A stretch of 64,000 nucleotides of DNA from Actinomycetota bacterium (GTDB lineage Bacteria > Actinomycetota > Acidimicrobiia > Acidimicrobiales > RAAP-2): the NCBI GenBank assembly GCA_029850535.1, contig JARCRU010000037.1:1-64000 (forward strand), read 5' to 3'. Of the stretch, positions 1 to 64,000 are shown in pieces (the first letter of the stretch is position 1; every line of letters starts with the position of its first letter). The position numbers and the translations under genes are program-made. The notes under the pieces are model-generated. The model searched no databases, was not told the DNA's origin, and was given only the letters and a program-made list of their open reading frames with translations.

Positions 1-11
1 CCCCAGGCCAT
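1..11 (-). CDS. Start of a downstream gene, probably a second ABC half-transporter (partial)
   Basis: An ATG on the minus strand (complement of 9-11) overlaps the TGA of the ABC exporter gene as TGATG, which is typical translational coupling. Only four codons are visible, so no product can be read. Because the upstream ABC protein has degenerate catalytic motifs typical of one half of a heterodimer, a partner ABC half-transporter is the natural guess. That is inference from context only. Confidence 0.35.
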
Positions 12-1849
12 CAGTCGTCTCGCGTCATCGTCTGGGCCAGGATCTCACCGTACAGCGACGAGGACGCTAGGAGTTGTTCGTGGGTGCCGTCGGCAACGAC
101 GCGGCCGCCCTCGAGGACGATCACGCGCCGCGCCAGCGCGATGGTGGAGATGCGGTGCGCGATCACCAACGTTGTTCGATCGGTCATGAGCGCACGGAGT
201 GCTCGATAGATGGTCGACTCGACGTGGACGTCGATGGCGCTCGTGGCGTCGTCGAGGATCAAGACGGGGGGATTGACCAGGAGCGTTCGCGCGATGGCGA
301 TGCGTTGACGCTGCCCACCCGACAAGGTGTAGCCACGCTCGCCGATCACCGTGTCGTAGCCCCCGGGGAGTTCGCTGATGAAGTCGTGCGCGGCCGCCGC
401 GCGCGCGGCCGCCTCGACGTCCTCTCGTGAGGCGCCGGGCACGCCGTAGGCGATGTTCTCGTGCACACTCACTGAGAAGAGGAACGGTTCGTCGAGCACG
501 ACACCGACGCTGGCCCGCAGCGACGCGAGCGTGACGTCGCGCACATCGTGTCCGTCGACGCGAACGCTGCCCTCGGTCGCGTCGTAGAAACGTGTGGCGA
601 GACGCGCGACCGTGGACTTGCCCGAGCCGGTGCGCCCCACCAGGGCCACGATCTCACCGGGGCTGACGTGCAAGTCGAAGTCCGAGAGGATTTCGACCTC
701 GGGACCGTATCCGAAGTGCACGTGATCGAAATCGAGCGCACCGCGAACGGACTCGAGGTCGTAGGCGCCCGGTCGCTCGACGACCTCAGGATTTTCGTCC
801 AGGATCTCGAAGATCCGCTCGGCGCTGGCCCGAGCGCGCTGGCCCATCATCACCAGTTGCCCGAGCATCATGAAGGGTGCTTGGAGCATCAACAGGTAGG
901 CGTTGAAGGCCAAGATGGCCCCGACGCTCAAGCGACCTTGGATCACCATCATCCCACCGAAGGCCAGGACGAGGGCGAGGCCGAGCTGGGGAAGGTTCTG
1001 GACCCACGGCGACCACTGGCCGCGAATCTGAGCGTCCTTGACGTAGGCCCACGCGACGCGTTCGGCGGCGTCGGCGAGTCGGTTGATCTCGGCCTCTTCC
1101 TGGGCGAAGGATTTCACGACCCGTACGCCATTGACGTTCTCATCGACAATTGTCGCGACGTCGGCGAGTCGCGCTTGCGTGATCCACGAGATGGGAAAGA
1201 GGACGCGGCGCATCTTGATGCCGACGACGTAGAGAATGGGCATCACCACCATGGCGATGCACGCCAGCAACGGGTCGATCTTGAGCATGAAGCCAAAGGC
1301 GAGAACGCCGATGCTGGTCTGCACGAGGATGAGGGGGGCGAAGGTCGAGTACATCTGCACGCTGCGAATGTCGGAGTTGGCGCGACTGATCAATTGGCCG
1401 GACTGCACCCGGTCGTAGAAGCTGAAGGAGAGCCACGTGAGGTGCTCGTAGATGAGCGATCGCAGGTCGGCCTCGACCTCGTAGGCGGTTCGAAACAAGT
1501 ACTGGCGCGAGAGGATGCCGCTCACCCCCGCCAAGAGGGCCAGCACGATGATTTCGATGACCGCGCGGTGCAGGGCCGCCACGTGGTTCTCCAGGGAGTT
1601 GGTGATGGCGTTGTTGAGGAGATTGGGCACCAGAGTTTGGAATATCAGACTCGCGAAGGACAGCACGATCGACGCGATGAAGGGGAGTCGGTGCGAGGCG
1701 ATGATGGGGAGAATACGTCGCCACCAGGGAAGATTGCTGTCCCGAGAGATATACGCACGCGGACCGGGGTACGTCGATCGCACGCCGCCCAGGGGGTTGG
1801 CCCCATTCTCCTCCAGCGCCGGCGAGCGCGGAAGGAGGGAATGCGGCAC
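11..1849 (-). CDS. ABC exporter, fused permease and ATPase half-transporter
   Basis: This is a 612-residue type IV ABC exporter half: about six membrane helices in the N-terminal 330 residues, then a nucleotide-binding domain. Walker A is GRTGSGKST, the signature is LSGGQRQR, and Walker B ends LILDDATSAID. Two positions deviate from the family: the glutamate after Walker B is Asp, and the Q-loop reads VLDEPFLFS without glutamine. Both are known from the degenerate site of heterodimeric exporters, so a partner subunit is likely. The frame stays open to 2029, but that extension would overlap upp. The GTG at 1849 lies 6 nt after a TACGAT hexamer (1856-1861), which favours a leaderless start. The substrate is unknown. 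Confidence 0.88.
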   Translation of the reverse strand: MPHSLLPRSPALEENGANPLGGVRSTYPGPRAYISRDSNLPWWRRILPIIASHRLPFIASIVLSFASLIFQTLVPNLLNNAITNSLENHVAALHRAVIEIIVLALLAGVSGILSRQYLFRTAYEVEADLRSLIYEHLTWLSFSFYDRVQSGQLISRANSDIRSVQMYSTFAPLILVQTSIGVLAFGFMLKIDPLLACIAMVVMPILYVVGIKMRRVLFPISWITQARLADVATIVDENVNGVRVVKSFAQEEAEINRLADAAERVAWAYVKDAQIRGQWSPWVQNLPQLGLALVLAFGGMMVIQGRLSVGAILAFNAYLLMLQAPFMMLGQLVMMGQRARASAERIFEILDENPEVVERPGAYDLESVRGALDFDHVHFGYGPEVEILSDFDLHVSPGEIVALVGRTGSGKSTVARLATRFYDATEGSVRVDGHDVRDVTLASLRASVGVVLDEPFLFSVSVHENIAYGVPGASREDVEAAARAAAAHDFISELPGGYDTVIGERGYTLSGGQRQRIAIARTLLVNPPVLILDDATSAIDVHVESTIYRALRALMTDRTTLVIAHRISTIALARRVIVLEGGRVVADGTHEQLLASSSLYGEILAQTMTRDD

Positions 1850-1952
1850 CGAATTATCGTAACGGGCGCCCCGCGCAGGCGGGACCGAGGGTGCGCCGAG
1901 ACGGTGGAGGTCCGACCCGAACTCGGGGCGGTGAAGAGCGTAAGGTGACCAC

Positions 1953-2588
1953 GTGCCTACTCCGCTCATCATCCAGCACCCCATCGTTGAGGATAAGGTT
2001 CGCCAGATTCGCGACAAGTCCACGTCCAACGCAGACTTCCTGCGACTCTCGGGCGAGATTTCGCGGTTCCTCGCCTACGAGGCGTTTCGCGACATTCCCG
2101 TCACTCAGACCACCGTCGATACCCCAGTGGTCGACGGTGCTCCCGCAGTGTGCGTCGACACCCAGTTCGTGATTGTGCCGATATTGCGCGCGGGACTCGG
2201 TATGACGCCGGCGGTCCAGGAAGTCCTCCCTCGTCATCGCGTGTGCCTGGTGGGTCTGCGTCGCAACGAGACGACGTTGCACGCCGACGTCTACCTCGAC
2301 GGGCTCCCCGAGGACCTCGAGCGCGCTCCCGTGGTGCTCTGCGACCCGATGCTCGCGACGGGGGGTTCACTGATCCAGGTCTTGGATATGTTGCGACAAC
2401 GCAACGCGGGTGACATCACCGCCCTTTGTCTCATCGCCGCCCGGCCCGGCCTCGACGCGGTGCGCGAAGCCCACCCCGACGTACAAATCGTGGCCGCCGC
2501 CCTCGACCACGAACTGACCTCGATCGGTTACATCACGCCGGGTCTGGGCGACGCCGGTGATCGTCTCTTTGGCCCACCCGTTCGCTGA
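1953..2588 (+). CDS. upp: Uracil phosphoribosyltransferase
   Basis: Converts uracil plus PRPP to UMP in pyrimidine salvage, in the cytoplasm. The 211-residue protein has the usual length. The PRPP loop (LCDPMLATGGS, about residues 129-139) and the C-terminal uracil-binding segment (YITPGLGDAGDR) are intact. The GTG start follows TAAGGT (1941-1946) by 6 nt, so the mRNA is probably leaderless. Its stop codon directly abuts the stop of the convergent cytosine deaminase, which would supply uracil. The ABC exporter gene diverges from it. Confidence 0.97.
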   Translation: MPTPLIIQHPIVEDKVRQIRDKSTSNADFLRLSGEISRFLAYEAFRDIPVTQTTVDTPVVDGAPAVCVDTQFVIVPILRAGLGMTPAVQEVLPRHRVCLVGLRRNETTLHADVYLDGLPEDLERAPVVLCDPMLATGGSLIQVLDMLRQRNAGDITALCLIAARPGLDAVREAHPDVQIVAAALDHELTSIGYITPGLGDAGDRLFGPPVR

Positions 2589-3059
2589 TCAGAGGCCAAT
2601 ATCCTCGTGCCAGAGCTCGGGGTGCTCGTGGATGAACGTCGACAGGAGTTGTGTGCACTCGACGTCGTCGAGCACGAGGACCTCGACGCCGGCTGCCTCG
2701 AGCCAGTCGTGTCCGCCGTGAAAGTTGGTCGCCTCGCCAATCACCACGGCGCCGATGTTGAACTGGCGCACTAGACCCGAGCAGTACCAACACGGTGAGA
2801 GGGTGGTGACCATCACGGTCTCGGCGTAGTTGCGTCGTCGCCCGGCGCGACGAAAAGCGTCGGTCTCGGCGTGCACGGAGGCGTCGTCCTCCTGGATGCG
2901 ACGATTGTGCCCCGAGGACAAGAGTTCACCCTGGCGAGTGAAGAGTGCCGCGCCGATGGGGATACCGCCCTCCGCCAGGCCGACACGTGCTTCGTCGATG
3001 GCGCTAGCCAGCATGGTGCGCGCGAGGTCGCGATCCAACGGTTCTCGGGAGGTTGTCAT
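2589..3059 (-). CDS. Cytosine deaminase, yeast Fcy1-type zinc deaminase
   Basis: A 156-residue single-domain zinc deaminase predicted to convert cytosine to uracil and ammonia. The zinc and catalytic motifs are HAE at 63-65 and SPCWYC, with cysteines 90 and 93. Overall pattern and length resemble the small fungal cytosine deaminase, including the VVxGExxNF stretch and the terminal acidic W-x-E-D-I-G tail, and not the large CodA amidohydrolase. Convergent upp and the nearby NCS1 permease support a cytosine-uracil-UMP route. A related guanine or generic nucleoside deaminase activity cannot be excluded. The ATG has no clear ribosome site; a -10-like CATACT lies 7 nt upstream. Confidence 0.85.
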   Translation of the reverse strand: MTTSREPLDRDLARTMLASAIDEARVGLAEGGIPIGAALFTRQGELLSSGHNRRIQEDDASVHAETDAFRRAGRRRNYAETVMVTTLSPCWYCSGLVRQFNIGAVVIGEATNFHGGHDWLEAAGVEVLVLDDVECTQLLSTFIHEHPELWHEDIGL

Positions 3060-3066
3060 GCACTTC

Positions 3067-3074
3067 AGTATGCT
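3067..3074. promoter_or_regulatory. Shared divergent -10 element between deaminase and phosphoribosyltransferase
   Basis: The octamer AGTATGCT reads as TATGCT on the plus strand (3069-3074), 8 nt before the GTG of the phosphoribosyltransferase. On the minus strand it reads as CATACT (complement of 3067-3072), 7 nt before the ATG of the deaminase. Both genes would be leaderless, with their start codons only 23 bp apart. The plus-strand match is good; the minus-strand match is weaker. Confidence 0.5.
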
Positions 3075-3082
3075 CCAACGTC

Positions 3083-3691
3083 GTGAGCAATTTCACCTAT
3101 CCGGTCTCGATCGGCAGTCAGAGCGTCGAATTGCCGGTGGTCTCCTTGAACCCCGAATTGGCTCTCGCGCTGCTGATCACGGTGGACATGGGAGTGGAGT
3201 TCATGCGGCGCGCCGGCGAGGAGTTGGCGCAGGTGCTCGCGCCCTACGAGATCGACATCGTCGTCACGGTCGCGACGATGGGAATCCCGGTCGCCATTGA
3301 AGTGACGCGCGCCCTCGGTTTGGACCAGTACGTCATCTTGCACAAGACCCCCAAGATCCACTTGGCCGATGCGGTCTCGGAGAAAGTTCGTTCCATCACC
3401 ACTGACGCCGATCAACGCTTCCTCTTTGACCGCGCGCGAATTCCTGACGTAGCGAGAAAGCGCGTCGCACTCGTTGATGACGTCATCTCGACAGGAGCCT
3501 CGACCGGGGCGGCACTGCGTCTGCTGCACGGCATCGGGGCCAACGTGGTGGCCATCGGTGCCCTAGTGACCGAGGCGTCGTTGTGGACTCGGTCACTCGG
3601 CGACGACGCTCAACGCGTGCACGCACTGGGATCGATACCCGTGTTCCGACCCGACGGTGCAGGCGGGTTCGTGGAGGACTGGCGCGGCTGA
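3083..3691 (+). CDS. Purine-type phosphoribosyltransferase (adenine/xanthine PRTase-like)
   Basis: A 202-residue type I phosphoribosyltransferase with the PRPP-binding motif VALVDDVISTGAST at about 128-141. It also has an upstream segment (VVTVATMGIPVA) like that of adenine and xanthine PRTases. It would transfer ribose-5-phosphate from PRPP to a purine base, but the base is not certain from sequence. The start is taken at GTG 3083 rather than the earlier in-frame start at 3053, because TATGCT lies 8 nt before it and the homologous part begins at once. It sits among nucleobase salvage and transport genes. Confidence 0.8.
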   Translation: MSNFTYPVSIGSQSVELPVVSLNPELALALLITVDMGVEFMRRAGEELAQVLAPYEIDIVVTVATMGIPVAIEVTRALGLDQYVILHKTPKIHLADAVSEKVRSITTDADQRFLFDRARIPDVARKRVALVDDVISTGASTGAALRLLHGIGANVVAIGALVTEASLWTRSLGDDAQRVHALGSIPVFRPDGAGGFVEDWRG

Positions 3692-3778
3692 CCAGTGGCG
3701 CAACGCCCACTCAGGCACCGGTTTCAGCGCCGGTCCCCGTGGCGCAGGTCGCAATAGGGCCCGCTAGTACAGTTGCCC

Positions 3779-5026
3779 ATGGCCACTTTCGCGTCGTCAC
3801 CGGGGGCGTTCGCGAATCGCCAGTTCGTCCTGCTCTGGAGCGGCCAGACTGTCTCGCGATTGGGTGACGGCATCATGTCGGTGGCCCTGCCCCTGCTCGT
3901 GCTGGCGATCACCGGTAGCGCTTCTGACCTCGGCCTCGTCGTCGCCGCTCGCCTAGTGCCGACGGTGGTCTTCTTGCTTCTGGGTGGAGCGGTCACCGAC
4001 CGGGTGTCGCGACGCCTCGCCATGCTGGTGTCGGACGCGAGCCGCGCGGTGATCAGCGTGGCGCTCGGGGTCCTCGCGCTGGACCGACGCCTGAATCTGA
4101 CCGAGATGCTGACTGGAGCGATTGCCTTCGGGGTATTTGACGCGCTGTTCTATCCGGCCTCGACCGCGATGATGCCCGAAGTCGTGGCGAGCGATCACCT
4201 CACGTCGAGCAATTCGCTGAACCGATTCTCGGGGACCTTGGCGGGGGGGCTCCTCGGCCCCGTAGTCGGGGGAGTCATCGCGTCCACGATCGGTGTATCG
4301 TGGTCGCTCGTCATCGACGCGGGCACGTTCATCGTGTCGGCGGGCTGCTTGGCAGTGATGCGTCCCACGCCGCGTCCCACGCCGACGGGAGCGAGCGTCC
4401 TCAGTGATATTCGCGGGGGGCTGTCCTATTGTCGGCGAACGCCGTGGTTGATCTGGTCCATCAGCGTGGCTGGCGTGGCCAACGCCCTCATTTTCACCCC
4501 GTCGGCCATCATGTTGCCACTCTTGTTCAAGAGGGTCCTGCACTCGCCGAACTGGATGGTCGGGGTGGGATTCGCGGCAGTGGGCGTCGGCGGACTCGTC
4601 GGTGCGTTGACCATGATGAGCACCAGGCCTCCTCGCGCGCGCGTGCGCTCGATGTGGCTAGCTTGGGCGACGGGGGCGTTGACCACGGGCCTCTTTGGTT
4701 TGTCGAACTCCGCGTGGCTCGCCACGGGCATTGCCTTCGTGACCGGGGTGTTGCTCATCATCGGCAACATCTTGTGGGATTCACTCATGCAGTCCGAAGT
4801 GCCCACCGATATCCTCGGTCGCGTGTCGTCGGTCGACTGGACGTTCTCGCTCGGGCTGTCGCCCGTGGGCGTGGCCCTGGCCGGTGTGGTGTCGGGGGCG
4901 GTGGGTGTGCGACCGACCATCGTCGTACCGGGCCTCATTGTGAGCGCCGTGGCCTTCGCCGTTCTGGCGGGTGTGCGATCGGTCACGAGCGTGGACCGTC
5001 GCCCTCGAGAACCCGAGGTGCCGTGA
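3779..5026 (+). CDS. MFS transporter
   Basis: A 415-residue major facilitator superfamily protein with about 12 predicted helices. The cytoplasmic loop GAVTDRVSRR after helix 2 matches the MFS loop 2-3 signature. Its pattern is that of the DHA3-like drug or siderophore exporter group, but no substrate can be read. The ATG at 3779 follows TACAGT (3768-3773) by 5 nt; a TTG two codons earlier overlaps the hexamer and is less likely. It lies between the phosphoribosyltransferase and the nucleobase permease, so a link to nucleobase handling is possible but unproven. Confidence 0.85.
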   Translation: MATFASSPGAFANRQFVLLWSGQTVSRLGDGIMSVALPLLVLAITGSASDLGLVVAARLVPTVVFLLLGGAVTDRVSRRLAMLVSDASRAVISVALGVLALDRRLNLTEMLTGAIAFGVFDALFYPASTAMMPEVVASDHLTSSNSLNRFSGTLAGGLLGPVVGGVIASTIGVSWSLVIDAGTFIVSAGCLAVMRPTPRPTPTGASVLSDIRGGLSYCRRTPWLIWSISVAGVANALIFTPSAIMLPLLFKRVLHSPNWMVGVGFAAVGVGGLVGALTMMSTRPPRARVRSMWLAWATGALTTGLFGLSNSAWLATGIAFVTGVLLIIGNILWDSLMQSEVPTDILGRVSSVDWTFSLGLSPVGVALAGVVSGAVGVRPTIVVPGLIVSAVAFAVLAGVRSVTSVDRRPREPEVP

Positions 5027-5091
5027 GTTCCAGTTGAGCGTCGACGTGCTGCTCGGGCACGCCCGCTCGTCGCCGGCGCGGCCGAGGAATA

Positions 5092-6636
5092 CTAGGACCG
5101 TGTCGCGAGTTCCCTCTGACGAGCGACTTGACGAGCGACATTGCCGGTCAACTTTTCGAGGACGAAGTAGATCAAGGCGGCCGAGAGTATGCCGAAGAAG
5201 ACCGACATGTCGGCGCCACCGAACCAACCGGCGGGTCCGCAGTTGGCCTTGACGCTGCCGTCACAATAGAAGGCACCGAAGTGGTTGGAGAATGGTGTCA
5301 TCCAGTGCAGCGGGAAGTTCACGGGCGGTGGTGCTTTGGAGTATCCGGTCGTGGCCAGAATGAGTCCCACCACGAACGCGACGAGGGCGTTCCAGTTGTA
5401 CCCGCTCGTGGACCAATAGATACTGTCCGACGTCGTCTTTTGCATTTCGCTGGCGTCGTAGCGGTACTTCCGCAGTAACCAGTCGGTGATGTAAATGCCG
5501 AACCACGGGGCGATCCACACGATGATGACGCCGACGAAGTCCTTCATGTAGAGAGAGAAGGACGAGCCGAACGTCGCCCAGATGGTGAGACCGCAGGCGA
5601 TGACCGAGTCCATGAGGACGGCCTGGTAGCGCTTGAGGTGGATTCCCATGGCCTGGACGGAAACGCCCGATGAGTAGAGGTCGAGTGAATTGATGCCGAA
5701 GAGCTGGACGATGGCGAAGATGAGAAAGATGACCACGAACCACGAGGGCAGGCCCTTTTGGTGGAAGAGGGCCTCGAAGGGGTTGGCGCTATTCCACACC
5801 CCGGAGTTGGAGAGGAAGCTAAAGGCCAGGGCGCCCATGATCATCATGACGATTTCGGGCAGAGCCGTGCCGACGAAAATCCAACCCACCACCGCTCCCT
5901 TCCTCGTCTCCCGGGGTAGGTAACGCGTGTAGTCATTGCCGCACTCGGTCCATCCCAGTCCCGAGAGGGCGATGGTGAAGGCCAGTCCGGCGCTGTAGGG
6001 CTCCCAGCCGTGGGCGAAGACGAAGACGCTGCTCGGATGAGCGTGGCGCGCTTCGAAGATCACGAAGATCACGAAGATCACCGCGAAGGGGATAATGAGG
6101 GCGCGCAGCACCTTCACCATCGTGGCGTGACCGAGGTAGGGCATGATCGCCTGAATGGCGGTGGCGATGACGATGAAGAGCACCTTGACGGTGTTGTTGG
6201 GGTGAAAGCCGGCGTACTGGCTCAGGACGATCGCCGCGCCCACGATAAGGATGAGTCCCTCGGTCTCGAAACCCAGTTGAGTGATCCAGTTGAAGAACGA
6301 GACCACGCGCGAGCCCCGAGTACCGAAGGCGGCCCGCGACACGGTGAAGGCGGTCGTGCCCGTCTCTTGACCCTGTAGCGAGGCGACACCGAGGAGGAGG
6401 AACGAGAGGTTGCCAATGATGATGATGCTGAGCGCGGTCCAGAAACTGAAGCCAAATCCCATCAACAACGCGCCGTAGACGAAGTATTCGATGTTGATAG
6501 CCGATCCCGCCCACATCGCACCGATGTTTCGTGGGGTGGCCCAACGTTCGCCCTCGGGTACGAAATCGATGCCGCGTGTCTCTATCTTGAACGCTTCGTC
6601 GCCCGGCGCTCCGTCGTGGAATTCTGTGGTTGCCAC
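5092..6636 (-). CDS. NCS1-family nucleobase permease (purine-cytosine permease type)
   Basis: A 514-residue, roughly 12-helix membrane protein of the nucleobase:cation symporter-1 family. Recognisable parts are the N-terminal segment ending NIGAMWAGSAINI, the helix with QGQETGTTAFTVSRAAFG, and the SGLGWTECGNDYTRYLP segment of Fcy-type permeases. Its likely role is import of cytosine or a purine base into the cytoplasm, fitting the adjacent deaminase and phosphoribosyltransferases. The start is GTG, with a good ribosome site (GGGAGGA) 7 nt upstream, so this gene has a conventional leader. The MFS gene ends 65 bp away in convergent orientation. Confidence 0.9.
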   Translation of the reverse strand: MATTEFHDGAPGDEAFKIETRGIDFVPEGERWATPRNIGAMWAGSAINIEYFVYGALLMGFGFSFWTALSIIIIGNLSFLLLGVASLQGQETGTTAFTVSRAAFGTRGSRVVSFFNWITQLGFETEGLILIVGAAIVLSQYAGFHPNNTVKVLFIVIATAIQAIMPYLGHATMVKVLRALIIPFAVIFVIFVIFEARHAHPSSVFVFAHGWEPYSAGLAFTIALSGLGWTECGNDYTRYLPRETRKGAVVGWIFVGTALPEIVMMIMGALAFSFLSNSGVWNSANPFEALFHQKGLPSWFVVIFLIFAIVQLFGINSLDLYSSGVSVQAMGIHLKRYQAVLMDSVIACGLTIWATFGSSFSLYMKDFVGVIIVWIAPWFGIYITDWLLRKYRYDASEMQKTTSDSIYWSTSGYNWNALVAFVVGLILATTGYSKAPPPVNFPLHWMTPFSNHFGAFYCDGSVKANCGPAGWFGGADMSVFFGILSAALIYFVLEKLTGNVARQVARQRELATRS

Positions 6637-6716
6637 TGAGTGGTCCTCCCTGGTAGATGGTTGTCATTCGTCGCGACGCCGTGAGGGGCTCGTCGTACGC
6701 GAACAGTCTTACTCAA

Positions 6717-6747
6717 AACTTATGAACGCGAGGGACGCTCGTGTTAA
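6717..6747 (-). promoter_or_regulatory. Possible promoter of the NCS1 permease gene
   Basis: Read on the minus strand, TTAACA (complement of 6742-6747) and TAAGTT (complement of 6717-6722) are separated by 19 bp. This resembles a sigma-70-type -35/-10 pair upstream of the GGGAGGA ribosome site. It would give an 80-nt leader. Spacing is long, so the call is tentative. Confidence 0.3.
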
Positions 6748-6850
6748 TTCTCGGGTCTTTTTATTACCGACCTATTAGTCCGACCTTGGGAGGGGTTCAT
6801 GTCACCGCGACACACTGGAAACATCACACTACGAGTCCCGAGGAGGACCA

Positions 6851-7114
6851 ATGTACCGTCCGAAGAAGAGGAAGTACGTGCGTCGCGCCGTCGTAAGTTC
6901 GTCGCTCGCCCTGGTCGCGATCACCGGACTGGGCGTGACGATTCTCAGTCAGGGGGGCGCGACGTCGACGGCCCTCAATGTGCCCACGACCGCCACCACC
7001 GCGAGTACGCCGACCACGAGCAAGGGCGTGGTCTCCACCGCGAGTCTGTCGGTGCCGCGCTACCACATCGTCGGTGCCCGACACGACGACTCGCAGCGTT
7101 CGGGTGACGATTAG
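6851..7114 (+). CDS. Small membrane-anchored or exported protein, unknown function
   Basis: An 87-residue protein with a lysine/arginine-rich start (YRPKKRKYVRR), one hydrophobic segment at about residues 13-33, and a Thr/Ser-rich tail. This fits an uncleaved anchor or signal peptide with a short extracytoplasmic tail. A strong ribosome site (GAGGA) precedes the ATG by 4 nt. The stop overlaps the stop of the convergent MFS gene as TTAG. I do not recognise a family. Confidence 0.6.
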   Translation: MYRPKKRKYVRRAVVSSSLALVAITGLGVTILSQGGATSTALNVPTTATTASTPTTSKGVVSTASLSVPRYHIVGARHDDSQRSGDD

Positions 7115-8289
7115 ACCGAGGGCGCTTCGGGTGTGGCCGACGCGGTGATGCGTCCGGTGACGCCACGCCAGAAGAACAACGTGGACACCGCGAGCAACGA
7201 GGACGCGACGGCCACGACCGTGAAGGGCAGGGCGGCGTTCACGGTGAAGAGGAAACCCGAGGTGACCGAAGCGAGTGCCAGCGACGCCGTCGTCGACGTG
7301 GCGTAGAGTCCCTGGCGGCGCGAGAGTTCGCGAGTGTGCGCACCCTGGCTCAGCAGTGAGGCGATCGACGGTGACGACAGAGCGGCGCCGATGGATTCGG
7401 CCGAACCCAGGAAGAGCATCGCCACGTTGTTGTGGATATGTGGATACGTCGCTAGGAATGCCGCACCGTTGAGTAGTCCCAGCAGAGCGGTCGCGCGACG
7501 ATTGAGATGGTCGGCGATCCAGCCCCCCGCACGGCTGAGCAGCACGAAGGGAAGCGCAAACATCGTCCAACTGAGACGGATTTGGAGCGTGGAGGCGTGG
7601 TGCGAGTGCATCAACAAACTCCAACAGGTCTCGTAGACGCCCACGGCGAGTCCCGTCGCTGATGCCGCCACCAGGGCTCCGGCGAAGGGACGGTTCCAAC
7701 GTAGCGGGGCCAGCGGGGAGGGGTCGTACGCCCGGTCACCGACGTTGGTGTGATACGCGACGAGCGCCGCCACCAGACTCACGACGCCCGTGGCGAAGAA
7801 GACCCACCCGAGGTCGTTGACGGACGCGACCACGCCGACCACGGGACCAATAGCGACGCCCATCAACTGCGCCGCCAATAATCGAGAAATGGCGCCGCCT
7901 CGCTCATGTTCGGCGAACAACGCCGCCACCGCCGACATCGACGCCACCTCGAGTGCACCGGCCGAGGCACCTTGGACGACACGAGTGAGGGTGAACCACA
8001 GTGCGCTGAGTGGCAGCGCGTAGGTCATGGAAGCCAGTCCGTAGGCCACGAGACTCACGACGAGAATGGGGCGACGCCCGAACTTGTCGGCGAGGTGCCC
8101 TAGGAAATATTGGGTGACAACCCCCGCGACGAAGAAGGACGCGACGATCAGACCAATGACGTGGGGCGATCCACCGCGGTGTTCAAGGAACAGGGCGAGC
8201 AGGGGCAAGCCCAGTGTGGCGCCCATCCATTGGATGAGCACGATGATCGTGAGGCGATTGAGCGTCTGGCGCGGCGTTGAGACAGGCAC
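7111..8289 (-). CDS. MFS transporter
   Basis: A 392-residue major facilitator protein with about 12 helices. The loop after helix 2 (GHLADKFGRRPILV) carries the MFS D-x-x-G-R-R/K motif. It resembles sugar- or drug-efflux MFS members; the substrate is not readable. The GTG start lies 6 nt after TAGCGT (complement of 8296-8301), giving a leaderless reading, and no ribosome site is visible. The 3' end overlaps the small exported protein gene by 4 bp. Confidence 0.85.
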   Translation of the reverse strand: MPVSTPRQTLNRLTIIVLIQWMGATLGLPLLALFLEHRGGSPHVIGLIVASFFVAGVVTQYFLGHLADKFGRRPILVVSLVAYGLASMTYALPLSALWFTLTRVVQGASAGALEVASMSAVAALFAEHERGGAISRLLAAQLMGVAIGPVVGVVASVNDLGWVFFATGVVSLVAALVAYHTNVGDRAYDPSPLAPLRWNRPFAGALVAASATGLAVGVYETCWSLLMHSHHASTLQIRLSWTMFALPFVLLSRAGGWIADHLNRRATALLGLLNGAAFLATYPHIHNNVAMLFLGSAESIGAALSSPSIASLLSQGAHTRELSRRQGLYATSTTASLALASVTSGFLFTVNAALPFTVVAVASSLLAVSTLFFWRGVTGRITASATPEAPSV

Positions 8290-8358
8290 CTCGCCACGCT
8301 AATTGGTCGCTGGGTCGTCCCTAGAAACGCACCGGAACTGGTGCTGTAACGCGGCGAA

Positions 8359-8925
8359 TTAGAGCACGTGGCATTCGTAGAGAACGGCGACCCCGAGACC
8401 GACGTAGAGCCAAGGAATAGCGTTGCTCCCGTGGCGTTGTCCCCACTCTATGACGCGTGGGCGCGTCGCCATGGCCCAGGTGAGCGCGACGAAGAGCAAT
8501 TGCCAGAGGACGAAGACGACGCCGAGGGCGACGTCACGCAGGGGGCCATTGGCACGAAGCAGGGGTATCCACACCGCGAGATTGTCGCCGCCAAGACCTA
8601 TTGTGATGAGGAATGTTGTAACGCTCCCGCGTCGAGGGGATTCGCGCGACTCGTCACGGCGGTGGCGCCAACTGCGCCACGCGAGCGCCCAGGGGGCAAT
8701 GGCCAAAAGCCCCACCCACCGCAGCGGAACGACCGCCAAGGTGGAACCGACCGCCGCCGCGAGGACGAACAGGGTGACGACCGCGGTGCTCTGAGCGCTG
8801 GTGACCCTCGAGAATCGTTCCCTCGGCGTCATCGTGAGTTGCGCGGCGAAGGCGAAGAGATTATCGATCATGGTGCCGACGTAGGCGAAAGACCCCAGCA
8901 GGATCAGGGCCAGTAGTGATCGCAC
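8359..8925 (-). CDS. CadD-family cadmium resistance/amino acid efflux-type membrane protein
   Basis: A 188-residue integral membrane protein with about five or six helices. The segments GTMIDNLFAFAAQ and GLGGDNLAVWIPLL, two acidic-asparagine motifs in separate helices, match the CadD family (LysE-like superfamily). Family members confer cadmium resistance or act as small transporters; the substrate here is unknown. The GTG at 8925 is chosen because TAATGT (complement of 8933-8938) lies 7 nt before it. An upstream in-frame start at 8970 would run into the promoter area of the divergent threonine dehydratase gene. Confidence 0.75.
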   Translation of the reverse strand: MRSLLALILLGSFAYVGTMIDNLFAFAAQLTMTPRERFSRVTSAQSTAVVTLFVLAAAVGSTLAVVPLRWVGLLAIAPWALAWRSWRHRRDESRESPRRGSVTTFLITIGLGGDNLAVWIPLLRANGPLRDVALGVVFVLWQLLFVALTWAMATRPRVIEWGQRHGSNAIPWLYVGLGVAVLYECHVL

Positions 8926-8986
8926 CGCTTTGACATTACTGGCCGGTACTGATTCGCCGCCGTTCCTCAAGGATAGTGTTGACGAG

Positions 8987-9961
8987 ATGATGCGTCACGT
9001 TGAAGCGCCCTCCGCCGAGCAACTAGATGCGGCGGCCCGGGTCGTCGCCGACCATTTGGAATCCACGCCGACCGTCACCCTGAACCTGCGGGGTCGGTCG
9101 GTGCTCGCCAAGCTCGAGAGTGTGCAGATTACGGGCTCGTTCAAAATCCGCGGCGCTCTCGCCGCGATTGACGCCGCGCATCGTGATGATCCCCACGGGG
9201 CCGTCATCACCTCATCGGCGGGCAATCACGGCTTGGGTATCGCGCACGCGTCGAGCATCTTGCACGTGCCCGCCACCGTCGTCGTGCCGGCGAATGCGTC
9301 GGCGGCCAAGGTCAAGAAGCTTCGTAACTACGAGATCGAACTCATCATGTTCGGCTCGTCCTACGATGAGGCGCAGGCGCACGCCATTGAACTCGCCGCG
9401 ACTCGTTGCATCCGTTACATCTCTCCCTTCAATGACACCAACGTCATCGCCGGGCAGGCGACGGTTTTCGCTGAGATGCTCGCCCAAGCACCGGAAATCG
9501 AGCACATCGTGGTGCCCGTGGGCGGCGGCGGATTGGTGTCGGGCGTCCTACTCGCTCGCGCGCGCCACGGTCGCGATGACGTGCGCGTGACCGGCATCCA
9601 ACCCGAGGCCAGCGCGGCGATGTACCACGTCTTGCGAGGCACCACGATGGCTGAGGTTCAACATCTCCCCACGATCGCCGACGGTCTCGCCGGTGGTGGA
9701 GATGACGGCGCGGTGACGAACGAACTCGTCGCCGCCCACCACGTGCCCCTGGTGTTGGTGCCCGAACGACTCATCCGCCAGGGCGTGCGCGAGGCCGCGG
9801 AGTCCAATGGCCTGGTGCTCGAGGGATCGGCCTCGGCGCCCTACGCCGCCATCGTTCACGCGCTGGTGGATGATCTCGATTCGCGGATTGGCTTCATCGC
9901 GAGTGGGCGCAACATCGCCCACGAGCTCCTGGTCGAACTGCTCTCTGAGCCCCTCCACTGA
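8987..9961 (+). CDS. Threonine/serine dehydratase family PLP enzyme
   Basis: A 324-residue fold-type II PLP enzyme. The lysine motif is TGSFKIRGA, the substrate loop is SSAGNHGLGIA, and the phosphate-binding glycine loop is VGGGGLVSG. It lacks a C-terminal ACT domain, so it looks like a catabolic or biodegradative-size threonine ammonia-lyase (threonine to 2-oxobutyrate plus ammonia). Serine dehydratase or serine racemase activity is also possible. If it makes 2-oxobutyrate, it would feed isoleucine synthesis by the ilv genes further right. The start follows TAGTGT (8974-8979) by 7 nt; a second ATG comes immediately after. Confidence 0.85.
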   Translation: MMRHVEAPSAEQLDAAARVVADHLESTPTVTLNLRGRSVLAKLESVQITGSFKIRGALAAIDAAHRDDPHGAVITSSAGNHGLGIAHASSILHVPATVVVPANASAAKVKKLRNYEIELIMFGSSYDEAQAHAIELAATRCIRYISPFNDTNVIAGQATVFAEMLAQAPEIEHIVVPVGGGGLVSGVLLARARHGRDDVRVTGIQPEASAAMYHVLRGTTMAEVQHLPTIADGLAGGGDDGAVTNELVAAHHVPLVLVPERLIRQGVREAAESNGLVLEGSASAPYAAIVHALVDDLDSRIGFIASGRNIAHELLVELLSEPLH

Positions 9962-10006
9962 GATCCGTCGAAGGGGTACCTCACCGAGGACCGTTAGGGT
10001 GAGCCT

Positions 10007-10810
10007 GTGAAGTCAAAGCGCCGCCTCGTCTCATGGAGCGCTCTGGTGATCTCGGTAGTGCTACTGATCGCCACGGTGGTGTCATTGTCGTCCAATTCCT
10101 CCTCGTCGCGCGTTGATTCGCTGGCTCTCGACGGGCGCACCCCGCACGGCGTGGAGCTCGCACTCTCGTTGTCGACGAGCGGATCGCTGCGCACGTCGGG
10201 CACCATCTGGCTCGACCTCACCACGAGTGCGGCGCGCGCGACATTGCTGGTGCCGGTGCTGACGGCGGCTACCGAGTTCGACGCCCGGGTGGTGGGGCGG
10301 CGGATCTATCTGACCTCGCCCAATCTGGCGAACGCCGCGGGACCCGTGTGGTACGTGGATAACCTGCAGTGGCCGTCACTGCGCGCCCTCGGACCGATCC
10401 TGCTCAAGCCCAACACGGCGCTCTTGACCCTGCTCGCCAATGCCCGGATTACCCACCACGGCACCTCCACGATTTACGAGATGAAGCGTAAGAATATCTC
10501 CCTGGGTACCTTCTCGCCGAAGGCGAAATCACCCACCCTGCCGGGGATTCTGGACCTGATCCTTTCGACCGGTCCCCAGGGGGAGGTCACCGCACTGTGG
10601 GCTCGGTTGACCTCGAACTCCGACACCACGACCGTGAATCTGCGCGTGCTCGCCTACAATCCTCGCGTATCGATCACCGTCCCCACGACCTCGAACGCCA
10701 CGGTTCCCGCGGGCCCACTGCTGAATCAGTTGGTCAAGAGCGGAGCGCTGGGATCACTCGTCCTCCCGGCGCAACTCCTGCAGTTGCTCTCGCACGCCCA
10801 ACTAGGTTGA
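10007..10810 (+). CDS. Membrane-anchored extracytoplasmic protein, unknown function
   Basis: A 267-residue protein with a basic start (KSKRR), one hydrophobic helix at about residues 10-28 and no lipobox cysteine, so probably an N-terminally anchored or secreted protein. The rest is beta-rich, with repeated Thr/Ser/Leu stretches, loosely reminiscent of mycobacterial LppX/LprG-type envelope proteins. I cannot support that homology firmly. The GTG start follows TAGGGT (9995-10000) by 6 nt, so it reads as leaderless. The next gene starts 4 bp after its stop. Confidence 0.7.
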   Translation: MKSKRRLVSWSALVISVVLLIATVVSLSSNSSSSRVDSLALDGRTPHGVELALSLSTSGSLRTSGTIWLDLTTSAARATLLVPVLTAATEFDARVVGRRIYLTSPNLANAAGPVWYVDNLQWPSLRALGPILLKPNTALLTLLANARITHHGTSTIYEMKRKNISLGTFSPKAKSPTLPGILDLILSTGPQGEVTALWARLTSNSDTTTVNLRVLAYNPRVSITVPTTSNATVPAGPLLNQLVKSGALGSLVLPAQLLQLLSHAQLG

Positions 10811-10814
10811 GGGC

Positions 10815-11450
10815 GTGAACGTTCACGCTGAACCGCGCTGGCCCGCGTCGTTGGCCCTACTCGCCTGCGTCGCGTTGTACTTCGTTCTGCCCAATCGGCT
10901 CGTGATCGGGCCGCGGTGGCTCATCCCGGTACTGATCATTTTGGTGTTGATCCCGCTCTCACTTCGCCGCCATCGCCACCCTGACGAGTCGCCGAGGGTT
11001 CGCCAGTCGACCCTCGCGTTGATCGGGCTGGTCACCGTGGCCAACGTCACGTCGATGGTCATGCTCGTCCAGCGTCTGTTGGACACGTCGGTGTCCCAGG
11101 GGCGCGCGTTGATCTATTCGGCCGTCTCGGTGTGGCTCACCAATGTCATCATCTACGGCGTCTGGTTCTGGGAGATTGATCGCGGCGGGCCGACCCGCCG
11201 CGCCGCGGGCGCGAAGGAGGTGTACGACCTACAGTTTCCCCAACTCGAGAATCCCCAATTGGCGCCGAAAAATTGGGAGCCGAAATTCACCGACTATCTC
11301 TACACGTCCTTCGCCAATGGGACGAGCTTCGCACCAGCGGACGCCATGCCCCTCTCGCGTCGGATGAAGGTGCTCTTCGTCACGGAGTCGATGGTCTCCT
11401 TCATCACCATCGCCGTCGTCGCGGCACGTGCGGTGAACATCCTGAAGTAG
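10815..11450 (+). CDS. Four-helix membrane protein, DUF1345-like
   Basis: A 211-residue protein with about four or five hydrophobic helices. It has the conserved actinobacterial segments WFWEIDRGGP, then DYLYTSFANGTSF and a final helix ending VVAARAVNIL. This pattern resembles the uncharacterised DUF1345 or potassium-channel-like membrane family; the function is unknown. The GTG follows TAGGTT (10803-10808) by 6 nt. That hexamer lies across the stop codon of the upstream gene, so this gene may have its own leaderless promoter inside the operon. Confidence 0.75.
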   Translation: MNVHAEPRWPASLALLACVALYFVLPNRLVIGPRWLIPVLIILVLIPLSLRRHRHPDESPRVRQSTLALIGLVTVANVTSMVMLVQRLLDTSVSQGRALIYSAVSVWLTNVIIYGVWFWEIDRGGPTRRAAGAKEVYDLQFPQLENPQLAPKNWEPKFTDYLYTSFANGTSFAPADAMPLSRRMKVLFVTESMVSFITIAVVAARAVNILK

Positions 11451-11506
11451 TCCTGTGGACCACGTAGCGCAACTCGCCCGTACCTGGTGGATCGAGGTTC
11501 GCTGCC

Positions 11507-11989
11507 TCAGAGCTTGTAGCCAATGGTGCGCAAGAAAGTCCGACGCACGGCTTTGTCGTGCTCCGTTTCGATACCAGCGGGCGCCACGCCGTCCACCACC
11601 CCAAGAATCCCTCGCCCAAGGTCGGTCTGTGCGACGAGAACTTCGAGCGGATTCGCCGTCGCGCAATGGATCGTGCAGACCTCGGGAACCTGTTTGATGG
11701 CAGTGAGCACGTTGAGGGGGAAGGCGTTCCTCAGGTACGCGATGAAGCAGTGTCCCGCGCCAATTGACTCGGCATTGCGCGCCGCGAGGTCCTCGAGGTC
11801 GGGGGCATTGCCCGACGTGCGTACGAGGCAGGGTCCGGAGGCTTCACAGAATGCGAGCCCGAATTCCGGGTACTCACTCGCCCCGACGAGAACCTCATGC
11901 AGATCCTCAACCGTCTTGATGAAGTGTGCTTGGCCCACAATGACGTTGAGTCCACTGGGCACCTCTACGGTGACGGCACTGAGTTCCAT
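11507..11989 (-). CDS. Adenosine-specific kinase family protein
   Basis: A 160-residue protein matching the small adenosine-specific kinase family first described from archaea. Recognisable segments are GQAHFIKTVEDL, EFGLAFCEASGP, IGAGHCFIAYL and the PEVCTIHCATANP stretch. The family was assigned from structure and ligand binding; its physiological role is poorly defined. Length equals the family norm when the ATG at 11989 is used, which has an excellent ribosome site (GGGAGG, 5 nt spacing). An upstream in-frame start at 12031 is less likely. The gene stands alone. Confidence 0.85.
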   Translation of the reverse strand: MELSAVTVEVPSGLNVIVGQAHFIKTVEDLHEVLVGASEYPEFGLAFCEASGPCLVRTSGNAPDLEDLAARNAESIGAGHCFIAYLRNAFPLNVLTAIKQVPEVCTIHCATANPLEVLVAQTDLGRGILGVVDGVAPAGIETEHDKAVRRTFLRTIGYKL

Positions 11990-12254
11990 GACAACCTCCC
12001 GTTGAGTGGCACCACTACCACGCCCGACCATCGACGCCGAAGCGACAAATGGGTCGATGGGCGAGAAGGACTAAAGCCTCCTCTTATGGGGCTCTCGCGA
12101 CGTGGTCGTCTCGATCCGCGCGAGTGAGAACTCGTGTCGTCGCGCGACTGTGGTGGGGTGCCTCTCGCCGCGTCACTTCGTGGCACGGCCACGTCTCTCG
12201 GCGCCGCGGAGAGATCGGGCGATGGGTGCCCGTCGCCCGAGAGCGCTCGTGGAT
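11990..12254. other. Intergenic stretch without a supported gene
   Basis: Apart from the inverted repeat at 12028-12060 and the ribosome site of the minus-strand kinase-like gene, nothing convincing was found. Short open frames exist on the plus strand, but their translations are Arg/Ser-rich and look like out-of-frame GC-rich sequence. No tRNA T-loop or known RNA signature was seen. Confidence 0.4.
12028..12060. repeat. Inverted repeat upstream of the adenosine-kinase-like gene
   Basis: CCATCGAC (12028-12035) and GTCGATGG (12053-12060) are perfect 8-bp arms separated by 17 nt, 39-71 bp before the ATG at 11989. This could be an operator or a hairpin in the 5' leader. No T run follows. Confidence 0.4.
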
Positions 12255-12590
12255 TCAGTCGTGCGAGGGCGTTGGCGGGTCGGGTGGACCGAAACGGCGA
12301 ATCACCTCGTCTTCAAGGGTTCGACGCCGCTGTCGCAACTCGTACCCGTTCGCTCGCGCACCGCGGAGGGCGAAGGGCTGGCTGAGTTGATGCAGGCCCC
12401 GTCTGCGGACCTCGGGAAACTTCCATCCAATAATGAACAACAGTCCCATGGCCAGTAGGGGAACGATCACTAACACGAAGGAGACGATGGCGACGTAGAA
12501 AATGACACACCCCCGCTGGCAATTGGCCCCGAGAAATCGCTCGTTGCGCTCTCGAACGCTCCGCTGTGGACAGTATCGCACCAATTTCAC
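12255..12590 (-). CDS. Possible small membrane protein, start uncertain
   Basis: The minus-strand frame stays open from 12797, but its first 65 residues are Arg-rich and look non-coding. From about residue 97 of that frame it encodes a convincing membrane helix (FYVAIVSFVLVIVPLLAMGL) and a charged tail with LEDEVIRRFGPPD, which looks like real protein. The GTG at 12590 is only a guess (111 residues); no ribosome site or TANNNT hexamer marks a start. It could be a decayed gene. No homology is recognised. Confidence 0.35.
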   Translation of the reverse strand: MKLVRYCPQRSVRERNERFLGANCQRGCVIFYVAIVSFVLVIVPLLAMGLLFIIGWKFPEVRRRGLHQLSQPFALRGARANGYELRQRRRTLEDEVIRRFGPPDPPTPSHD

Positions 12591-12866
12591 GAAGTCGTTC
12601 AGGCGGACACTCGTTAGTCGAACGGGGGCGGGCCAGCGGGCTGGCCGGGACCGTACCCCCGGAGTAGCGGCGTCGCGCGCCACGAATCTCGGAACCCGCA
12701 TCGCACATCTGCCCCGATATTTCGCGTCGGCCGTTCTTCGTGGTTGTCGTCGAGGTTCCCTCGCGAGAAGTGGGTGCGTGGCGATACACCGTGGCATGTG
12801 CGCCGAGTGGGAGTCACCCCACTGGGTTCGTGCGGCGACGGCATCGAAGGGATCCGTCTCGTCGAG

Positions 12867-14255
12867 CTAGGCGCCCAACAAGCGCGTGAGGAGTTTCGAG
12901 GCCCGACTCGTGCGTCCGTGCCGGCGCTCGTAATGGTCGGCCCACGTGGCCAGTGCGATACCCGAATTGATGCCCAGCCACCGAAGCGGCTCGACCTCCC
13001 AACGGCGCACGGGGGCGTCGACGAAGGGCAACGAGCTCTGGGCGGTCTCAGTGTCGGGTGCCACGATGAGGTCAGCCAGGGCGTTGGCGCACACGTAACT
13101 GAGCGTCACGCCGTCGCCGGTGTAGCCGCCGGCGGCGCCCAGCCCACTATCGCGGTCGAGAGTGACGTAGGGGAACTTGTTGCGGGGCATAGCCAGGGGA
13201 CCACCCCAGCGATGCGTCACCTCGACGTCGAGCGTGGGGAAGAGCTCGATGAGTGATGAGGTGAGTTGGTCGAAGACGCCAGCGTTGGAGTCGAAGCGCG
13301 GTTCGACCGTAGAGCCAAAGTGATAGGGCGAACCACGTCCTCCGAAGGCCAGGCGATTGTCCGCGGTGCGCTGGCCGTAGACCAGAAGGTGTCGTTCGTC
13401 GCTCCACGTGGGGAAGGAATCGAAACCGTAGTGCGTCCACCATTCGCGCGAGAGCGGAGCGGTGGCGATCATGAGGGAATAGAGCGGCACGACGCTGCGA
13501 CGCTGTCGAGGCTGGGTCGGTGTGAAGCCTTCGGTGGCGCGCACGACAACGTCGGCGCGCACGGTGCCGTGAATGGTGCTGACGTGGGGGCGCCGTGATC
13601 CCTTTCCCGCGAGGACCCTAGTCGCTTCGGTATTTTCGTATATCGCGGCGCCGCGACGCTCGACGGCGCGGGCCAGTCCCCGTACGAGTCGCGCGGGTTG
13701 GAGGCGTGCGCAGTGCGGGGAGTAGGTCGCGCCGCGAGCCCCGTCGAGCCAAGCGAACTCTCGCAATTCCGCAGCGTCGATCCAGCGCAGGTCGTCCTCG
13801 CCCACCCCGTGATGTCGAGCGAGCTCGAGTTCACCCTGAGCTCGGGCTTCTTGTAGGGGCGAGCGCGCGAAGGATAGCGTGCCACCCTGGGCGAAGTCGC
13901 ACTCGATGCCCTCCTCGTGCGCTGCGGCGCCCAGAGACGCGACCGACTCTTGGAGCACGAGTCGCTGTCGGGTGTAGGCATCGATCCCGTAGGCGTCGAT
14001 CACCGAGGCGGCGGGGGCGGGGAAGAGCGCCGAGGCCCACCCACCGTTGCGGCCCGACGCGCCGAATCCACACACTCGCGCCTCGAGGACGCACACGCGC
14101 AGGTGAGGATCACGTCGTAGAAGTTCTCGAGCCGTCCACAGGCCCGTGTAGCCACCGCCGACGATTGCCACGTCAACGTCAACGTCGCCCCGCAGTGATG
14201 GCCGGGGCGACGTTGCTTCAGTCTGTGACCACCACAGTGATGGTGGCGGCTGCAT
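12867..14255 (-). CDS. FAD-dependent amine/amino-acid oxidase (DAO family)
   Basis: A 462-residue flavoprotein with the Rossmann dinucleotide motif VAIVGGGYTGLWTA near residue 30, the segment GFGASGRNGG typical of glycine oxidase/gamma-glutamylputrescine oxidase relatives, and a C-terminal AAGGYTGDGV FAD-binding motif. It would oxidise a primary or secondary amine, giving an aldehyde or oxo acid, ammonia and hydrogen peroxide. The start overlaps the stop of the aminotransferase gene as TGATG, so the two are translated together with the Lrp regulator upstream. Gamma-glutamylputrescine or another amine is plausible from context; the substrate is not proven. Confidence 0.82.
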   Translation of the reverse strand: MQPPPSLWWSQTEATSPRPSLRGDVDVDVAIVGGGYTGLWTARELLRRDPHLRVCVLEARVCGFGASGRNGGWASALFPAPAASVIDAYGIDAYTRQRLVLQESVASLGAAAHEEGIECDFAQGGTLSFARSPLQEARAQGELELARHHGVGEDDLRWIDAAELREFAWLDGARGATYSPHCARLQPARLVRGLARAVERRGAAIYENTEATRVLAGKGSRRPHVSTIHGTVRADVVVRATEGFTPTQPRQRRSVVPLYSLMIATAPLSREWWTHYGFDSFPTWSDERHLLVYGQRTADNRLAFGGRGSPYHFGSTVEPRFDSNAGVFDQLTSSLIELFPTLDVEVTHRWGGPLAMPRNKFPYVTLDRDSGLGAAGGYTGDGVTLSYVCANALADLIVAPDTETAQSSLPFVDAPVRRWEVEPLRWLGINSGIALATWADHYERRHGRTSRASKLLTRLLGA

Positions 14256-15676
14256 CAGACGTAGCGTCGAACGGCTTCCGTGAAGACGTCACGCAACGTG
14301 CCGACCATGAAGTCGATGTCCTCGCGCGTTGAGATCAACGGTGGGGCCAATTGCACCACGGGGTCGCCACGGTCGTCCGAGCGACAGATCAGTCCGCGCC
14401 GGAACATCTCGGGCGAGACGAATCCGCGCAGAAGTCGCTCGGCCTCCTCGCCCTGCCAGGTCTCCTTGGTCTCCTGGTCCTTGACCAGTTCGACTCCCCA
14501 GAAGTACCCCGTGCCACGCACGTCACCGACGATGGGTAGGTCCTTCAGGTCGTTCAGACTCTTACGGAAGTAGTCCTCATTGGCCATGACGTTGCCCAGG
14601 ATGTTCTCGCGCTCGATGATGCCGATGCTGGTCAGAGCCATGGTCGCCGCGAGGGGGTGTCCCGCCCAGGTGAAGCCGTGCTGGAAGGCCAGTTCGCCGC
14701 TCTGGAAGGGTTCGGCGAGACGGTCGGACACGATCATCGCCCCGAGCGGAGCGTAGCCCGCGGTAATACCCTTCGCGCAGGTGATGATGTCGGGAACGTA
14801 GTCGTACTTCTGGCCGCCGAACCAGGTACCCAAACGTCCGAAGGCGCAAATCACTTCGTCCGAGACGAGGATGACGCCGTAGCGGTCGCAAATCCTGCGC
14901 ACCTCCTGCCAGTACCCCGGGGGCGGGGTGAAGCACCCACCGGCATTCTGCACGGGCTCGAGGAAGACGGCAGCAACGGTCTCGGGCCCCTCGCGCAACA
15001 GGGCCTCCTCGATCTGCTGGGCCGACCAGAGGCCGAAGGCTTCAAAGTCGTCGGCGTGGACCTCGGCGCGGTAGAAGTTGACCGCGGGCACCTTGACCGC
15101 ACCCGGCACCAATGGTTCGAAGGGTTGGCGGTAGTTCTCGAGCGAGGTGATGGTCAGTGCGCCGAGGGTGGTGCCGTGATAGGCGATGTCGCGGCTAATG
15201 ACCTTGTACCGGTCGGTGTCGCCGCGCATCTTGTGATACTGCCGTGCGAGCTTCCAGGCGCTCTCGTTCGCTTCGGCCCCACCGGTGGTGAAGAAGACGC
15301 GATTCAGATCCCCGGGCGCGAGGCTGGCGACCTTCTCCGCGAGTTCGATCGCCTTGGGGTGCGCGTAGGTCCAAATTGGAAAGAACGTCAGGTTGTTGAT
15401 CGACTCGGCGGCGGCCTCCGCGAATTCGGGCCGACCGTGCCCTAGGGCGTTGGTGAACAGGCCCGAGATGCCGTCGAAGTACTCCTTGCCGTTCACGTCA
15501 TAGACGTGAACTCCCTCACCGCGAACGATGATGGGAATCTCGTTCTGCTCCGAGTAGGCGCCCATGCGCGACATTTGCAGCCATAGGTTGCGACGCGCAC
15601 GTTCAGAGTAGCTATGGCTCTCCTGGTGTTCACCACTGACGGCAATACCATCGGTGAAGATTTCATTGATACTCAT
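14255..15676 (-). CDS. Class III omega-aminotransferase (amine/beta-amino acid:pyruvate type)
   Basis: A 473-residue class III PLP aminotransferase. VLVSDEVICAFGRLGTWFG contains the PLP-ring aspartate, and the PLP lysine lies in CAKGITAGYAPLG. The N-terminal region and FFTTGGAEANESAWKLAR resemble putrescine- or beta-alanine:pyruvate aminotransferases. It would move an amino group from an amine to pyruvate, giving an aldehyde plus alanine. The aldehyde dehydrogenase and alanine dehydrogenase just across the divergent promoter fit those two products. Its start overlaps the regulator stop as ATGA. Confidence 0.88.
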   Translation of the reverse strand: MSINEIFTDGIAVSGEHQESHSYSERARRNLWLQMSRMGAYSEQNEIPIIVRGEGVHVYDVNGKEYFDGISGLFTNALGHGRPEFAEAAAESINNLTFFPIWTYAHPKAIELAEKVASLAPGDLNRVFFTTGGAEANESAWKLARQYHKMRGDTDRYKVISRDIAYHGTTLGALTITSLENYRQPFEPLVPGAVKVPAVNFYRAEVHADDFEAFGLWSAQQIEEALLREGPETVAAVFLEPVQNAGGCFTPPPGYWQEVRRICDRYGVILVSDEVICAFGRLGTWFGGQKYDYVPDIITCAKGITAGYAPLGAMIVSDRLAEPFQSGELAFQHGFTWAGHPLAATMALTSIGIIERENILGNVMANEDYFRKSLNDLKDLPIVGDVRGTGYFWGVELVKDQETKETWQGEEAERLLRGFVSPEMFRRGLICRSDDRGDPVVQLAPPLISTREDIDFMVGTLRDVFTEAVRRYV

Positions 15677-16194
15677 TTAGTTCCCCAAGCGTAGGTCTGT
15701 TTTGAAAGTTTCAAATACAGAAAGGTTTCAACTTCGGTCACCCCGGGAATACTCCGGATGGAGTCATTCAAGAGGTGCACCAATGCGTTGTCGTCGAGGG
15801 CGATGACCTCGGCGATGATGTCGAAGCTGCCCGCGGTCATGACCACGTAGTTCGCTTCATCGATGGCCGCTACCTGATCGGCCACCAGTCGGACGTCACC
15901 ATGAACTCGGATGCCGATCAATGCTTCTCGGCCGTAGCCGAGCTGCAAAGGGTCGGTAATCGCGACAATCTGCATGACGCCCGCGTCTTTGAGTCGCTGA
16001 ACGCGCCGACGCACGCCCGCTTCCGAAAGACCGACTTCGTCAGCAATCGCACCGTAGGGTCGTCGGCCATCGCGCTGCAGGAGCCCGATGATCTTGCGAT
16101 CAATCGAGTCGAGCGAGCCCGGTACGGCGACCAATTCCATGGGGGAATGGTCGATGTCCTTGGCACTTGACTTCTTAGGTTTGGCTGCTGGCAT
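15673..16194 (-). CDS. Lrp/AsnC-family transcriptional regulator
   Basis: About 173 residues: a Lys-rich N-terminal tail, an Lrp-type helix-turn-helix (DRKIIGLLQRDGR, then GLSEAGVRRRVQRL), and a C-terminal RAM/ligand-binding domain. The ATG at 16194 is preferred because GGGAG precedes it by 7 nt; an in-frame ATG at 16218 is an alternative. It leads the aminotransferase/oxidase operon and is divergent from the aldehyde and alanine dehydrogenases, so it probably senses an amino acid or amine and controls both directions. Confidence 0.9.
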   Translation of the reverse strand: MPAAKPKKSSAKDIDHSPMELVAVPGSLDSIDRKIIGLLQRDGRRPYGAIADEVGLSEAGVRRRVQRLKDAGVMQIVAITDPLQLGYGREALIGIRVHGDVRLVADQVAAIDEANYVVMTAGSFDIIAEVIALDDNALVHLLNDSIRSIPGVTEVETFLYLKLSKQTYAWGTK

Positions 16195-16243
16195 TGGTTG
16201 CTCCCGCTCGGTCGTCATTGACGCCCAGACTGCGGATAGAGCA

Positions 16244-16286
16244 ACTATAGCGGGATTTGACGCCTATATCAGTGGCCAATTGTCAA
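16244..16286. promoter_or_regulatory. Divergent control region: TATAGT hexamer and TTGAC/GTCAA repeat
   Basis: On the minus strand TATAGT (complement of 16244-16249) lies about 50 nt before the regulator start and is the best -10 candidate. TTGAC (16257-16261) and GTCAA (16282-16286) form an inverted pair with a 20-bp spacing across the AT-richest part of this region. That is suitable for an Lrp-type dimer, though the match to a known Lrp site is not clear. Confidence 0.4.
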
Positions 16287-16351
16287 TTCTGTGTTAAAAA
16301 CCCTTGTGAAGAGTTGCTCATGCTATGAATCTCTGGCAGAGTGACAGTCGA

Positions 16352-16369
16352 CGTGACACAGAGGTCACG
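16352..16369. repeat. Inverted repeat just before the aldehyde dehydrogenase ribosome site
   Basis: CGTGAC (16352-16357) and GTCACG (16364-16369) are perfect 6-bp arms around a 6-nt spacer. The repeat lies 20 bp before the ATG of the aldehyde dehydrogenase gene and downstream of a TGCTATGAA extended -10-like sequence. It may be an operator or a 5' leader hairpin. Confidence 0.4.
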
Positions 16370-16389
16370 AGGAAATTTTAGGGGGCATC

Positions 16390-17817
16390 ATGCGCCGATT
16401 GGCAAACTTCATCGGGGGCGACTACGTCGCCCCCCTAAGTGGGAAGTACGTTGAACTGATCAACCCGGGCACCGGTGAGCCCTTCGCGGAGATGCCTCTC
16501 TCCAGCGCCGCCGACGTCGATGCCGCCGTGTCGAACTCCGCTGCCGCGTTCACCTCGTGGCGGCGCACCACCCCCTCGCAGCGTTCTCTCATGTTGCTCA
16601 AGGTGGCCGACATCCTCGAAGCGAACGCTGCGCGCCTGGTGGACGTGGAGACGGAGAACTGCGGCAAGATCACGTCGGTCACGATGAGTGAAGAGATACC
16701 TCCCATGATTGACCAGATCCGATTCTTCGCCGGCGCCGCGCGCGTTCTGGAGGGACGCGCCGCGACGGAGTACATGGAAGGGATGACGAGTTACGTGCGC
16801 CGCGAACCCATTGGGGTGTGCGCCGCCGTGACGCCCTGGAACTACCCGATGTTGATGGCGGTGTGGAAGTGGGCCCCGGCCCTCGCCGCCGGGAACACGA
16901 TGGTGATCAAACCGGGCGACTCCACCCCGGCGTCCACGCTGCTGATGGCGGAGTTGATGGCGCAGGTGTTGCCCGCTGGCGTCCTCAACGTGGTCTGCGG
17001 AGACCGTGACACTGGCCGCGCCCTGGTCGAACACCCCACCCCCGCGATGGCCTCGGTGACCGGTTCGATCCGTGCCGGGATGCAAGTGGCCGAGTCCGCC
17101 TCGAAGACGCTCAAGCGTGTGCACCTCGAACTCGGTGGCAAAGCGCCGGTGGTGGTTTTCGACGACGTCGATGTCGCCGCGGCCGCGGCCGGGATCGCGA
17201 TCGCCGGTTTCTTTAACGCCGGCCAAGACTGCACCGCGGCGACGCGCGTGCTCGTCGGACCCAAGGTCTACGGTGACTTCGTCGACGCCCTCGCGGAGCA
17301 GGCGCGTCATACCGTGATTGGTCTGCGCGACAACGACGACGCGCTCTTTGGTCCAGTCAACAACGCCAATCAGTTTGAGCGCGTTAACGGCTTCCTCGAT
17401 CGCAAGCCCAGTCATGCGAGTTTCGCCGCGGGCGGCGAACGCGTGGGTGAATCGGGATATTTCGTGGCTCCCACGGTGGTCGCCGACCTCCATCAGGACG
17501 ACGAGATGATCCAGACCGAGATCTTCGGCCCGGTCATCACGGTGCAGAAGTTCTCCAACGACGACGAGGCCCTGAGCTGGGCCAACGGTGTGGACTACGG
17601 TCTCGCCTCATCGGTGTGGACGAGTGACCATGGTCGCGCGATGCGGTTCTCGCGTGACCTCGACTTCGGGTGCGTGTGGGTGAACACTCACATTCCGATC
17701 GTGGCCGAGATGCCGCACGGGGGCTTCAAACGTTCGGGTTACGGCAAGGATCTCTCGGTGTACGGATTCGAGGACTACACACGAATCAAGCACGTCATGC
17801 ACAACATCGAGGCGTGA
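16390..17817 (+). CDS. Aldehyde dehydrogenase, aminobutyraldehyde/betaine-aldehyde type
   Basis: A 475-residue NAD(P)-dependent aldehyde dehydrogenase. The cofactor and general-base segments ([21 protein letters not shown]) and the catalytic cysteine in GQDCTAATR (C281) are intact. Its sequence style is that of gamma-aminobutyraldehyde dehydrogenases, so it would oxidise the aldehyde made by the divergent aminotransferase or oxidase, for example to GABA. A ribosome site AGGGGG precedes the ATG by 4 nt. Alanine dehydrogenase follows 82 bp later on the same strand. Confidence 0.88.
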
Positions 17818-17899
17818 ACCAGAGCCCCGATGTGCGCCACGCCGTCCGTGGCGTGAGTAGTAGCGTGAATTCGACTGATATCAGAAAGGATGATCAACG

Positions 17900-19018
17900 A
17901 TGATCATCGGCGTACCCAAGGAAATTAAGACCGACGAGAACCGGGTAGCCCTTACCCCGGCGGGAGTGCGGGAGTTCACCTCGAGTGGACACCAAGTCCT
18001 TATTGAAGCCGGCGCGGGAGTGGGGTCCTCGATCTCTGACGACGACTACGTCGCCAATGGTGCCACCATGGTGGCGAACGCGGACGACGTATGGGCGCAC
18101 GCCGATCTTGTCTTGAAGGTGAAGGAGCCGATTGGCGCCGAATATCACCGGCTCTCGGCACGCCCGAATCAGGTCCTCTTCACGTACCTGCACCTCGCCG
18201 CGTCGCGCGAGTGCACCGACGCGCTGGTCGCGTCGAACAACGTGGCCATTGCTTACGAGACGGTGCGGCTGCGCGACAACTCGTTGCCGTTGCTCACGCC
18301 CATGAGTGAAGTCGCAGGTCGGATGGCGCCCATGATGGGTGCGCATCACCTGATGCGTCCCGGCGGGGGGCACGGCACGTTGATTGGTGGCGTTCCCGGG
18401 GTGGCACCCGCCAACGTCGTGGTCATCGGTGCGGGTGTCGCCGGTCTGGCGGCCGCCACGGTGGCCGCGGGAATGCACGCGAACGTCAAGATCCTGGACC
18501 GCAATCTCGATCGCCTTCGTCAGGTGGATATTCACTTTGATGGTCGGGTCCAGACGATTGCTTCGTCCACGCTGTCCCTGGAGGAGGCCTGCCTCGACGC
18601 CGACATCGTCATCGGTGCGGTGCTGGTCGTGGGGGCCAAGGCCCCCAAGCTCGTGTCGAACGATCTCGTCGCTCGCATGAAGGACGGCTCGGTCTTGGTG
18701 GACATCTCAGTGGATCAGGGTGGATGCTTCGAGGCCACTCGACCGACGACGCACTCCAATCCGACCTTCGTCGTCAATGGCAGCGTGTTTTACTGCGTCG
18801 CCAACATGCCCGGGGCGGTGCCGACCACGTCAACGCACGCGCTGGCCAACGCCACGTTGCCCTACGCGCTCGAATTAGCGCGACACGGCTGGCGTGATGC
18901 CGTGGTGGCCGATGACGCCCTCGCCGAAGGGGTCAATGTCGTCAACGGCGCCGTCACCTACGGTCCGGTGGCCGAGGCGCTCGAAGTCCCCTTCACCCCG
19001 TTGCGGACATTGCTCTAG
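17900..19018 (+). CDS. ald: Alanine dehydrogenase
   Basis: Interconverts L-alanine with pyruvate plus ammonia, using NAD. The 372-residue protein shows the IGVPKEIKTDENRVALTP start, the catalytic loop FTYLHLAA, the NAD-binding VVIGAGVAGLAAA and VDISVDQGG, all at normal family length. A GAAAGGAT ribosome site precedes the ATG. Placed beside a pyruvate-dependent aminotransferase, it would regenerate pyruvate and release the nitrogen as ammonium with NADH. Its TAG overlaps the stop of the convergent DUF5522 gene as CTAG. Confidence 0.96.
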   Translation: MIIGVPKEIKTDENRVALTPAGVREFTSSGHQVLIEAGAGVGSSISDDDYVANGATMVANADDVWAHADLVLKVKEPIGAEYHRLSARPNQVLFTYLHLAASRECTDALVASNNVAIAYETVRLRDNSLPLLTPMSEVAGRMAPMMGAHHLMRPGGGHGTLIGGVPGVAPANVVVIGAGVAGLAAATVAAGMHANVKILDRNLDRLRQVDIHFDGRVQTIASSTLSLEEACLDADIVIGAVLVVGAKAPKLVSNDLVARMKDGSVLVDISVDQGGCFEATRPTTHSNPTFVVNGSVFYCVANMPGAVPTTSTHALANATLPYALELARHGWRDAVVADDALAEGVNVVNGAVTYGPVAEALEVPFTPLRTLL

Positions 19019-19233
19019 GTCGACTCGACCCAGGGGCAGTGCCGGCAGCCACTGTGACAGCACGAGCCGCGTTCGAGGTGAGCGTTGCGCGTTTGGACCA
19101 CGAGGCCCGTCGACGGGTCCAAGTAAGTGCGTTGACCCGCGCGCTGTGCCTGGTCGTGGGCGGCCAGAATGATCTCAAAGTCCGCGCGCGAGCGGCTCAG
19201 ACGCGATTGATGCGGTACGTCGGCCTCGTTCAC
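19015..19233 (-). CDS. DUF5522-like small cysteine protein
   Basis: A 72-residue protein ending in a YLDPSTGLVVQT motif followed by the cysteine cluster RGSCCHSGCRHCPW. That is the hallmark of the uncharacterised DUF5522 family; the cysteine spacing suggests metal or Fe-S binding. The GTG start at 19233 overlaps the quinone reductase stop as GTGA, so the two are translationally coupled. A longer frame extends upstream, but only as out-of-frame reading of the reductase gene. Confidence 0.75.
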   Translation of the reverse strand: MNEADVPHQSRLSRSRADFEIILAAHDQAQRAGQRTYLDPSTGLVVQTRNAHLERGSCCHSGCRHCPWVEST

Positions 19234-20189
19234 GATGCGGGAAGTGACGTGGCGAGGAGAACTTTGCCGAATTTGCCGGGTCGGGCGAAGAAGGCGTAGG
19301 CGTCCTCGACCTTGGCGAGCGCGAAGGTGCGCGCGAGAGGCACCCAGATCTCGCCGCGGCGCCACGGGTCCGCCAGGGCGTCACGGACGTGAGCGATCAC
19401 CTCGGCTTTCTCGTCGTGGCTGCGCGAACGCAACGTCGAACCGGTCAAGGCCGAACGCGTACGCATGATATTGAGCAGGTCGATCTCGAGGTGCGAACCT
19501 CCTCCCGCGACACCAATCACCACCACTCGGGCGAAGTTGTCGAGGCGGCTCTGCGCGAGCGAGAGGTGCGCCGCCCCCACGAGTTCGAGCACGACGTTCA
19601 CCGGTGCGATTCGCGTCACGTCGTCGAGGGTGATGACCTCGTTCGCACCGAGTTCGAGTAACTGCGCGCGATGCGCGTTGGACCGCGTGACCGCCGTGAC
19701 GTGGGCACCCAGTAGCCGTCCGATCTGCACCGCGGCCGACCCGACGCCGCCACTGGCACCCGACACAAGCAAACGTTCACCGCGTGAGAGGTGACCTTGC
19801 AGGACCAGTGCGTCGTAGGCGGTGATGTAGGCCTCGGCGAAGCCGCCCGCGGCGTCCATCGCCACGGTGTCGGGCACCTCGATGAGGTGCGCGACGGGTA
19901 CCAGTGAGTGCGTGGCTTGAGCGCCTCCGCCCACGATGGCGCACACCCGACGCCCGCACCACGTCTCATCGACGCCCTCGCCCACGGTGAGCACCCGTCC
20001 GGAGAGTTCCATGCCGGGGATGTCCGCGGGCCAGCCCGGCGGCGAGGGGTAGACGCCTCGCCGCTGTAAGAGGTCGGCGGCGTTGACGCCAGCGAACTCG
20101 TTGGCGATCAGTACTTGACCTTCGCCCGGGGACGGGTCGGGACGTTCCTCGATCCGCAGGGACCCGTTGTCGATGATGGTCGCAAACAC
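19230..20189 (-). CDS. NADPH:quinone reductase-like MDR oxidoreductase
   Basis: A 319-residue medium-chain dehydrogenase/reductase without the structural zinc cysteines, like NAD(P)H:quinone oxidoreductases. Visible parts are GVNAADLLQRRGVYPSPPG near the N-terminus and the nucleotide motif SGASGGVGSAAVQ. It probably reduces quinones or enones with NADPH. The GTG at 20189 is chosen because TAATGT (complement of 20197-20202) lies 7 nt before it; the frame extends to 20243 but would overlap the divergent peroxidase start. It is coupled to the DUF5522 gene downstream. Confidence 0.85.
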   Translation of the reverse strand: MFATIIDNGSLRIEERPDPSPGEGQVLIANEFAGVNAADLLQRRGVYPSPPGWPADIPGMELSGRVLTVGEGVDETWCGRRVCAIVGGGAQATHSLVPVAHLIEVPDTVAMDAAGGFAEAYITAYDALVLQGHLSRGERLLVSGASGGVGSAAVQIGRLLGAHVTAVTRSNAHRAQLLELGANEVITLDDVTRIAPVNVVLELVGAAHLSLAQSRLDNFARVVVIGVAGGGSHLEIDLLNIMRTRSALTGSTLRSRSHDEKAEVIAHVRDALADPWRRGEIWVPLARTFALAKVEDAYAFFARPGKFGKVLLATSLPAS

Positions 20190-20241
20190 GTAGTCGACAT
20201 TAGGTGGACGTCGGCGCCGCTCAGCCGGTAGTTTGTCCCCC

Positions 20242-20724
20242 ATGACTATCTACGACATCCCCGTCAACACACTCAGTGGCGAGCCCGCGTCGCTCGCCCC
20301 CTACGAGGGCGAAACACTCCTCATTGTCAACGTGGCCTCCAAGTGCGGTCTGACCCCCCAATACGAGGGTCTGGAGAACCTCGAGAAGACCTACGCGCAA
20401 CGCGGTTTCAGTGTCGTAGGTTTCCCCTGCAACCAGTTCATGGGTCAAGAGCCCGGCACCGCGGAGGAGATCCAGACATTCTGTTCCACCACCTACGGCG
20501 TGACCTTCCCCCTCTTCGAGAAGATTGACGTGAACGGTGAGGCACGACACCCGATCTACGAGCACCTCGTTACCACGAGCGACGCCGAGGGGTACAGCGG
20601 CGACATCCGATGGAACTTCGAAAAGTTCCTGGTGTCCGCCGATGGCTCGGTGCAGCGTTTCGCGCCCCAGGTGACCCCCGAGGATCCGACGTTGATCGCG
20701 GCGATCGAGTCCGCGCTCAACTAA
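20242..20724 (+). CDS. Glutathione peroxidase-family thiol peroxidase
   Basis: A 160-residue GPx-fold peroxidase. The motif VNVASKCGLTPQY places the peroxidatic cysteine in the usual position (cysteine, not selenocysteine), with FPCNQFMGQEPG and WNFEKFLV also conserved. Bacterial members mostly reduce hydroperoxides with thioredoxin rather than glutathione. The ATG follows TAGTTT (20229-20234) by 7 nt. It diverges from the quinone reductase, suggesting a shared oxidative-stress role. The stop overlaps that of the convergent GNAT gene as CTAA. Confidence 0.93.
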   Translation: MTIYDIPVNTLSGEPASLAPYEGETLLIVNVASKCGLTPQYEGLENLEKTYAQRGFSVVGFPCNQFMGQEPGTAEEIQTFCSTTYGVTFPLFEKIDVNGEARHPIYEHLVTTSDAEGYSGDIRWNFEKFLVSADGSVQRFAPQVTPEDPTLIAAIESALN

Positions 20725-21644
20725 TCCGCCAACGAACGGCGCAGTTGTACGTACGTGGGGTGAAATCCGAGTGCGGACCACAGTGAGGTGGCGGGTTCGT
20801 TGTCGATGTGCCAGCGCACTTCGGCGTAACCATATCCTGCCTCGAGCGCGACGTTCATGACGAGGTGCATCAACGTCGTGGCGAGGCCACGACGTTGAAA
20901 GGCGGGAGTGACGGCGAGTGATCCGATGTGCACGGTGTCGGGGTAATTGCCGCGTAACTCGGGCAGGGCGAAGGTGGTGCACTGGGCAATCGGTACGTCG
21001 TCGACCTCGACGAAGTAGTAGTGGCACTCGGGATCCTCGAGCAAGTCCACGATGGTGGCCGTGTTCGCTGCGCGCTGTCGATCGGTGACACTCTCGGGAT
21101 CTACCCCCTGGGCTCGGTCGATGAGGTCGTCGAAGGCCAAGGCCGTCGCCAGATCGGCCGTCGTGGCCGGGCGTACCCGATGTCGTGGTGGCCACGAGAT
21201 CTCCACGACGGCGTTGAGTTTCTGGGATCCCCGCACACTGACGATTCGATAGCCCCGTTCAATCCACGCCTGGGTTCCATTGCCCGCCAGCGCCCAGACG
21301 AGGTGGGCACTGGATCCCTCCTCGCGCCAGGCGCGATACGCGTGTTCGCAGAGGTTGTCGAGCACGTCGGGGACTTCGTAGGAGTAGCCGTCGGGCCCCG
21401 TCCACGTCTGTCGTCCGTGGAGGGGGTCATCGAAAGTGGCGCCGTAGAGGTGGCCTCGGAAACGCCCGTTCGAATCGTCAACCCACACCGGTTGAGTCGA
21501 ATGGACGAGGGCGAATTCAAATTCCTGGCGCGAGAACGTTGCCGACACCAGAGGTTCGACGCGGGCGTCACGCGCGAGTTGCTCGGCCACGCGCTGAGCA
21601 ATCTTGGGAGCGTCACCTTTGACACCACGGCGAACGGGACTCAC
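20721..21644 (-). CDS. GNAT-family N-acetyltransferase with extra N-terminal domain
   Basis: A 307-residue protein. Residues about 155-307 form a GNAT domain, with IGSLAVTPAFQRRGLATTLM as the acetyl-CoA-binding motif A and a following HIDNEPATSLWSALGF. The first 150 residues form a second, more divergent domain, perhaps a decayed GNAT repeat. The acceptor is unknown. The second GTG (21644) is chosen because TACCGT (complement of 21652-21657) lies 7 nt upstream; an earlier GTG at 21653 overlaps that hexamer. Confidence 0.8.
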   Translation of the reverse strand: MSPVRRGVKGDAPKIAQRVAEQLARDARVEPLVSATFSRQEFEFALVHSTQPVWVDDSNGRFRGHLYGATFDDPLHGRQTWTGPDGYSYEVPDVLDNLCEHAYRAWREEGSSAHLVWALAGNGTQAWIERGYRIVSVRGSQKLNAVVEISWPPRHRVRPATTADLATALAFDDLIDRAQGVDPESVTDRQRAANTATIVDLLEDPECHYYFVEVDDVPIAQCTTFALPELRGNYPDTVHIGSLAVTPAFQRRGLATTLMHLVMNVALEAGYGYAEVRWHIDNEPATSLWSALGFHPTYVQLRRSLAD

Positions 21645-21679
21645 GAGAACCACGGTAGTGGTTGTGTCAAAGTGTCGCT

Positions 21680-22354
21680 ATGACTATTCAGGCGACGCTG
21701 TTTGACATGGACGGACTACTCATCGATTCCGAAATCCTCTGGCACGAGGCCGAAGTAGAGATTTTCGGCGCCCTCGGCGTCGATCTGGGCGGGGCCGAAA
21801 ATCGCAGCACCAAGGGTCTCTTCGTCAATGAGGTGGTCGAGTACTGGTACGAACGCCAACCTTGGTCTGGGCCGAGCGAGTCCGACGTCGTCGCGCTTCT
21901 CCTCGCGCGCGTGGGTGAACTCGTCGAGTCCAAGGGCCGACTCTTGCCGGGAGCAGTGCGCGCCATCGAACTCACCTCAGCGCGGGGCCCGGTCGCCCTA
22001 GCCAGTTCCACCCCCCTGTTCCTCATTGAACGGTGCCTGAACCACTTCGGGCTCAACGACCGTTTCGCCTCCCTGCATTCGGCGGAGTTCGAGACCTTCG
22101 GAAAGCCCCACCCCGGTGTGTTCTTGACCGCCGCCGCCGCCCTGGGCGTGGCCCCGGATCGTTGTCTGGTCATGGAAGACTCCTCCGCTGGGGTCGTGGC
22201 CGCCAAGGCGGGGCGAATGACGGTGGTGGCCGTGCCCACCCCATCGGACCGGCGTCTCGCTGCGTTCTCGCTCGCCGACCTCGTGCTCGACTCGCTCGAG
22301 GATTTGAGCGAGCAGTGGCTCGACGACCATTTCACCTTCTCCCGGATCACGTGA
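21680..22354 (+). CDS. HAD-superfamily sugar-phosphate phosphatase/phosphoglucomutase-like hydrolase
   Basis: A 224-residue HAD subfamily IA protein. The nucleophile motif is FDMDGLLIDSE, motif II is the ALASSTP threonine/serine segment, motif III is the FGKPHPGVF lysine, and motif IV is MEDSSAGVVAAKAG. The second aspartate of DxDG is present, so it should be an active phosphatase or beta-phosphoglucomutase-like enzyme; the E. coli 2-deoxyglucose-6-phosphatase style fits. The ATG at 21680 is taken as the start, since the frame open from 21662 has no support. A CAAAGT hexamer lies 6 nt before it, a weaker leaderless signal. Confidence 0.83.
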   Translation: MTIQATLFDMDGLLIDSEILWHEAEVEIFGALGVDLGGAENRSTKGLFVNEVVEYWYERQPWSGPSESDVVALLLARVGELVESKGRLLPGAVRAIELTSARGPVALASSTPLFLIERCLNHFGLNDRFASLHSAEFETFGKPHPGVFLTAAAALGVAPDRCLVMEDSSAGVVAAKAGRMTVVAVPTPSDRRLAAFSLADLVLDSLEDLSEQWLDDHFTFSRIT

Positions 22355-22409
22355 CGAGGGGACGCTAAGCCCTCTTGAGTACGATGGACGCACGCAACGA
22401 AGGAGACTC

Positions 22410-25400
22410 GTGTTTCGCCCGGTCAGCGCTGAACTTGATTTTGTAGCCATCGAAGAGGCCGAACTGGTCCGTTGGCGCGAGCACGACATCTTCGCGCGAA
22501 CCATGGCGCAGAGAGCGGGCGCGTCGCCCTGGGTGTTCTACGAGGGGCCCCCCACGGCCAATGGCAAGCCCGGCCTTCACCACGCATGGGCGCGGGTGTA
22601 CAAGGACTTGTTCTGCCGCTATCAGACCATGCAGGGCCACTACGTCGCCCGCCGCGCGGGGTGGGACACGCACGGTCTGCCCGTCGAGGTCCAGGTGGAG
22701 AAGCAATTGGGTATCTCCGGCAAGAAGGCGATCGAGGAGCAGATCGGTATCGCCGAGTTCACCCGCCTGTGCCGCGAATCGGTGCTGACTTACGTGGGGG
22801 AGTTTGAGCGGCTCACTGAGCGCATCGGCTACTGGACCGACATGGAGCACGCCTACTACACCTTCCATCCGTCCTACGTGGAGTCGGTCTGGTGGCAGCT
22901 CCAGCAGTTGTTCGATCGCGGGCTTCTGTACGAGGACTTGAAGGTGGTGCCCTACTGTCCGCGCTGCGGCACCGCGCTATCGAGTCACGAGTTGGGCCAG
23001 CCGGGCGTCTACACCGACGAAACCGACGAGAGCGCCTTCGTGCGTCTGGCGATACTGGACGCGTCCACTCACGCGGGGCTCGCGGGTGCCACACACCTCG
23101 CGGTGTGGACGACGACCCCCTGGACGCTCCTGTCCAACGTCGCGGTCGCGGTGAACCCGGAGATCACCTACGCGGTCGTCGACGGTCTGGTGATCGCCGC
23201 GGACCTCGTCGAGTCGGTGCTGGGCGAGGGCACCCGTATCGACGCCACCTTGCTCGGTCGCGACCTACTGGGGACGCATTACCAGCGACCCTTCGACGAC
23301 GTGGACCTGCCTGAGGGGGTCGACGCTTGTTACGTGGTGGGCGCGGAGTACGTCACCACCGACGACGGCACCGGTCTCGTGCACCAGGCGCCCGCCTTCG
23401 GTGAGATCGACCGGCTCGTTGGCCGTGCTCACGGCCTACCCACGCTCAACCCCGTGGGACCTGACGGCACCTTCACCGACGCGGTCGCCTGGCTCGCGGG
23501 GCGCGACGTGCGCGAGGCGAACCACGACATCAATGACGAGCTCGAACGTCGAGGACTGTTGATTCGCCGTATGGACTATGCACACTCCCTGCCGCACTGC
23601 TGGCGCTGCGGCACGGTGCTGATCTATTGGGGAAAGCCCAGCTGGTACATCGCGACGAGTCAGTTCAAGGAACAGTTGCTGAGTGAGAACGCGGACATCG
23701 ACTGGCACCCGGGCCACATCCGCGAGGGGCGCTTTGGCGAGTGGCTCGCTAACAACGTCGACTGGGCACTGAGCCGCGACCGCTTCTGGGGGACGCCGCT
23801 GCCGATCTGGCGCTGTGAGGATAATCACCTCACCTGCGTGGGGTCGCGTGCGGAGCTCTCGGATCTCACCGGGCGTGACTTGAGCGCCCTCGATCCACAC
23901 CGTCCGGCCATCGACGAGATCCTGGTGCCCTGTCGTACCTGTGGTTCCGACGCCCGTCGGGTAGAGCCGGTGATTGACGCGTGGTTCGATTCGGGAGCGA
24001 TGCCGGCGGCGCAGGTGGGATATCCGCACGTGGCCGGCAGCGCGGACGCGATGCAATTCCCGGCGCAACTGGTGTGCGAGGCGATCGATCAGACCCGTGG
24101 CTGGTTCTACTCGCTCCTGGCGGTCAACACCCTGGTGTTCGGCCACACGCCCTACCAACACGTCTTGTGCCTCGGCCACATCGTGGACGAGAACGGTAAG
24201 AAGATGAGTAAATCCCAGGGCAACGTCATCGACCCTTGGGAAGTGCTCGATACGCGTGGCGCCGACGCGCTGCGGTGGTGGATGTTCTCTCAAGGTTCGC
24301 CCTGGACCTCCACGCGCGCGAGTCTCGGCGCCATCGATGCGTCGTTGCGCGACACGCTGGCGACGCTGTGGAACACCTTCAGTTTCTTCACCACCTACGC
24401 CTCCCTCAACGGCTTCGATCCACTCGACCCCGAGATTCCCGTTATCAGTGAGCGCCCGGCCATCGATCGGTGGATCCTCTCGCGCCTGGAGGAGGTGACA
24501 CTCACCATGACCAGTGCCCTCGAAGGGTACGAGCCCCTGAGCGGCACCGACGCCTTCGCGTCGCTGATCGATGACCTGTCGAACTGGTACGTGCGCCGCA
24601 GCCGTCGCCGATTCTGGCGCACCGATCCTCGGACCCCACGGTCGGATTCCCTCGCCGCCCAGTCCACGCTGCTCGAAGTCCTCCGGCGCGTGACGCTGCT
24701 GCTGGCGCCGTTCTGCCCCTTCGTCACCGAGCGTCTCTACCGTGAACTCTTCGCCGTCAGTGACGATGACTCCGTGCACCTCGCCGATTGGCCCACGGCG
24801 AAAGCCGAGCGCCGCGACGTCGCACTCGAGGCGGCCATGGACGTGGCGCGTTCTCTGACGTCGCTGGGTCGTAGCGCGCGCGCGGACGCGGGTATTAAGG
24901 TCCGCCAGCCGCTCTCGCGAGCCCTGGTGTTTCTGCCCGCGGGTGTCGCGAGGCCGCCCGCAGGCATCGTCGAGGACGAACTCAACGTGGACGTTCTCGA
25001 ATACGGTTCGGAATTGGCCGAAGTGTTGAGTTTCGAGCTGGTGCCGAATTTCCGCAGCGTCGGGCCCCGCCTCGGTGAGGCCGTTAAGGAGCTCAAGGGG
25101 GCATTGGCGGCGCTTGATTCGGTGGCCGCCGCCGAGGCCCTCGAAGCCGGCCTCAGCCTTTCTGTCACTCTCTCAACCGGCGACTTTGAGCTCACGAGCG
25201 AGGACGTGGAACTGCGCGTCAAGAGTCAGGGCGGTTTCGCGGTCTCGCGCGAGGGCGGAGAAGTGATTGCGCTGGACCTGGCCCTGAATGACGAGCTGCG
25301 TCGGCGAGGCTACCTTCGCGACGTGGTGCGACAGGTGCAGGACTTGCGCAAAAATTCGGGCCTGGAGGTGTCGGACCGGATCGTCTTAAACGTCACGGGG

Positions 25401-25559
25401 CTCGACGACCTGAGCGACGGATTCGACGTGCTAGCGAGCGAAGTGCTGGCCACCCATGTCGTGATCGGACCAGGCGAAGGGACAGGAACCGTACTAGAAC
25501 TCGACGACGAGCGAGTGGCCCTGGCGTGGATCGCCAAGGTCACTGATGCGGCGAGTTAG
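22410..25559 (+). CDS. ileS: Isoleucyl-tRNA synthetase, type 2 (mycobacterial/eukaryotic-like)
   Basis: Charges tRNA-Ile. The 1049-residue protein has the HIGH-equivalent GKPGLHHAWA (His57-His58), KMSKS at 598-602, a YCPRCGTALSSHELG zinc-type knuckle in the editing/insertion region, and the C-terminal anticodon-binding part. It lacks the C-terminal zinc finger of type 1 enzymes and aligns by eye with the mycobacterial type, which in known cases is naturally tolerant of mupirocin. A strong ribosome site AAGGAGA sits 3 nt before the GTG. Its stop overlaps the MarR gene stop as TTAG. Confidence 0.96.
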   Translation: MFRPVSAELDFVAIEEAELVRWREHDIFARTMAQRAGASPWVFYEGPPTANGKPGLHHAWARVYKDLFCRYQTMQGHYVARRAGWDTHGLPVEVQVEKQLGISGKKAIEEQIGIAEFTRLCRESVLTYVGEFERLTERIGYWTDMEHAYYTFHPSYVESVWWQLQQLFDRGLLYEDLKVVPYCPRCGTALSSHELGQPGVYTDETDESAFVRLAILDASTHAGLAGATHLAVWTTTPWTLLSNVAVAVNPEITYAVVDGLVIAADLVESVLGEGTRIDATLLGRDLLGTHYQRPFDDVDLPEGVDACYVVGAEYVTTDDGTGLVHQAPAFGEIDRLVGRAHGLPTLNPVGPDGTFTDAVAWLAGRDVREANHDINDELERRGLLIRRMDYAHSLPHCWRCGTVLIYWGKPSWYIATSQFKEQLLSENADIDWHPGHIREGRFGEWLANNVDWALSRDRFWGTPLPIWRCEDNHLTCVGSRAELSDLTGRDLSALDPHRPAIDEILVPCRTCGSDARRVEPVIDAWFDSGAMPAAQVGYPHVAGSADAMQFPAQLVCEAIDQTRGWFYSLLAVNTLVFGHTPYQHVLCLGHIVDENGKKMSKSQGNVIDPWEVLDTRGADALRWWMFSQGSPWTSTRASLGAIDASLRDTLATLWNTFSFFTTYASLNGFDPLDPEIPVISERPAIDRWILSRLEEVTLTMTSALEGYEPLSGTDAFASLIDDLSNWYVRRSRRRFWRTDPRTPRSDSLAAQSTLLEVLRRVTLLLAPFCPFVTERLYRELFAVSDDDSVHLADWPTAKAERRDVALEAAMDVARSLTSLGRSARADAGIKVRQPLSRALVFLPAGVARPPAGIVEDELNVDVLEYGSELAEVLSFELVPNFRSVGPRLGEAVKELKGALAALDSVAAAEALEAGLSLSVTLSTGDFELTSEDVELRVKSQGGFAVSREGGEVIALDLALNDELRRRGYLRDVVRQVQDLRKNSGLEVSDRIVLNVTGLDDLSDGFDVLASEVLATHVVIGPGEGTGTVLELDDERVALAWIAKVTDAAS

Positions 25560-26023
25560 CGCGTCGCGTTGAGTTTGCTCAGCAGTACGGTCAGTTCGCC
25601 GCGCTCCTGACAGGTCAGCCGACTCGAGAGGTGCTCTTCGAGATAGTCCATGTGGACGTGGAGGGCTTCGTCGAGCTTGAGATTGCCCTCGGGAGTGATG
25701 GCTACGTGAATCGCTCGACGATCAGTCGGACAAAGTTGTCGTTCCACCAGGCCGGACTCCTCGAGGCGGTCGATCAGTCGAGTGGTGCCGCCAGTCGAAT
25801 GAACGATCGCCTCGGCGATCTCGTTCATCTTGAGGGTGCCCTCGGGTGCGCGACGTAGTTGCAACAACACCTCGAACCACGCGAGGGGCAACTCGCAACT
25901 CTCCTCGAGTCGCACCGCGAAACTGCGAGAAAGTCGGGCGTTGGTGTCCAACAGTAGGGCGAACAACGTCACGCGCTCGTCACTCGACGGACATACCGTC
26001 GTCAGAGGCGTCACCATTTCCAT
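25556..26023 (-). CDS. MarR-family transcriptional regulator
   Basis: A 155-residue winged-helix protein. LPLAWFEVLLQLRR and the recognition region MNEIAEAIVHSTGGTTRLIDRLEESGLVER, wing with TDRRAIHVAITPEG, are MarR hallmarks. The ATG at 26023 lies 6 nt after a consensus TATGAT (complement of 26030-26035), so the mRNA is leaderless; another ATG two codons later is possible, and the frame upstream is not credible coding. It diverges from yceI, and the 14-bp palindrome in the yceI promoter is its likely binding site. Confidence 0.9.
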   Translation of the reverse strand: MEMVTPLTTVCPSSDERVTLFALLLDTNARLSRSFAVRLEESCELPLAWFEVLLQLRRAPEGTLKMNEIAEAIVHSTGGTTRLIDRLEESGLVERQLCPTDRRAIHVAITPEGNLKLDEALHVHMDYLEEHLSSRLTCQERGELTVLLSKLNATR

Positions 26024-26062
26024 GAGAAGATCATAGCACTTAGTTCGTTCTGCAATTATTGT

Positions 26063-26092
26063 TTGACAAGATGTTGCATATGCAACTATACT
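26063..26092 (+). promoter_or_regulatory. yceI promoter with a 14-bp palindromic operator in its spacer
   Basis: A consensus -35 TTGACA (26063-26068) and -10 TATACT (26087-26092) are separated by 18 bp. The perfect palindrome GTTGCATATGCAAC (26073-26086) fills the spacer exactly, ending at the -10. A bound MarR dimer here would block RNA polymerase. It lies 38 bp from the -10 hexamer centre region of the divergent marR gene, so it could also autoregulate. Confidence 0.85.
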
Positions 26093-26135
26093 GGGCGGTG
26101 CACAGTTCCGTGCCCAACATTCAGGAGATTTCACT

Positions 26136-26699
26136 ATGAGTAACTTCCCCGCCGCCGGTGTGTACAACATCGACCCGGTTCACTCGACTTTCACGTTCGT
26201 CGCTCGCCACTTGGTCGTTTCCAAGGTCCGCGGTCGTTTCGCTGAGTTCGAAGGCACACTGACCGTGGGCGACACCCCCGAGAGCTCGTCGGCACTCGTG
26301 ACGGTCCAGGCCAGCAGTATCACGACCGACAACGAGATGCGCGACGCCCACATCAAGAGCAACGACTTCCTAGGGCAAGAGACCTACCCGACCTTGACCT
26401 TCAAGTCGACGAGCCTGACCTCTAAGGGCGGCAACGACTACGCGCTGGTCGGCGACCTGACCATCCGTGACGTCACCAAATCGGTGACCTTCGACGTCGA
26501 GTTCACCGGTGAGGGCCCGAGTTTCGTTCCTGGCCAGACCGTGATTGGCTTCGAGGCCACCACCGAGATCGACCGTCGTGACTTCAACGTCAACTTCGAG
26601 GGCAACCTGGAAAATGGCGCCGCCGTCGTGAGCCACAAGATCGTCATCGAGTTGAACGTCGAGGCAGCAACGGTTCCCCCGGCCGAGGCCGGCAACTAA
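26136..26699 (+). CDS. YceI-family lipid-binding protein
   Basis: A 187-residue YceI-like lipocalin-fold protein: YNIDPVHSTFTFVARHLVVSKVRGRF at the start and the SVTFDVEF and FEATTEIDRRDF segments are typical. Family members bind isoprenoid or fatty lipids. There is no signal peptide, so it is probably cytoplasmic here. The ATG has GGAG 8 nt upstream. It is transcribed from the MarR-operator promoter, suggesting induction by a small ligand, and is followed by a strong hairpin. Confidence 0.93.
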   Translation: MSNFPAAGVYNIDPVHSTFTFVARHLVVSKVRGRFAEFEGTLTVGDTPESSSALVTVQASSITTDNEMRDAHIKSNDFLGQETYPTLTFKSTSLTSKGGNDYALVGDLTIRDVTKSVTFDVEFTGEGPSFVPGQTVIGFEATTEIDRRDFNVNFEGNLENGAAVVSHKIVIELNVEAATVPPAEAGN

Positions 26700-26723
26700 G
26701 TCCGGAGTCACGCAGCACCGAGG

Positions 26724-26754
26724 GCGGCGCCGGGGCGAACAGCCCCGGCGCCGC
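26724..26754 (+). terminator. Strong GC hairpin after yceI
   Basis: A perfect 13-bp stem (26724-26736 with 26742-26754) around the loop GAACA lies 25 bp after the yceI stop. It lacks a long T run (TCTCGTT follows), so it may act as an imperfect intrinsic terminator or mRNA 3' stabiliser. Confidence 0.7.
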
Positions 26755-26772
26755 TCTCGTTACGATGGTTCC

Positions 26773-26901
26773 GTGAGTGAGCAACCCGATTCCAACGGAC
26801 GTGGAATGAAGTCCACGCTGAGTGTCCTGGGCGCTCTGGCCACCATCATCTCGGTGTGGTGGTTCGCCTTGCGCCCTCGTCGCCATCGCGACGGCGAATA
26901 A
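26773..26901 (+). CDS. 42-residue single-helix membrane protein, leaderless
   Basis: A short frame opened by GTG, 6 nt after TACGAT (26761-26766). It encodes a polar N-terminus (VSEQPDSNGRGMK), one hydrophobic helix (LSVLGALATIISVWWFAL) and a basic tail (RPRRHRDGE). The arrangement of promoter, start, helix and positive tail is that of a real small protein, and it ends 21 bp before the next gene. No family is recognised. Confidence 0.6.
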   Translation: MSEQPDSNGRGMKSTLSVLGALATIISVWWFALRPRRHRDGE

Positions 26902-26922
26902 CGACGCGGGTAAACTTCGATT

Positions 26923-28173
26923 GTGGCGTCCGCATCCTTCGCGCCCCTGCGCCATCGCGGCTTCGCCCTGGCCCTGGGCTCTAATTTCGTCTCCTCGACC
27001 GGGACGTGGATGCAGAGCGTGGCGCTGGGCATCTATCTGCAGTCCACGACCCACAACACGCTCTGGCTCGGTCTGCTCACCGTAGCGGCTTGGCTACCCG
27101 CCTTGATTGGCTCACCCCTCGGCGGAGTGATGGCGGACCGCTACTCGCGACAACGTTGGATTCAGTTGAACAATCTCGCCCAGGCGGCTGCCGCGAGCGC
27201 GTTGGCCGTGGCCGCGCTGACCCACCATCTTTCGGCGCCGCTCGCGTGCTACCTCGCCATCGCCGAGGGCTTCTGCTCGTCGGCGTCGTGGGCCGCGTGG
27301 CAGTCGCTGTTGCCCGACCTGGTCGATCAGGACGAGGTGTTGGCCGCGGTCTCATTGGGGTCGGCTCAGTTCAACCTCGGACGCATCATCGGACCCGCCC
27401 TCGCGGCCTTCACTCTGCTGGTGGGCAGTCCCGGGTGGTGCTTCGCCGCCAACGCGGTGTCCTTCGTCGTCGTCGTCGTCGCATTCTCATTCGTCCGTAC
27501 GCCGGCGCGCCCGCGAGCGACGACGCCCCTCGCCCTCCTGCGCGAGACGCGCGCGGGACTTCACATGGCCTGGCGCACTCGGGGGTGTCGTAACGCCATC
27601 ATCGCGGTGGGGACCGTCGCCCTGTTCATCAGCCCCTTTATCACTCTGGTGCCCGCGATGGCGATCGACGTCTTGCACTCGGGCAAGGTGGGCGCCACCT
27701 GGCTGGTCACCGCCCAGGGGGTGGGTGCCGTCGTCGGCGCCCTCACGCTCCCGGCGCTGGCCAAGCGCACTTCGCGCTTGACGGTCCTGCGCGGTTCGAT
27801 GGTGGCGATGGCGCTGGCCGAGGGCCTCTACGCCTACGCCCCGGACCTGGTGTGGGCCGCCCTGGCGCTGGTGGTGTTGGGGGGCTCGTACGTGGGTACC
27901 CTGACGGGCCTGAACACCTCGGTCCAGTTGCACGCGCCGGTCAAGGAACGCTCGCGCATCCTCTCGCTCTACGTCTTGTCGCTCTCGTTGTTCTACCCCG
28001 TCGGCGCCCTGGCCCAGGCGGCCCTGGCGCACCTCTTCGGCGTGCGCCCCATCTCGTTGGTGGCCGCCGTGAGTTTTGGGCTGGTGGTGATGACGGTCAG
28101 TGTTTTTCGCCCCCAGTACTGGCATCACATGACCATGGACCCGTCGCAAATGGTGCTTTCCGTGGCAGACTAG
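26923..28173 (+). CDS. MFS transporter, enterobactin-exporter-like (DHA3)
   Basis: A 416-residue major facilitator with about 12 helices. GSNFVSSTGTWMQSVALG and GGVMADRYSRQRW are typical of the DHA3/EntS-like group of drug and siderophore exporters. The substrate is unknown. The GTG start is 6 nt after TAAACT (26911-26916). The stop codon TAG is part of the sequence that places CAGACT before the next gene. Confidence 0.85.
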   Translation: MASASFAPLRHRGFALALGSNFVSSTGTWMQSVALGIYLQSTTHNTLWLGLLTVAAWLPALIGSPLGGVMADRYSRQRWIQLNNLAQAAAASALAVAALTHHLSAPLACYLAIAEGFCSSASWAAWQSLLPDLVDQDEVLAAVSLGSAQFNLGRIIGPALAAFTLLVGSPGWCFAANAVSFVVVVVAFSFVRTPARPRATTPLALLRETRAGLHMAWRTRGCRNAIIAVGTVALFISPFITLVPAMAIDVLHSGKVGATWLVTAQGVGAVVGALTLPALAKRTSRLTVLRGSMVAMALAEGLYAYAPDLVWAALALVVLGGSYVGTLTGLNTSVQLHAPVKERSRILSLYVLSLSLFYPVGALAQAALAHLFGVRPISLVAAVSFGLVVMTVSVFRPQYWHHMTMDPSQMVLSVAD

Positions 28174-28177
28174 GGCC

Positions 28178-29542
28178 ATGACCTTCACTGCTATCAATCC
28201 AACCACCGGAGTAGTCGTCGGTGAGTACCAGACCCACGATGACGCCTACGTCGACGCGGCACTCGCCACCGCTCACGAGGCATTCATCCAGTGGAAGAAG
28301 ACACCGTTCGCCGAGCGCTCCGAGTTGATGAACCGGGTCGCGGAACTGCTCGAGGGGGAGATTCCCGTCGCCGCCGCGCTGATGACGTCGGAGATGGGCA
28401 AGACCTTCGCCGCCGCCAAGGGAGAGGCGGCCAAATGCGCGCTCACGATGCGCTACTACGCCGAGCACGCCGAGGGCATGCTCGCCACCGAATACGTGCA
28501 GACCAAGGCCTCCAAGAGCGGCATCCGCCACGAACCCCTCGGACCCCTCCTCGCGGTGATGCCCTGGAACTTCCCCCTCTGGCAGGTCATCCGCGTCGCG
28601 GTGCCCAATCTGATGGCGGGCAACCCGATCGTCTTGAAGCACTCGTCGAGCGTTCCCGGATGCGCGCACTACGTGGAGCAACTTTTCGCGCGTGCCGGTT
28701 TCCCCCGAGGACTCTTCACCAATCTCTATCTCGAGTCGAGCCGTATCGAGATGGTCATCGCCGATCCGCGAATTGCGGCGGTGACCGTGACCGGTGGTGA
28801 AACCGCCGGTCGGTCGGTCGCGTCGATCGCCGGCAAGCACTTGAAGAAGTGCGTGCTCGAACTCGGTGGTTCCGATCCCTTCATTGTGGGCAAATCCGCG
28901 GACCTCGATCACACCGTGCCCCTAGCGGTGACCGCCCGACTCCAGAACAATGGCCAGGCTTGTATCTGCGCCAAGCGATTCATCGTGGTGCGTGACGTCG
29001 CTGATGAGTTCATCGCGCGCTTCTCCGCCGCCATGGCGGCCGCGCCGGTGGGCGACCCGATGGACGCCTCAACAGTGCTCGGTCCTCTCGCGAACGAGGC
29101 GCAGCTCACGACGCTCTCGAAGCAGGTCGCTGAGTCCATCGCCCAAGGTGCGGTGGCGACGACCGGTGGGACCCGCGCCGAGGGGGCGGGCTTCTTCTTC
29201 CCGGCCACGGTACTGGTCGATGTTCCCGACACCGCGCCCGCGAGTAACGAGGAACTCTTCGGACCAGTGGCCGTGGTGCACGTCGTCGACGACCTGGACG
29301 AGGCGATTCGATACGCCAACGACACACCGTGGGGGCTGTCGGGCTCCGTGTGGGCCACCGACCCCGAGGAGATCGATCAGGTCATCGCCGGTCTCGACGT
29401 GGGCATCGTCTTCGCCAATGCCATGGTCGCCTCGATGAACGAGTTGCCTTTCGGCGGCGTCAAGGCATCGGGCTACGGACGCGAACTGGGTGTGGCTGGC
29501 GTGCGCGAGTTCACCAACACGAAGTCGTTCTATATCGCGTGA
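28178..29542 (+). CDS. gabD: Succinate-semialdehyde dehydrogenase
   Basis: A 454-residue aldehyde dehydrogenase of the shorter NADP-type succinate-semialdehyde group, oxidising succinate semialdehyde to succinate. MPWNFPLWQ, LELGGSDPF and the catalytic cysteine in GQACICAKR (C262) are present, and it begins directly with the FTAINPTTG segment typical of this subfamily. It could complete GABA breakdown started by the amine cluster at 14-18 kb. CAGACT (28166-28171) lies 6 nt before the ATG. The next gene starts inside its stop (GTGA). Confidence 0.82.
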   Translation: MTFTAINPTTGVVVGEYQTHDDAYVDAALATAHEAFIQWKKTPFAERSELMNRVAELLEGEIPVAAALMTSEMGKTFAAAKGEAAKCALTMRYYAEHAEGMLATEYVQTKASKSGIRHEPLGPLLAVMPWNFPLWQVIRVAVPNLMAGNPIVLKHSSSVPGCAHYVEQLFARAGFPRGLFTNLYLESSRIEMVIADPRIAAVTVTGGETAGRSVASIAGKHLKKCVLELGGSDPFIVGKSADLDHTVPLAVTARLQNNGQACICAKRFIVVRDVADEFIARFSAAMAAAPVGDPMDASTVLGPLANEAQLTTLSKQVAESIAQGAVATTGGTRAEGAGFFFPATVLVDVPDTAPASNEELFGPVAVVHVVDDLDEAIRYANDTPWGLSGSVWATDPEEIDQVIAGLDVGIVFANAMVASMNELPFGGVKASGYGRELGVAGVREFTNTKSFYIA

Positions 29543-30714
29543 GCCAGTATTACTTCGATCACGCGGCCTCCGCGCCGCGTCGAGACGAGGTGGTCGAGGC
29601 TATGGCGCCGTGGATGCGCGGCGTCGTCGGTAATCCTTCGGGTAGCCACCGTGTCGCTCGCGAGGCACGCCGTGCGGTGGAAGATGCGCGCGACGTCGTC
29701 GCGTCGTTCCTCGGGGTCAAACCCGGTGGTGTCATTTTCACCGGGGGTGGCACCGAGTCCTGCACGCTCGCGGTGGCCGGTGTGGCCCACCAGCACCGCC
29801 GCTTCCATGATCGCAGCACACTGGTGGTGTCAGCCATCGAGCACCACGCGGTGTTGGACGCTGCACGCCAGATGGCGCTGGACTTCGATTCGGTGCGGGT
29901 TCGTGAGATTGGCGTCGACGTCGACGGGGTGCTGGACGTGGCGGCACTGTACGACGCGCTCGACGACACGGTGGCCCTGGTGAGCGTGATGGCGGCCAAC
30001 AACGAGACGGGCGTACTCCAGCCCCTCGACGCCGTGGTCGCGGCCGTGCAGCAGCTCGGACTCTCCCACGTGGTTACCCACTCTGACGCAGTGGCGGCCG
30101 CACCCTGGCTGGACCTGGCGCAGTACTGCGCGGGGATCGACGCCGTCTCGCTGGCCGGGCACAAACTCGGGGGGCCCGTCAATTCGGGGGCGTTGGTCCT
30201 GGGTCGCGACGTGCCCCTGGACGCACTGATGCCTGGTGGGGGTCAGGAGCGAGGTCGCCGAGGAGGCACTGTCGACGTGGCGGCGTGCGTGGGACTCGCC
30301 GCCGCCATTCGTTGCGTGCAAGAGGAGCGCGTGGATGGTGAGGCCCGAGTGCGCGCCGCTCAGCACCGCCTGCGCACAGAACTCGCGCGACTCCCCGGTG
30401 CGCGCGTCACCGCCGACGGCGCCGCGACGTTGCCCGGGACGGTGCACGTCACCTTCGAGGGTCTCGCGAGTGACGAGTTGTTGTTCTTGCTCGATCAAGG
30501 CGGCGTGTGCGCGTCGGCCGCATCGAGTTGCTCCAGCGGGGCGGCGGTGTCGAGTCACGTTCTGGCCGCGATGCAGGTGGCGCCCGCACGCGCCCGGGGG
30601 GCCTTACGTTTGACGATGGGTCGCGAGACCAGCGACGATGAGGTCACCGCGGTGATCGCCGCAGTGACGCGAGCCGTGCGCCGGCTACACGACGAGTCCC
30701 GTCCCCGGAGCTAA
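29539..30714 (+). CDS. Cysteine desulfurase, NifS/IscS family
   Basis: A 391-residue PLP enzyme that would take sulfur from cysteine as a persulfide. YFDHAASAPRR at the start, GGTESCTLAV, the PLP lysine in SLAGHKLGG (K209) and the catalytic-cysteine loop CASAASSCSSG are seen. The GTG at 29539 overlaps the upstream stop as GTGA; an out-of-frame reading of gabD extends the frame further but is not credible. mnmA follows 16 bp later, so a role as sulfur donor for tRNA thiolation is likely, with Fe-S assembly possible too. Confidence 0.9.
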   Translation: MSQYYFDHAASAPRRDEVVEAMAPWMRGVVGNPSGSHRVAREARRAVEDARDVVASFLGVKPGGVIFTGGGTESCTLAVAGVAHQHRRFHDRSTLVVSAIEHHAVLDAARQMALDFDSVRVREIGVDVDGVLDVAALYDALDDTVALVSVMAANNETGVLQPLDAVVAAVQQLGLSHVVTHSDAVAAAPWLDLAQYCAGIDAVSLAGHKLGGPVNSGALVLGRDVPLDALMPGGGQERGRRGGTVDVAACVGLAAAIRCVQEERVDGEARVRAAQHRLRTELARLPGARVTADGAATLPGTVHVTFEGLASDELLFLLDQGGVCASAASSCSSGAAVSSHVLAAMQVAPARARGALRLTMGRETSDDEVTAVIAAVTRAVRRLHDESRPRS

Positions 30715-30730
30715 CTGGCAGACTGGGACC

Positions 30731-33819
<3,089 letters not shown>

Positions 33820-33846
33820 GCACTGACGTTAGGGTTGAGGTCGTTC

Positions 33847-35709
33847 ATGATGGAATCGTCTTTCGCCCCCGGGCACGAGTTCGCGGGACGCTACCGACTG
33901 ACTCAGTTCATCGGTGTGGGTCACACCGTCGAGGTGTATCTGGCCGACGATCTCACGCTGCAACGCCGCGTCGTCGTCAAGGTCCTCCTGGCCCGCCTGG
34001 CCGCGCACGAGTCGGTGCGACGCGCCTTTCGCGATCACATTATCCAGTCAGCGACTTTTCGCCACCCCCACGTTGCACGCGTCCTCGACGGTGGCCAGCA
34101 ATCGGGTGCGAATTTCATGGTGAGTGAGTACCTGAGCGGCGGTTCCCTCGAGGACTTGTTGCGTTCGGGCGTGGTCATGGGTATCGAGGAGACGGCGCGC
34201 TTGGGACGCGACGTGGCCTCGGCGCTGGCATATGTCCACGAAAATGCCATGATCCACGGTGAACTCTCCCCGACGAAGATTCTCTTCGACGAGGCGGGTT
34301 ACGTACGGATTTCCGACGTCGCCCTCACCGGCCTCTCGGGACCGCATCGTCACTTCACGACTCGTGACGACGTGCGCTACTTCTCACCCGAACAGGCTCG
34401 TGGCGATGTCGCTACCGCCGCCTCGGACGTCTACGCGCTCGGGTTGATCCTCTTCGAGACCGCCACCGGCTCGACGCCCTTCGAGGGCGCGACCGCGGAG
34501 GCGATGCTGCGTGAACGACTCCACGGCCCGCTGCCGACGCGCCCGGAGCTCGGTGGATTAGACATTGTCCTCGCGTTGGCGACGGTGCCCGACGCGTTGG
34601 TGCGCCTCACCGCCGAGGAGATGACGATGCGGCTCTCGGGCGTCGTGCTCGACGACGGCCCCTTCGTCAAGTACGACGAACCCGCACCTTCCTTGCTGGG
34701 GAGCTTCGCCCTCGCCGAGCCGCGGCAGTCGGTTGGTTTCCAGGCGCCCTCGCCGAACCAGATCGTCTCGTCGCCACGGTCCTCCGCCACTTTCGGTCAG
34801 TCGCCGGCGGCGCGCCACGCGGCGCCGCCGCGACGATCGGCTCCGGGATCTTTCGAGGATCTCTCGCCCATCGGCGCACGGCGCCGGCCGGTCTACCTCG
34901 CGGCGGCGTTACTCATCTTGGTCCTCGGGATCGGGGGTGGGCTGGCGTGGAAACTCGGGTACCTCTCCACGAAGCACACCGCACCCAACGTCTACGGACT
35001 CTCCTTGGCCGAGGCGTCCGCACTGGTCAAGAGTGACGGACTCGTTCTCAACGTCACCTCGCACGTGTCGTCGGCGACGGTGAAAGCCGGTGATATCGCG
35101 ACGCAGACGCCGGCGGCCGGTAGTAGCGTCGCGGCCGGCTCCTCCCTGTCGGTCACCGTGTCGAATGGACCGCCGAGTGTCCCGGTCACCTTGCCGACGA
35201 ACCTCGCGGGCATGACGTGTGCGGCGGCCACGACGGCGCTCGCCGCCCTGCACGTCACGGCCACGTGTCCGACGACGTCGTCCATCCCCAGCGCCACCGT
35301 GGCGACGGGACTGGTGGCCGGATGGCTCTCGGGAACGACGAAGAATCCCACCGCAGTGTCCAAGGGGTCGAAGTTGATTCTGGAGACGTCCTCGGGTCCG
35401 AGTGCCGCGCCCTCCACCTCCACCTCCACGTCGACGACCGTGCCCGGATCGACATCAACGTCGACCTCGACCAGTACCTCGACCTCGACGACGACCACGA
35501 CGGTGCGCACCAAGACCCTGGCGATGCCCAATCTCGTGGGCATGACCCGTACGCAGGTCATTGCCGCGTTGACGTCGGCGGGCCTGTTCTACACGACGCT
35601 CGGTCCCGGTGCCCACACGACGAAGTGGACGCACGTCGTGTCGACGATTCCCGCCGCCGGGTCGACGGTGCCGTATCTGTCGACGGTGACGTTAAATGTC
35701 GCTGAGTAG
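33847..35709 (+). CDS. PASTA-domain membrane serine/threonine pseudokinase
   Basis: A 620-residue PknB-like protein: kinase-like domain at about 15-275, Pro/Ser-rich linker, one membrane helix at about 349-368, and three extracellular PASTA-like repeats (from about 378, 445 and 555). A Thr/Ser-rich stretch precedes the last repeat. The ATP lysine is present (VVVKVL, K45), and so is the aspartate of DFG (DVA, D157). However, the HRD loop reads HGELSPTK: the catalytic Asp is Glu139, the following Lys is Ser141 and the Asn is Lys144. It therefore looks catalytically dead or severely impaired. It probably senses peptidoglycan or muropeptides and acts by binding. A TAGGGT hexamer lies 11 nt before the ATG. 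Confidence 0.85.
   Translation: MMESSFAPGHEFAGRYRLTQFIGVGHTVEVYLADDLTLQRRVVVKVLLARLAAHESVRRAFRDHIIQSATFRHPHVARVLDGGQQSGANFMVSEYLSGGSLEDLLRSGVVMGIEETARLGRDVASALAYVHENAMIHGELSPTKILFDEAGYVRISDVALTGLSGPHRHFTTRDDVRYFSPEQARGDVATAASDVYALGLILFETATGSTPFEGATAEAMLRERLHGPLPTRPELGGLDIVLALATVPDALVRLTAEEMTMRLSGVVLDDGPFVKYDEPAPSLLGSFALAEPRQSVGFQAPSPNQIVSSPRSSATFGQSPAARHAAPPRRSAPGSFEDLSPIGARRRPVYLAAALLILVLGIGGGLAWKLGYLSTKHTAPNVYGLSLAEASALVKSDGLVLNVTSHVSSATVKAGDIATQTPAAGSSVAAGSSLSVTVSNGPPSVPVTLPTNLAGMTCAAATTALAALHVTATCPTTSSIPSATVATGLVAGWLSGTTKNPTAVSKGSKLILETSSGPSAAPSTSTSTSTTVPGSTSTSTSTSTSTSTTTTTVRTKTLAMPNLVGMTRTQVIAALTSAGLFYTTLGPGAHTTKWTHVVSTIPAAGSTVPYLSTVTLNVAE
35411..35502 (+). repeat. Low-complexity Ser/Thr-coding repeat
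   Basis: Imperfect tandem copies of short units such as TCCACC and TCGACC encode alternating Ser-Thr residues of the extracellular linker between PASTA repeats of the pseudokinase. It is likely length-variable between strains. Confidence 0.8.
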
Positions 35710-36004
35710 TCGCTGCGAACTCTGTGAAGCGGCCCCACTCACCCCGCGGTACTACGACGACGCCGAGTGTTGGATCGCGGACTGTCTGATCTGTCGAGTG
35801 CCGATGGTGGTCTGGCGAGTACACGATGCCACCCCGCCGCCTGAGGTGCACAGGCGGCTCGTCGAGCGACTGACGACCGTGGCCGAGAAGGAGTTCCTCG
35901 GACGCGGGTGGTACTTCGACGACCACATGCGCAACATTCCCGACCACTATCACGGCCACGCGCGCCCGGTGGAGAGCGTCGGAGACACTCGCGCCAAAAG
36001 GTAG
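35696..36004 (+). CDS. Conserved Cys/His actinobacterial protein, function unknown
   Basis: A 102-residue protein with CELCEAA near the start, a second cysteine pair in CWIADCLICRVPMVVWR, and a C-terminal GWYFDDHMRNIPDHYHGHAR. The two Cys-x2-Cys pairs suggest zinc binding, and the H-x-H-x-H run resembles the histidine-triad signature of HIT hydrolases. That is resemblance, not demonstrated homology. I recall similar uncharacterised proteins in other actinobacteria. The ATG lies 14 nt inside the end of the pseudokinase gene, so the two are probably co-translated. Confidence 0.75.
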   Translation: MSLSSRCELCEAAPLTPRYYDDAECWIADCLICRVPMVVWRVHDATPPPEVHRRLVERLTTVAEKEFLGRGWYFDDHMRNIPDHYHGHARPVESVGDTRAKR

Positions 36005-36015
36005 TCTGGAACACT

Positions 36016-36771
36016 ATGACTGACGTTGTGATGCCGGGAGGCGAGGCGTTCTTTTCCCTAGGTGGCCCCCTAGGAGTGCTGGTCCTTCACGGCTTGACCG
36101 GTACCACCTCGAGCATGATCGACATCGCACGTCGGTGCGCGGCGGCCGGCTACACCGTGTCACTTCCGCGCCTGCCGGGTCACGGGACCTCGGTCGAGGA
36201 CATGATGACGACTGGATGGTCGGATTGGTCGGGAGCCGCCCTCGACGCGTACGACGAGTTGGCCGCGACGTGCGAACGAATTGCCGTCATTGGTCTGTCG
36301 GTCGGCGGTGGACTCGCCGTGCACGTCGCGGCCCACCGTCGCGACGTCGCCGCACTGGTGTTCATCAATCCCTATATCAAGCACCCCGGACCCGACTGGG
36401 ACACCCTCGCCCAGAGCATGCTCGACGCCGGCGTTCTCACCTACGATTCAGTCGGTTCGGACCTCAAGAGGGAGGGCGTCGTCGAAACCTCCTACGATCG
36501 CACACCGATTGGTCCCGCACTCAGTTGGCTCCAGGCGGTGCCCGAGGTCAACGCGAACCTCTCGAGTATCACCGCGCCCAGTCTGCTCTTCACGAGCACG
36601 GTCGATCACGTGGTCGAGGTCGACAACGGTGACGAACTCGTCAACAAGTCCAACGGATCCGTGGAGCGGGTGTGGCTGGAGAATTCCTACCACGTAGCCA
36701 CCATGGACAACGACCGCGAACTCATCGAGTCGCGCACGATGGCTTTTCTCGCGGAGAACCTGGGACGATGA
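36016..36771 (+). CDS. Carboxylesterase/monoacylglycerol lipase-like alpha/beta hydrolase
   Basis: A 251-residue alpha/beta hydrolase of the Est30 type. VLVLHGLTGT forms the oxyanion region, the nucleophile lies in GLSVGGG (S95), the acid in STVDHVVEV and the histidine in NSYHVATMD. It would hydrolyse short-chain esters or monoacylglycerols. TAGTCT (36002-36007) overlaps the preceding stop codon and lies 8 nt before the ATG. The stop overlaps gatC as ATGA, tying it to the gatCAB operon without an obvious functional link. Confidence 0.86.
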   Translation: MTDVVMPGGEAFFSLGGPLGVLVLHGLTGTTSSMIDIARRCAAAGYTVSLPRLPGHGTSVEDMMTTGWSDWSGAALDAYDELAATCERIAVIGLSVGGGLAVHVAAHRRDVAALVFINPYIKHPGPDWDTLAQSMLDAGVLTYDSVGSDLKREGVVETSYDRTPIGPALSWLQAVPEVNANLSSITAPSLLFTSTVDHVVEVDNGDELVNKSNGSVERVWLENSYHVATMDNDRELIESRTMAFLAENLGR

Positions 36772-37070
36772 GCGACGCCCTCACCCGCGACGAGGTCGCC
36801 AAAGTGGCGCGACTGGCCCGACTCGTGCTCAGTGATGCAGAACTCGAGGTCTACACCGAGCAACTCGGCCAAATACTTGAGCACGCGCGCGACATGAATA
36901 CGCTCGATTTGACGGACGTGGTCGCCACTGCGCACCCCTTCGGGGTCACCAACGTGGTGCGCGAGGACGTCGTCACGCCCAGCCTCGACCGCGAGACGGT
37001 ATTGGCCATGGCCCCGCACGTCGTGGATCACCGATTCGCCGTGCCGCGCATCCTGGGCGAGGCCCCGTGA
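36768..37070 (+). CDS. gatC: Asp-tRNA(Asn)/Glu-tRNA(Gln) amidotransferase subunit C
   Basis: The small 100-residue subunit that stabilises the GatA-GatB complex. RDEVAKVARLARLVLSDAE and the central LGQILEHARDMNTLDL match GatC. The ATG is embedded in the stop of the esterase gene (ATGA), and its own stop contains the gatA GTG (GTGA). Confidence 0.95.
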   Translation: MSDALTRDEVAKVARLARLVLSDAELEVYTEQLGQILEHARDMNTLDLTDVVATAHPFGVTNVVREDVVTPSLDRETVLAMAPHVVDHRFAVPRILGEAP

Positions 37071-38491
37071 AGAGCGCCACGCAGATCGCCGCCGATGTGC
37101 GTTCCGGGGCCTCGAGCGCGAGTGCCGAGCTCGAGCGCACCCTGGCGGTGATAGAGCAACGCAACCCTGAGCTCAACGTGTTCTTGCACGTCGACGTCGA
37201 GGGCGCGCGCGCGACGGCCGCGTCGATTGACGCCCGGATTGCTCGTGGTGAGTCCGTCGGGGCCTTAGCGGGTGTGCCCATCGCGCTCAAGGACAATCTG
37301 TGCCAGGTGGGGATCCCCACCACGTGCTCCTCCAAGATTCTCGAAGGTTGGCGCCCCCCCTATAGCGCGACGGTCGTCGACAAGGTCATCGCCGCTGGTG
37401 CGGTTCCGGTGGGCAAGACCAACCTTGACGAGTTCGCCATGGGTTCGTCCACCGAGAACTCCGCCTTTGGCCCCACTCGCAATCCGCTCGATCCCTCGCG
37501 CGTGCCCGGTGGCTCATCGGGGGGCTCCGCCGCCGCCGTCGCCGCCGAGATGACGTCGATCTCCCTGGGTTCGGATACGGGTGGTTCGATCCGCCAACCC
37601 GCCGCACTGTGTGGACTGGTGGGCGTGAAGCCGACCTACGGAATGGTGTCGCGCTACGGGTTGATTGCGTTCGCGAGCTCTCTCGACCAGGTCGGTCCCT
37701 TCTCCAAGACCGTCGCTGATTCCGCATTGTTGCTCGAGGTGTTGGCCGGACACGATCCCAAGGACTCGACGTCGTTGCCCGAAGGTGCCCCGTCGCTCGT
37801 GGCCCACGTCAACGATGGTGTGGCTGGTCGGCGGATCGGTCTGGTTCGCGAACTCTACGACGGGGCTGACGACAGCGTCGTGGCGTCAGTACTGGCGGCC
37901 GCGCAGGCGCTGCGCGAGGCGGGTGCGGAGATCGTCGAGATGTCGATCCCGGAGCTCGGACTCACGCTCAGTGCGTACTACCTCATTGCCCCCGCGGAAG
38001 CCTCGTCGAACCTGGCGCGTTTCGACGGTGTGCGCTACGGGTTGCGAGTAAAGGCCGACGACGTGACGGCCATGATGGAGGCGACGCGCACCGCGGGCTT
38101 CGGCGCCGAAGTCAAGCGACGCATCATGCTCGGCACCTACGCTCTCTCGGCGGGCTACTACGACGCCTATTACGGTCAAGCGCTCAAGGTGCGCACACTC
38201 ACCATTGACGCCTTCACCCGTGCGTATCAGGAGGTGGACCTGCTCCTCGGTGCGACGACCCCGAGTGTGGCGTTCGCCTTCGGGGCGAAGACGGCGGACC
38301 CGATGACGATGTACCTCAATGACGTCTTCACCATTCCGACCAACTTGGCGGGTGACCCCGCGCTGTCGGTGCCCTTTGGGACCGGCGAGGATAATCTGCC
38401 GGTGGGTGTGCAGTTGCTCGGACCCGGTCGCAGTGAGGCGCAGCTCTTCGCCGCCGCCCGCGTCCTCGAGGTAGCGGACGGTCGAGCGTGA
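37067..38491 (+). CDS. gatA: Asp-tRNA(Asn)/Glu-tRNA(Gln) amidotransferase subunit A
   Basis: The amidase subunit that releases ammonia from glutamine for transamidation of mischarged tRNAs. The 474-residue protein shows the amidase-signature catalytic triad: Lys in IALKDNL, the cis-Ser in GGSSGGSAAAV and the nucleophile Ser in GSDTGGSIRQPAA. A GTG start overlaps gatC. Its presence implies that this organism makes Gln-tRNA and/or Asn-tRNA indirectly. Confidence 0.97.
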   Translation: MKSATQIAADVRSGASSASAELERTLAVIEQRNPELNVFLHVDVEGARATAASIDARIARGESVGALAGVPIALKDNLCQVGIPTTCSSKILEGWRPPYSATVVDKVIAAGAVPVGKTNLDEFAMGSSTENSAFGPTRNPLDPSRVPGGSSGGSAAAVAAEMTSISLGSDTGGSIRQPAALCGLVGVKPTYGMVSRYGLIAFASSLDQVGPFSKTVADSALLLEVLAGHDPKDSTSLPEGAPSLVAHVNDGVAGRRIGLVRELYDGADDSVVASVLAAAQALREAGAEIVEMSIPELGLTLSAYYLIAPAEASSNLARFDGVRYGLRVKADDVTAMMEATRTAGFGAEVKRRIMLGTYALSAGYYDAYYGQALKVRTLTIDAFTRAYQEVDLLLGATTPSVAFAFGAKTADPMTMYLNDVFTIPTNLAGDPALSVPFGTGEDNLPVGVQLLGPGRSEAQLFAAARVLEVADGRA

Positions 38492-39915
38492 CGTTGCCCA
38501 ACGGTTGGGAAATGGTGGTGGGCCTCGAGGTCCACACCGAGCTGCTCACCAAGTCCAAGCTCTTTTGCGGGTGCGCCAATCACTTCGGCGCCGAACCCAA
38601 TACCAACATCTGCCCCGTGTGCCTCGGTCTGCCGGGTTCGCTGCCGGTGCTGAACCGCGAGGCGGTCGATTTCGCCATGCGAATCGGCATGGCGTTGCAT
38701 TGCAGCATCGCCCCCTCGACGTTTCACCGCAAGAATTACTTCTACCCGGACCAGTCCAAGGACTATCAGATCTCGCAATACGACTTGCCGATCAACTCGG
38801 CGGGCTACCTCGACCTGCCCGACGCCAGCCGTGTCAGCATCGAGCGCGCCCACATGGAGGAGGACACGGGAAAGTCCACTCACCTCGGTGGCACTGGTCG
38901 CCTCGCGGGCGCGGACTCCTCGCTCGTCGACTACAACCGCTGCGGCGTGCCGCTGGTGGAGATCGTGTCGGGCCCCGATATCCGTTCGTCGGCCCAGGCG
39001 CGCGCCTACGCCGCTGAACTGCGGGGAATCTTAATCGCCACCGGCGCGTCCGACGGTCGCCTCGAAGAAGGCTCCATGCGCTTCGACGCCAACGTCTCGG
39101 TTCGTCAGAGCGGTGCCGCCTTCGGCACGCGCTGCGAGATCAAGAATCTGAATTCGCTGCGAAGCCTCCAACGCGCCATTGACTACGAGGCGCTGCGACA
39201 GATCCAGTTGATTGAGGCCGGCGGCGTCGTGCGCCAAGAGACGCGCCACTGGGACGAGAACCTCGGCCAGACCTCGACCTTGCGCGTCAAGGAAGACGCC
39301 GACGATTATCGGTACTTTCGAGACCCCGATCTTGTCGATCTTGCTCCTGATCAGGCGTGGCAGGACCGCGTTCGCGCCGCGTTGGGGCCCATGCCCGCGG
39401 AACGTCGCGCCGGGGTGGTGTCGCTGCTCACCGGCGCGAGCGAAGCTCAACTCGACGCGGTGGAGGTGGTGATCGACCTCGGGCTCGAAGGGTACGTGCA
39501 CGCCGTCGCCGCAGCGGGCGGCGACCCCGCGCTGGCCGTGGCGCGGGTGGCCAATGAACTGGCCGGCGACGTTGACAACGTCGGGCACCTGACGAGTGAC
39601 GCCTTCGTGATGACTCTCGCGATGGAACAACGCGGTGAGCTGTCGGCGACCCAGGCCAAGACCGTCTTAGGCGAGTTACTCGCGCACGGTGGCGATCCGC
39701 GCTCGATCGCCGCGGCGAAGGGTTTCGAACAGCTCTCCGCCGACACCCTCGGTTCGACGGTGGCCACCCTCATCGAGGCGAATCCCGATGAGTGGAATCG
39801 TTACCGTGAGGGCGATGAGAAGTTGGCCCAGTTCTTCATTGGTCAGGTAATGAAGTCGACCAAGGGCCAAGCCAACGGCAAGGCCGTCATCGCCGAGTTG
39901 CAGGCCCGCCGCTAG
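38488..39915 (+). CDS. gatB: Asp-tRNA(Asn)/Glu-tRNA(Gln) amidotransferase subunit B
   Basis: The 475-residue tRNA-binding and kinase-like subunit that activates the Glu/Asp of the mischarged tRNA. GLEVHTELLTKSKLFCGC at the start, VCLGLPGSLPVLN and the C-terminal YqeY-like tail domain are typical. The GTG start overlaps the gatA stop as GTGA, completing gatCAB. 56 bp separate it from the convergent dehydrogenase gene, with no clear terminator hairpin seen. Confidence 0.97.
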   Translation: MTLPNGWEMVVGLEVHTELLTKSKLFCGCANHFGAEPNTNICPVCLGLPGSLPVLNREAVDFAMRIGMALHCSIAPSTFHRKNYFYPDQSKDYQISQYDLPINSAGYLDLPDASRVSIERAHMEEDTGKSTHLGGTGRLAGADSSLVDYNRCGVPLVEIVSGPDIRSSAQARAYAAELRGILIATGASDGRLEEGSMRFDANVSVRQSGAAFGTRCEIKNLNSLRSLQRAIDYEALRQIQLIEAGGVVRQETRHWDENLGQTSTLRVKEDADDYRYFRDPDLVDLAPDQAWQDRVRAALGPMPAERRAGVVSLLTGASEAQLDAVEVVIDLGLEGYVHAVAAAGGDPALAVARVANELAGDVDNVGHLTSDAFVMTLAMEQRGELSATQAKTVLGELLAHGGDPRSIAAAKGFEQLSADTLGSTVATLIEANPDEWNRYREGDEKLAQFFIGQVMKSTKGQANGKAVIAELQARR

Positions 39916-39971
39916 TTCGGCTCGCTCACGTGAGAGTGAGCACCAGCGGCGACTCGAATCGTGGTCGGACG

Positions 39972-40895
39972 CTAGGTCCGCAGGACCACGTTGATCGGCT
40001 CGTCGCCACGCTGGAGCCGTTCGATCTGGCCGGTTATCAACTTGATGACGCGCGGGAACATGGCACTGGTCGCCCCGCCCACGTGGGGCGAGAGCAGGAC
40101 GTTGGTCAGCGCGAAGAGTGGATGGTGGTCGGGCAGGGGTTCGGGTTCGACGACGTCGAGTGCGAAGCGCAGTCGCGCGCTCGACGCCTCCGCGAGGAGA
40201 GCGCCAGTGTCGACGACGGGGCCGCGCCCCACGTTCACCAGGAGACTGTGGTCGCTCATGCGCGCGAGGAAACCGGCGTCCACGAGGTGCGTCGTCTCGT
40301 CGTTGAGGGGGAGCGACACGACGACGACGTCGGCGTGGGGTAACAACATTGGCAGTTCGCCCCACGCGTGCACCTCGACGTTGCCCGCGTGGCGCGAGCT
40401 ACGCGCCACGCGCACCAGGTCGACCTCGAAGGGCAGGAGGCGCGCCTCGATGGCGCGGCCCACCCCGCCGTAGCCCAGGAGGAGCACCGTGCGGTCCGCG
40501 AGACTCTGGTGGAACGCGAAGGACCAGCGGCCCCGGTCGGCGGCGCGGACGAAATCGCTGAGCCCGCGTTGTGAGGCCAGGATGAGCGCCACGGCGAGCT
40601 CGGCGGTGGACGCTTCGTGCACCGAGGCCGCGTTGGCGTAGACGACGCCGGGGGGCAACACCGTGGCGACCCCGTCGTAGCCGATGGACTGACTCTGCAC
40701 GAGTCGGGTGCTGACGCTCGCCAAGTTGGCCAGTCGGGTCCTCGGGGCGAGGTAGTCGGGCACGACGACGTCGATGTGTCCTCGTGGCGCCGGGCCCGAG
40801 AGGTCCCAGATCAGGACCTCGACCGGGGGATCGAGGGAGCGCAACGCGTCGGCGAGGGAGGGTTCGGACACGCTGACGACGAGAGGTGTGGACAC
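39972..40895 (-). CDS. D-isomer-specific 2-hydroxyacid dehydrogenase family protein
   Basis: A 307-residue NAD(P)-dependent dehydrogenase. The nucleotide motif is LLLGYGGVGRAIEARL, the catalytic arginine lies in NVGRGPVVD, the glutamate in DVVEPEPLP and the histidine in LSPHVGGAT. It lacks ACT or other extra domains, so it is closer to glyoxylate/hydroxypyruvate reductase-like enzymes than to SerA. The GTG start follows TAGGCT (complement of 40902-40907) by 6 nt. It diverges from ilvD. Confidence 0.87.
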   Translation of the reverse strand: MSTPLVVSVSEPSLADALRSLDPPVEVLIWDLSGPAPRGHIDVVVPDYLAPRTRLANLASVSTRLVQSQSIGYDGVATVLPPGVVYANAASVHEASTAELAVALILASQRGLSDFVRAADRGRWSFAFHQSLADRTVLLLGYGGVGRAIEARLLPFEVDLVRVARSSRHAGNVEVHAWGELPMLLPHADVVVVSLPLNDETTHLVDAGFLARMSDHSLLVNVGRGPVVDTGALLAEASSARLRFALDVVEPEPLPDHHPLFALTNVLLSPHVGGATSAMFPRVIKLITGQIERLQRGDEPINVVLRT

Positions 40896-40933
40896 GAGTC
40901 GAGCCTACCGAGGCGCGCAGCCCACGACGGGGG

Positions 40934-40961
40934 CTCCCGGGAGGGGGAGGCGAATCTCCCC
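40934..40961. repeat. Nested inverted repeats upstream of ilvD
   Basis: CTCCCGGGAG (40934-40943) is a 10-bp palindrome. GGGGAG (40944-40949) pairs with CTCCCC (40956-40961) across 6 nt. The pair ends 5 bp before the ilvD -10 TAAACT, so it lies in promoter DNA rather than in the predicted leaderless transcript, a position suited to an operator. Confidence 0.35.
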
Positions 40962-40978
40962 TGTCTAAACTTCTGGCC

Positions 40979-42814
40979 ATGACCAGTGACATCGCACCTC
41001 AGCGCACCGACGCCGTCCTCCCCGAGTCAAGTTCCCCCGCGAGCGCACGTGGCCGCTCCCTCGACGAGATCCGTTCCTCGAATCCGGGACGTGACGTCCA
41101 GCGAGTCGGTACGGCTCGCTTCCTCGGTCAAGACGTCGGCAAAATCCACGATCCGGTGTGGGCGGTGGTGGGAAACCTCGGCGACAGTCAGTGCTACCTC
41201 GGAGTGAACGAGAAGGTGGCGGCGGTCCAGTCCGCCATGGCGCGGCGCATCAGCGCCGAGGACCTCGCCGTTCGCTTGATCGCTCCCACCTTCACCGTGG
41301 GGGTGTCCGACGGTCAACTCAACGGGACTCCACAGATGCGTTTCTCGCTCATCGGGCGTGAACTGGTGAACGACGCGGTCTCGGTGCACGTGGCCGCCAA
41401 CCAGGTGGCTGGTCTGATCGCGGTGGTCGCGTGCGACAAGCCACCGGTCGGCACGGTGGCGGCGTTGCTCGAGCACAACGTTCCCGCGGTGATCTTGTCC
41501 GACGGATCGATCAAGCCGGGTCGCGACCCCGAGTCGGGGGCGCGCATCGACTTGGTCGACGCCTTCCAGGCGGCGTCGAGCCCCGACGAGGACGCTCGGG
41601 CGCAGATTACGTTGCACGCCTGCCCCGGCCAGGGAAGTTGCGGTGGGATGTTCACCTACAACACGATGCAGAGTTTCATCGGCGTCCTCGGACTCGAGCC
41701 GCTGCACATGGTGGCGCCCACCTCGGACGACCCGCGCCGCGTGGAGACCTTTCCCGACCAATTGGTCGACTGCCTCATCACGATGGCAGAACGAGGCATC
41801 CGTCCGCGCGACATCGTGACGCCGGCGTCGCTGCGCAATGCCCTCACGGTCGCGATCGCGATGGGGGGCTCGACCAACGTGATGCTGCACAGTGTCGAGA
41901 TCGCTCGGGCCGCGGGCTGGGACCTGTGGAACGACGTGCTCAGCCAGGATGAGTTCAACGCCCTCTCGCGCGGCTTGCCGGTCATCGTCAACATGCGACC
42001 ATTCGGGACCTACTCGATGGTCGACGTCGACGCGTCGGGCGGACTCGCGACGGTGGTCAATGAGCTGCTGGCGGCGGGCTACCTCGACGGCACCACGATT
42101 GGCTGCACCGGCGAGACTCTCGCCGAACAGGTGCGGCGTCTCGCGCCGCCCCCCGCGGATCACCGCGTGATCTACTCCCCGTCGCAACCCTTCAAGGACA
42201 CCGGGGGACTGCGACTCCTGCGCGGAAACCTCGCTCCCGAGGGTGGAGCAATATTGAAGTTGGCCGGCGTCGAGAGCGGCATCGTGGACGGCGTCTTCAC
42301 GGGCACGGCGCGCGTGTTCAATAGCGAGCGAGAGCTCATCGCCGCGCTCGACGAGCGTGCCGAGGATTTTCGCGACAACGACATGGTCGTCATCCGCTAC
42401 GAGGGTCCGCGGGGCGCACCGGGTATGCCCGAGATGCTCGACCCCACGTCCAAGATCACGACGATCTGTCGCCAGCGGCGCATCACCATCGCCCTGATGA
42501 CCGACGCACGATTCTCCGGCGGTTCGGTGGGTCTGGTCATTGGTCACGTCGCACCCGAGGCTCTCCTGGGCGGGCCGATCGCTCTGGTGCGCGACGGCGA
42601 CACTATTACGGTCGACGTGAACGAGGACCGGATCGACTGCGCCCAACTCAATGATGCCGACGTCCTCGCCCTACGGGTGGCGCAGTGGGACGCCGCGGTG
42701 TTGGCCCACGGCGGACTGCATCCCGACGCGACACCCGTCGAGCATCGCGTCCTGCGGCGCATGCGCGCCACTGCTCTGCCAGCCCTGCGCGGCGGTGGCA
42801 TGAGCGACCACTAG
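40979..42814 (+). CDS. ilvD: Dihydroxy-acid dehydratase, IlvD/Edd family
   Basis: Fe-S enzyme that dehydrates the dihydroxy acids made by IlvC, the third common step of valine and isoleucine synthesis. The 611-residue protein has cysteines at the three cluster positions (GDSQCYLG, ACDKPPVG, GQGSCGGMF) and the C-terminal RFSGGSVGLVIGH motif. CDKPPVG replaces the usual CDK-x-x-P-G-M, so it belongs to a divergent branch, and a sugar-acid dehydratase is not excluded; proximity to ilvBNC favours IlvD. The ATG at 40979 follows TAAACT (40966-40971) by 7 nt, so the frame further upstream is not used. Confidence 0.88.
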   Translation: MTSDIAPQRTDAVLPESSSPASARGRSLDEIRSSNPGRDVQRVGTARFLGQDVGKIHDPVWAVVGNLGDSQCYLGVNEKVAAVQSAMARRISAEDLAVRLIAPTFTVGVSDGQLNGTPQMRFSLIGRELVNDAVSVHVAANQVAGLIAVVACDKPPVGTVAALLEHNVPAVILSDGSIKPGRDPESGARIDLVDAFQAASSPDEDARAQITLHACPGQGSCGGMFTYNTMQSFIGVLGLEPLHMVAPTSDDPRRVETFPDQLVDCLITMAERGIRPRDIVTPASLRNALTVAIAMGGSTNVMLHSVEIARAAGWDLWNDVLSQDEFNALSRGLPVIVNMRPFGTYSMVDVDASGGLATVVNELLAAGYLDGTTIGCTGETLAEQVRRLAPPPADHRVIYSPSQPFKDTGGLRLLRGNLAPEGGAILKLAGVESGIVDGVFTGTARVFNSERELIAALDERAEDFRDNDMVVIRYEGPRGAPGMPEMLDPTSKITTICRQRRITIALMTDARFSGGSVGLVIGHVAPEALLGGPIALVRDGDTITVDVNEDRIDCAQLNDADVLALRVAQWDAAVLAHGGLHPDATPVEHRVLRRMRATALPALRGGGMSDH

Positions 42815-42881
42815 GACCGTCGCGACACTGGAGACGGAGGGGTTTCCGGGGTCCAAAGTTCGCGACCCCGGTGCGGACGTG

Positions 42882-42910
42882 TTGTGCGTGGTGCGATGCG
42901 TGGCTATATT
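42882..42910 (+). promoter_or_regulatory. Promoter of the ilvBNC leader
   Basis: TATATT (42905-42910) is a good -10 lying 6 nt before the GTG of the leader peptide. TTGTGC (42882-42887) is a partial -35 with a 17-bp spacer. Transcription would start at or within a base or two of the leader peptide start codon. Confidence 0.7.
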
Positions 42911-42916
42911 GGGAGC

Positions 42917-42970
42917 GTGACATTCCGTATATCCATTCTCGAGGTAGTAGTAGGCGCCAGGCGCCGGTAG
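42917..42970 (+). CDS. ilvBNC leader peptide (branched-chain attenuator peptide)
   Basis: A 17-codon frame, VTFRISILEVVVGARRR followed by TAG, rich in the three branched-chain residues: Ile5, Ile7-Leu8 and Val10-Val11-Val12. The Ile5 codon is ATA and all three Val codons are GTA, which are scarce in the GC-rich genes around it, so stalling should be sensitive to the charged tRNA supply. It is leaderless, 6 nt after TATATT, ends 73 bp before ilvB, and an intrinsic terminator lies between. This is the classical layout of a translation-controlled attenuator. Confidence 0.85.
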   Translation: MTFRISILEVVVGARRR

Positions 42971-43019
42971 TCACGCATTGTCGTACACCGGAGGCCTCCC
43001 AAAATGGGAGGCCTTTTTT
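42959..43019 (+). terminator. ilvBNC attenuator: intrinsic terminator and alternative antiterminator
   Basis: The terminator is a 9-bp stem, AGGCCTCCC (42992-43000) with GGGAGGCCT (43006-43014), loop AAAAT, with six T at 43014-43019. A competing helix is possible: AGGC-G-CCGG (42959-42967) with CCGG-AG-GCCT (42988-42997), two 4-bp blocks around a small internal loop. It would mask the 5' arm of the terminator. Its 5' arm overlaps the last codons of the leader peptide, so a ribosome at the leader stop would prevent it, allowing termination. A ribosome stalled earlier, on Ile or Leu codons, would leave it free. Confidence 0.85.
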
Positions 43020-43043
43020 CATATCTAACACCAAAGGATCATT

Positions 43044-44756
43044 GTGCAACTCACCGGAGCGCAAGCCCTCATCAAGAGCCTGGAAATGGAAGGGGTCGAG
43101 GTCATCTTCGGCCTGCCCGGCGGCGCGATTTTGCCCGTCTACGACCCGCTGATCGACTCGAGTATCCGCCACGTACTGGTGCGCCACGAACAAGGTGCCG
43201 GTCACATGGCCGAGGGGTACGCGCTGGCCACGGGCCGCCCGGGCGTCGCCATGGTGACGTCGGGCCCCGGCGCGACCAACATCGTCACCCCCATCGGCAA
43301 CGCGCACATGGACTCGACTCCGCTCGTGGTGATCACCGGGCAAGTCTCCTCGGCCGCCATCGGTACCGACGCCTTCCAGGAGTGTGACATCACCGGCATC
43401 ACGATGGGCATCACCAAGCACAACTTTCTGGTCAAGAGTGCTCACGAGATCCCTCGTGCGGTGGCGGCGGCTTTTCACATCGCCACCACCGGGCGACCCG
43501 GTCCGGTGCTGGTGGACATCCCCAAAGACATCGCTCAGTCGACGATGGAATGGTGGTACCCCGAGAACATCGAGGAACTCGACCTGCCGGGCTATCACCC
43601 CGTCGTCGAGCTGGACACTAACGCCGTTGAGCGGGCCATCGCGCTCATCAAGTTGGCGGAACGCCCGGTGCTCTACGTGGGGGGCGGAACGCTTAAGTCC
43701 CACGCGTCGGCGCAGTTGCGCGCCTTCGCTGAACGCACGGGGATACCGGTGGTGACCACGCTGATGGCGCGCGGAGCCTTTCCCGATTCGCACCCCCAGC
43801 ACCTCGGCATGCCGGGGATGCACGGCATGTACTCCGCGGTGACCGCAATACAGAAGTCGGACCTGTTGATCTCGCTGGGCGCGCGATTCGACGACCGCGT
43901 GACGGGCAAGATTCCGTCGTTCGCCCCCAACGCCAAGGTCATCCACGTCGACATCGACAAGGCCGAATTCAACAAGGTGCGCGCCGCGACCGTGGCGATC
44001 CGCTCGAACGTGGCCGCCGTCCTCGAGGCGTGGGACGCCGCCGAGGCGATGCCCCAGAACCTCGAGGTCTGGTGGAAGGAGATCGACGCCTGGCGTGAAG
44101 CGTATCCCCTAGTCTACGACGAGCCGAGCGACGAGGGTCTCCTGCGACCGCAATTCGTCATCGAGTCCATTGCTCAGGCCGCTCAGCCCGGCACCATCGT
44201 GGCGTCGGGTGTCGGTCAACACCAGATGTGGGCCTCACAGTTCTGGAAGTTCGAAGAGCCCGGCACCTGGGTGAACTCCGGGGGAGCGGGCACCATGGGT
44301 TTCGGCGTTCCCGCGGCCATTGGTGCCAAGGTGGGGCGGCCCGATCGCGTGGTGTGGTGCATCGACGGTGACGGGTGCTTCCAGATGACCGCCCAGGAAC
44401 TGGTGACGGCACGGGCCGAGGGGATCCCCATCAAGGTGGCGATCCTCAACAACGCCTACCTGGGCATGGTGCGCCAGTGGCAAGAGATGTTCTACGACGA
44501 GCGATACTCCGAGGTCTACCTCTCGCCCGACCTGCCTGATTACGTCAAGTGGGCCGAGGCGATGGGGTGCGTGGGGCTGCGTGCGACGAACATCGAGGAG
44601 ATGCACGCCGCCATCGCCACCGCCAATTCGATTCACGACGTGCCCGTCGTGATCGACTTTCGCACCGACTCCTCGGAGAAGGTCTTCCCGATGGTCGCCG
44701 CGGGAGCGAGTAACGACGACATCATGGTCCACCCCCTGCAGAGAGAGTCCAAGTGA
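43044..44756 (+). CDS. ilvB: Acetolactate synthase large (catalytic) subunit
   Basis: ThDP- and FAD-dependent enzyme that joins two pyruvates, or pyruvate and 2-oxobutyrate, in the first common step of branched-chain synthesis. The 570-residue protein has the ThDP glutamate in [15 protein letters not shown], the segment [13 protein letters not shown] and the ThDP-binding [15 protein letters not shown]...NN motif. The GTG start at 43044 has an AAAGGATC ribosome site, unlike the leaderless leader peptide upstream. It heads ilvBNC under the attenuator. Confidence 0.97.
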
Positions 44757-45307
44757 ACAGCCCCGAACCTTTTCTCGGCGCCACCAGCCACACGCCGGTG
44801 CGTCACCACATCCTCTCGGTCCTGGTCGAGAACAAGGCGGGCGTGTTGGCGCGTGTCGCGGGTCTCTTCGCGCGACGTGGCTTCAACATCTATTCCCTGG
44901 CGGTCGCTCCGGCTGAGACGAAAGCGCGTTTCTCGCGCATCACCATTGTCGTCGACGCGGAGTCCGCGCCCCTGGAACAGATCGTCGAGCAGCTCGACAA
45001 GCTGGTCAACGTGGTCGCCATCTCGGACCTCGCCCCCAAGGACGCGCTGGAGCGTGAACTCCTGCTCGCGACGATCAAGACCAACGTGGATAGTCGGACG
45101 TCGCTGCTCGACGTGGTGGGCACTTCGGGTGCGGCCATCGTGGACGTCGACGCGGGTTCGGTGACGCTGATGCTGGCGGGTACTCCGGCGGCCTGCGACG
45201 AGCTCGAGCGCGAACTCGAGAATTACACCACGATTGAATTGCATCGAACCGGCCGCGTCGCACTCCCTAGACTTGGCAAAGCGGCTACGGCCACCATCCC
45301 CGACTGA
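44753..45307 (+). CDS. ilvN: Acetolactate synthase small (regulatory) subunit
   Basis: A 184-residue regulatory subunit giving valine feedback and activating IlvB. An N-terminal ACT domain ([29 protein letters not shown] region) is followed by the typical C-terminal domain. The GTG overlaps the ilvB stop as GTGA. The family name is IlvN/IlvH. Confidence 0.95.
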
Positions 45308-45324
45308 ACAGAAAGACACCCGAC

Positions 45325-46359
45325 ATGACCACGATGTACTACGAAGCCGACGCGCAGCCCGAACTGCTCCAGGGTAAGAAGATCGCGATTCTCGGTTACG
45401 GATCGCAGGGCCACGCCCACGCCCTCAACCTGCACGACAGCGGTTACGACGTGCGCGTCGGACTGCGCCCCGAGTCCTCATCGGTCATCAAGGCCGAAGA
45501 CGCGGGACTGCGCGTGCTCTCCATCGCCGACGCCTGCGCCGAGGCGGACGTGATCATGGTCTTGGTGCCCGACACCGAGCAAAAGCGCACCTACGACGAG
45601 TCCATCGCTGCGCACCTGACGGCGGGCAAGTGCCTGCTCTTCGCGCACGGTTTCAACATCCGCTTCGACCTCATCAAGCCCCCGGCCGACGTCGACGTCG
45701 CGATGGTGGCGCCCAAGGGTCCCGGTCACCTCGTGCGTCGCACGTACGTCGAAGGCGGGGGAGTGCCGGCGCTGATCGCCGTGCACCAGGACGCCACTGG
45801 CCACGCCAAGGGCATCGCCCTCGCCTACGCGCACGGCATCGGTGCCACGCGAGCCGGCGTGCTCGAGACCACCTTCACCGAAGAGACCGAGACGGACCTC
45901 TTCGGCGAGCAGGCCGTCCTCTGCGGCGGCGTCTCGGCGCTGGTCAAGGCGGGTTACGAGACCCTGGTCGAAGCCGGATATCAGCCCGAGAGCGCGTACT
46001 TCGAATGTTTGCACGAACTCAAGTTGATCGTCGACTTGATGTACGAAGAGGGCATCACGGGTATGAGATTCTCGATCTCGGACACCGCCGAATACGGTGA
46101 CCTCACTCGAGGACCGCGCATCATCACTGACCAGGTCAAGGCCGAGATGAAGAAGGTGCTCACCGAGATCCAAGACGGCACCTTCGCGGCCGAGTGGGTC
46201 AAGGAGAACGAGATCGGACGCCCGCGCTACCGCGAACTGCGTGACGCGGGCAAGAAGCACCCGATCGAGGACATCGGCAAGAAGTTGCGCGCCATGATGC
46301 CCTTCGTCTCGGCGGGTAAGCAGAAGGTCTCCGAGTCCTCCGGCGGCGACACCGACTGA
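45325..46359 (+). CDS. ilvC: Ketol-acid reductoisomerase
   Basis: Second common step: isomerises and reduces acetolactate or acetohydroxybutyrate with NADPH and magnesium. The 344-residue class I enzyme shows the Rossmann motif [27 protein letters not shown] and the metal-binding segments ([22 protein letters not shown]). It lies 17 bp after ilvN. Its TGA is separated by a single base from the stop of the convergent gene. Confidence 0.98.
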
Positions 46360-46360
46360 G

Positions 46361-47797
46361 TCAACGCGATTCGGCGTCGGTGACGATGCCGCGCAGCAGT
46401 CCCGGGAACACCAGCCCGTGAAACGGGGCGACGCTGTACCAGTAGACACGACCCAACAGTCCCCGTGGCTTGAACCTCGCGAGTTGCGTGAGGCGAGTGC
46501 CTCGGGGACTTGTCGTAATACGCCACTCGAGCCACGCTTCGCCGGGCAGTCGCATCTCGGCGTGTAGACGAACGAACTGGTCCTGCACGATCTCGTCGAC
46601 GCGCCAAAAGTCAACGAAGTCGCCCACGCGCAATTCGCTGGGGTGACGGCGACCTCGGCGCAGGCCCGGACCGCCCCAGATCTGATCGAAGAGCCCTCGC
46701 AGTCGCCACAGCCATTCGCCCGAGTACCAGCCTTTTTCCCCGCCGACGGAGCAGACCGCCGCGAAAACGTCGGGGGAACTGGCGCGGGTGTCACGGTGAC
46801 GTTCGTCGCGCAGTTCGGTGCCCCCGGCCCAGGCGGGGTCCGTCGCGTACGCGCGAAAGGGCTGCAGTTCGGCGTCGCTGAAGGAGGTGGGCACCTCGTG
46901 GCGGCTCGTGCGACCCAGGGCCAGGCGGATGGCCTCGCGCAGGGTCCGCTCGGGTGCCCCCAGTAGTTCCACGGTGCGCGTATCGCGGACCACGACCTCG
47001 TTCACCAGGCTGTCCACGAGGGGTCGCGCCAGTGAAGCCGGAACGGGGGTGACCAAGCCGACCCAATGACTCGACAGACGTGGCGTCAAGAAGGGGACCG
47101 GGATCAGACGGCGCTTGGTGAGGCCGGCCTCTTGAGCGTAGAGGTCCATCATCTGCGCATAACTCACGATGTCGGGTCCGCCGATTTCGAAGACCCCGGC
47201 GAAGGGAGTGGGGGAACCAATGACCGTGACGAGGTAGTTGAGCACATCAGAGATGGCAATGGGCTGAGATCTAGTCGTCACCCACTTGGGAGTGACCATG
47301 ACGGGCAGTACCTCCACGAGGTAGCGCAGCATCTCGAAACTGGCCGATCCCGAGCCGATGATGACCGCCGCGCGCAGTTCGCTGACCGGGATCGCTCCCT
47401 GGGCCAGGATCCTTCCCACGTCGTGTCGACTAGCCAGGTGTTCACTGAGCGACTTATCGTCGACCCCCATGCCGCCGAGGTAGACAATGCGCCCCACGCC
47501 CGCCGCTTCGGCAGCCCGGCGAAAGTGTTCGGCGTCACGCGATTCCTTGGCGGCCCAGTCGTGGCCGTCACCGATACCGTGCACCAGATAGACCGCGACG
47601 TCGACACCACTCATCGCTTCGGCGAGGGGGCCCTCAATACTGCCCGCCACGATCTCCACGTCATCGTGCCAGGGGGCGGTCGTCAACTTGGCGGGGTTGC
47701 GCACCAGACAACGCACCCGGTGTCCCTCCTCGACCAGGCGCGGGACCAAGCGGCCACCGACGTAGCCCGTCGCCCCGGTCACCAGGACGAGGCTCAC
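46361..47797 (-). CDS. NAD-dependent epimerase-like protein with C-terminal DUF2867-type domain
   Basis: A 478-residue protein. The N-terminal 290 residues form an atypical SDR/NmrA-like domain, with VLVTGATGYVGGRLVP as the nucleotide motif and IVYLGGMGVDD as a typical inner strand. The C-terminal part (GEWLWRLRGLFDQIWGGPGLRRGRR) matches the DUF2867 domain often fused to such proteins. The substrate is unknown. The start is GTG, overlapping the stop of a 7-codon upstream mini-ORF (GTGA). Confidence 0.85.
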   Translation of the reverse strand: MSLVLVTGATGYVGGRLVPRLVEEGHRVRCLVRNPAKLTTAPWHDDVEIVAGSIEGPLAEAMSGVDVAVYLVHGIGDGHDWAAKESRDAEHFRRAAEAAGVGRIVYLGGMGVDDKSLSEHLASRHDVGRILAQGAIPVSELRAAVIIGSGSASFEMLRYLVEVLPVMVTPKWVTTRSQPIAISDVLNYLVTVIGSPTPFAGVFEIGGPDIVSYAQMMDLYAQEAGLTKRRLIPVPFLTPRLSSHWVGLVTPVPASLARPLVDSLVNEVVVRDTRTVELLGAPERTLREAIRLALGRTSRHEVPTSFSDAELQPFRAYATDPAWAGGTELRDERHRDTRASSPDVFAAVCSVGGEKGWYSGEWLWRLRGLFDQIWGGPGLRRGRRHPSELRVGDFVDFWRVDEIVQDQFVRLHAEMRLPGEAWLEWRITTSPRGTRLTQLARFKPRGLLGRVYWYSVAPFHGLVFPGLLRGIVTDAESR

Positions 47798-47817
47798 TTG
47801 ATGCGCGAGTCGCTCAT
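47794..47817 (-). CDS. Leaderless 7-codon upstream ORF coupled to the SDR gene
   Basis: TACGAT (complement of 47824-47829) lies 6 nt before an ATG that opens MSDSRIK and then stops. That TGA overlaps the GTG of the SDR/DUF2867 gene as GTGA. Since the SDR start has no visible ribosome site of its own, translation may begin leaderless on the mini-ORF and re-initiate at the GTG. The sequence evidence is good for the arrangement; function is inferred. Confidence 0.5.
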   Translation of the reverse strand: MSDSRIK

Positions 47818-47840
47818 CGGGCCATCGTACCGGTCAGGGT

Positions 47841-50196
<2,356 letters not shown>

Positions 50197-50239
50197 GAAC
50201 CATTTAGGCTTTATCAACACCATACGAAAGGACCCCCCC

Positions 50240-51814
50240 GTGGCCCGTGTCTTAGTTACCGAAGAAATCGCCGCGTCCGGCCTGCAAGAACTGCGCAACG
50301 CCGGTCACGAGGTTGATGTGCAGTTAGGACTCTCGCCCGAGGCGCTGATCGAGGCGGTGAAGGGCGCCCACGCCCTCATCATCCGTTCGGCGACCCAAGT
50401 CGACGCCGCCACGCTCGCCGCCGCCACCGACATGGTGGTAGTGGGTCGAGCCGGGATCGGACTCGACAACGTCGACGTGACCAAAGCGACCGAACTCGGG
50501 GTCATGGTCGTCAACGCACCTGTCTCGAACATCCTCTCCGCCGCCGAGCAGACCATGGCGCTGTTGCTGGCGCAGGCGCGCAATATCCCCCAAGCGCACT
50601 CCGCGCTCAAGGAGGGTAAGTGGCAGCGATCGAAATGGGAGGGCGTGGAGCTGCACGGCAAGACCCTGGGCATCATTGGTTTGGGCAAGATCGGGGCGCT
50701 CGTGGCCCAGCGCGCGCACGCCTTCGGTATGCGTCTTGTGGCCTACGACCCCTACATCACCGAAGAACGAGCGCGCCACATGGGGATCGAATCACTGTCC
50801 CTCGACGAGCTCCTGGCCCAGAGCGACTTCATCACCATTCACTTGCCCAAGAACAAAGAGACGACCAATCTCTTGAACGCCGAATCGCTCAAGAAGACCA
50901 AGCAGGGCGTGCGGATCGTCAACGTCGCGCGCGGGGGCATCGTCAACGAGGCCGACCTGGCCGAAGCTATTCGCAGTGGCCACGTCCAGGGCGCGGCCCT
51001 CGACGTGTTCGAGAAGGAACCCACCACCGAGTCGCCGCTCTTCGAACTGCCGTCCGTCGTCGTCGTTCCGCACTTGGGCGCCTCGACCGCCGAAGCCCAG
51101 GACAAGGCTGGTGTCACTATCGCCGAGCAGGTTCAGTTGGCGCTAGCGGGCGACTTCGTGCCGTTCGCGGTCAATGTCGCCGCCGGCGAGGTGTCCAATG
51201 TCGTGCGTCCCTTCATGGGACTGGCCGAGTTGCTCGGACGCTTCATCGGGGGTCTCCTCGATGGCGAGCCGGCCGACCTCGAAGTCATCTACCAAGGTGA
51301 GATCGCTGGTTCGGGCACCAAGATTTTGACGCTGAGTGCCCTCAAGGGCCTGCTGGTGGCCACTGGTCACGCCAGCGCGTCCTTCGTCAACGCGCCCCAG
51401 ATGGCCGCCGACCACCACATCACCTTCAGTGAAATGTCCACCCACGAGTCGCCCGAATACGTGAACGTCATCACCGTGCGTTCGGGTCAGCACGCCGTGT
51501 CGGGGACCTTGATGACGGTGGGGACGCGCGTCGAGACGCGCATCGTTTCCGTGGATGGCCACTCGGTGGAGATTGCGCCGGCGTCGTCAATGCTGGTGGT
51601 GCGCAACAATGACCGCCCGGGCATGATTGGCCTCGTCGGAGTGGCCCTGGGTGAAGCCGGGATCTCGATCACGTCGATGGCGGTGGGGCCGGATCACAAC
51701 AACGGTACAGCGTTGATGGTCATCTCTACTGCGTTGCCCGCGCCGACCACCGTGGTGGAGAAGGTGCGCGACACTGAGGGCATCCTCGACATCCACCTGA
51801 TCGCTCTACGCTAG
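50240..51814 (+). CDS. serA: D-3-phosphoglycerate dehydrogenase
   Basis: First step of serine synthesis, oxidising 3-phosphoglycerate with NAD. The 524-residue protein is the long actinobacterial form: substrate and NAD domains (GRAGIGLDNVDV; LGIIGLGKIGALVA; NVARGGIVNE; catalytic His in VVPHLGAST), an intervening domain, and a C-terminal ACT domain (NDRPGMIGLVGVALGEAG) for serine control. The GTG at 50240 has AAAGGA 7 nt upstream. Its last 9 bp overlap the convergent histidine kinase gene. Confidence 0.96.
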   Translation: MARVLVTEEIAASGLQELRNAGHEVDVQLGLSPEALIEAVKGAHALIIRSATQVDAATLAAATDMVVVGRAGIGLDNVDVTKATELGVMVVNAPVSNILSAAEQTMALLLAQARNIPQAHSALKEGKWQRSKWEGVELHGKTLGIIGLGKIGALVAQRAHAFGMRLVAYDPYITEERARHMGIESLSLDELLAQSDFITIHLPKNKETTNLLNAESLKKTKQGVRIVNVARGGIVNEADLAEAIRSGHVQGAALDVFEKEPTTESPLFELPSVVVVPHLGASTAEAQDKAGVTIAEQVQLALAGDFVPFAVNVAAGEVSNVVRPFMGLAELLGRFIGGLLDGEPADLEVIYQGEIAGSGTKILTLSALKGLLVATGHASASFVNAPQMAADHHITFSEMSTHESPEYVNVITVRSGQHAVSGTLMTVGTRVETRIVSVDGHSVEIAPASSMLVVRNNDRPGMIGLVGVALGEAGISITSMAVGPDHNNGTALMVISTALPAPTTVVEKVRDTEGILDIHLIALR

Positions 51815-53194
51815 GACCTCATTCTGAGCGTCGGCGGGAGCCGGTGACGTGGGGAAGTCGAATTGCAGTCGCAGGCCCCCGAGGGGGCTGGGGCTCACCT
51901 GGAGCGTGCCGTGCAGGGTGGCGACGATATCGGCCATGATGCTCATGCCGAGACCCGTGCCGCCGGATTCACGCGAACGTGCCGGATCGAAACGTTGGAA
52001 CTGGCGCGCGTCGCGTTCGTAGGCCTCCGGGGGAAGACCCGGACCACCGTCATCCACCAGCAGAGTTGCGTGACCCGTGGACGTCGTCAAGACGACGTCC
52101 ACGGGTGCGTCGTCGGGGGTGTGACGTGCGATATTGGAGAGCGAGTTGTTGATTAGTCGTTCGACGTATTCCACGCGTCCGATGATCCACACGTTGGGAT
52201 CCACGTCGAAGTGCACGCGGCGTTCGGGGTGGTCCACGCGGAAGTTGCCCAGGGCGTCGCTCAGGGCGTCGCTCAGGGCGACGGGGTTCACCTCGAGCGA
52301 GACCGACTCGCGAACTTCGGTCAAAAAGAGCAGGTCCGTCACGAGCGAGTCCATACGGAGCACCTCTCGACGCACCCGATCGAGCGCACGGGTGCGCATC
52401 GCGTCGTCAAGGTCCGGGCGTTCGAGGATTTCACTGTAGCCCTTGATGACGGTGAGGGGCGTTCGCAGTTCGTGTGAGGCGTCGCCGATGAAACGCTGCA
52501 TCTCTCGACTGGAGCGTCGCTCGGTCTCGATCGCGTGCTGCAGCGACCCCACCATCGTCACCAGCGAGGTTCGTAGTTCACGCAGTTCGGGACTACCCGA
52601 CTCGGGGGGGAATTGCGTGGCGTCGTCGCCGTGGGCGATCTCACTGGCGAAATTGATCAGACGCTTGATGAGTCGAATGTCGCGGTTGGTGAAGAGATAG
52701 GCCACGGCGATGCTCAAGAGCGCCGCGAGGACGCCGACCAGCGCGACGTTGCCCTCGAGGCGGTGCGCCGCGCGAGTAATGGCTTCGGTCGAGGCCGCCA
52801 CGACCAGGTAGGATCCCCCGGCCGCGCGTTCGGAGCGGTAGCGAAATCCCGGGAGATTGGCACTCGAACGTACGCTGGTGAGCGACTGGCGTAGTTCGCT
52901 CAGGCTCGGGGTCTTCGTGAGGGCGACGTTGCCGGCGTTGACCTGGGTCACGGTGCCGTGACTGTCGATCACGTCGATGGAGACATCGTAGCTATACGCC
53001 TGCACCACGTTGAGCGCCGCGATGGCGGCGTCGTTGGGGTGACCGACCCCGCTGGAGATCACCGCGTTGATTTCTGCGTCAATGACCTTGTACTGGGACT
53101 GGGTCGAGTCGTGTACCGCGAACCAGCCGACGGCCACGGCGGTCACCACCGTGGCCGTGATGAGCAGGATCGTCAGTCGGACCGAGAGTTTCAC
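51806..53194 (-). CDS. Two-component sensor histidine kinase
   Basis: A 462-residue membrane kinase: helix at about 7-28, an extracellular sensor of about 120 residues, a second helix at about 149-169, a HAMP-like region, the H box FIGDASHELRTPL (phospho-His241), the N box NNSLSNIARHTPDD, and the G boxes DDGGPGLPP and GTGLGMSI. The ligand is unknown. The GTG start overlaps the response regulator stop as GTGA, so the pair is co-translated. The frame is open further upstream only as out-of-frame regulator sequence. Confidence 0.93.
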   Translation of the reverse strand: MKLSVRLTILLITATVVTAVAVGWFAVHDSTQSQYKVIDAEINAVISSGVGHPNDAAIAALNVVQAYSYDVSIDVIDSHGTVTQVNAGNVALTKTPSLSELRQSLTSVRSSANLPGFRYRSERAAGGSYLVVAASTEAITRAAHRLEGNVALVGVLAALLSIAVAYLFTNRDIRLIKRLINFASEIAHGDDATQFPPESGSPELRELRTSLVTMVGSLQHAIETERRSSREMQRFIGDASHELRTPLTVIKGYSEILERPDLDDAMRTRALDRVRREVLRMDSLVTDLLFLTEVRESVSLEVNPVALSDALSDALGNFRVDHPERRVHFDVDPNVWIIGRVEYVERLINNSLSNIARHTPDDAPVDVVLTTSTGHATLLVDDGGPGLPPEAYERDARQFQRFDPARSRESGGTGLGMSIMADIVATLHGTLQVSPSPLGGLRLQFDFPTSPAPADAQNEVLA

Positions 53195-53880
53195 TCGTTC
53201 GTGGCAGGCGTGACCATCTTGAACCCCACTCCGCGGACCGTGGTGATCGGCGTGAAGTTGTCGCGGTGGACTTTGCGTCGAAGGTACGAAATGTAGGTGT
53301 CGACGACCGTGGTCTCGGTCTCGAAGTCCATGCCCCAGATATCGCGTAAGAGCTGATCGCGTGTCACGAGTCGATTCAGTCGACCCATCAACATCTCGAG
53401 CAAGCGGAACTCCGTCGCCGAAAGTTCGATCACCTCGTCTCGAAAAGTGACCTCGTGACGGTCGGTATCCATGAGCAGCGGTCCGCAACTATAGGTCAGT
53501 ACTTCACCCTCGGCTCCCTGGGTGCGCCGCAAGATCGCACTGACGCGCAACAACAGCTCCTCGACGCTGAAGGGCTTGCGGACGTAGTCATCGGCGCCGT
53601 AGCGCAGCCCGCGGGCGATGTCCTCGGAGGCGTCGCGCGCCGAGAGGAGTAGTACCGGGGTACTCACGTCAGATTTTCGTATCGTCTCGAGGAACTCGAA
53701 ACCGTCCATGATGGGCATATTGATGTCGACCACGCAGAGGTCGACTCGCTTGAGCCGCCATATGTCTATCGCCTCACGCCCGTGACTCGCCACTTCGGTC
53801 TCGTAGCCGGCGAAGCGCAGGGCGTCACTTAAGAGGTCGCGAACACCCGACTCGTCGTCGACCACCAGAACTGTCGTCAT
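53191..53880 (-). CDS. OmpR-family response regulator
   Basis: A 229-residue regulator: receiver domain with acidic pair D9-D10 (VVDDE), phospho-acceptor D52, Ser80 and K102, then an OmpR-type winged helix (FRLLEMLMGRLNRLVTRDQLL; VDTYISYLRRKV). The ATG at 53880 is the start, since receiver homology begins at once; GGAG lies 8 nt upstream and a TACGCT -10-like hexamer further up. It is divergent from a small exported protein, which is a candidate target. Confidence 0.94.
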   Translation of the reverse strand: MTTVLVVDDESGVRDLLSDALRFAGYETEVASHGREAIDIWRLKRVDLCVVDINMPIMDGFEFLETIRKSDVSTPVLLLSARDASEDIARGLRYGADDYVRKPFSVEELLLRVSAILRRTQGAEGEVLTYSCGPLLMDTDRHEVTFRDEVIELSATEFRLLEMLMGRLNRLVTRDQLLRDIWGMDFETETTVVDTYISYLRRKVHRDNFTPITTVRGVGFKMVTPATNE

Positions 53881-54032
53881 GAGGGATTCTCCATAGGAGG
53901 AGCGTAACTGTTGACGCCGGGTTCCGGGGCCCAACTCGGTGCTCGACGGTGATTCTCAGCGACCTCCGGGGGACTTCACAGAATTTTCTAAGTGCCCGCG
54001 ACTACATTGAACGACAAGTAAAAGGAGTTGGC

Positions 54033-54425
54033 GTGAGCAAGTTTGCTGGGCGCACGGTGGTGGCCTTGGCCATGGTGGCGTCGCTTGCCCTTGTGACGCC
54101 GGTGAACGCTGGCGCCAAGACCGTCCGCCCCCCGCTGACGATGCCGCAGTATCGCGTGGCGCTGCACCAGTACCAACTGGCCAAGGACTTGATCGACCGC
54201 ACCTTCCATGATTCGATCGCTCTTGCGAAGGCGACGGAGGTTGCGGCCATGGCGGCCGCGAGGACGCCGGCTCAGAAGTACTTGGCGCGCGTCGATTTCA
54301 ATGAGGCACGCGCCACGGACGTGGCCAATTGGCAGACGGCGCTGAATACCCTCGGCCCTCCTCCGCAGTCACCGCTGACTTTGGATTCGAAGACGAACAC
54401 CGCGACAGTGTCGTCAGCCCACTGA
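54033..54425 (+). CDS. Small secreted protein, helix-rich, unknown function
   Basis: A 130-residue protein with a clear signal peptide (VSKFAGRTVVALAMVASLAL, probable cleavage after VNAGA) and a mature part dominated by alanine-rich helices (KATEVAAMAAARTPAQKY). A very good ribosome site AAAAGGAG precedes the GTG by 5 nt, and TACATT (54003-54008) is a likely -10. It is divergent from the response regulator gene, suggesting control by that two-component system. The 3' end overlaps the convergent oxidase gene by 12 bp. Confidence 0.7.
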   Translation: MSKFAGRTVVALAMVASLALVTPVNAGAKTVRPPLTMPQYRVALHQYQLAKDLIDRTFHDSIALAKATEVAAMAAARTPAQKYLARVDFNEARATDVANWQTALNTLGPPPQSPLTLDSKTNTATVSSAH

Positions 54426-55646
54426 GCGATTTAAACGCGCCAGCGCGATACGCGCAGCCCGACGACCGCTGACGAGGGCGCCCTGGATGGAGGGTGTCTG
54501 CAGGTAGTCACCCGCCACGATGACGTCGTCGTGCACCTGTGATTGGTGCAGATTGAGCGGGGGTCTCACGACGGGGAGGGCGTGCGTCACGGTGTCGCGT
54601 TCGATGAGGCGCACGTCGCTCGTCGTGACGCCGTAGAGGCGGGCCACATCCTCACGGACCCCCTCATCGCAGGTCACGTCGAATTCGCCATTGGCGCAGG
54701 CGCCGATGAGTGAGCACCCGCGTGGCGCGCGTTCCCGCGCCACGCTGGAGACGTCAAGGGCGCTGGAGAGGAATTTGCGACGCGTGTCGATACGCAATTG
54801 GACGGTGTCGTGCTGTTCGGGCAGTGACCACCACCAGGTACTCTGAGCGCGCCAGCCCGGGTCGCGCACCCCGGTGAGGCGGTGAGCGGAGGTCGCGTCC
54901 GTGGCGACGATGACCGCCCGCGCGTCGTAGCGACCCTGGTCGGTCTCCACCCCGGTGGCACCGACGTTCAACACTCTTTCGCCGAGTCGTACGCTGGCGT
55001 GGGCGAGCGAGGTCGCGAGGGCTTCTGGTAGGGCGACGATCCCCGCCGGGTGGGTACCGGGTCGACCACGGGTGAAGCTCTTTAAGACGAGAGCGCTGTA
55101 GTGCCACGAGGTGGCGAGCTCGTCATCGAGGAGCGTGCCGCGAAGGAACGGTGCGAGGACCCCGTCGATGGCGCGCGAACTGACGCCACGTCGACGCAGG
55201 GCGTCACGCGTGGAGATGTCGCCCCCCCTGACAATCTGGGCGGCCGAGGAGTAGCGCAGTACGGCCAGCGTGAGACCGATCTTGAGTGCGTCGCTCACGG
55301 AGAGATCCGGGTGGCGCAGTGACGTGATCAGGCGGCGAGGATCAACTCGCGGATCGCCGAGTTCATAACTGGAGGTTCCGTCGCTGAAGCGCACCACCGA
55401 GCTGAACGAACGCAGATCGAAGTCCGACATCACTCCCGTGGCGGCGAGTTCGGGGTACGCGGGGTTGATCAACTGAAAGCCCCGGTCCAGCACGAAGCCC
55501 TCGACCCGACGCGAGCTCAGTCGTCCGCCGACGCGATCGGCGCCGTCAACGATAATGACCCGTTGACCCGCGGCGTCGAGCACCTGGGCGGCGCGCAATC
55601 CCGCGAGGCCCGCACCCACCACCAGAACGTCGGCATCGTCACTCAT
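54414..55646 (-). CDS. FAD-dependent amine oxidase/phytoene-desaturase-like oxidoreductase
   Basis: A 410-residue flavoprotein. The dinucleotide motif VLVVGAGLAGLRAAQVL with the following EADRVGGR-like DGADRVGGRLSS, and a C-terminal VAGDYLQTPSIQGALVSG FAD motif, place it in the amine oxidase/protoporphyrinogen oxidase/phytoene dehydrogenase superfamily. The substrate is unknown. The ATG at 55646 is used, as homology begins there; the frame further upstream lies inside the aldo/keto reductase gene. It begins 20 bp after that gene, forming an operon. Confidence 0.83.
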   Translation of the reverse strand: MSDDADVLVVGAGLAGLRAAQVLDAAGQRVIIVDGADRVGGRLSSRRVEGFVLDRGFQLINPAYPELAATGVMSDFDLRSFSSVVRFSDGTSSYELGDPRVDPRRLITSLRHPDLSVSDALKIGLTLAVLRYSSAAQIVRGGDISTRDALRRRGVSSRAIDGVLAPFLRGTLLDDELATSWHYSALVLKSFTRGRPGTHPAGIVALPEALATSLAHASVRLGERVLNVGATGVETDQGRYDARAVIVATDATSAHRLTGVRDPGWRAQSTWWWSLPEQHDTVQLRIDTRRKFLSSALDVSSVARERAPRGCSLIGACANGEFDVTCDEGVREDVARLYGVTTSDVRLIERDTVTHALPVVRPPLNLHQSQVHDDVIVAGDYLQTPSIQGALVSGRRAARIALARLNRSVG

Positions 55647-55666
55647 CGTGGGTGCGGGTGAGGTAC

Positions 55667-56647
55667 CTAATTCGCCAGTGCGGCGTCGATGCGCTGCATC
55701 ACCTCGTCGCTCAATAGTTCCAGCGCGTCGAGGGCGCCCATGTTCTCGCGAACCTGCTGGGCCGAGGAGGCGCCGGTGATGACGGTCGAGACGTGAGGGT
55801 TCTTGACGCACCACGCGAGGGCCAAGTGCGCCAGCGGCACGTCGAGATCAGCGGCGATCGCCAGCAACCGGTCCACCTTCGCCAGTGACACGGGATTGGT
55901 CAGCGAGGCGCGCAGCCACTCGTAGCCCGGCAGCGACGCGCGAGATCCGGCGGGCACGCCATTTTGGTACTTACCGGTCAAGAGGCCCGAAGCAAGTGGC
56001 GACCAGATGGTGGTGCCCAGACCAATGTCCTCGTAGAGCCGTGCGTACTCCTGCTCCACACGCTCGCGGTGCAACATGTTGTACTGGGGTTGCTCGACGA
56101 CGGGCTTGTGCAGGTGGTGGCGTTCAGCGATCTCCCACGCGGCGCGAATTTCGTCGGCGGACCACTCCGAGGTGCCCCAGTAGAGGGCCTGGCCCCGCGA
56201 GACCATGTCGCTCATGGCCCAGACGGTCTCCTCGATGGGGGTGGCCGAGTCGGGTCGGTGACAGTAGACGAGGTCCACGAAATTGAGTCCAAAACGCTCG
56301 AGGGAGCCCTCGATGGCCTGGGAGAGATACTTGCGGTTAAGGGTGTTCTTCATGTTGGGAACGTCGAAGAGCCCCCAGTAGAGCTTCGTCGAGACCACGT
56401 ACTCGTGACGCTTCCACCCGAGTTCGCGAAAGGCGGCTCCCATGACGCGCTCAGACTCGCCGGCGGCGTACCCTTCAGCGTTGTCAAAGAAGTTCACCCC
56501 GGCGTCCTTAGCGACCGCGAGGCACTCCGCGGCCTGCGCGGCGGTCTCGATCTGATCGGCGTTGGCGAAGGTCACCCAACTGCCAAAGGACAGCACGCTG
56601 ACCTGGAGACCGGAACGGCCCACGCGACGATATTGCATCTCTGTCAT
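55667..56647 (-). CDS. Aldo/keto reductase, potassium-channel beta-subunit-like
   Basis: A 326-residue NADPH-dependent aldo/keto reductase. The catalytic tetrad is visible: D55 and Y60 in [12 protein letters not shown]88 in STKLYW and H130 in VYCHRPD. The pattern [22 protein letters not shown] and the [17 protein letters not shown] segment are like the AKR6/AKR14 group that includes channel beta subunits and YghZ. A good ribosome site AGGAGA precedes the ATG by 5 nt. It is the first gene of a pair with the amine oxidase. Confidence 0.9.
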
Positions 56648-56681
56648 GATCTTCTCCTACGAATTGTGTTCGCAGAACAGG

Positions 56682-56831
56682 TTAGACGGTGGCCTTGCTC
56701 GGGACGTCGGGCCAGTGCTCGAAGGAGACGGGTTCGACGGCCGGCTTCTTCACCAACGCCACGATGCCCGCGACGGCGGCCGCCACGAGAAGGAGCAACA
56801 TGACTTTCAGAAAAACTTTGACGAGTCCCAT
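56682..56831 (-). CDS. 49-residue single-helix membrane protein, leaderless
   Basis: A short frame from ATG 56831, 7 nt after TATTGT (complement of 56839-56844). It starts MGLVKVFLK, has one helix (VMLLLLVAAAVAGIVALV) and a short tail ending with PVSFEHWPDVPSKATV. It lies back to back with the leu leader promoter and upstream of the aldo/keto reductase gene. Function is unknown. Confidence 0.6.
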   Translation of the reverse strand: MGLVKVFLKVMLLLLVAAAVAGIVALVKKPAVEPVSFEHWPDVPSKATV

Positions 56832-56855
56832 GTCTGCCACAATAGTTGCCCCCTC

Positions 56856-56883
56856 TGGACACGAGGCGCGCGCGCGGTACAAT
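56856..56883 (+). promoter_or_regulatory. Promoter of the leuA leader
   Basis: TGGACA (56856-56861, 5 of 6 to TTGACA) and TACAAT (56878-56883) with a 16-bp spacer. The -10 ends 6 nt before the GTG of the leader peptide, so the transcript should begin at or near that codon. The divergent 49-residue protein gene has its own -10 at 56839-56844. Confidence 0.75.
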
Positions 56884-56889
56884 GTACAC

Positions 56890-56924
56890 GTGACTATCCG
56901 AAACCGCGAGCTCCTTCTTCGATA

Positions 56925-56925
<1 letters not shown>
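56890..56925 (+). CDS. leuA leader peptide (leucine attenuator peptide)
   Basis: An 11-codon frame, VTIRNRELLLR then TAG, with three consecutive leucine codons CTC-CTT-CTT at 56911-56919. CTT is uncommon in the GC-rich genes nearby. It is leaderless (6 nt after TACAAT) and is followed within 25 bp by a hairpin with a T run and then leuA. This is the expected layout of a leucine-sensing attenuator. It shares the initial V-T and a basic end with the ilv leader, which may be chance. Confidence 0.85.
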
Positions 56926-58692
<1,767 letters not shown>

Positions 58693-58872
58693 GAGGCAGT
58701 CGTCGCACGAGCGCCGAGGGCGGCGGTCCTCCACGTTGGCGAGCCCGAGGAGCGAACTCGTCAGGAGCGACGCCGTGCGCCCCAGCGCTCGTGGAGTGGT
58801 GCTCAGCGACCTCACGGCGATGTCGGCCCGAGGGTGAACCCGTGGACGCTCGACGAGTTCTAGTCTGGAGTG

Positions 58873-59493
58873 GTGCCACACTCTCTAGTCGAACTGATCT
58901 CCTGGATCGCGGTCAGCGCGGGAACTCTCTCGGTGTGGGCGCAGTTCCGTCGGGTGAATGTGCAGGGGATCGAGGGCGTCTCGCTCGCCACCTGGTTGAT
59001 GTTTTTGCTGATCGGAGGGTTCTGGATTGCCTATGGCGACCTGAGCGCCCACTCGTTCGCGATCGTCTGCGGTAGCTTGCTCGCCTGGCCCTTGCAGGCG
59101 TCCATCGTCTTTCGTCTTAAGCCCTGGGAGCACTGGCGGGGTGCGAGTCAGGCGACGGCGTTGTTCCTCGCGACCTGCGTCGCTCCCGGCGTGATCGGCG
59201 GGTGGGCTTGGTGCGTCTACGGGTGCGGCCTCGCGATGACACTACTGCGCGTGCCGCAATTCCTGGACCTGCTACGTACGCGCGACGCCAGCGGCGTGTC
59301 GTCAGCCTCGTGGTTCATCAGTTCGGGCACCGCGTTCTTGTGGATCGCCTACTACTCCCAGGTGGGACTGTGGGCTCCCCTGATCGCCACCGCGTGTTCG
59401 GGGAGCGCGAGCGTACTCATTGGTTCGATGGCCGTGTGGCGACACCGACAGGAGAAGGAAGAGTTCATCCGTCGCGAGGTATTCGCCACCTGA
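58873..59493 (+). CDS. PQ-loop/SWEET-like membrane protein
   Basis: A 206-residue protein with about seven hydrophobic helices and two PQ-loop-like repeats: VWAQFRRVNVQGIEGVSLATW and LRVPQFLDLLRTRDASGVSS. The second has the true Pro-Gln pair. SWEET and semiSWEET relatives move sugars or other small solutes; the substrate is unknown. The GTG at 58873 lies 6 nt after TAGTCT (58861-58866); another GTG one codon earlier is possible. The 180 bp after leuA hold no other feature. Its TGA abuts the leuD stop (TGATCA). Confidence 0.78.
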   Translation: MPHSLVELISWIAVSAGTLSVWAQFRRVNVQGIEGVSLATWLMFLLIGGFWIAYGDLSAHSFAIVCGSLLAWPLQASIVFRLKPWEHWRGASQATALFLATCVAPGVIGGWAWCVYGCGLAMTLLRVPQFLDLLRTRDASGVSSASWFISSGTAFLWIAYYSQVGLWAPLIATACSGSASVLIGSMAVWRHRQEKEEFIRREVFAT

Positions 59494-60117
59494 TCAACGT
59501 GCCAGCAGGTGGCCCGACTGGTCGAAGAGTCCCCGCAGGGACGGCGCGTGCGAGTGCGATTCGAACGTGGTGATGTCACTCTCGTGGCGAAGGGTGAGTC
59601 CAATGTCGTCCCAGCCGTTGAGCAGGCGCTCGCGAGTCATGGGGTCGAGCACGAAGGATCTCACCCAACCGGTCGCGGGCACTTCCACGTCCATCTTCTC
59701 GACGTCGATGACGACAAGTCGCGCGGGGTCCTCTCGAATGAGCGACGTGAGTTCCTCCACGTCGCTCACGCTGAGCTGGGCGATGACCAGACCTTGCTTG
59801 GAGGAGTTATTGCGAAAGATGTCGCCGAAGGAGGGAGCGACCACGGCTTGGAAGCCGTAGTCCATGAGGGCCCACACGGCGTGTTCGCGCGAGGAGCCGG
59901 TGCCAAAGCGTGGTCCTGCTACGAGTACCGACGCGCCCGCGAACTGAGCATCGTTGAGAACGAAACTCGGATCGTCTCGCCACTCGCTGAAGAGTCCTCG
60001 TCCAAAACCAGTTCGTTCGACGCGCTTGAGCCAGTCCGAGGGGATGATCTGGTCGGTGTCGACGTCCGATCGCTCCAGAGGGACCGCCCGACCTTCGATG
60101 ACGTGGACGGCTTTCAT
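59494..60117 (-). CDS. leuD: 3-isopropylmalate dehydratase small subunit
   Basis: Partner of LeuC in isomerising isopropylmalate. The 207-residue protein has [28 protein letters not shown] and [15 protein letters not shown], which are the substrate-contacting loops of the swivel domain. The ATG overlaps the leuC stop as ATGA. It is the last gene of greA-leuC-leuD. Confidence 0.97.
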
Positions 60118-61520
60118 GAATTCACCTCGTCGGGAGTAGCGAAACGTCCTAAAACGGCGCTGGCCGCGGCGACCACGGGCGACACCAGGTGGGTGCGACC
60201 ACCTCGCCCCTGGCGTCCCTCGAAATTGCGGTTCGAGGTTGACGCGCTGCGCTGACCCGGGGCCAGCTGATCAGGATTCATACCCAGGCACATCGAACAG
60301 CCCGGCTCGCGCCACTCGAAGCCGGCGGCCAAGAACACCTGGTCCAGACCCTCGGTCTCGGCTTGGATTTTCACTCGGTGTGAACCCGGCACGACGAGGG
60401 CCCGTACTGACGGCGCCACGTGCTGTCCTCGTGCGACCGCGGCGGCGGCGCGCAGGTCCTCGATGCGGCTGTTCGTGCACGAACCAATGAAGACCACGTC
60501 CACGGGTATGTCCTTGATCGGGGTGCCGGGTGTGAGTCCCATGTAGGCGAGCGATCGCTCGGTGGTGCTCTTCTCGTCAGCGTCGTCGAAGTCCGCTGGG
60601 TCGGGCACCACGCCATCGAGGGCCACGACCTGGGCTGGGTTGGTGCCCCAGGTGACGTAGGGCACGAGATCGGCGGCGTTCAGTGTGACGGTCTTGTCGA
60701 ACGCGGCGTCGTCGTCGGAGACGAAGGTGCGCCAGCGACGGGCCGCTTCCTCGAAAGCGTCCCCCGAGGGAACGCCCGCGCGCCCGCGCAAGTACTCGAT
60801 GGTGGTGTCGTCCACCGCCACCAAACCGGCCCGCGCGCCCGCCTCGATACTCATATTGCACAGCGTCATGCGTCCCTCCATCGAGAGATCGCGGATGGCG
60901 GCTCCCCGGTACTCGATGACGTAACCCGCACCCCCGCCGGTGCCCAGGGTGGACACGATGGCGAGCACGATGTCCTTAGCACTGACCGAGTCGGGGGCGT
61001 GCCCCTCGACGACGACCGCCATGGTCTTGGCGCGCTGTTGGGGGAGGGTCTGCGTGGCAAGAACGTGCTCCACCTCACTGGTGCCGATGCCGAAGGCGAG
61101 TGCCCCCAGTGCCCCGTGCGTCGAGGTGTGTGAGTCGCCACAGACGATCGTCATGCCGGGTTGGGTGACGCCGAGTTCGGGTCCAATGACGTGAACAATC
61201 CCCTGGTTCTCGTGTCCGCGGGGGAACACCGTCACGCCGAACTGCGCGCAGTTCTCCTCGAGCGCTTCGAGTTGGCGTCGCGAGATGGGGTCGGTGACGG
61301 GAATCGACAGGGGTTCGGTGGGTACGTTGTGGTCCGCGGTGGCGAGCGTGAGGTCGGGGCGTCGCACTCGACGGTTGCTCAGGCGCAGACCATCGAAGGC
61401 CTGAGGTGAGGTCACTTCGTGGACGAGGTGCAAGTCGATGTAGATGATCGAGGACTCGCCCTCGGGTGCCGCCACCAGGTGTTCGTCCCAGATCTTTTCG
61501 TAGAGCGTGCGTCCGGTCAT
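60114..61520 (-). CDS. leuC: 3-isopropylmalate dehydratase large subunit
   Basis: The 468-residue aconitase-like subunit. Cluster cysteines are in [13 protein letters not shown] and the [12 protein letters not shown] motif; [17 protein letters not shown] is the substrate region. It needs LeuD and a 4Fe-4S cluster. Its ATG directly follows the greA TAG with no spacing, so translation is probably coupled to greA. Confidence 0.97.
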
Positions 61521-61997
61521 CTAGCGCAGCCCCACGATCTTGACGCGCAGAACTCCCGAGGGTGCTTCGTACTGCACCAGGTCACCAATGGCGTGGCCCA
61601 GCAAGGCCGAACCGAGGGGTGACGTGGGCGAGGCCACCAGCACGCCGTCGGGCTTCTCCTCGATGGAACCAATGAAGAACTCCTGGAAATCCTCGTCGGC
61701 GTCGCCCTCGTAGACGATTTGGACAATGGAGGCGTGTTGGGCCACGTCGGCGTGTTCGTCGCGCGCCACGATTTCGTGGTTGCGGATCACGTTGTCGATC
61801 TGACGGATACGCGACTCCATCTTTCCCTGTTCGTCCTTGGCGGCGTGGTAGTCCCCGTTCTCGCTCAAGTCACCCAACAGACGTGCCGATTCGATGATTC
61901 GAGCGATCTCGGTACGCCCGACCGTCGTCAGGTGGTGGTACTCCGCACGAAGTTTGTCCAGTGTTTCTTGTGTGATGCGATGAATTTCGCCCGCCAT
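61521..61997 (-). CDS. greA: Transcription elongation factor GreA
   Basis: Rescues backtracked RNA polymerase by stimulating transcript cleavage. The 158-residue protein has the N-terminal coiled coil with LGDLSENGDYHAAKDEQG at its tip (acidic residues present) and the C-terminal globular domain ending SPLGSALLGHAIGDLVQY. A TAGAAT hexamer (complement of 62028-62033) lies about 30 nt before the ATG. It is the first gene of an operon with leuCD, an unusual association. Confidence 0.94.
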   Translation of the reverse strand: MAGEIHRITQETLDKLRAEYHHLTTVGRTEIARIIESARLLGDLSENGDYHAAKDEQGKMESRIRQIDNVIRNHEIVARDEHADVAQHASIVQIVYEGDADEDFQEFFIGSIEEKPDGVLVASPTSPLGSALLGHAIGDLVQYEAPSGVLRVKIVGLR

Positions 61998-62117
61998 GGC
62001 ACGTCCCCAACTAGAGCAGAAGTTCTGATTCTACCGAGTAAGTGCGCCCCGGGGGCGGTGCGCTTTTGCCAGCCCTCGACCGAGCGGAGCAAAATGGGAG
62101 CGACAAGGAGAATACCC

Positions 62118-63137
62118 ATGACCCAGCCAGTCCACTCGATCGCCGTCATTGGCGGCGACGGCATCGGCCCCGAAGTGACCGCGGCCGCCCTCGAAGTCGT
62201 TCGCGCCGCTGGCGTCTCCTTCCGCACGGAATCGTTCGACCTCGGCGCGGCACGCTACCTGCGCGATGGTTTCGTGCTCGACGACGAGACTTTGGAGAGA
62301 CTGCGTGGTTTCGACGCCATCATGCTCGGGGCCATTGGACCCGCCATTGGTGACACCCGTATTCCAGGGGGGACGCTCGAGCGCGGACTCTTGCTGCGCA
62401 TGCGATTCGGACTCGACCTCTACGTCAACTATCGGCCGTTCCACGGGGTCGACGGTTCTCTCGCCGAGGCCTGTGACTTCGCAATTGTGCGTGAGAACAC
62501 TGAGGGTCCCTACGCCGGCGAGGGCGGCGTGCTGCGCTACGGGACCCCCCACGAAATTGCGACACAGGGATCGGTCAATACCCGCTTCGGGGTCGAGCGC
62601 TGCGTGCGGTACGCCTTCGAGCGCGCGGCGAAGGCGACGCGCCCCAAGGTGACACTGGTGCACAAGACCAACGTTCTCACCTACGCCGGGGACCTGTGGT
62701 CGCGCGTGGTCGCCGAGGTGAAGTCCGAGTACCCCGGCGTCGAGGTGGACTACAACCACGTCGACGCGGCGTGCATCTACTTGGTCGAAGACCCCCGCCG
62801 CTATAGCGTCATCGTGACCGACAACTTGTTCGGCGACATCCTCTCGGACCTGGCGGGGGCGGTGAGTGGAGGTATTGGCTTCGCCGCCAGCGGCAACATC
62901 AACCCGAGCAAAACCGGCGCCTCACTGTTCGAACCCGTCCACGGCGCGGCGCACGACATTGTCGGAACCAATCGGGCCAATCCTCTCGCGGCCGTCTCGT
63001 CGGCAGTCTTGATGCTGGAACACCTCGGCGAGAACGACGCGGCCACTCGGATAGCTCGCGCCGTGAGAGACTTTGACGGCGACGCTTCGCAACTCGGAAC
63101 GTCGGGAATCACGGCTCACTTGTTAGAGAGGTTGTAA
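62118..63137 (+). CDS. leuB: 3-isopropylmalate dehydrogenase
   Basis: Third step of leucine synthesis, oxidative decarboxylation with NAD. The 339-residue protein has GGDGIGPEV at the start, IVRENTEGPYAGEGG, VHKTNVLTYAGDLW and the metal/NAD motif TDNLFGDILSDLAG. The sequence style is of the actinobacterial branch. The ATG at 62118 has an excellent AAGGAGA ribosome site. ilvE starts on the base after its stop. Confidence 0.94.
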   Translation: MTQPVHSIAVIGGDGIGPEVTAAALEVVRAAGVSFRTESFDLGAARYLRDGFVLDDETLERLRGFDAIMLGAIGPAIGDTRIPGGTLERGLLLRMRFGLDLYVNYRPFHGVDGSLAEACDFAIVRENTEGPYAGEGGVLRYGTPHEIATQGSVNTRFGVERCVRYAFERAAKATRPKVTLVHKTNVLTYAGDLWSRVVAEVKSEYPGVEVDYNHVDAACIYLVEDPRRYSVIVTDNLFGDILSDLAGAVSGGIGFAASGNINPSKTGASLFEPVHGAAHDIVGTNRANPLAAVSSAVLMLEHLGENDAATRIARAVRDFDGDASQLGTSGITAHLLERL

Positions 63138-64000
63138 ATGCCCATTACCCCCACCAAGAAGATATGGATGGACGGTCAACTCGTCGATTGGGACAACGCC
63201 ACGACGCACGTCTTGACCCACACCTTGCATTACGGCACCGGGGCCTTCGAGGGCATTCGTGCCTACAAGACACCCACGGGACCGGCCATCTTTCGTCTGC
63301 GAGAGCACATGGAGCGCCTGCTGCGAAGTTGCAAGATCTTGATGATCAACGTCCCCTTCGGTCTCGACGAGCTCGTGGACGCGTGCGTCGAGGTCGTACG
63401 CGTCAACGACCTGGCCGACGGTTGCTACGTGCGACCCCTGGTGTACCTGGGGTACGGCGAGATGGGGATCAACCCGCTCAATTGCCCGGTGAACGTCGCG
63501 ATCGCGGCGTGGCCCTGGGGCGCCTACCTCGGCGACCACGGACTCGAGAACGGTGTGCGTATGAAGATTTCCTCGTGGATGCGCCACGCGCCCAACGCCA
63601 TGCCGACCGCCTCCAAGACGGTGGGTGGGTACGTGAACTCCACCCTGGCCAAGGTCGAAGCCATCAAGGCGGGCTACGACGAGGCGATCATGCTCGGACC
63701 CGACGCACGTATCTCGGAGTGCACCGGCGAGAACCTCTTCATCGTGCGCGACGGCTTGATCATCTCGCCACCACCATCCGAAGCCGGCGCGCTCACGGGT
63801 ATCACCCAGAGCAGCGTGGTCAAGATCGCCAATGACTTGGGGTACCAGGTCAGCTTCGAAGCGCTGCGTCGTGACGACCTCTATATCGCCGATGAGGCCT
63901 TCTTGACCGGGACGGCGGCTGAAGTGGTGCCCATCGGGTCGGTGGACGACCGCGTCGTGGGTAACGGGACGCCGGGCCCCATCACCAAGGCCATCCAGGC
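63138..64000 (+). CDS. ilvE: Branched-chain amino acid aminotransferase (3' end cut by the window)
   Basis: Fold-type IV PLP enzyme making leucine, isoleucine and valine from their oxo acids. 287 codons are visible, with no stop before the window end. MDGQLVDWDNATTHVLTHTLHYGTGAFEGIRAY at the start, the PLP lysine in ASKTVGGYVNS (K160), SECTGENLF and FLTGTAAEV all match class IV BCATs of about 300-310 residues. The ATG directly follows the leuB TAA. It would close the pathways begun by ilvBNCD and leuABCD. Confidence 0.95.
   Translation, partial: MPITPTKKIWMDGQLVDWDNATTHVLTHTLHYGTGAFEGIRAYKTPTGPAIFRLREHMERLLRSCKILMINVPFGLDELVDACVEVVRVNDLADGCYVRPLVYLGYGEMGINPLNCPVNVAIAAWPWGAYLGDHGLENGVRMKISSWMRHAPNAMPTASKTVGGYVNSTLAKVEAIKAGYDEAIMLGPDARISECTGENLFIVRDGLIISPPPSEAGALTGITQSSVVKIANDLGYQVSFEALRRDDLYIADEAFLTGTAAEVVPIGSVDDRVVGNGTPGPITKAIQ

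Follow-up and report, generated by a model that had tools for sequence, protein, structure and literature searches.

The analysed window, a stretch of 64,000 nucleotides, belongs to a genome of 2.48 Mb in 146 contigs and contains, on the forward strand, three consecutive genes assigned by NCBIfam: ilvB, encoding the acetolactate synthase large subunit (43044-44756; GTG start with AAAGGA upstream), ilvN, encoding the acetolactate synthase small subunit (44753-45307), and ilvC, encoding ketol-acid reductoisomerase (45325-46359). Directly upstream of ilvB lies a short open reading frame (ORF) with a run of Ile, Leu and Val codons, and an intrinsic terminator is present between this ORF and ilvB, as in actinobacterial IlvL-type attenuators. 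The leader peptide ORF, ilvL (42917-42970, forward strand; MTFRISILEVVVGARRR), extends from a GTG start to a TAG stop at 42968-42970, is presumed to be leaderless and comprises 17 codons, translated as M T F R I S I L E V V V G A R R R. Its Ile codons are ATA and ATT, and all three Val codons are GTA. The first-pass annotation had described a 17-codon ORF with Ile, Ile-Leu and Val-Val-Val, using ATA and GTA codons, a description that holds when the sequence is read again from GTG 42917 to TAG 42970. Upstream of the leader, an ilvD-like dehydratase gene (40976-42814) scores 408.5 bits, compared with an NCBIfam ilvD cut-off of 618.15, and could be either a diverged form of IlvD or a dehydratase related to it.

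Relatives of the leader were identified with a covariance model derived from an alignment of 21 leaders, with the terminator pairs as its only structure; this alignment omits L015, L022, L023 and all later loci except L024. The model matched 94 of 172 family genomes, including 88 of the 99 within the genus and 6 of the 73 in the rest of the family, and 46 of 298 genomes in a sample of the order, 8 of these 46 being members of the genus. The peptide is carried by all 88 genus loci (86 recognised by script, L176 and L191 by eye), and in L191 the terminator falls in a gap of N. Conservation of the branched-chain codons in relatives, proposed as a check when the leader was first noticed, is thus observed in every matched locus of the genus. 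Among the 11 genus genomes lacking a model match, nine gave no ilvB at an E-value of 1e-100 or better and the remaining two presented a partial ilvB only, and in one of these two a gap of N falls on the leader; these misses do not contradict a genus-wide leader. Removal of one duplicate from the 86 script-recognised leaders left 85 distinct sequences. Extra weak matches to the model were observed elsewhere in two same-genus genomes, G082 and G154 (L197, L198 and L199; E-values of 1e-5 to 8e-5), and may represent bare terminators. In a further same-genus genome, G126, the genus-type leader (L176) precedes a truncated ilvB, and a second ilvB on another contig (L201), whose protein is 80% identical to that of the window, lies behind a different branched-chain amino acid (BCAA) leader, MIPTRLLLVLRT. 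The upstream DNA of this second copy is 90% identical to L060, and the copy may be acquired, chimeric or misbinned.

Of 81 ilvB upstream regions from across the class, 72 contain a hairpin that a loose script called terminator-like, and most contain a BCAA-rich ORF. Since such hairpins and ORFs are found where the model misses, the attenuator device seems to be class-wide but too divergent for a genus-built model. In the more distant Acidimicrobiia L023, L028, L031, L044, L046 and L053 the BCAA run is located right at the stop codon (e.g. LVVVT*, LVLVS*), and in L023 and L028 a hairpin was recognised by eye just past the leader stop. The genus-type antiterminator described below is not obvious in these distant loci, where the switch may work differently.

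The codons of the run are unusual. The three control codons GTA GTA GTA (Val-Val-Val, 42944-42952, forward strand) are rare codons in genes of the window but prevail in the 85 leaders: GTA accounts for only 3 of 198 Val codons (1.5%) in five window genes and for 203 of 261 Val codons (78%) across the same-genus leaders. An ORF with at least five Ile, Leu or Val in six residues arose in 22 of 2000 dinucleotide shuffles of the window upstream region, and in 3 of 2000 when a correctly spaced -10-like box was also demanded. Across the class, an ORF with at least four such residues in six was present in 63 of 76 ilvB upstream regions versus 112 of 1520 shuffles; when a -10-like box in front was also required, the figures were 45 of the 76 versus 15 of 1520 shuffles. 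These 76 regions are the 81 above without L015, L022, L027, L058 and L062, with the window included.

The putative promoter comprises a -35-like element, TTGTGC (42882-42887), located 17 nt from a -10-like element, TATATT (42905-42910), both on the forward strand. Six bases separate the latter from GTG 42917, in agreement with the initial statement that the peptide begins 6 nt past the -10. Under a loose definition, in which a -10-like box begins with T or C, has A at position 2 or 3 and ends in T, a hexamer ending 5-8 nt before the start was identified in 79 of the 85 distinct leaders, compared with 12% of mononucleotide shuffles, and the combination of this box with TTG near -35 in 72 of 85, compared with 1.8%; T at -35 itself is present in 82 of the 85. 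A generic sigma-70 scan of the window leader called 0 promoters, and the promoter assignment in the window therefore rests on conservation. The leader start codons are GTG in 82 and ATG in 3 of the 85 leaders, having been reassigned by hand to the codon behind the promoter in L012, L020, L179, L182 and L183. No Shine-Dalgarno word of at least 4 nt precedes the leader start in 75 of the 85 leaders; at the ilvB starts such a word was found in 73, was lacking in 10, and in two cases the start itself was not found. The spacing suggests that transcription begins at, or within ~1 nt of, GTG 42917.

The intrinsic terminator (42992-43019, forward strand) displays a stem formed by 42992-43001 and 43005-43014, an AAA loop and a run of six T at 43014-43019. 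The first-pass annotation had reported a 9-bp hairpin followed by six T; the T run was correctly described, and the stem has 10 contiguous pairs, or 12 counting two G-U pairs. It is the single terminator-like site in 42700-43200, where shuffles have a mean of 0.2, and segment 42981-43018 folds at -21.3 kcal/mol (z -4.2). The covariation score of the terminator alignment was matched by 0 of 500 shuffles, with pair types not in excess, so that the outcome is mostly positive. The predicted antiterminator (42959-42997, forward strand) pairs AGGC 42959-42962 with GCCT 42994-42997, CCGGT 42964-42968 with ACCGG 42987-42991, GT 42970-42971 with AC 42985-42986, and ACG 42973-42975 with CGT 42982-42984. 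It overlaps both the end of the leader ORF and the 5′ arm of the terminator, with which it competes for a common GCC. The folding energy of region 42957-42998 is -17.0 kcal/mol (z -3.2), in line with the earlier suggestion of a competing antiterminator that overlaps the end of the peptide. When antiterminator arms were swapped between leaders, own arms gave -17.3 and swapped arms -15.5 kcal/mol, with 0 of 5000 permutations as good, in a test that ignores relatedness. The GCC of the terminator is engaged by the fold in 85 of 85 leaders, but also in 54% of shuffles, and column-wise pair counts on the alignment revealed no excess covariation for the antiterminator.

A third candidate structure, the anti-antiterminator H1 (42917-42974, forward strand), would sequester the leader start codon by pairing it with nucleotides at the leader stop, in a start-codon clamp (GTGAC 42917-42921 with GTCAC 42970-42974), and contains a second helix of GGCGC 42953-42957 and GCGCC 42961-42965. 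Its fold energy is not exceptional (42917-42976, minimum free energy (MFE) of -15.9 kcal/mol, z -0.8). The clamp appears in the MFE structure of 72 of the 85 leaders and is missing from 13, compared with a frequency of 31% after shuffling of the 3′ arm, and the arm-swap test, which again ignores relatedness, gave -7.0 for own and -6.4 kcal/mol for swapped arms (0 of 5000 permutations as good). Column-wise pair counts on the alignment showed no excess covariation for H1 either, and helix sliding between sequences perhaps accounts for this neutral outcome in both structures. As the swap test ignores relatedness, the predicted antiterminator and H1 are supported, not proven. The ORF and its codons, together with the potential to form these structures and their conservation, can be read in the DNA directly. 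When 42957-43018 is exposed by masking the 5′ part, the energy minimum keeps the full terminator alongside the upper antiterminator. The terminator is thus favoured by energy alone, and antitermination would therefore have to be kinetic, with the antiterminator forming first via its lower stem of 3-4 pairs.

These features are very probably explained by attenuation of ilvBNC transcription through a ribosome that translates the leader peptide from a leaderless 5′ end, although it is from the sequence that we infer the 5′ end, the stalling, which structure forms when, and the read-through. A ribosome would load on the 5′ end and translate toward the clustered Ile and Leu codons and the rare GTA codons for Val. 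With charged tRNAs it would reach the stop codon and mask the antiterminator 5′ arm, upon which the terminator forms and transcription stops. A ribosome stalled on the control codons would cover the 5′ side of H1 but not the 5′ arm of the antiterminator; the latter structure would then tie up the GCC(T) of the terminator, allowing RNA polymerase to read on into ilvB. In the absence of a ribosome, H1 would form and hide the start codon, leaving the terminator free (default off). Assuming an occlusion of 26 nt centred on the codon, as reported for the ribosome in PMC13236596, a ribosome on the first GTA would cover ~42932-42957 and one on the stop codon ~42956-42982, to be compared with the antiterminator 5′ arm at 42959-42975. 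It counts against the model that the lower stem of the antiterminator would be occluded by a ribosome positioned at the third GTA. It is conceivable, though rather doubtful, that the start clamp additionally acts as a one-ribosome gate, whereby only a pioneer ribosome loading before ~58 nt have been made would report the amino-acid supply, after which GTGAC/GTCAC would lock the 5′ end in the default off state. In that case leaderless initiation would have been retained because it serves the switch as a timer, and would not be an accident of actinobacterial promoters.

Other explanations differ from this attenuator in the 5′ end, in the sensor or in the role of the hairpin. Attenuation might be real on a leader mRNA that is not leaderless, with a start further upstream or at an in-frame ATG (42896) and ribosomes loading on a normal 5′ UTR. 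A longer ORF from that ATG is indeed possible and the generic scan did not call the proposed promoter; the general lack of Shine-Dalgarno words and the preserved -10 spacing nevertheless make this arrangement distinctly unlikely, and the ATG sits upstream of the -10-like box. As a leader start ATG 42896 was rejected, being absent from the two closest relatives, L002 and L003, where other in-frame GTG or TTG codons lie further upstream. It is also unlikely, if slightly less so, that the peptide is translated without codon-specific stalling being the sensor, read-through following general translation or another signal. The role of the codons has been doubted in Streptomyces coelicolor, where changes to the ilvB leader codons are reported to have had no effect on regulation (PMC1262725), whereas in Corynebacterium glutamicum valine-dependent expression is described as abolished by Val-to-Ala changes (PMC11857589), and the retention of rare GTA at 203 of the 261 leader Val positions in the genus likewise argues for a codon-based sensor.

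Control of the terminator by a metabolite riboswitch, a ppGpp riboswitch or a T-box, with the ORF incidental, is highly implausible: the 5′ region is structured and a terminator is present, as such an element would have it, but the frame and the BCAA run are preserved in 88 loci. A search of the window with the 4227 families of Rfam 15 (riboswitches, T-box and leader families) returned no match at gathering score, on which ground a riboswitch or T-box was rejected; four matches in 42800-43150 lie far below the gathering scores and were judged to be chance. Hardly any probability remains for a hairpin that terminates the upstream ilvD-like gene, accompanied by a short ORF arisen by chance. The end of that gene at 42814, ~180 nt upstream of the hairpin, is compatible with such a role, but BCAA-dense ORFs behind a -10-like box are far more frequent at class level than in shuffles, and promoter, ORF and terminator remain together across the genus.

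The same window contains, at 56878-57015, a second leaderless-looking leader, rich in Leu and located before leuA (2-isopropylmalate synthase, 57016-58692). TACAAT is followed after 6 nt by an ORF extending from GTG 56890 to TAG 56925 (MTIRNRELLLR*), with a hairpin directly past the stop and a GC-rich terminator. Among 30 same-genus leuA loci, including that of the window and drawn from the 40 of 41 genomes that gave a match, the short ORF behind the -10-like box ends in Leu-Leu-Leu in 27, in Leu-Leu in 2 and in neither in 1. No Trp-containing short ORF was identified in the 300 nt before the trpE family match of the same genome, as counted from the edge of the match.

The leader of the window is a real, conserved and probably working attenuator. 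Leaderless branched-chain attenuation is a known kind of regulation, of which this leader would be a new member, in Acidimicrobiia. Literature searches found no paper combining Acidimicrobiia with leader peptide and attenuation, and no mention of Acidimicrobiales among the matches listed. The original reading of leaderless BCAA-leader attenuation is supported by conservation in relatives, but the coupling of amino-acid sensing to leaderless initiation, of which no well-described case for this lineage had been known to it, is not new in view of precedents in C. glutamicum, Streptomyces lividans and mycobacteria. Leaderless leader peptides in C. glutamicum are said to have been described by Neshat et al. 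in 2014. The present locus would add another class of Actinomycetota to Corynebacterium, mycobacteria and Streptomyces as bearers of leaderless amino-acid attenuation. Acidimicrobiia branch far from these three groups, and the presence of the device in this class too hints at an ancient origin within the phylum. With its 88 leaders, the genus offers a comparative set for studying how rare GTA codons and a leaderless start evolve together with the three alternative hairpins.

Comparison with characterised systems reveals both shared and distinct properties. The ilvB1 uORF of Mycobacterium tuberculosis, within a leader of 166 nt, is described as displaying LVVI regulatory codons that include GUA, an antiterminator/terminator pair and ribosome occupancy (PMC13236596), resembling the organisation proposed here. 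Mycobacterial cysteine-rich uORFs (PMC4633059) and leaderless polycysteine attenuators (PMC9031893, citing Canestrari et al. 2020) are likewise reported, the latter also sensing an amino acid through a leaderless short ORF; they differ in responding to cysteine and in the genes concerned. In S. lividans, the IlvL leader of ilvBHC is a 13-residue BCAA peptide, reportedly transcribed leaderless and followed by hairpins and a U-rich stretch, as is proposed here, although the peptide itself, MRTRILVLGKRVG, differs (PMC8079986). The overall plan is shared with C. glutamicum ilvBNC, whose transcript starts one nt from the leader start codon and where mutations of the Val codons and of the start codon alter expression (PMC11857589, reporting Morbach et al. 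2000). Its 15-residue IlvL, MTIIRLVVVTARRLP, which belongs to the Corynebacterium ilvB-II motif, contains LVVVTARR, with VVV followed by ARR as in the window (PMC11857589; PMC10272879), and its leader is described with three competing hairpins of the kind predicted here (an anti-antiterminator hiding the start, an antiterminator and a terminator) upstream of ilvBNC (PMC11857589). In contrast, the window leader belongs to the class Acidimicrobiia, starts with GTG, has no Rfam match and has a 5′ end that is predicted from sequence, and its start codon lies 127 nt from ilvB compared with 292 bp in C. glutamicum. The GGC/GCC switch is located here at GGC 44-46 and GCC 78-80, counted from the start codon; in C. 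glutamicum GGC 36-38 pairs with GCC 77-79, numbered 76-78 in one legend (PMC11857589). For C. glutamicum, boundary switching through the GCC trinucleotide was proposed (PMC11857589), and the kinetic antiterminator predicted here would operate by the same boundary switching.
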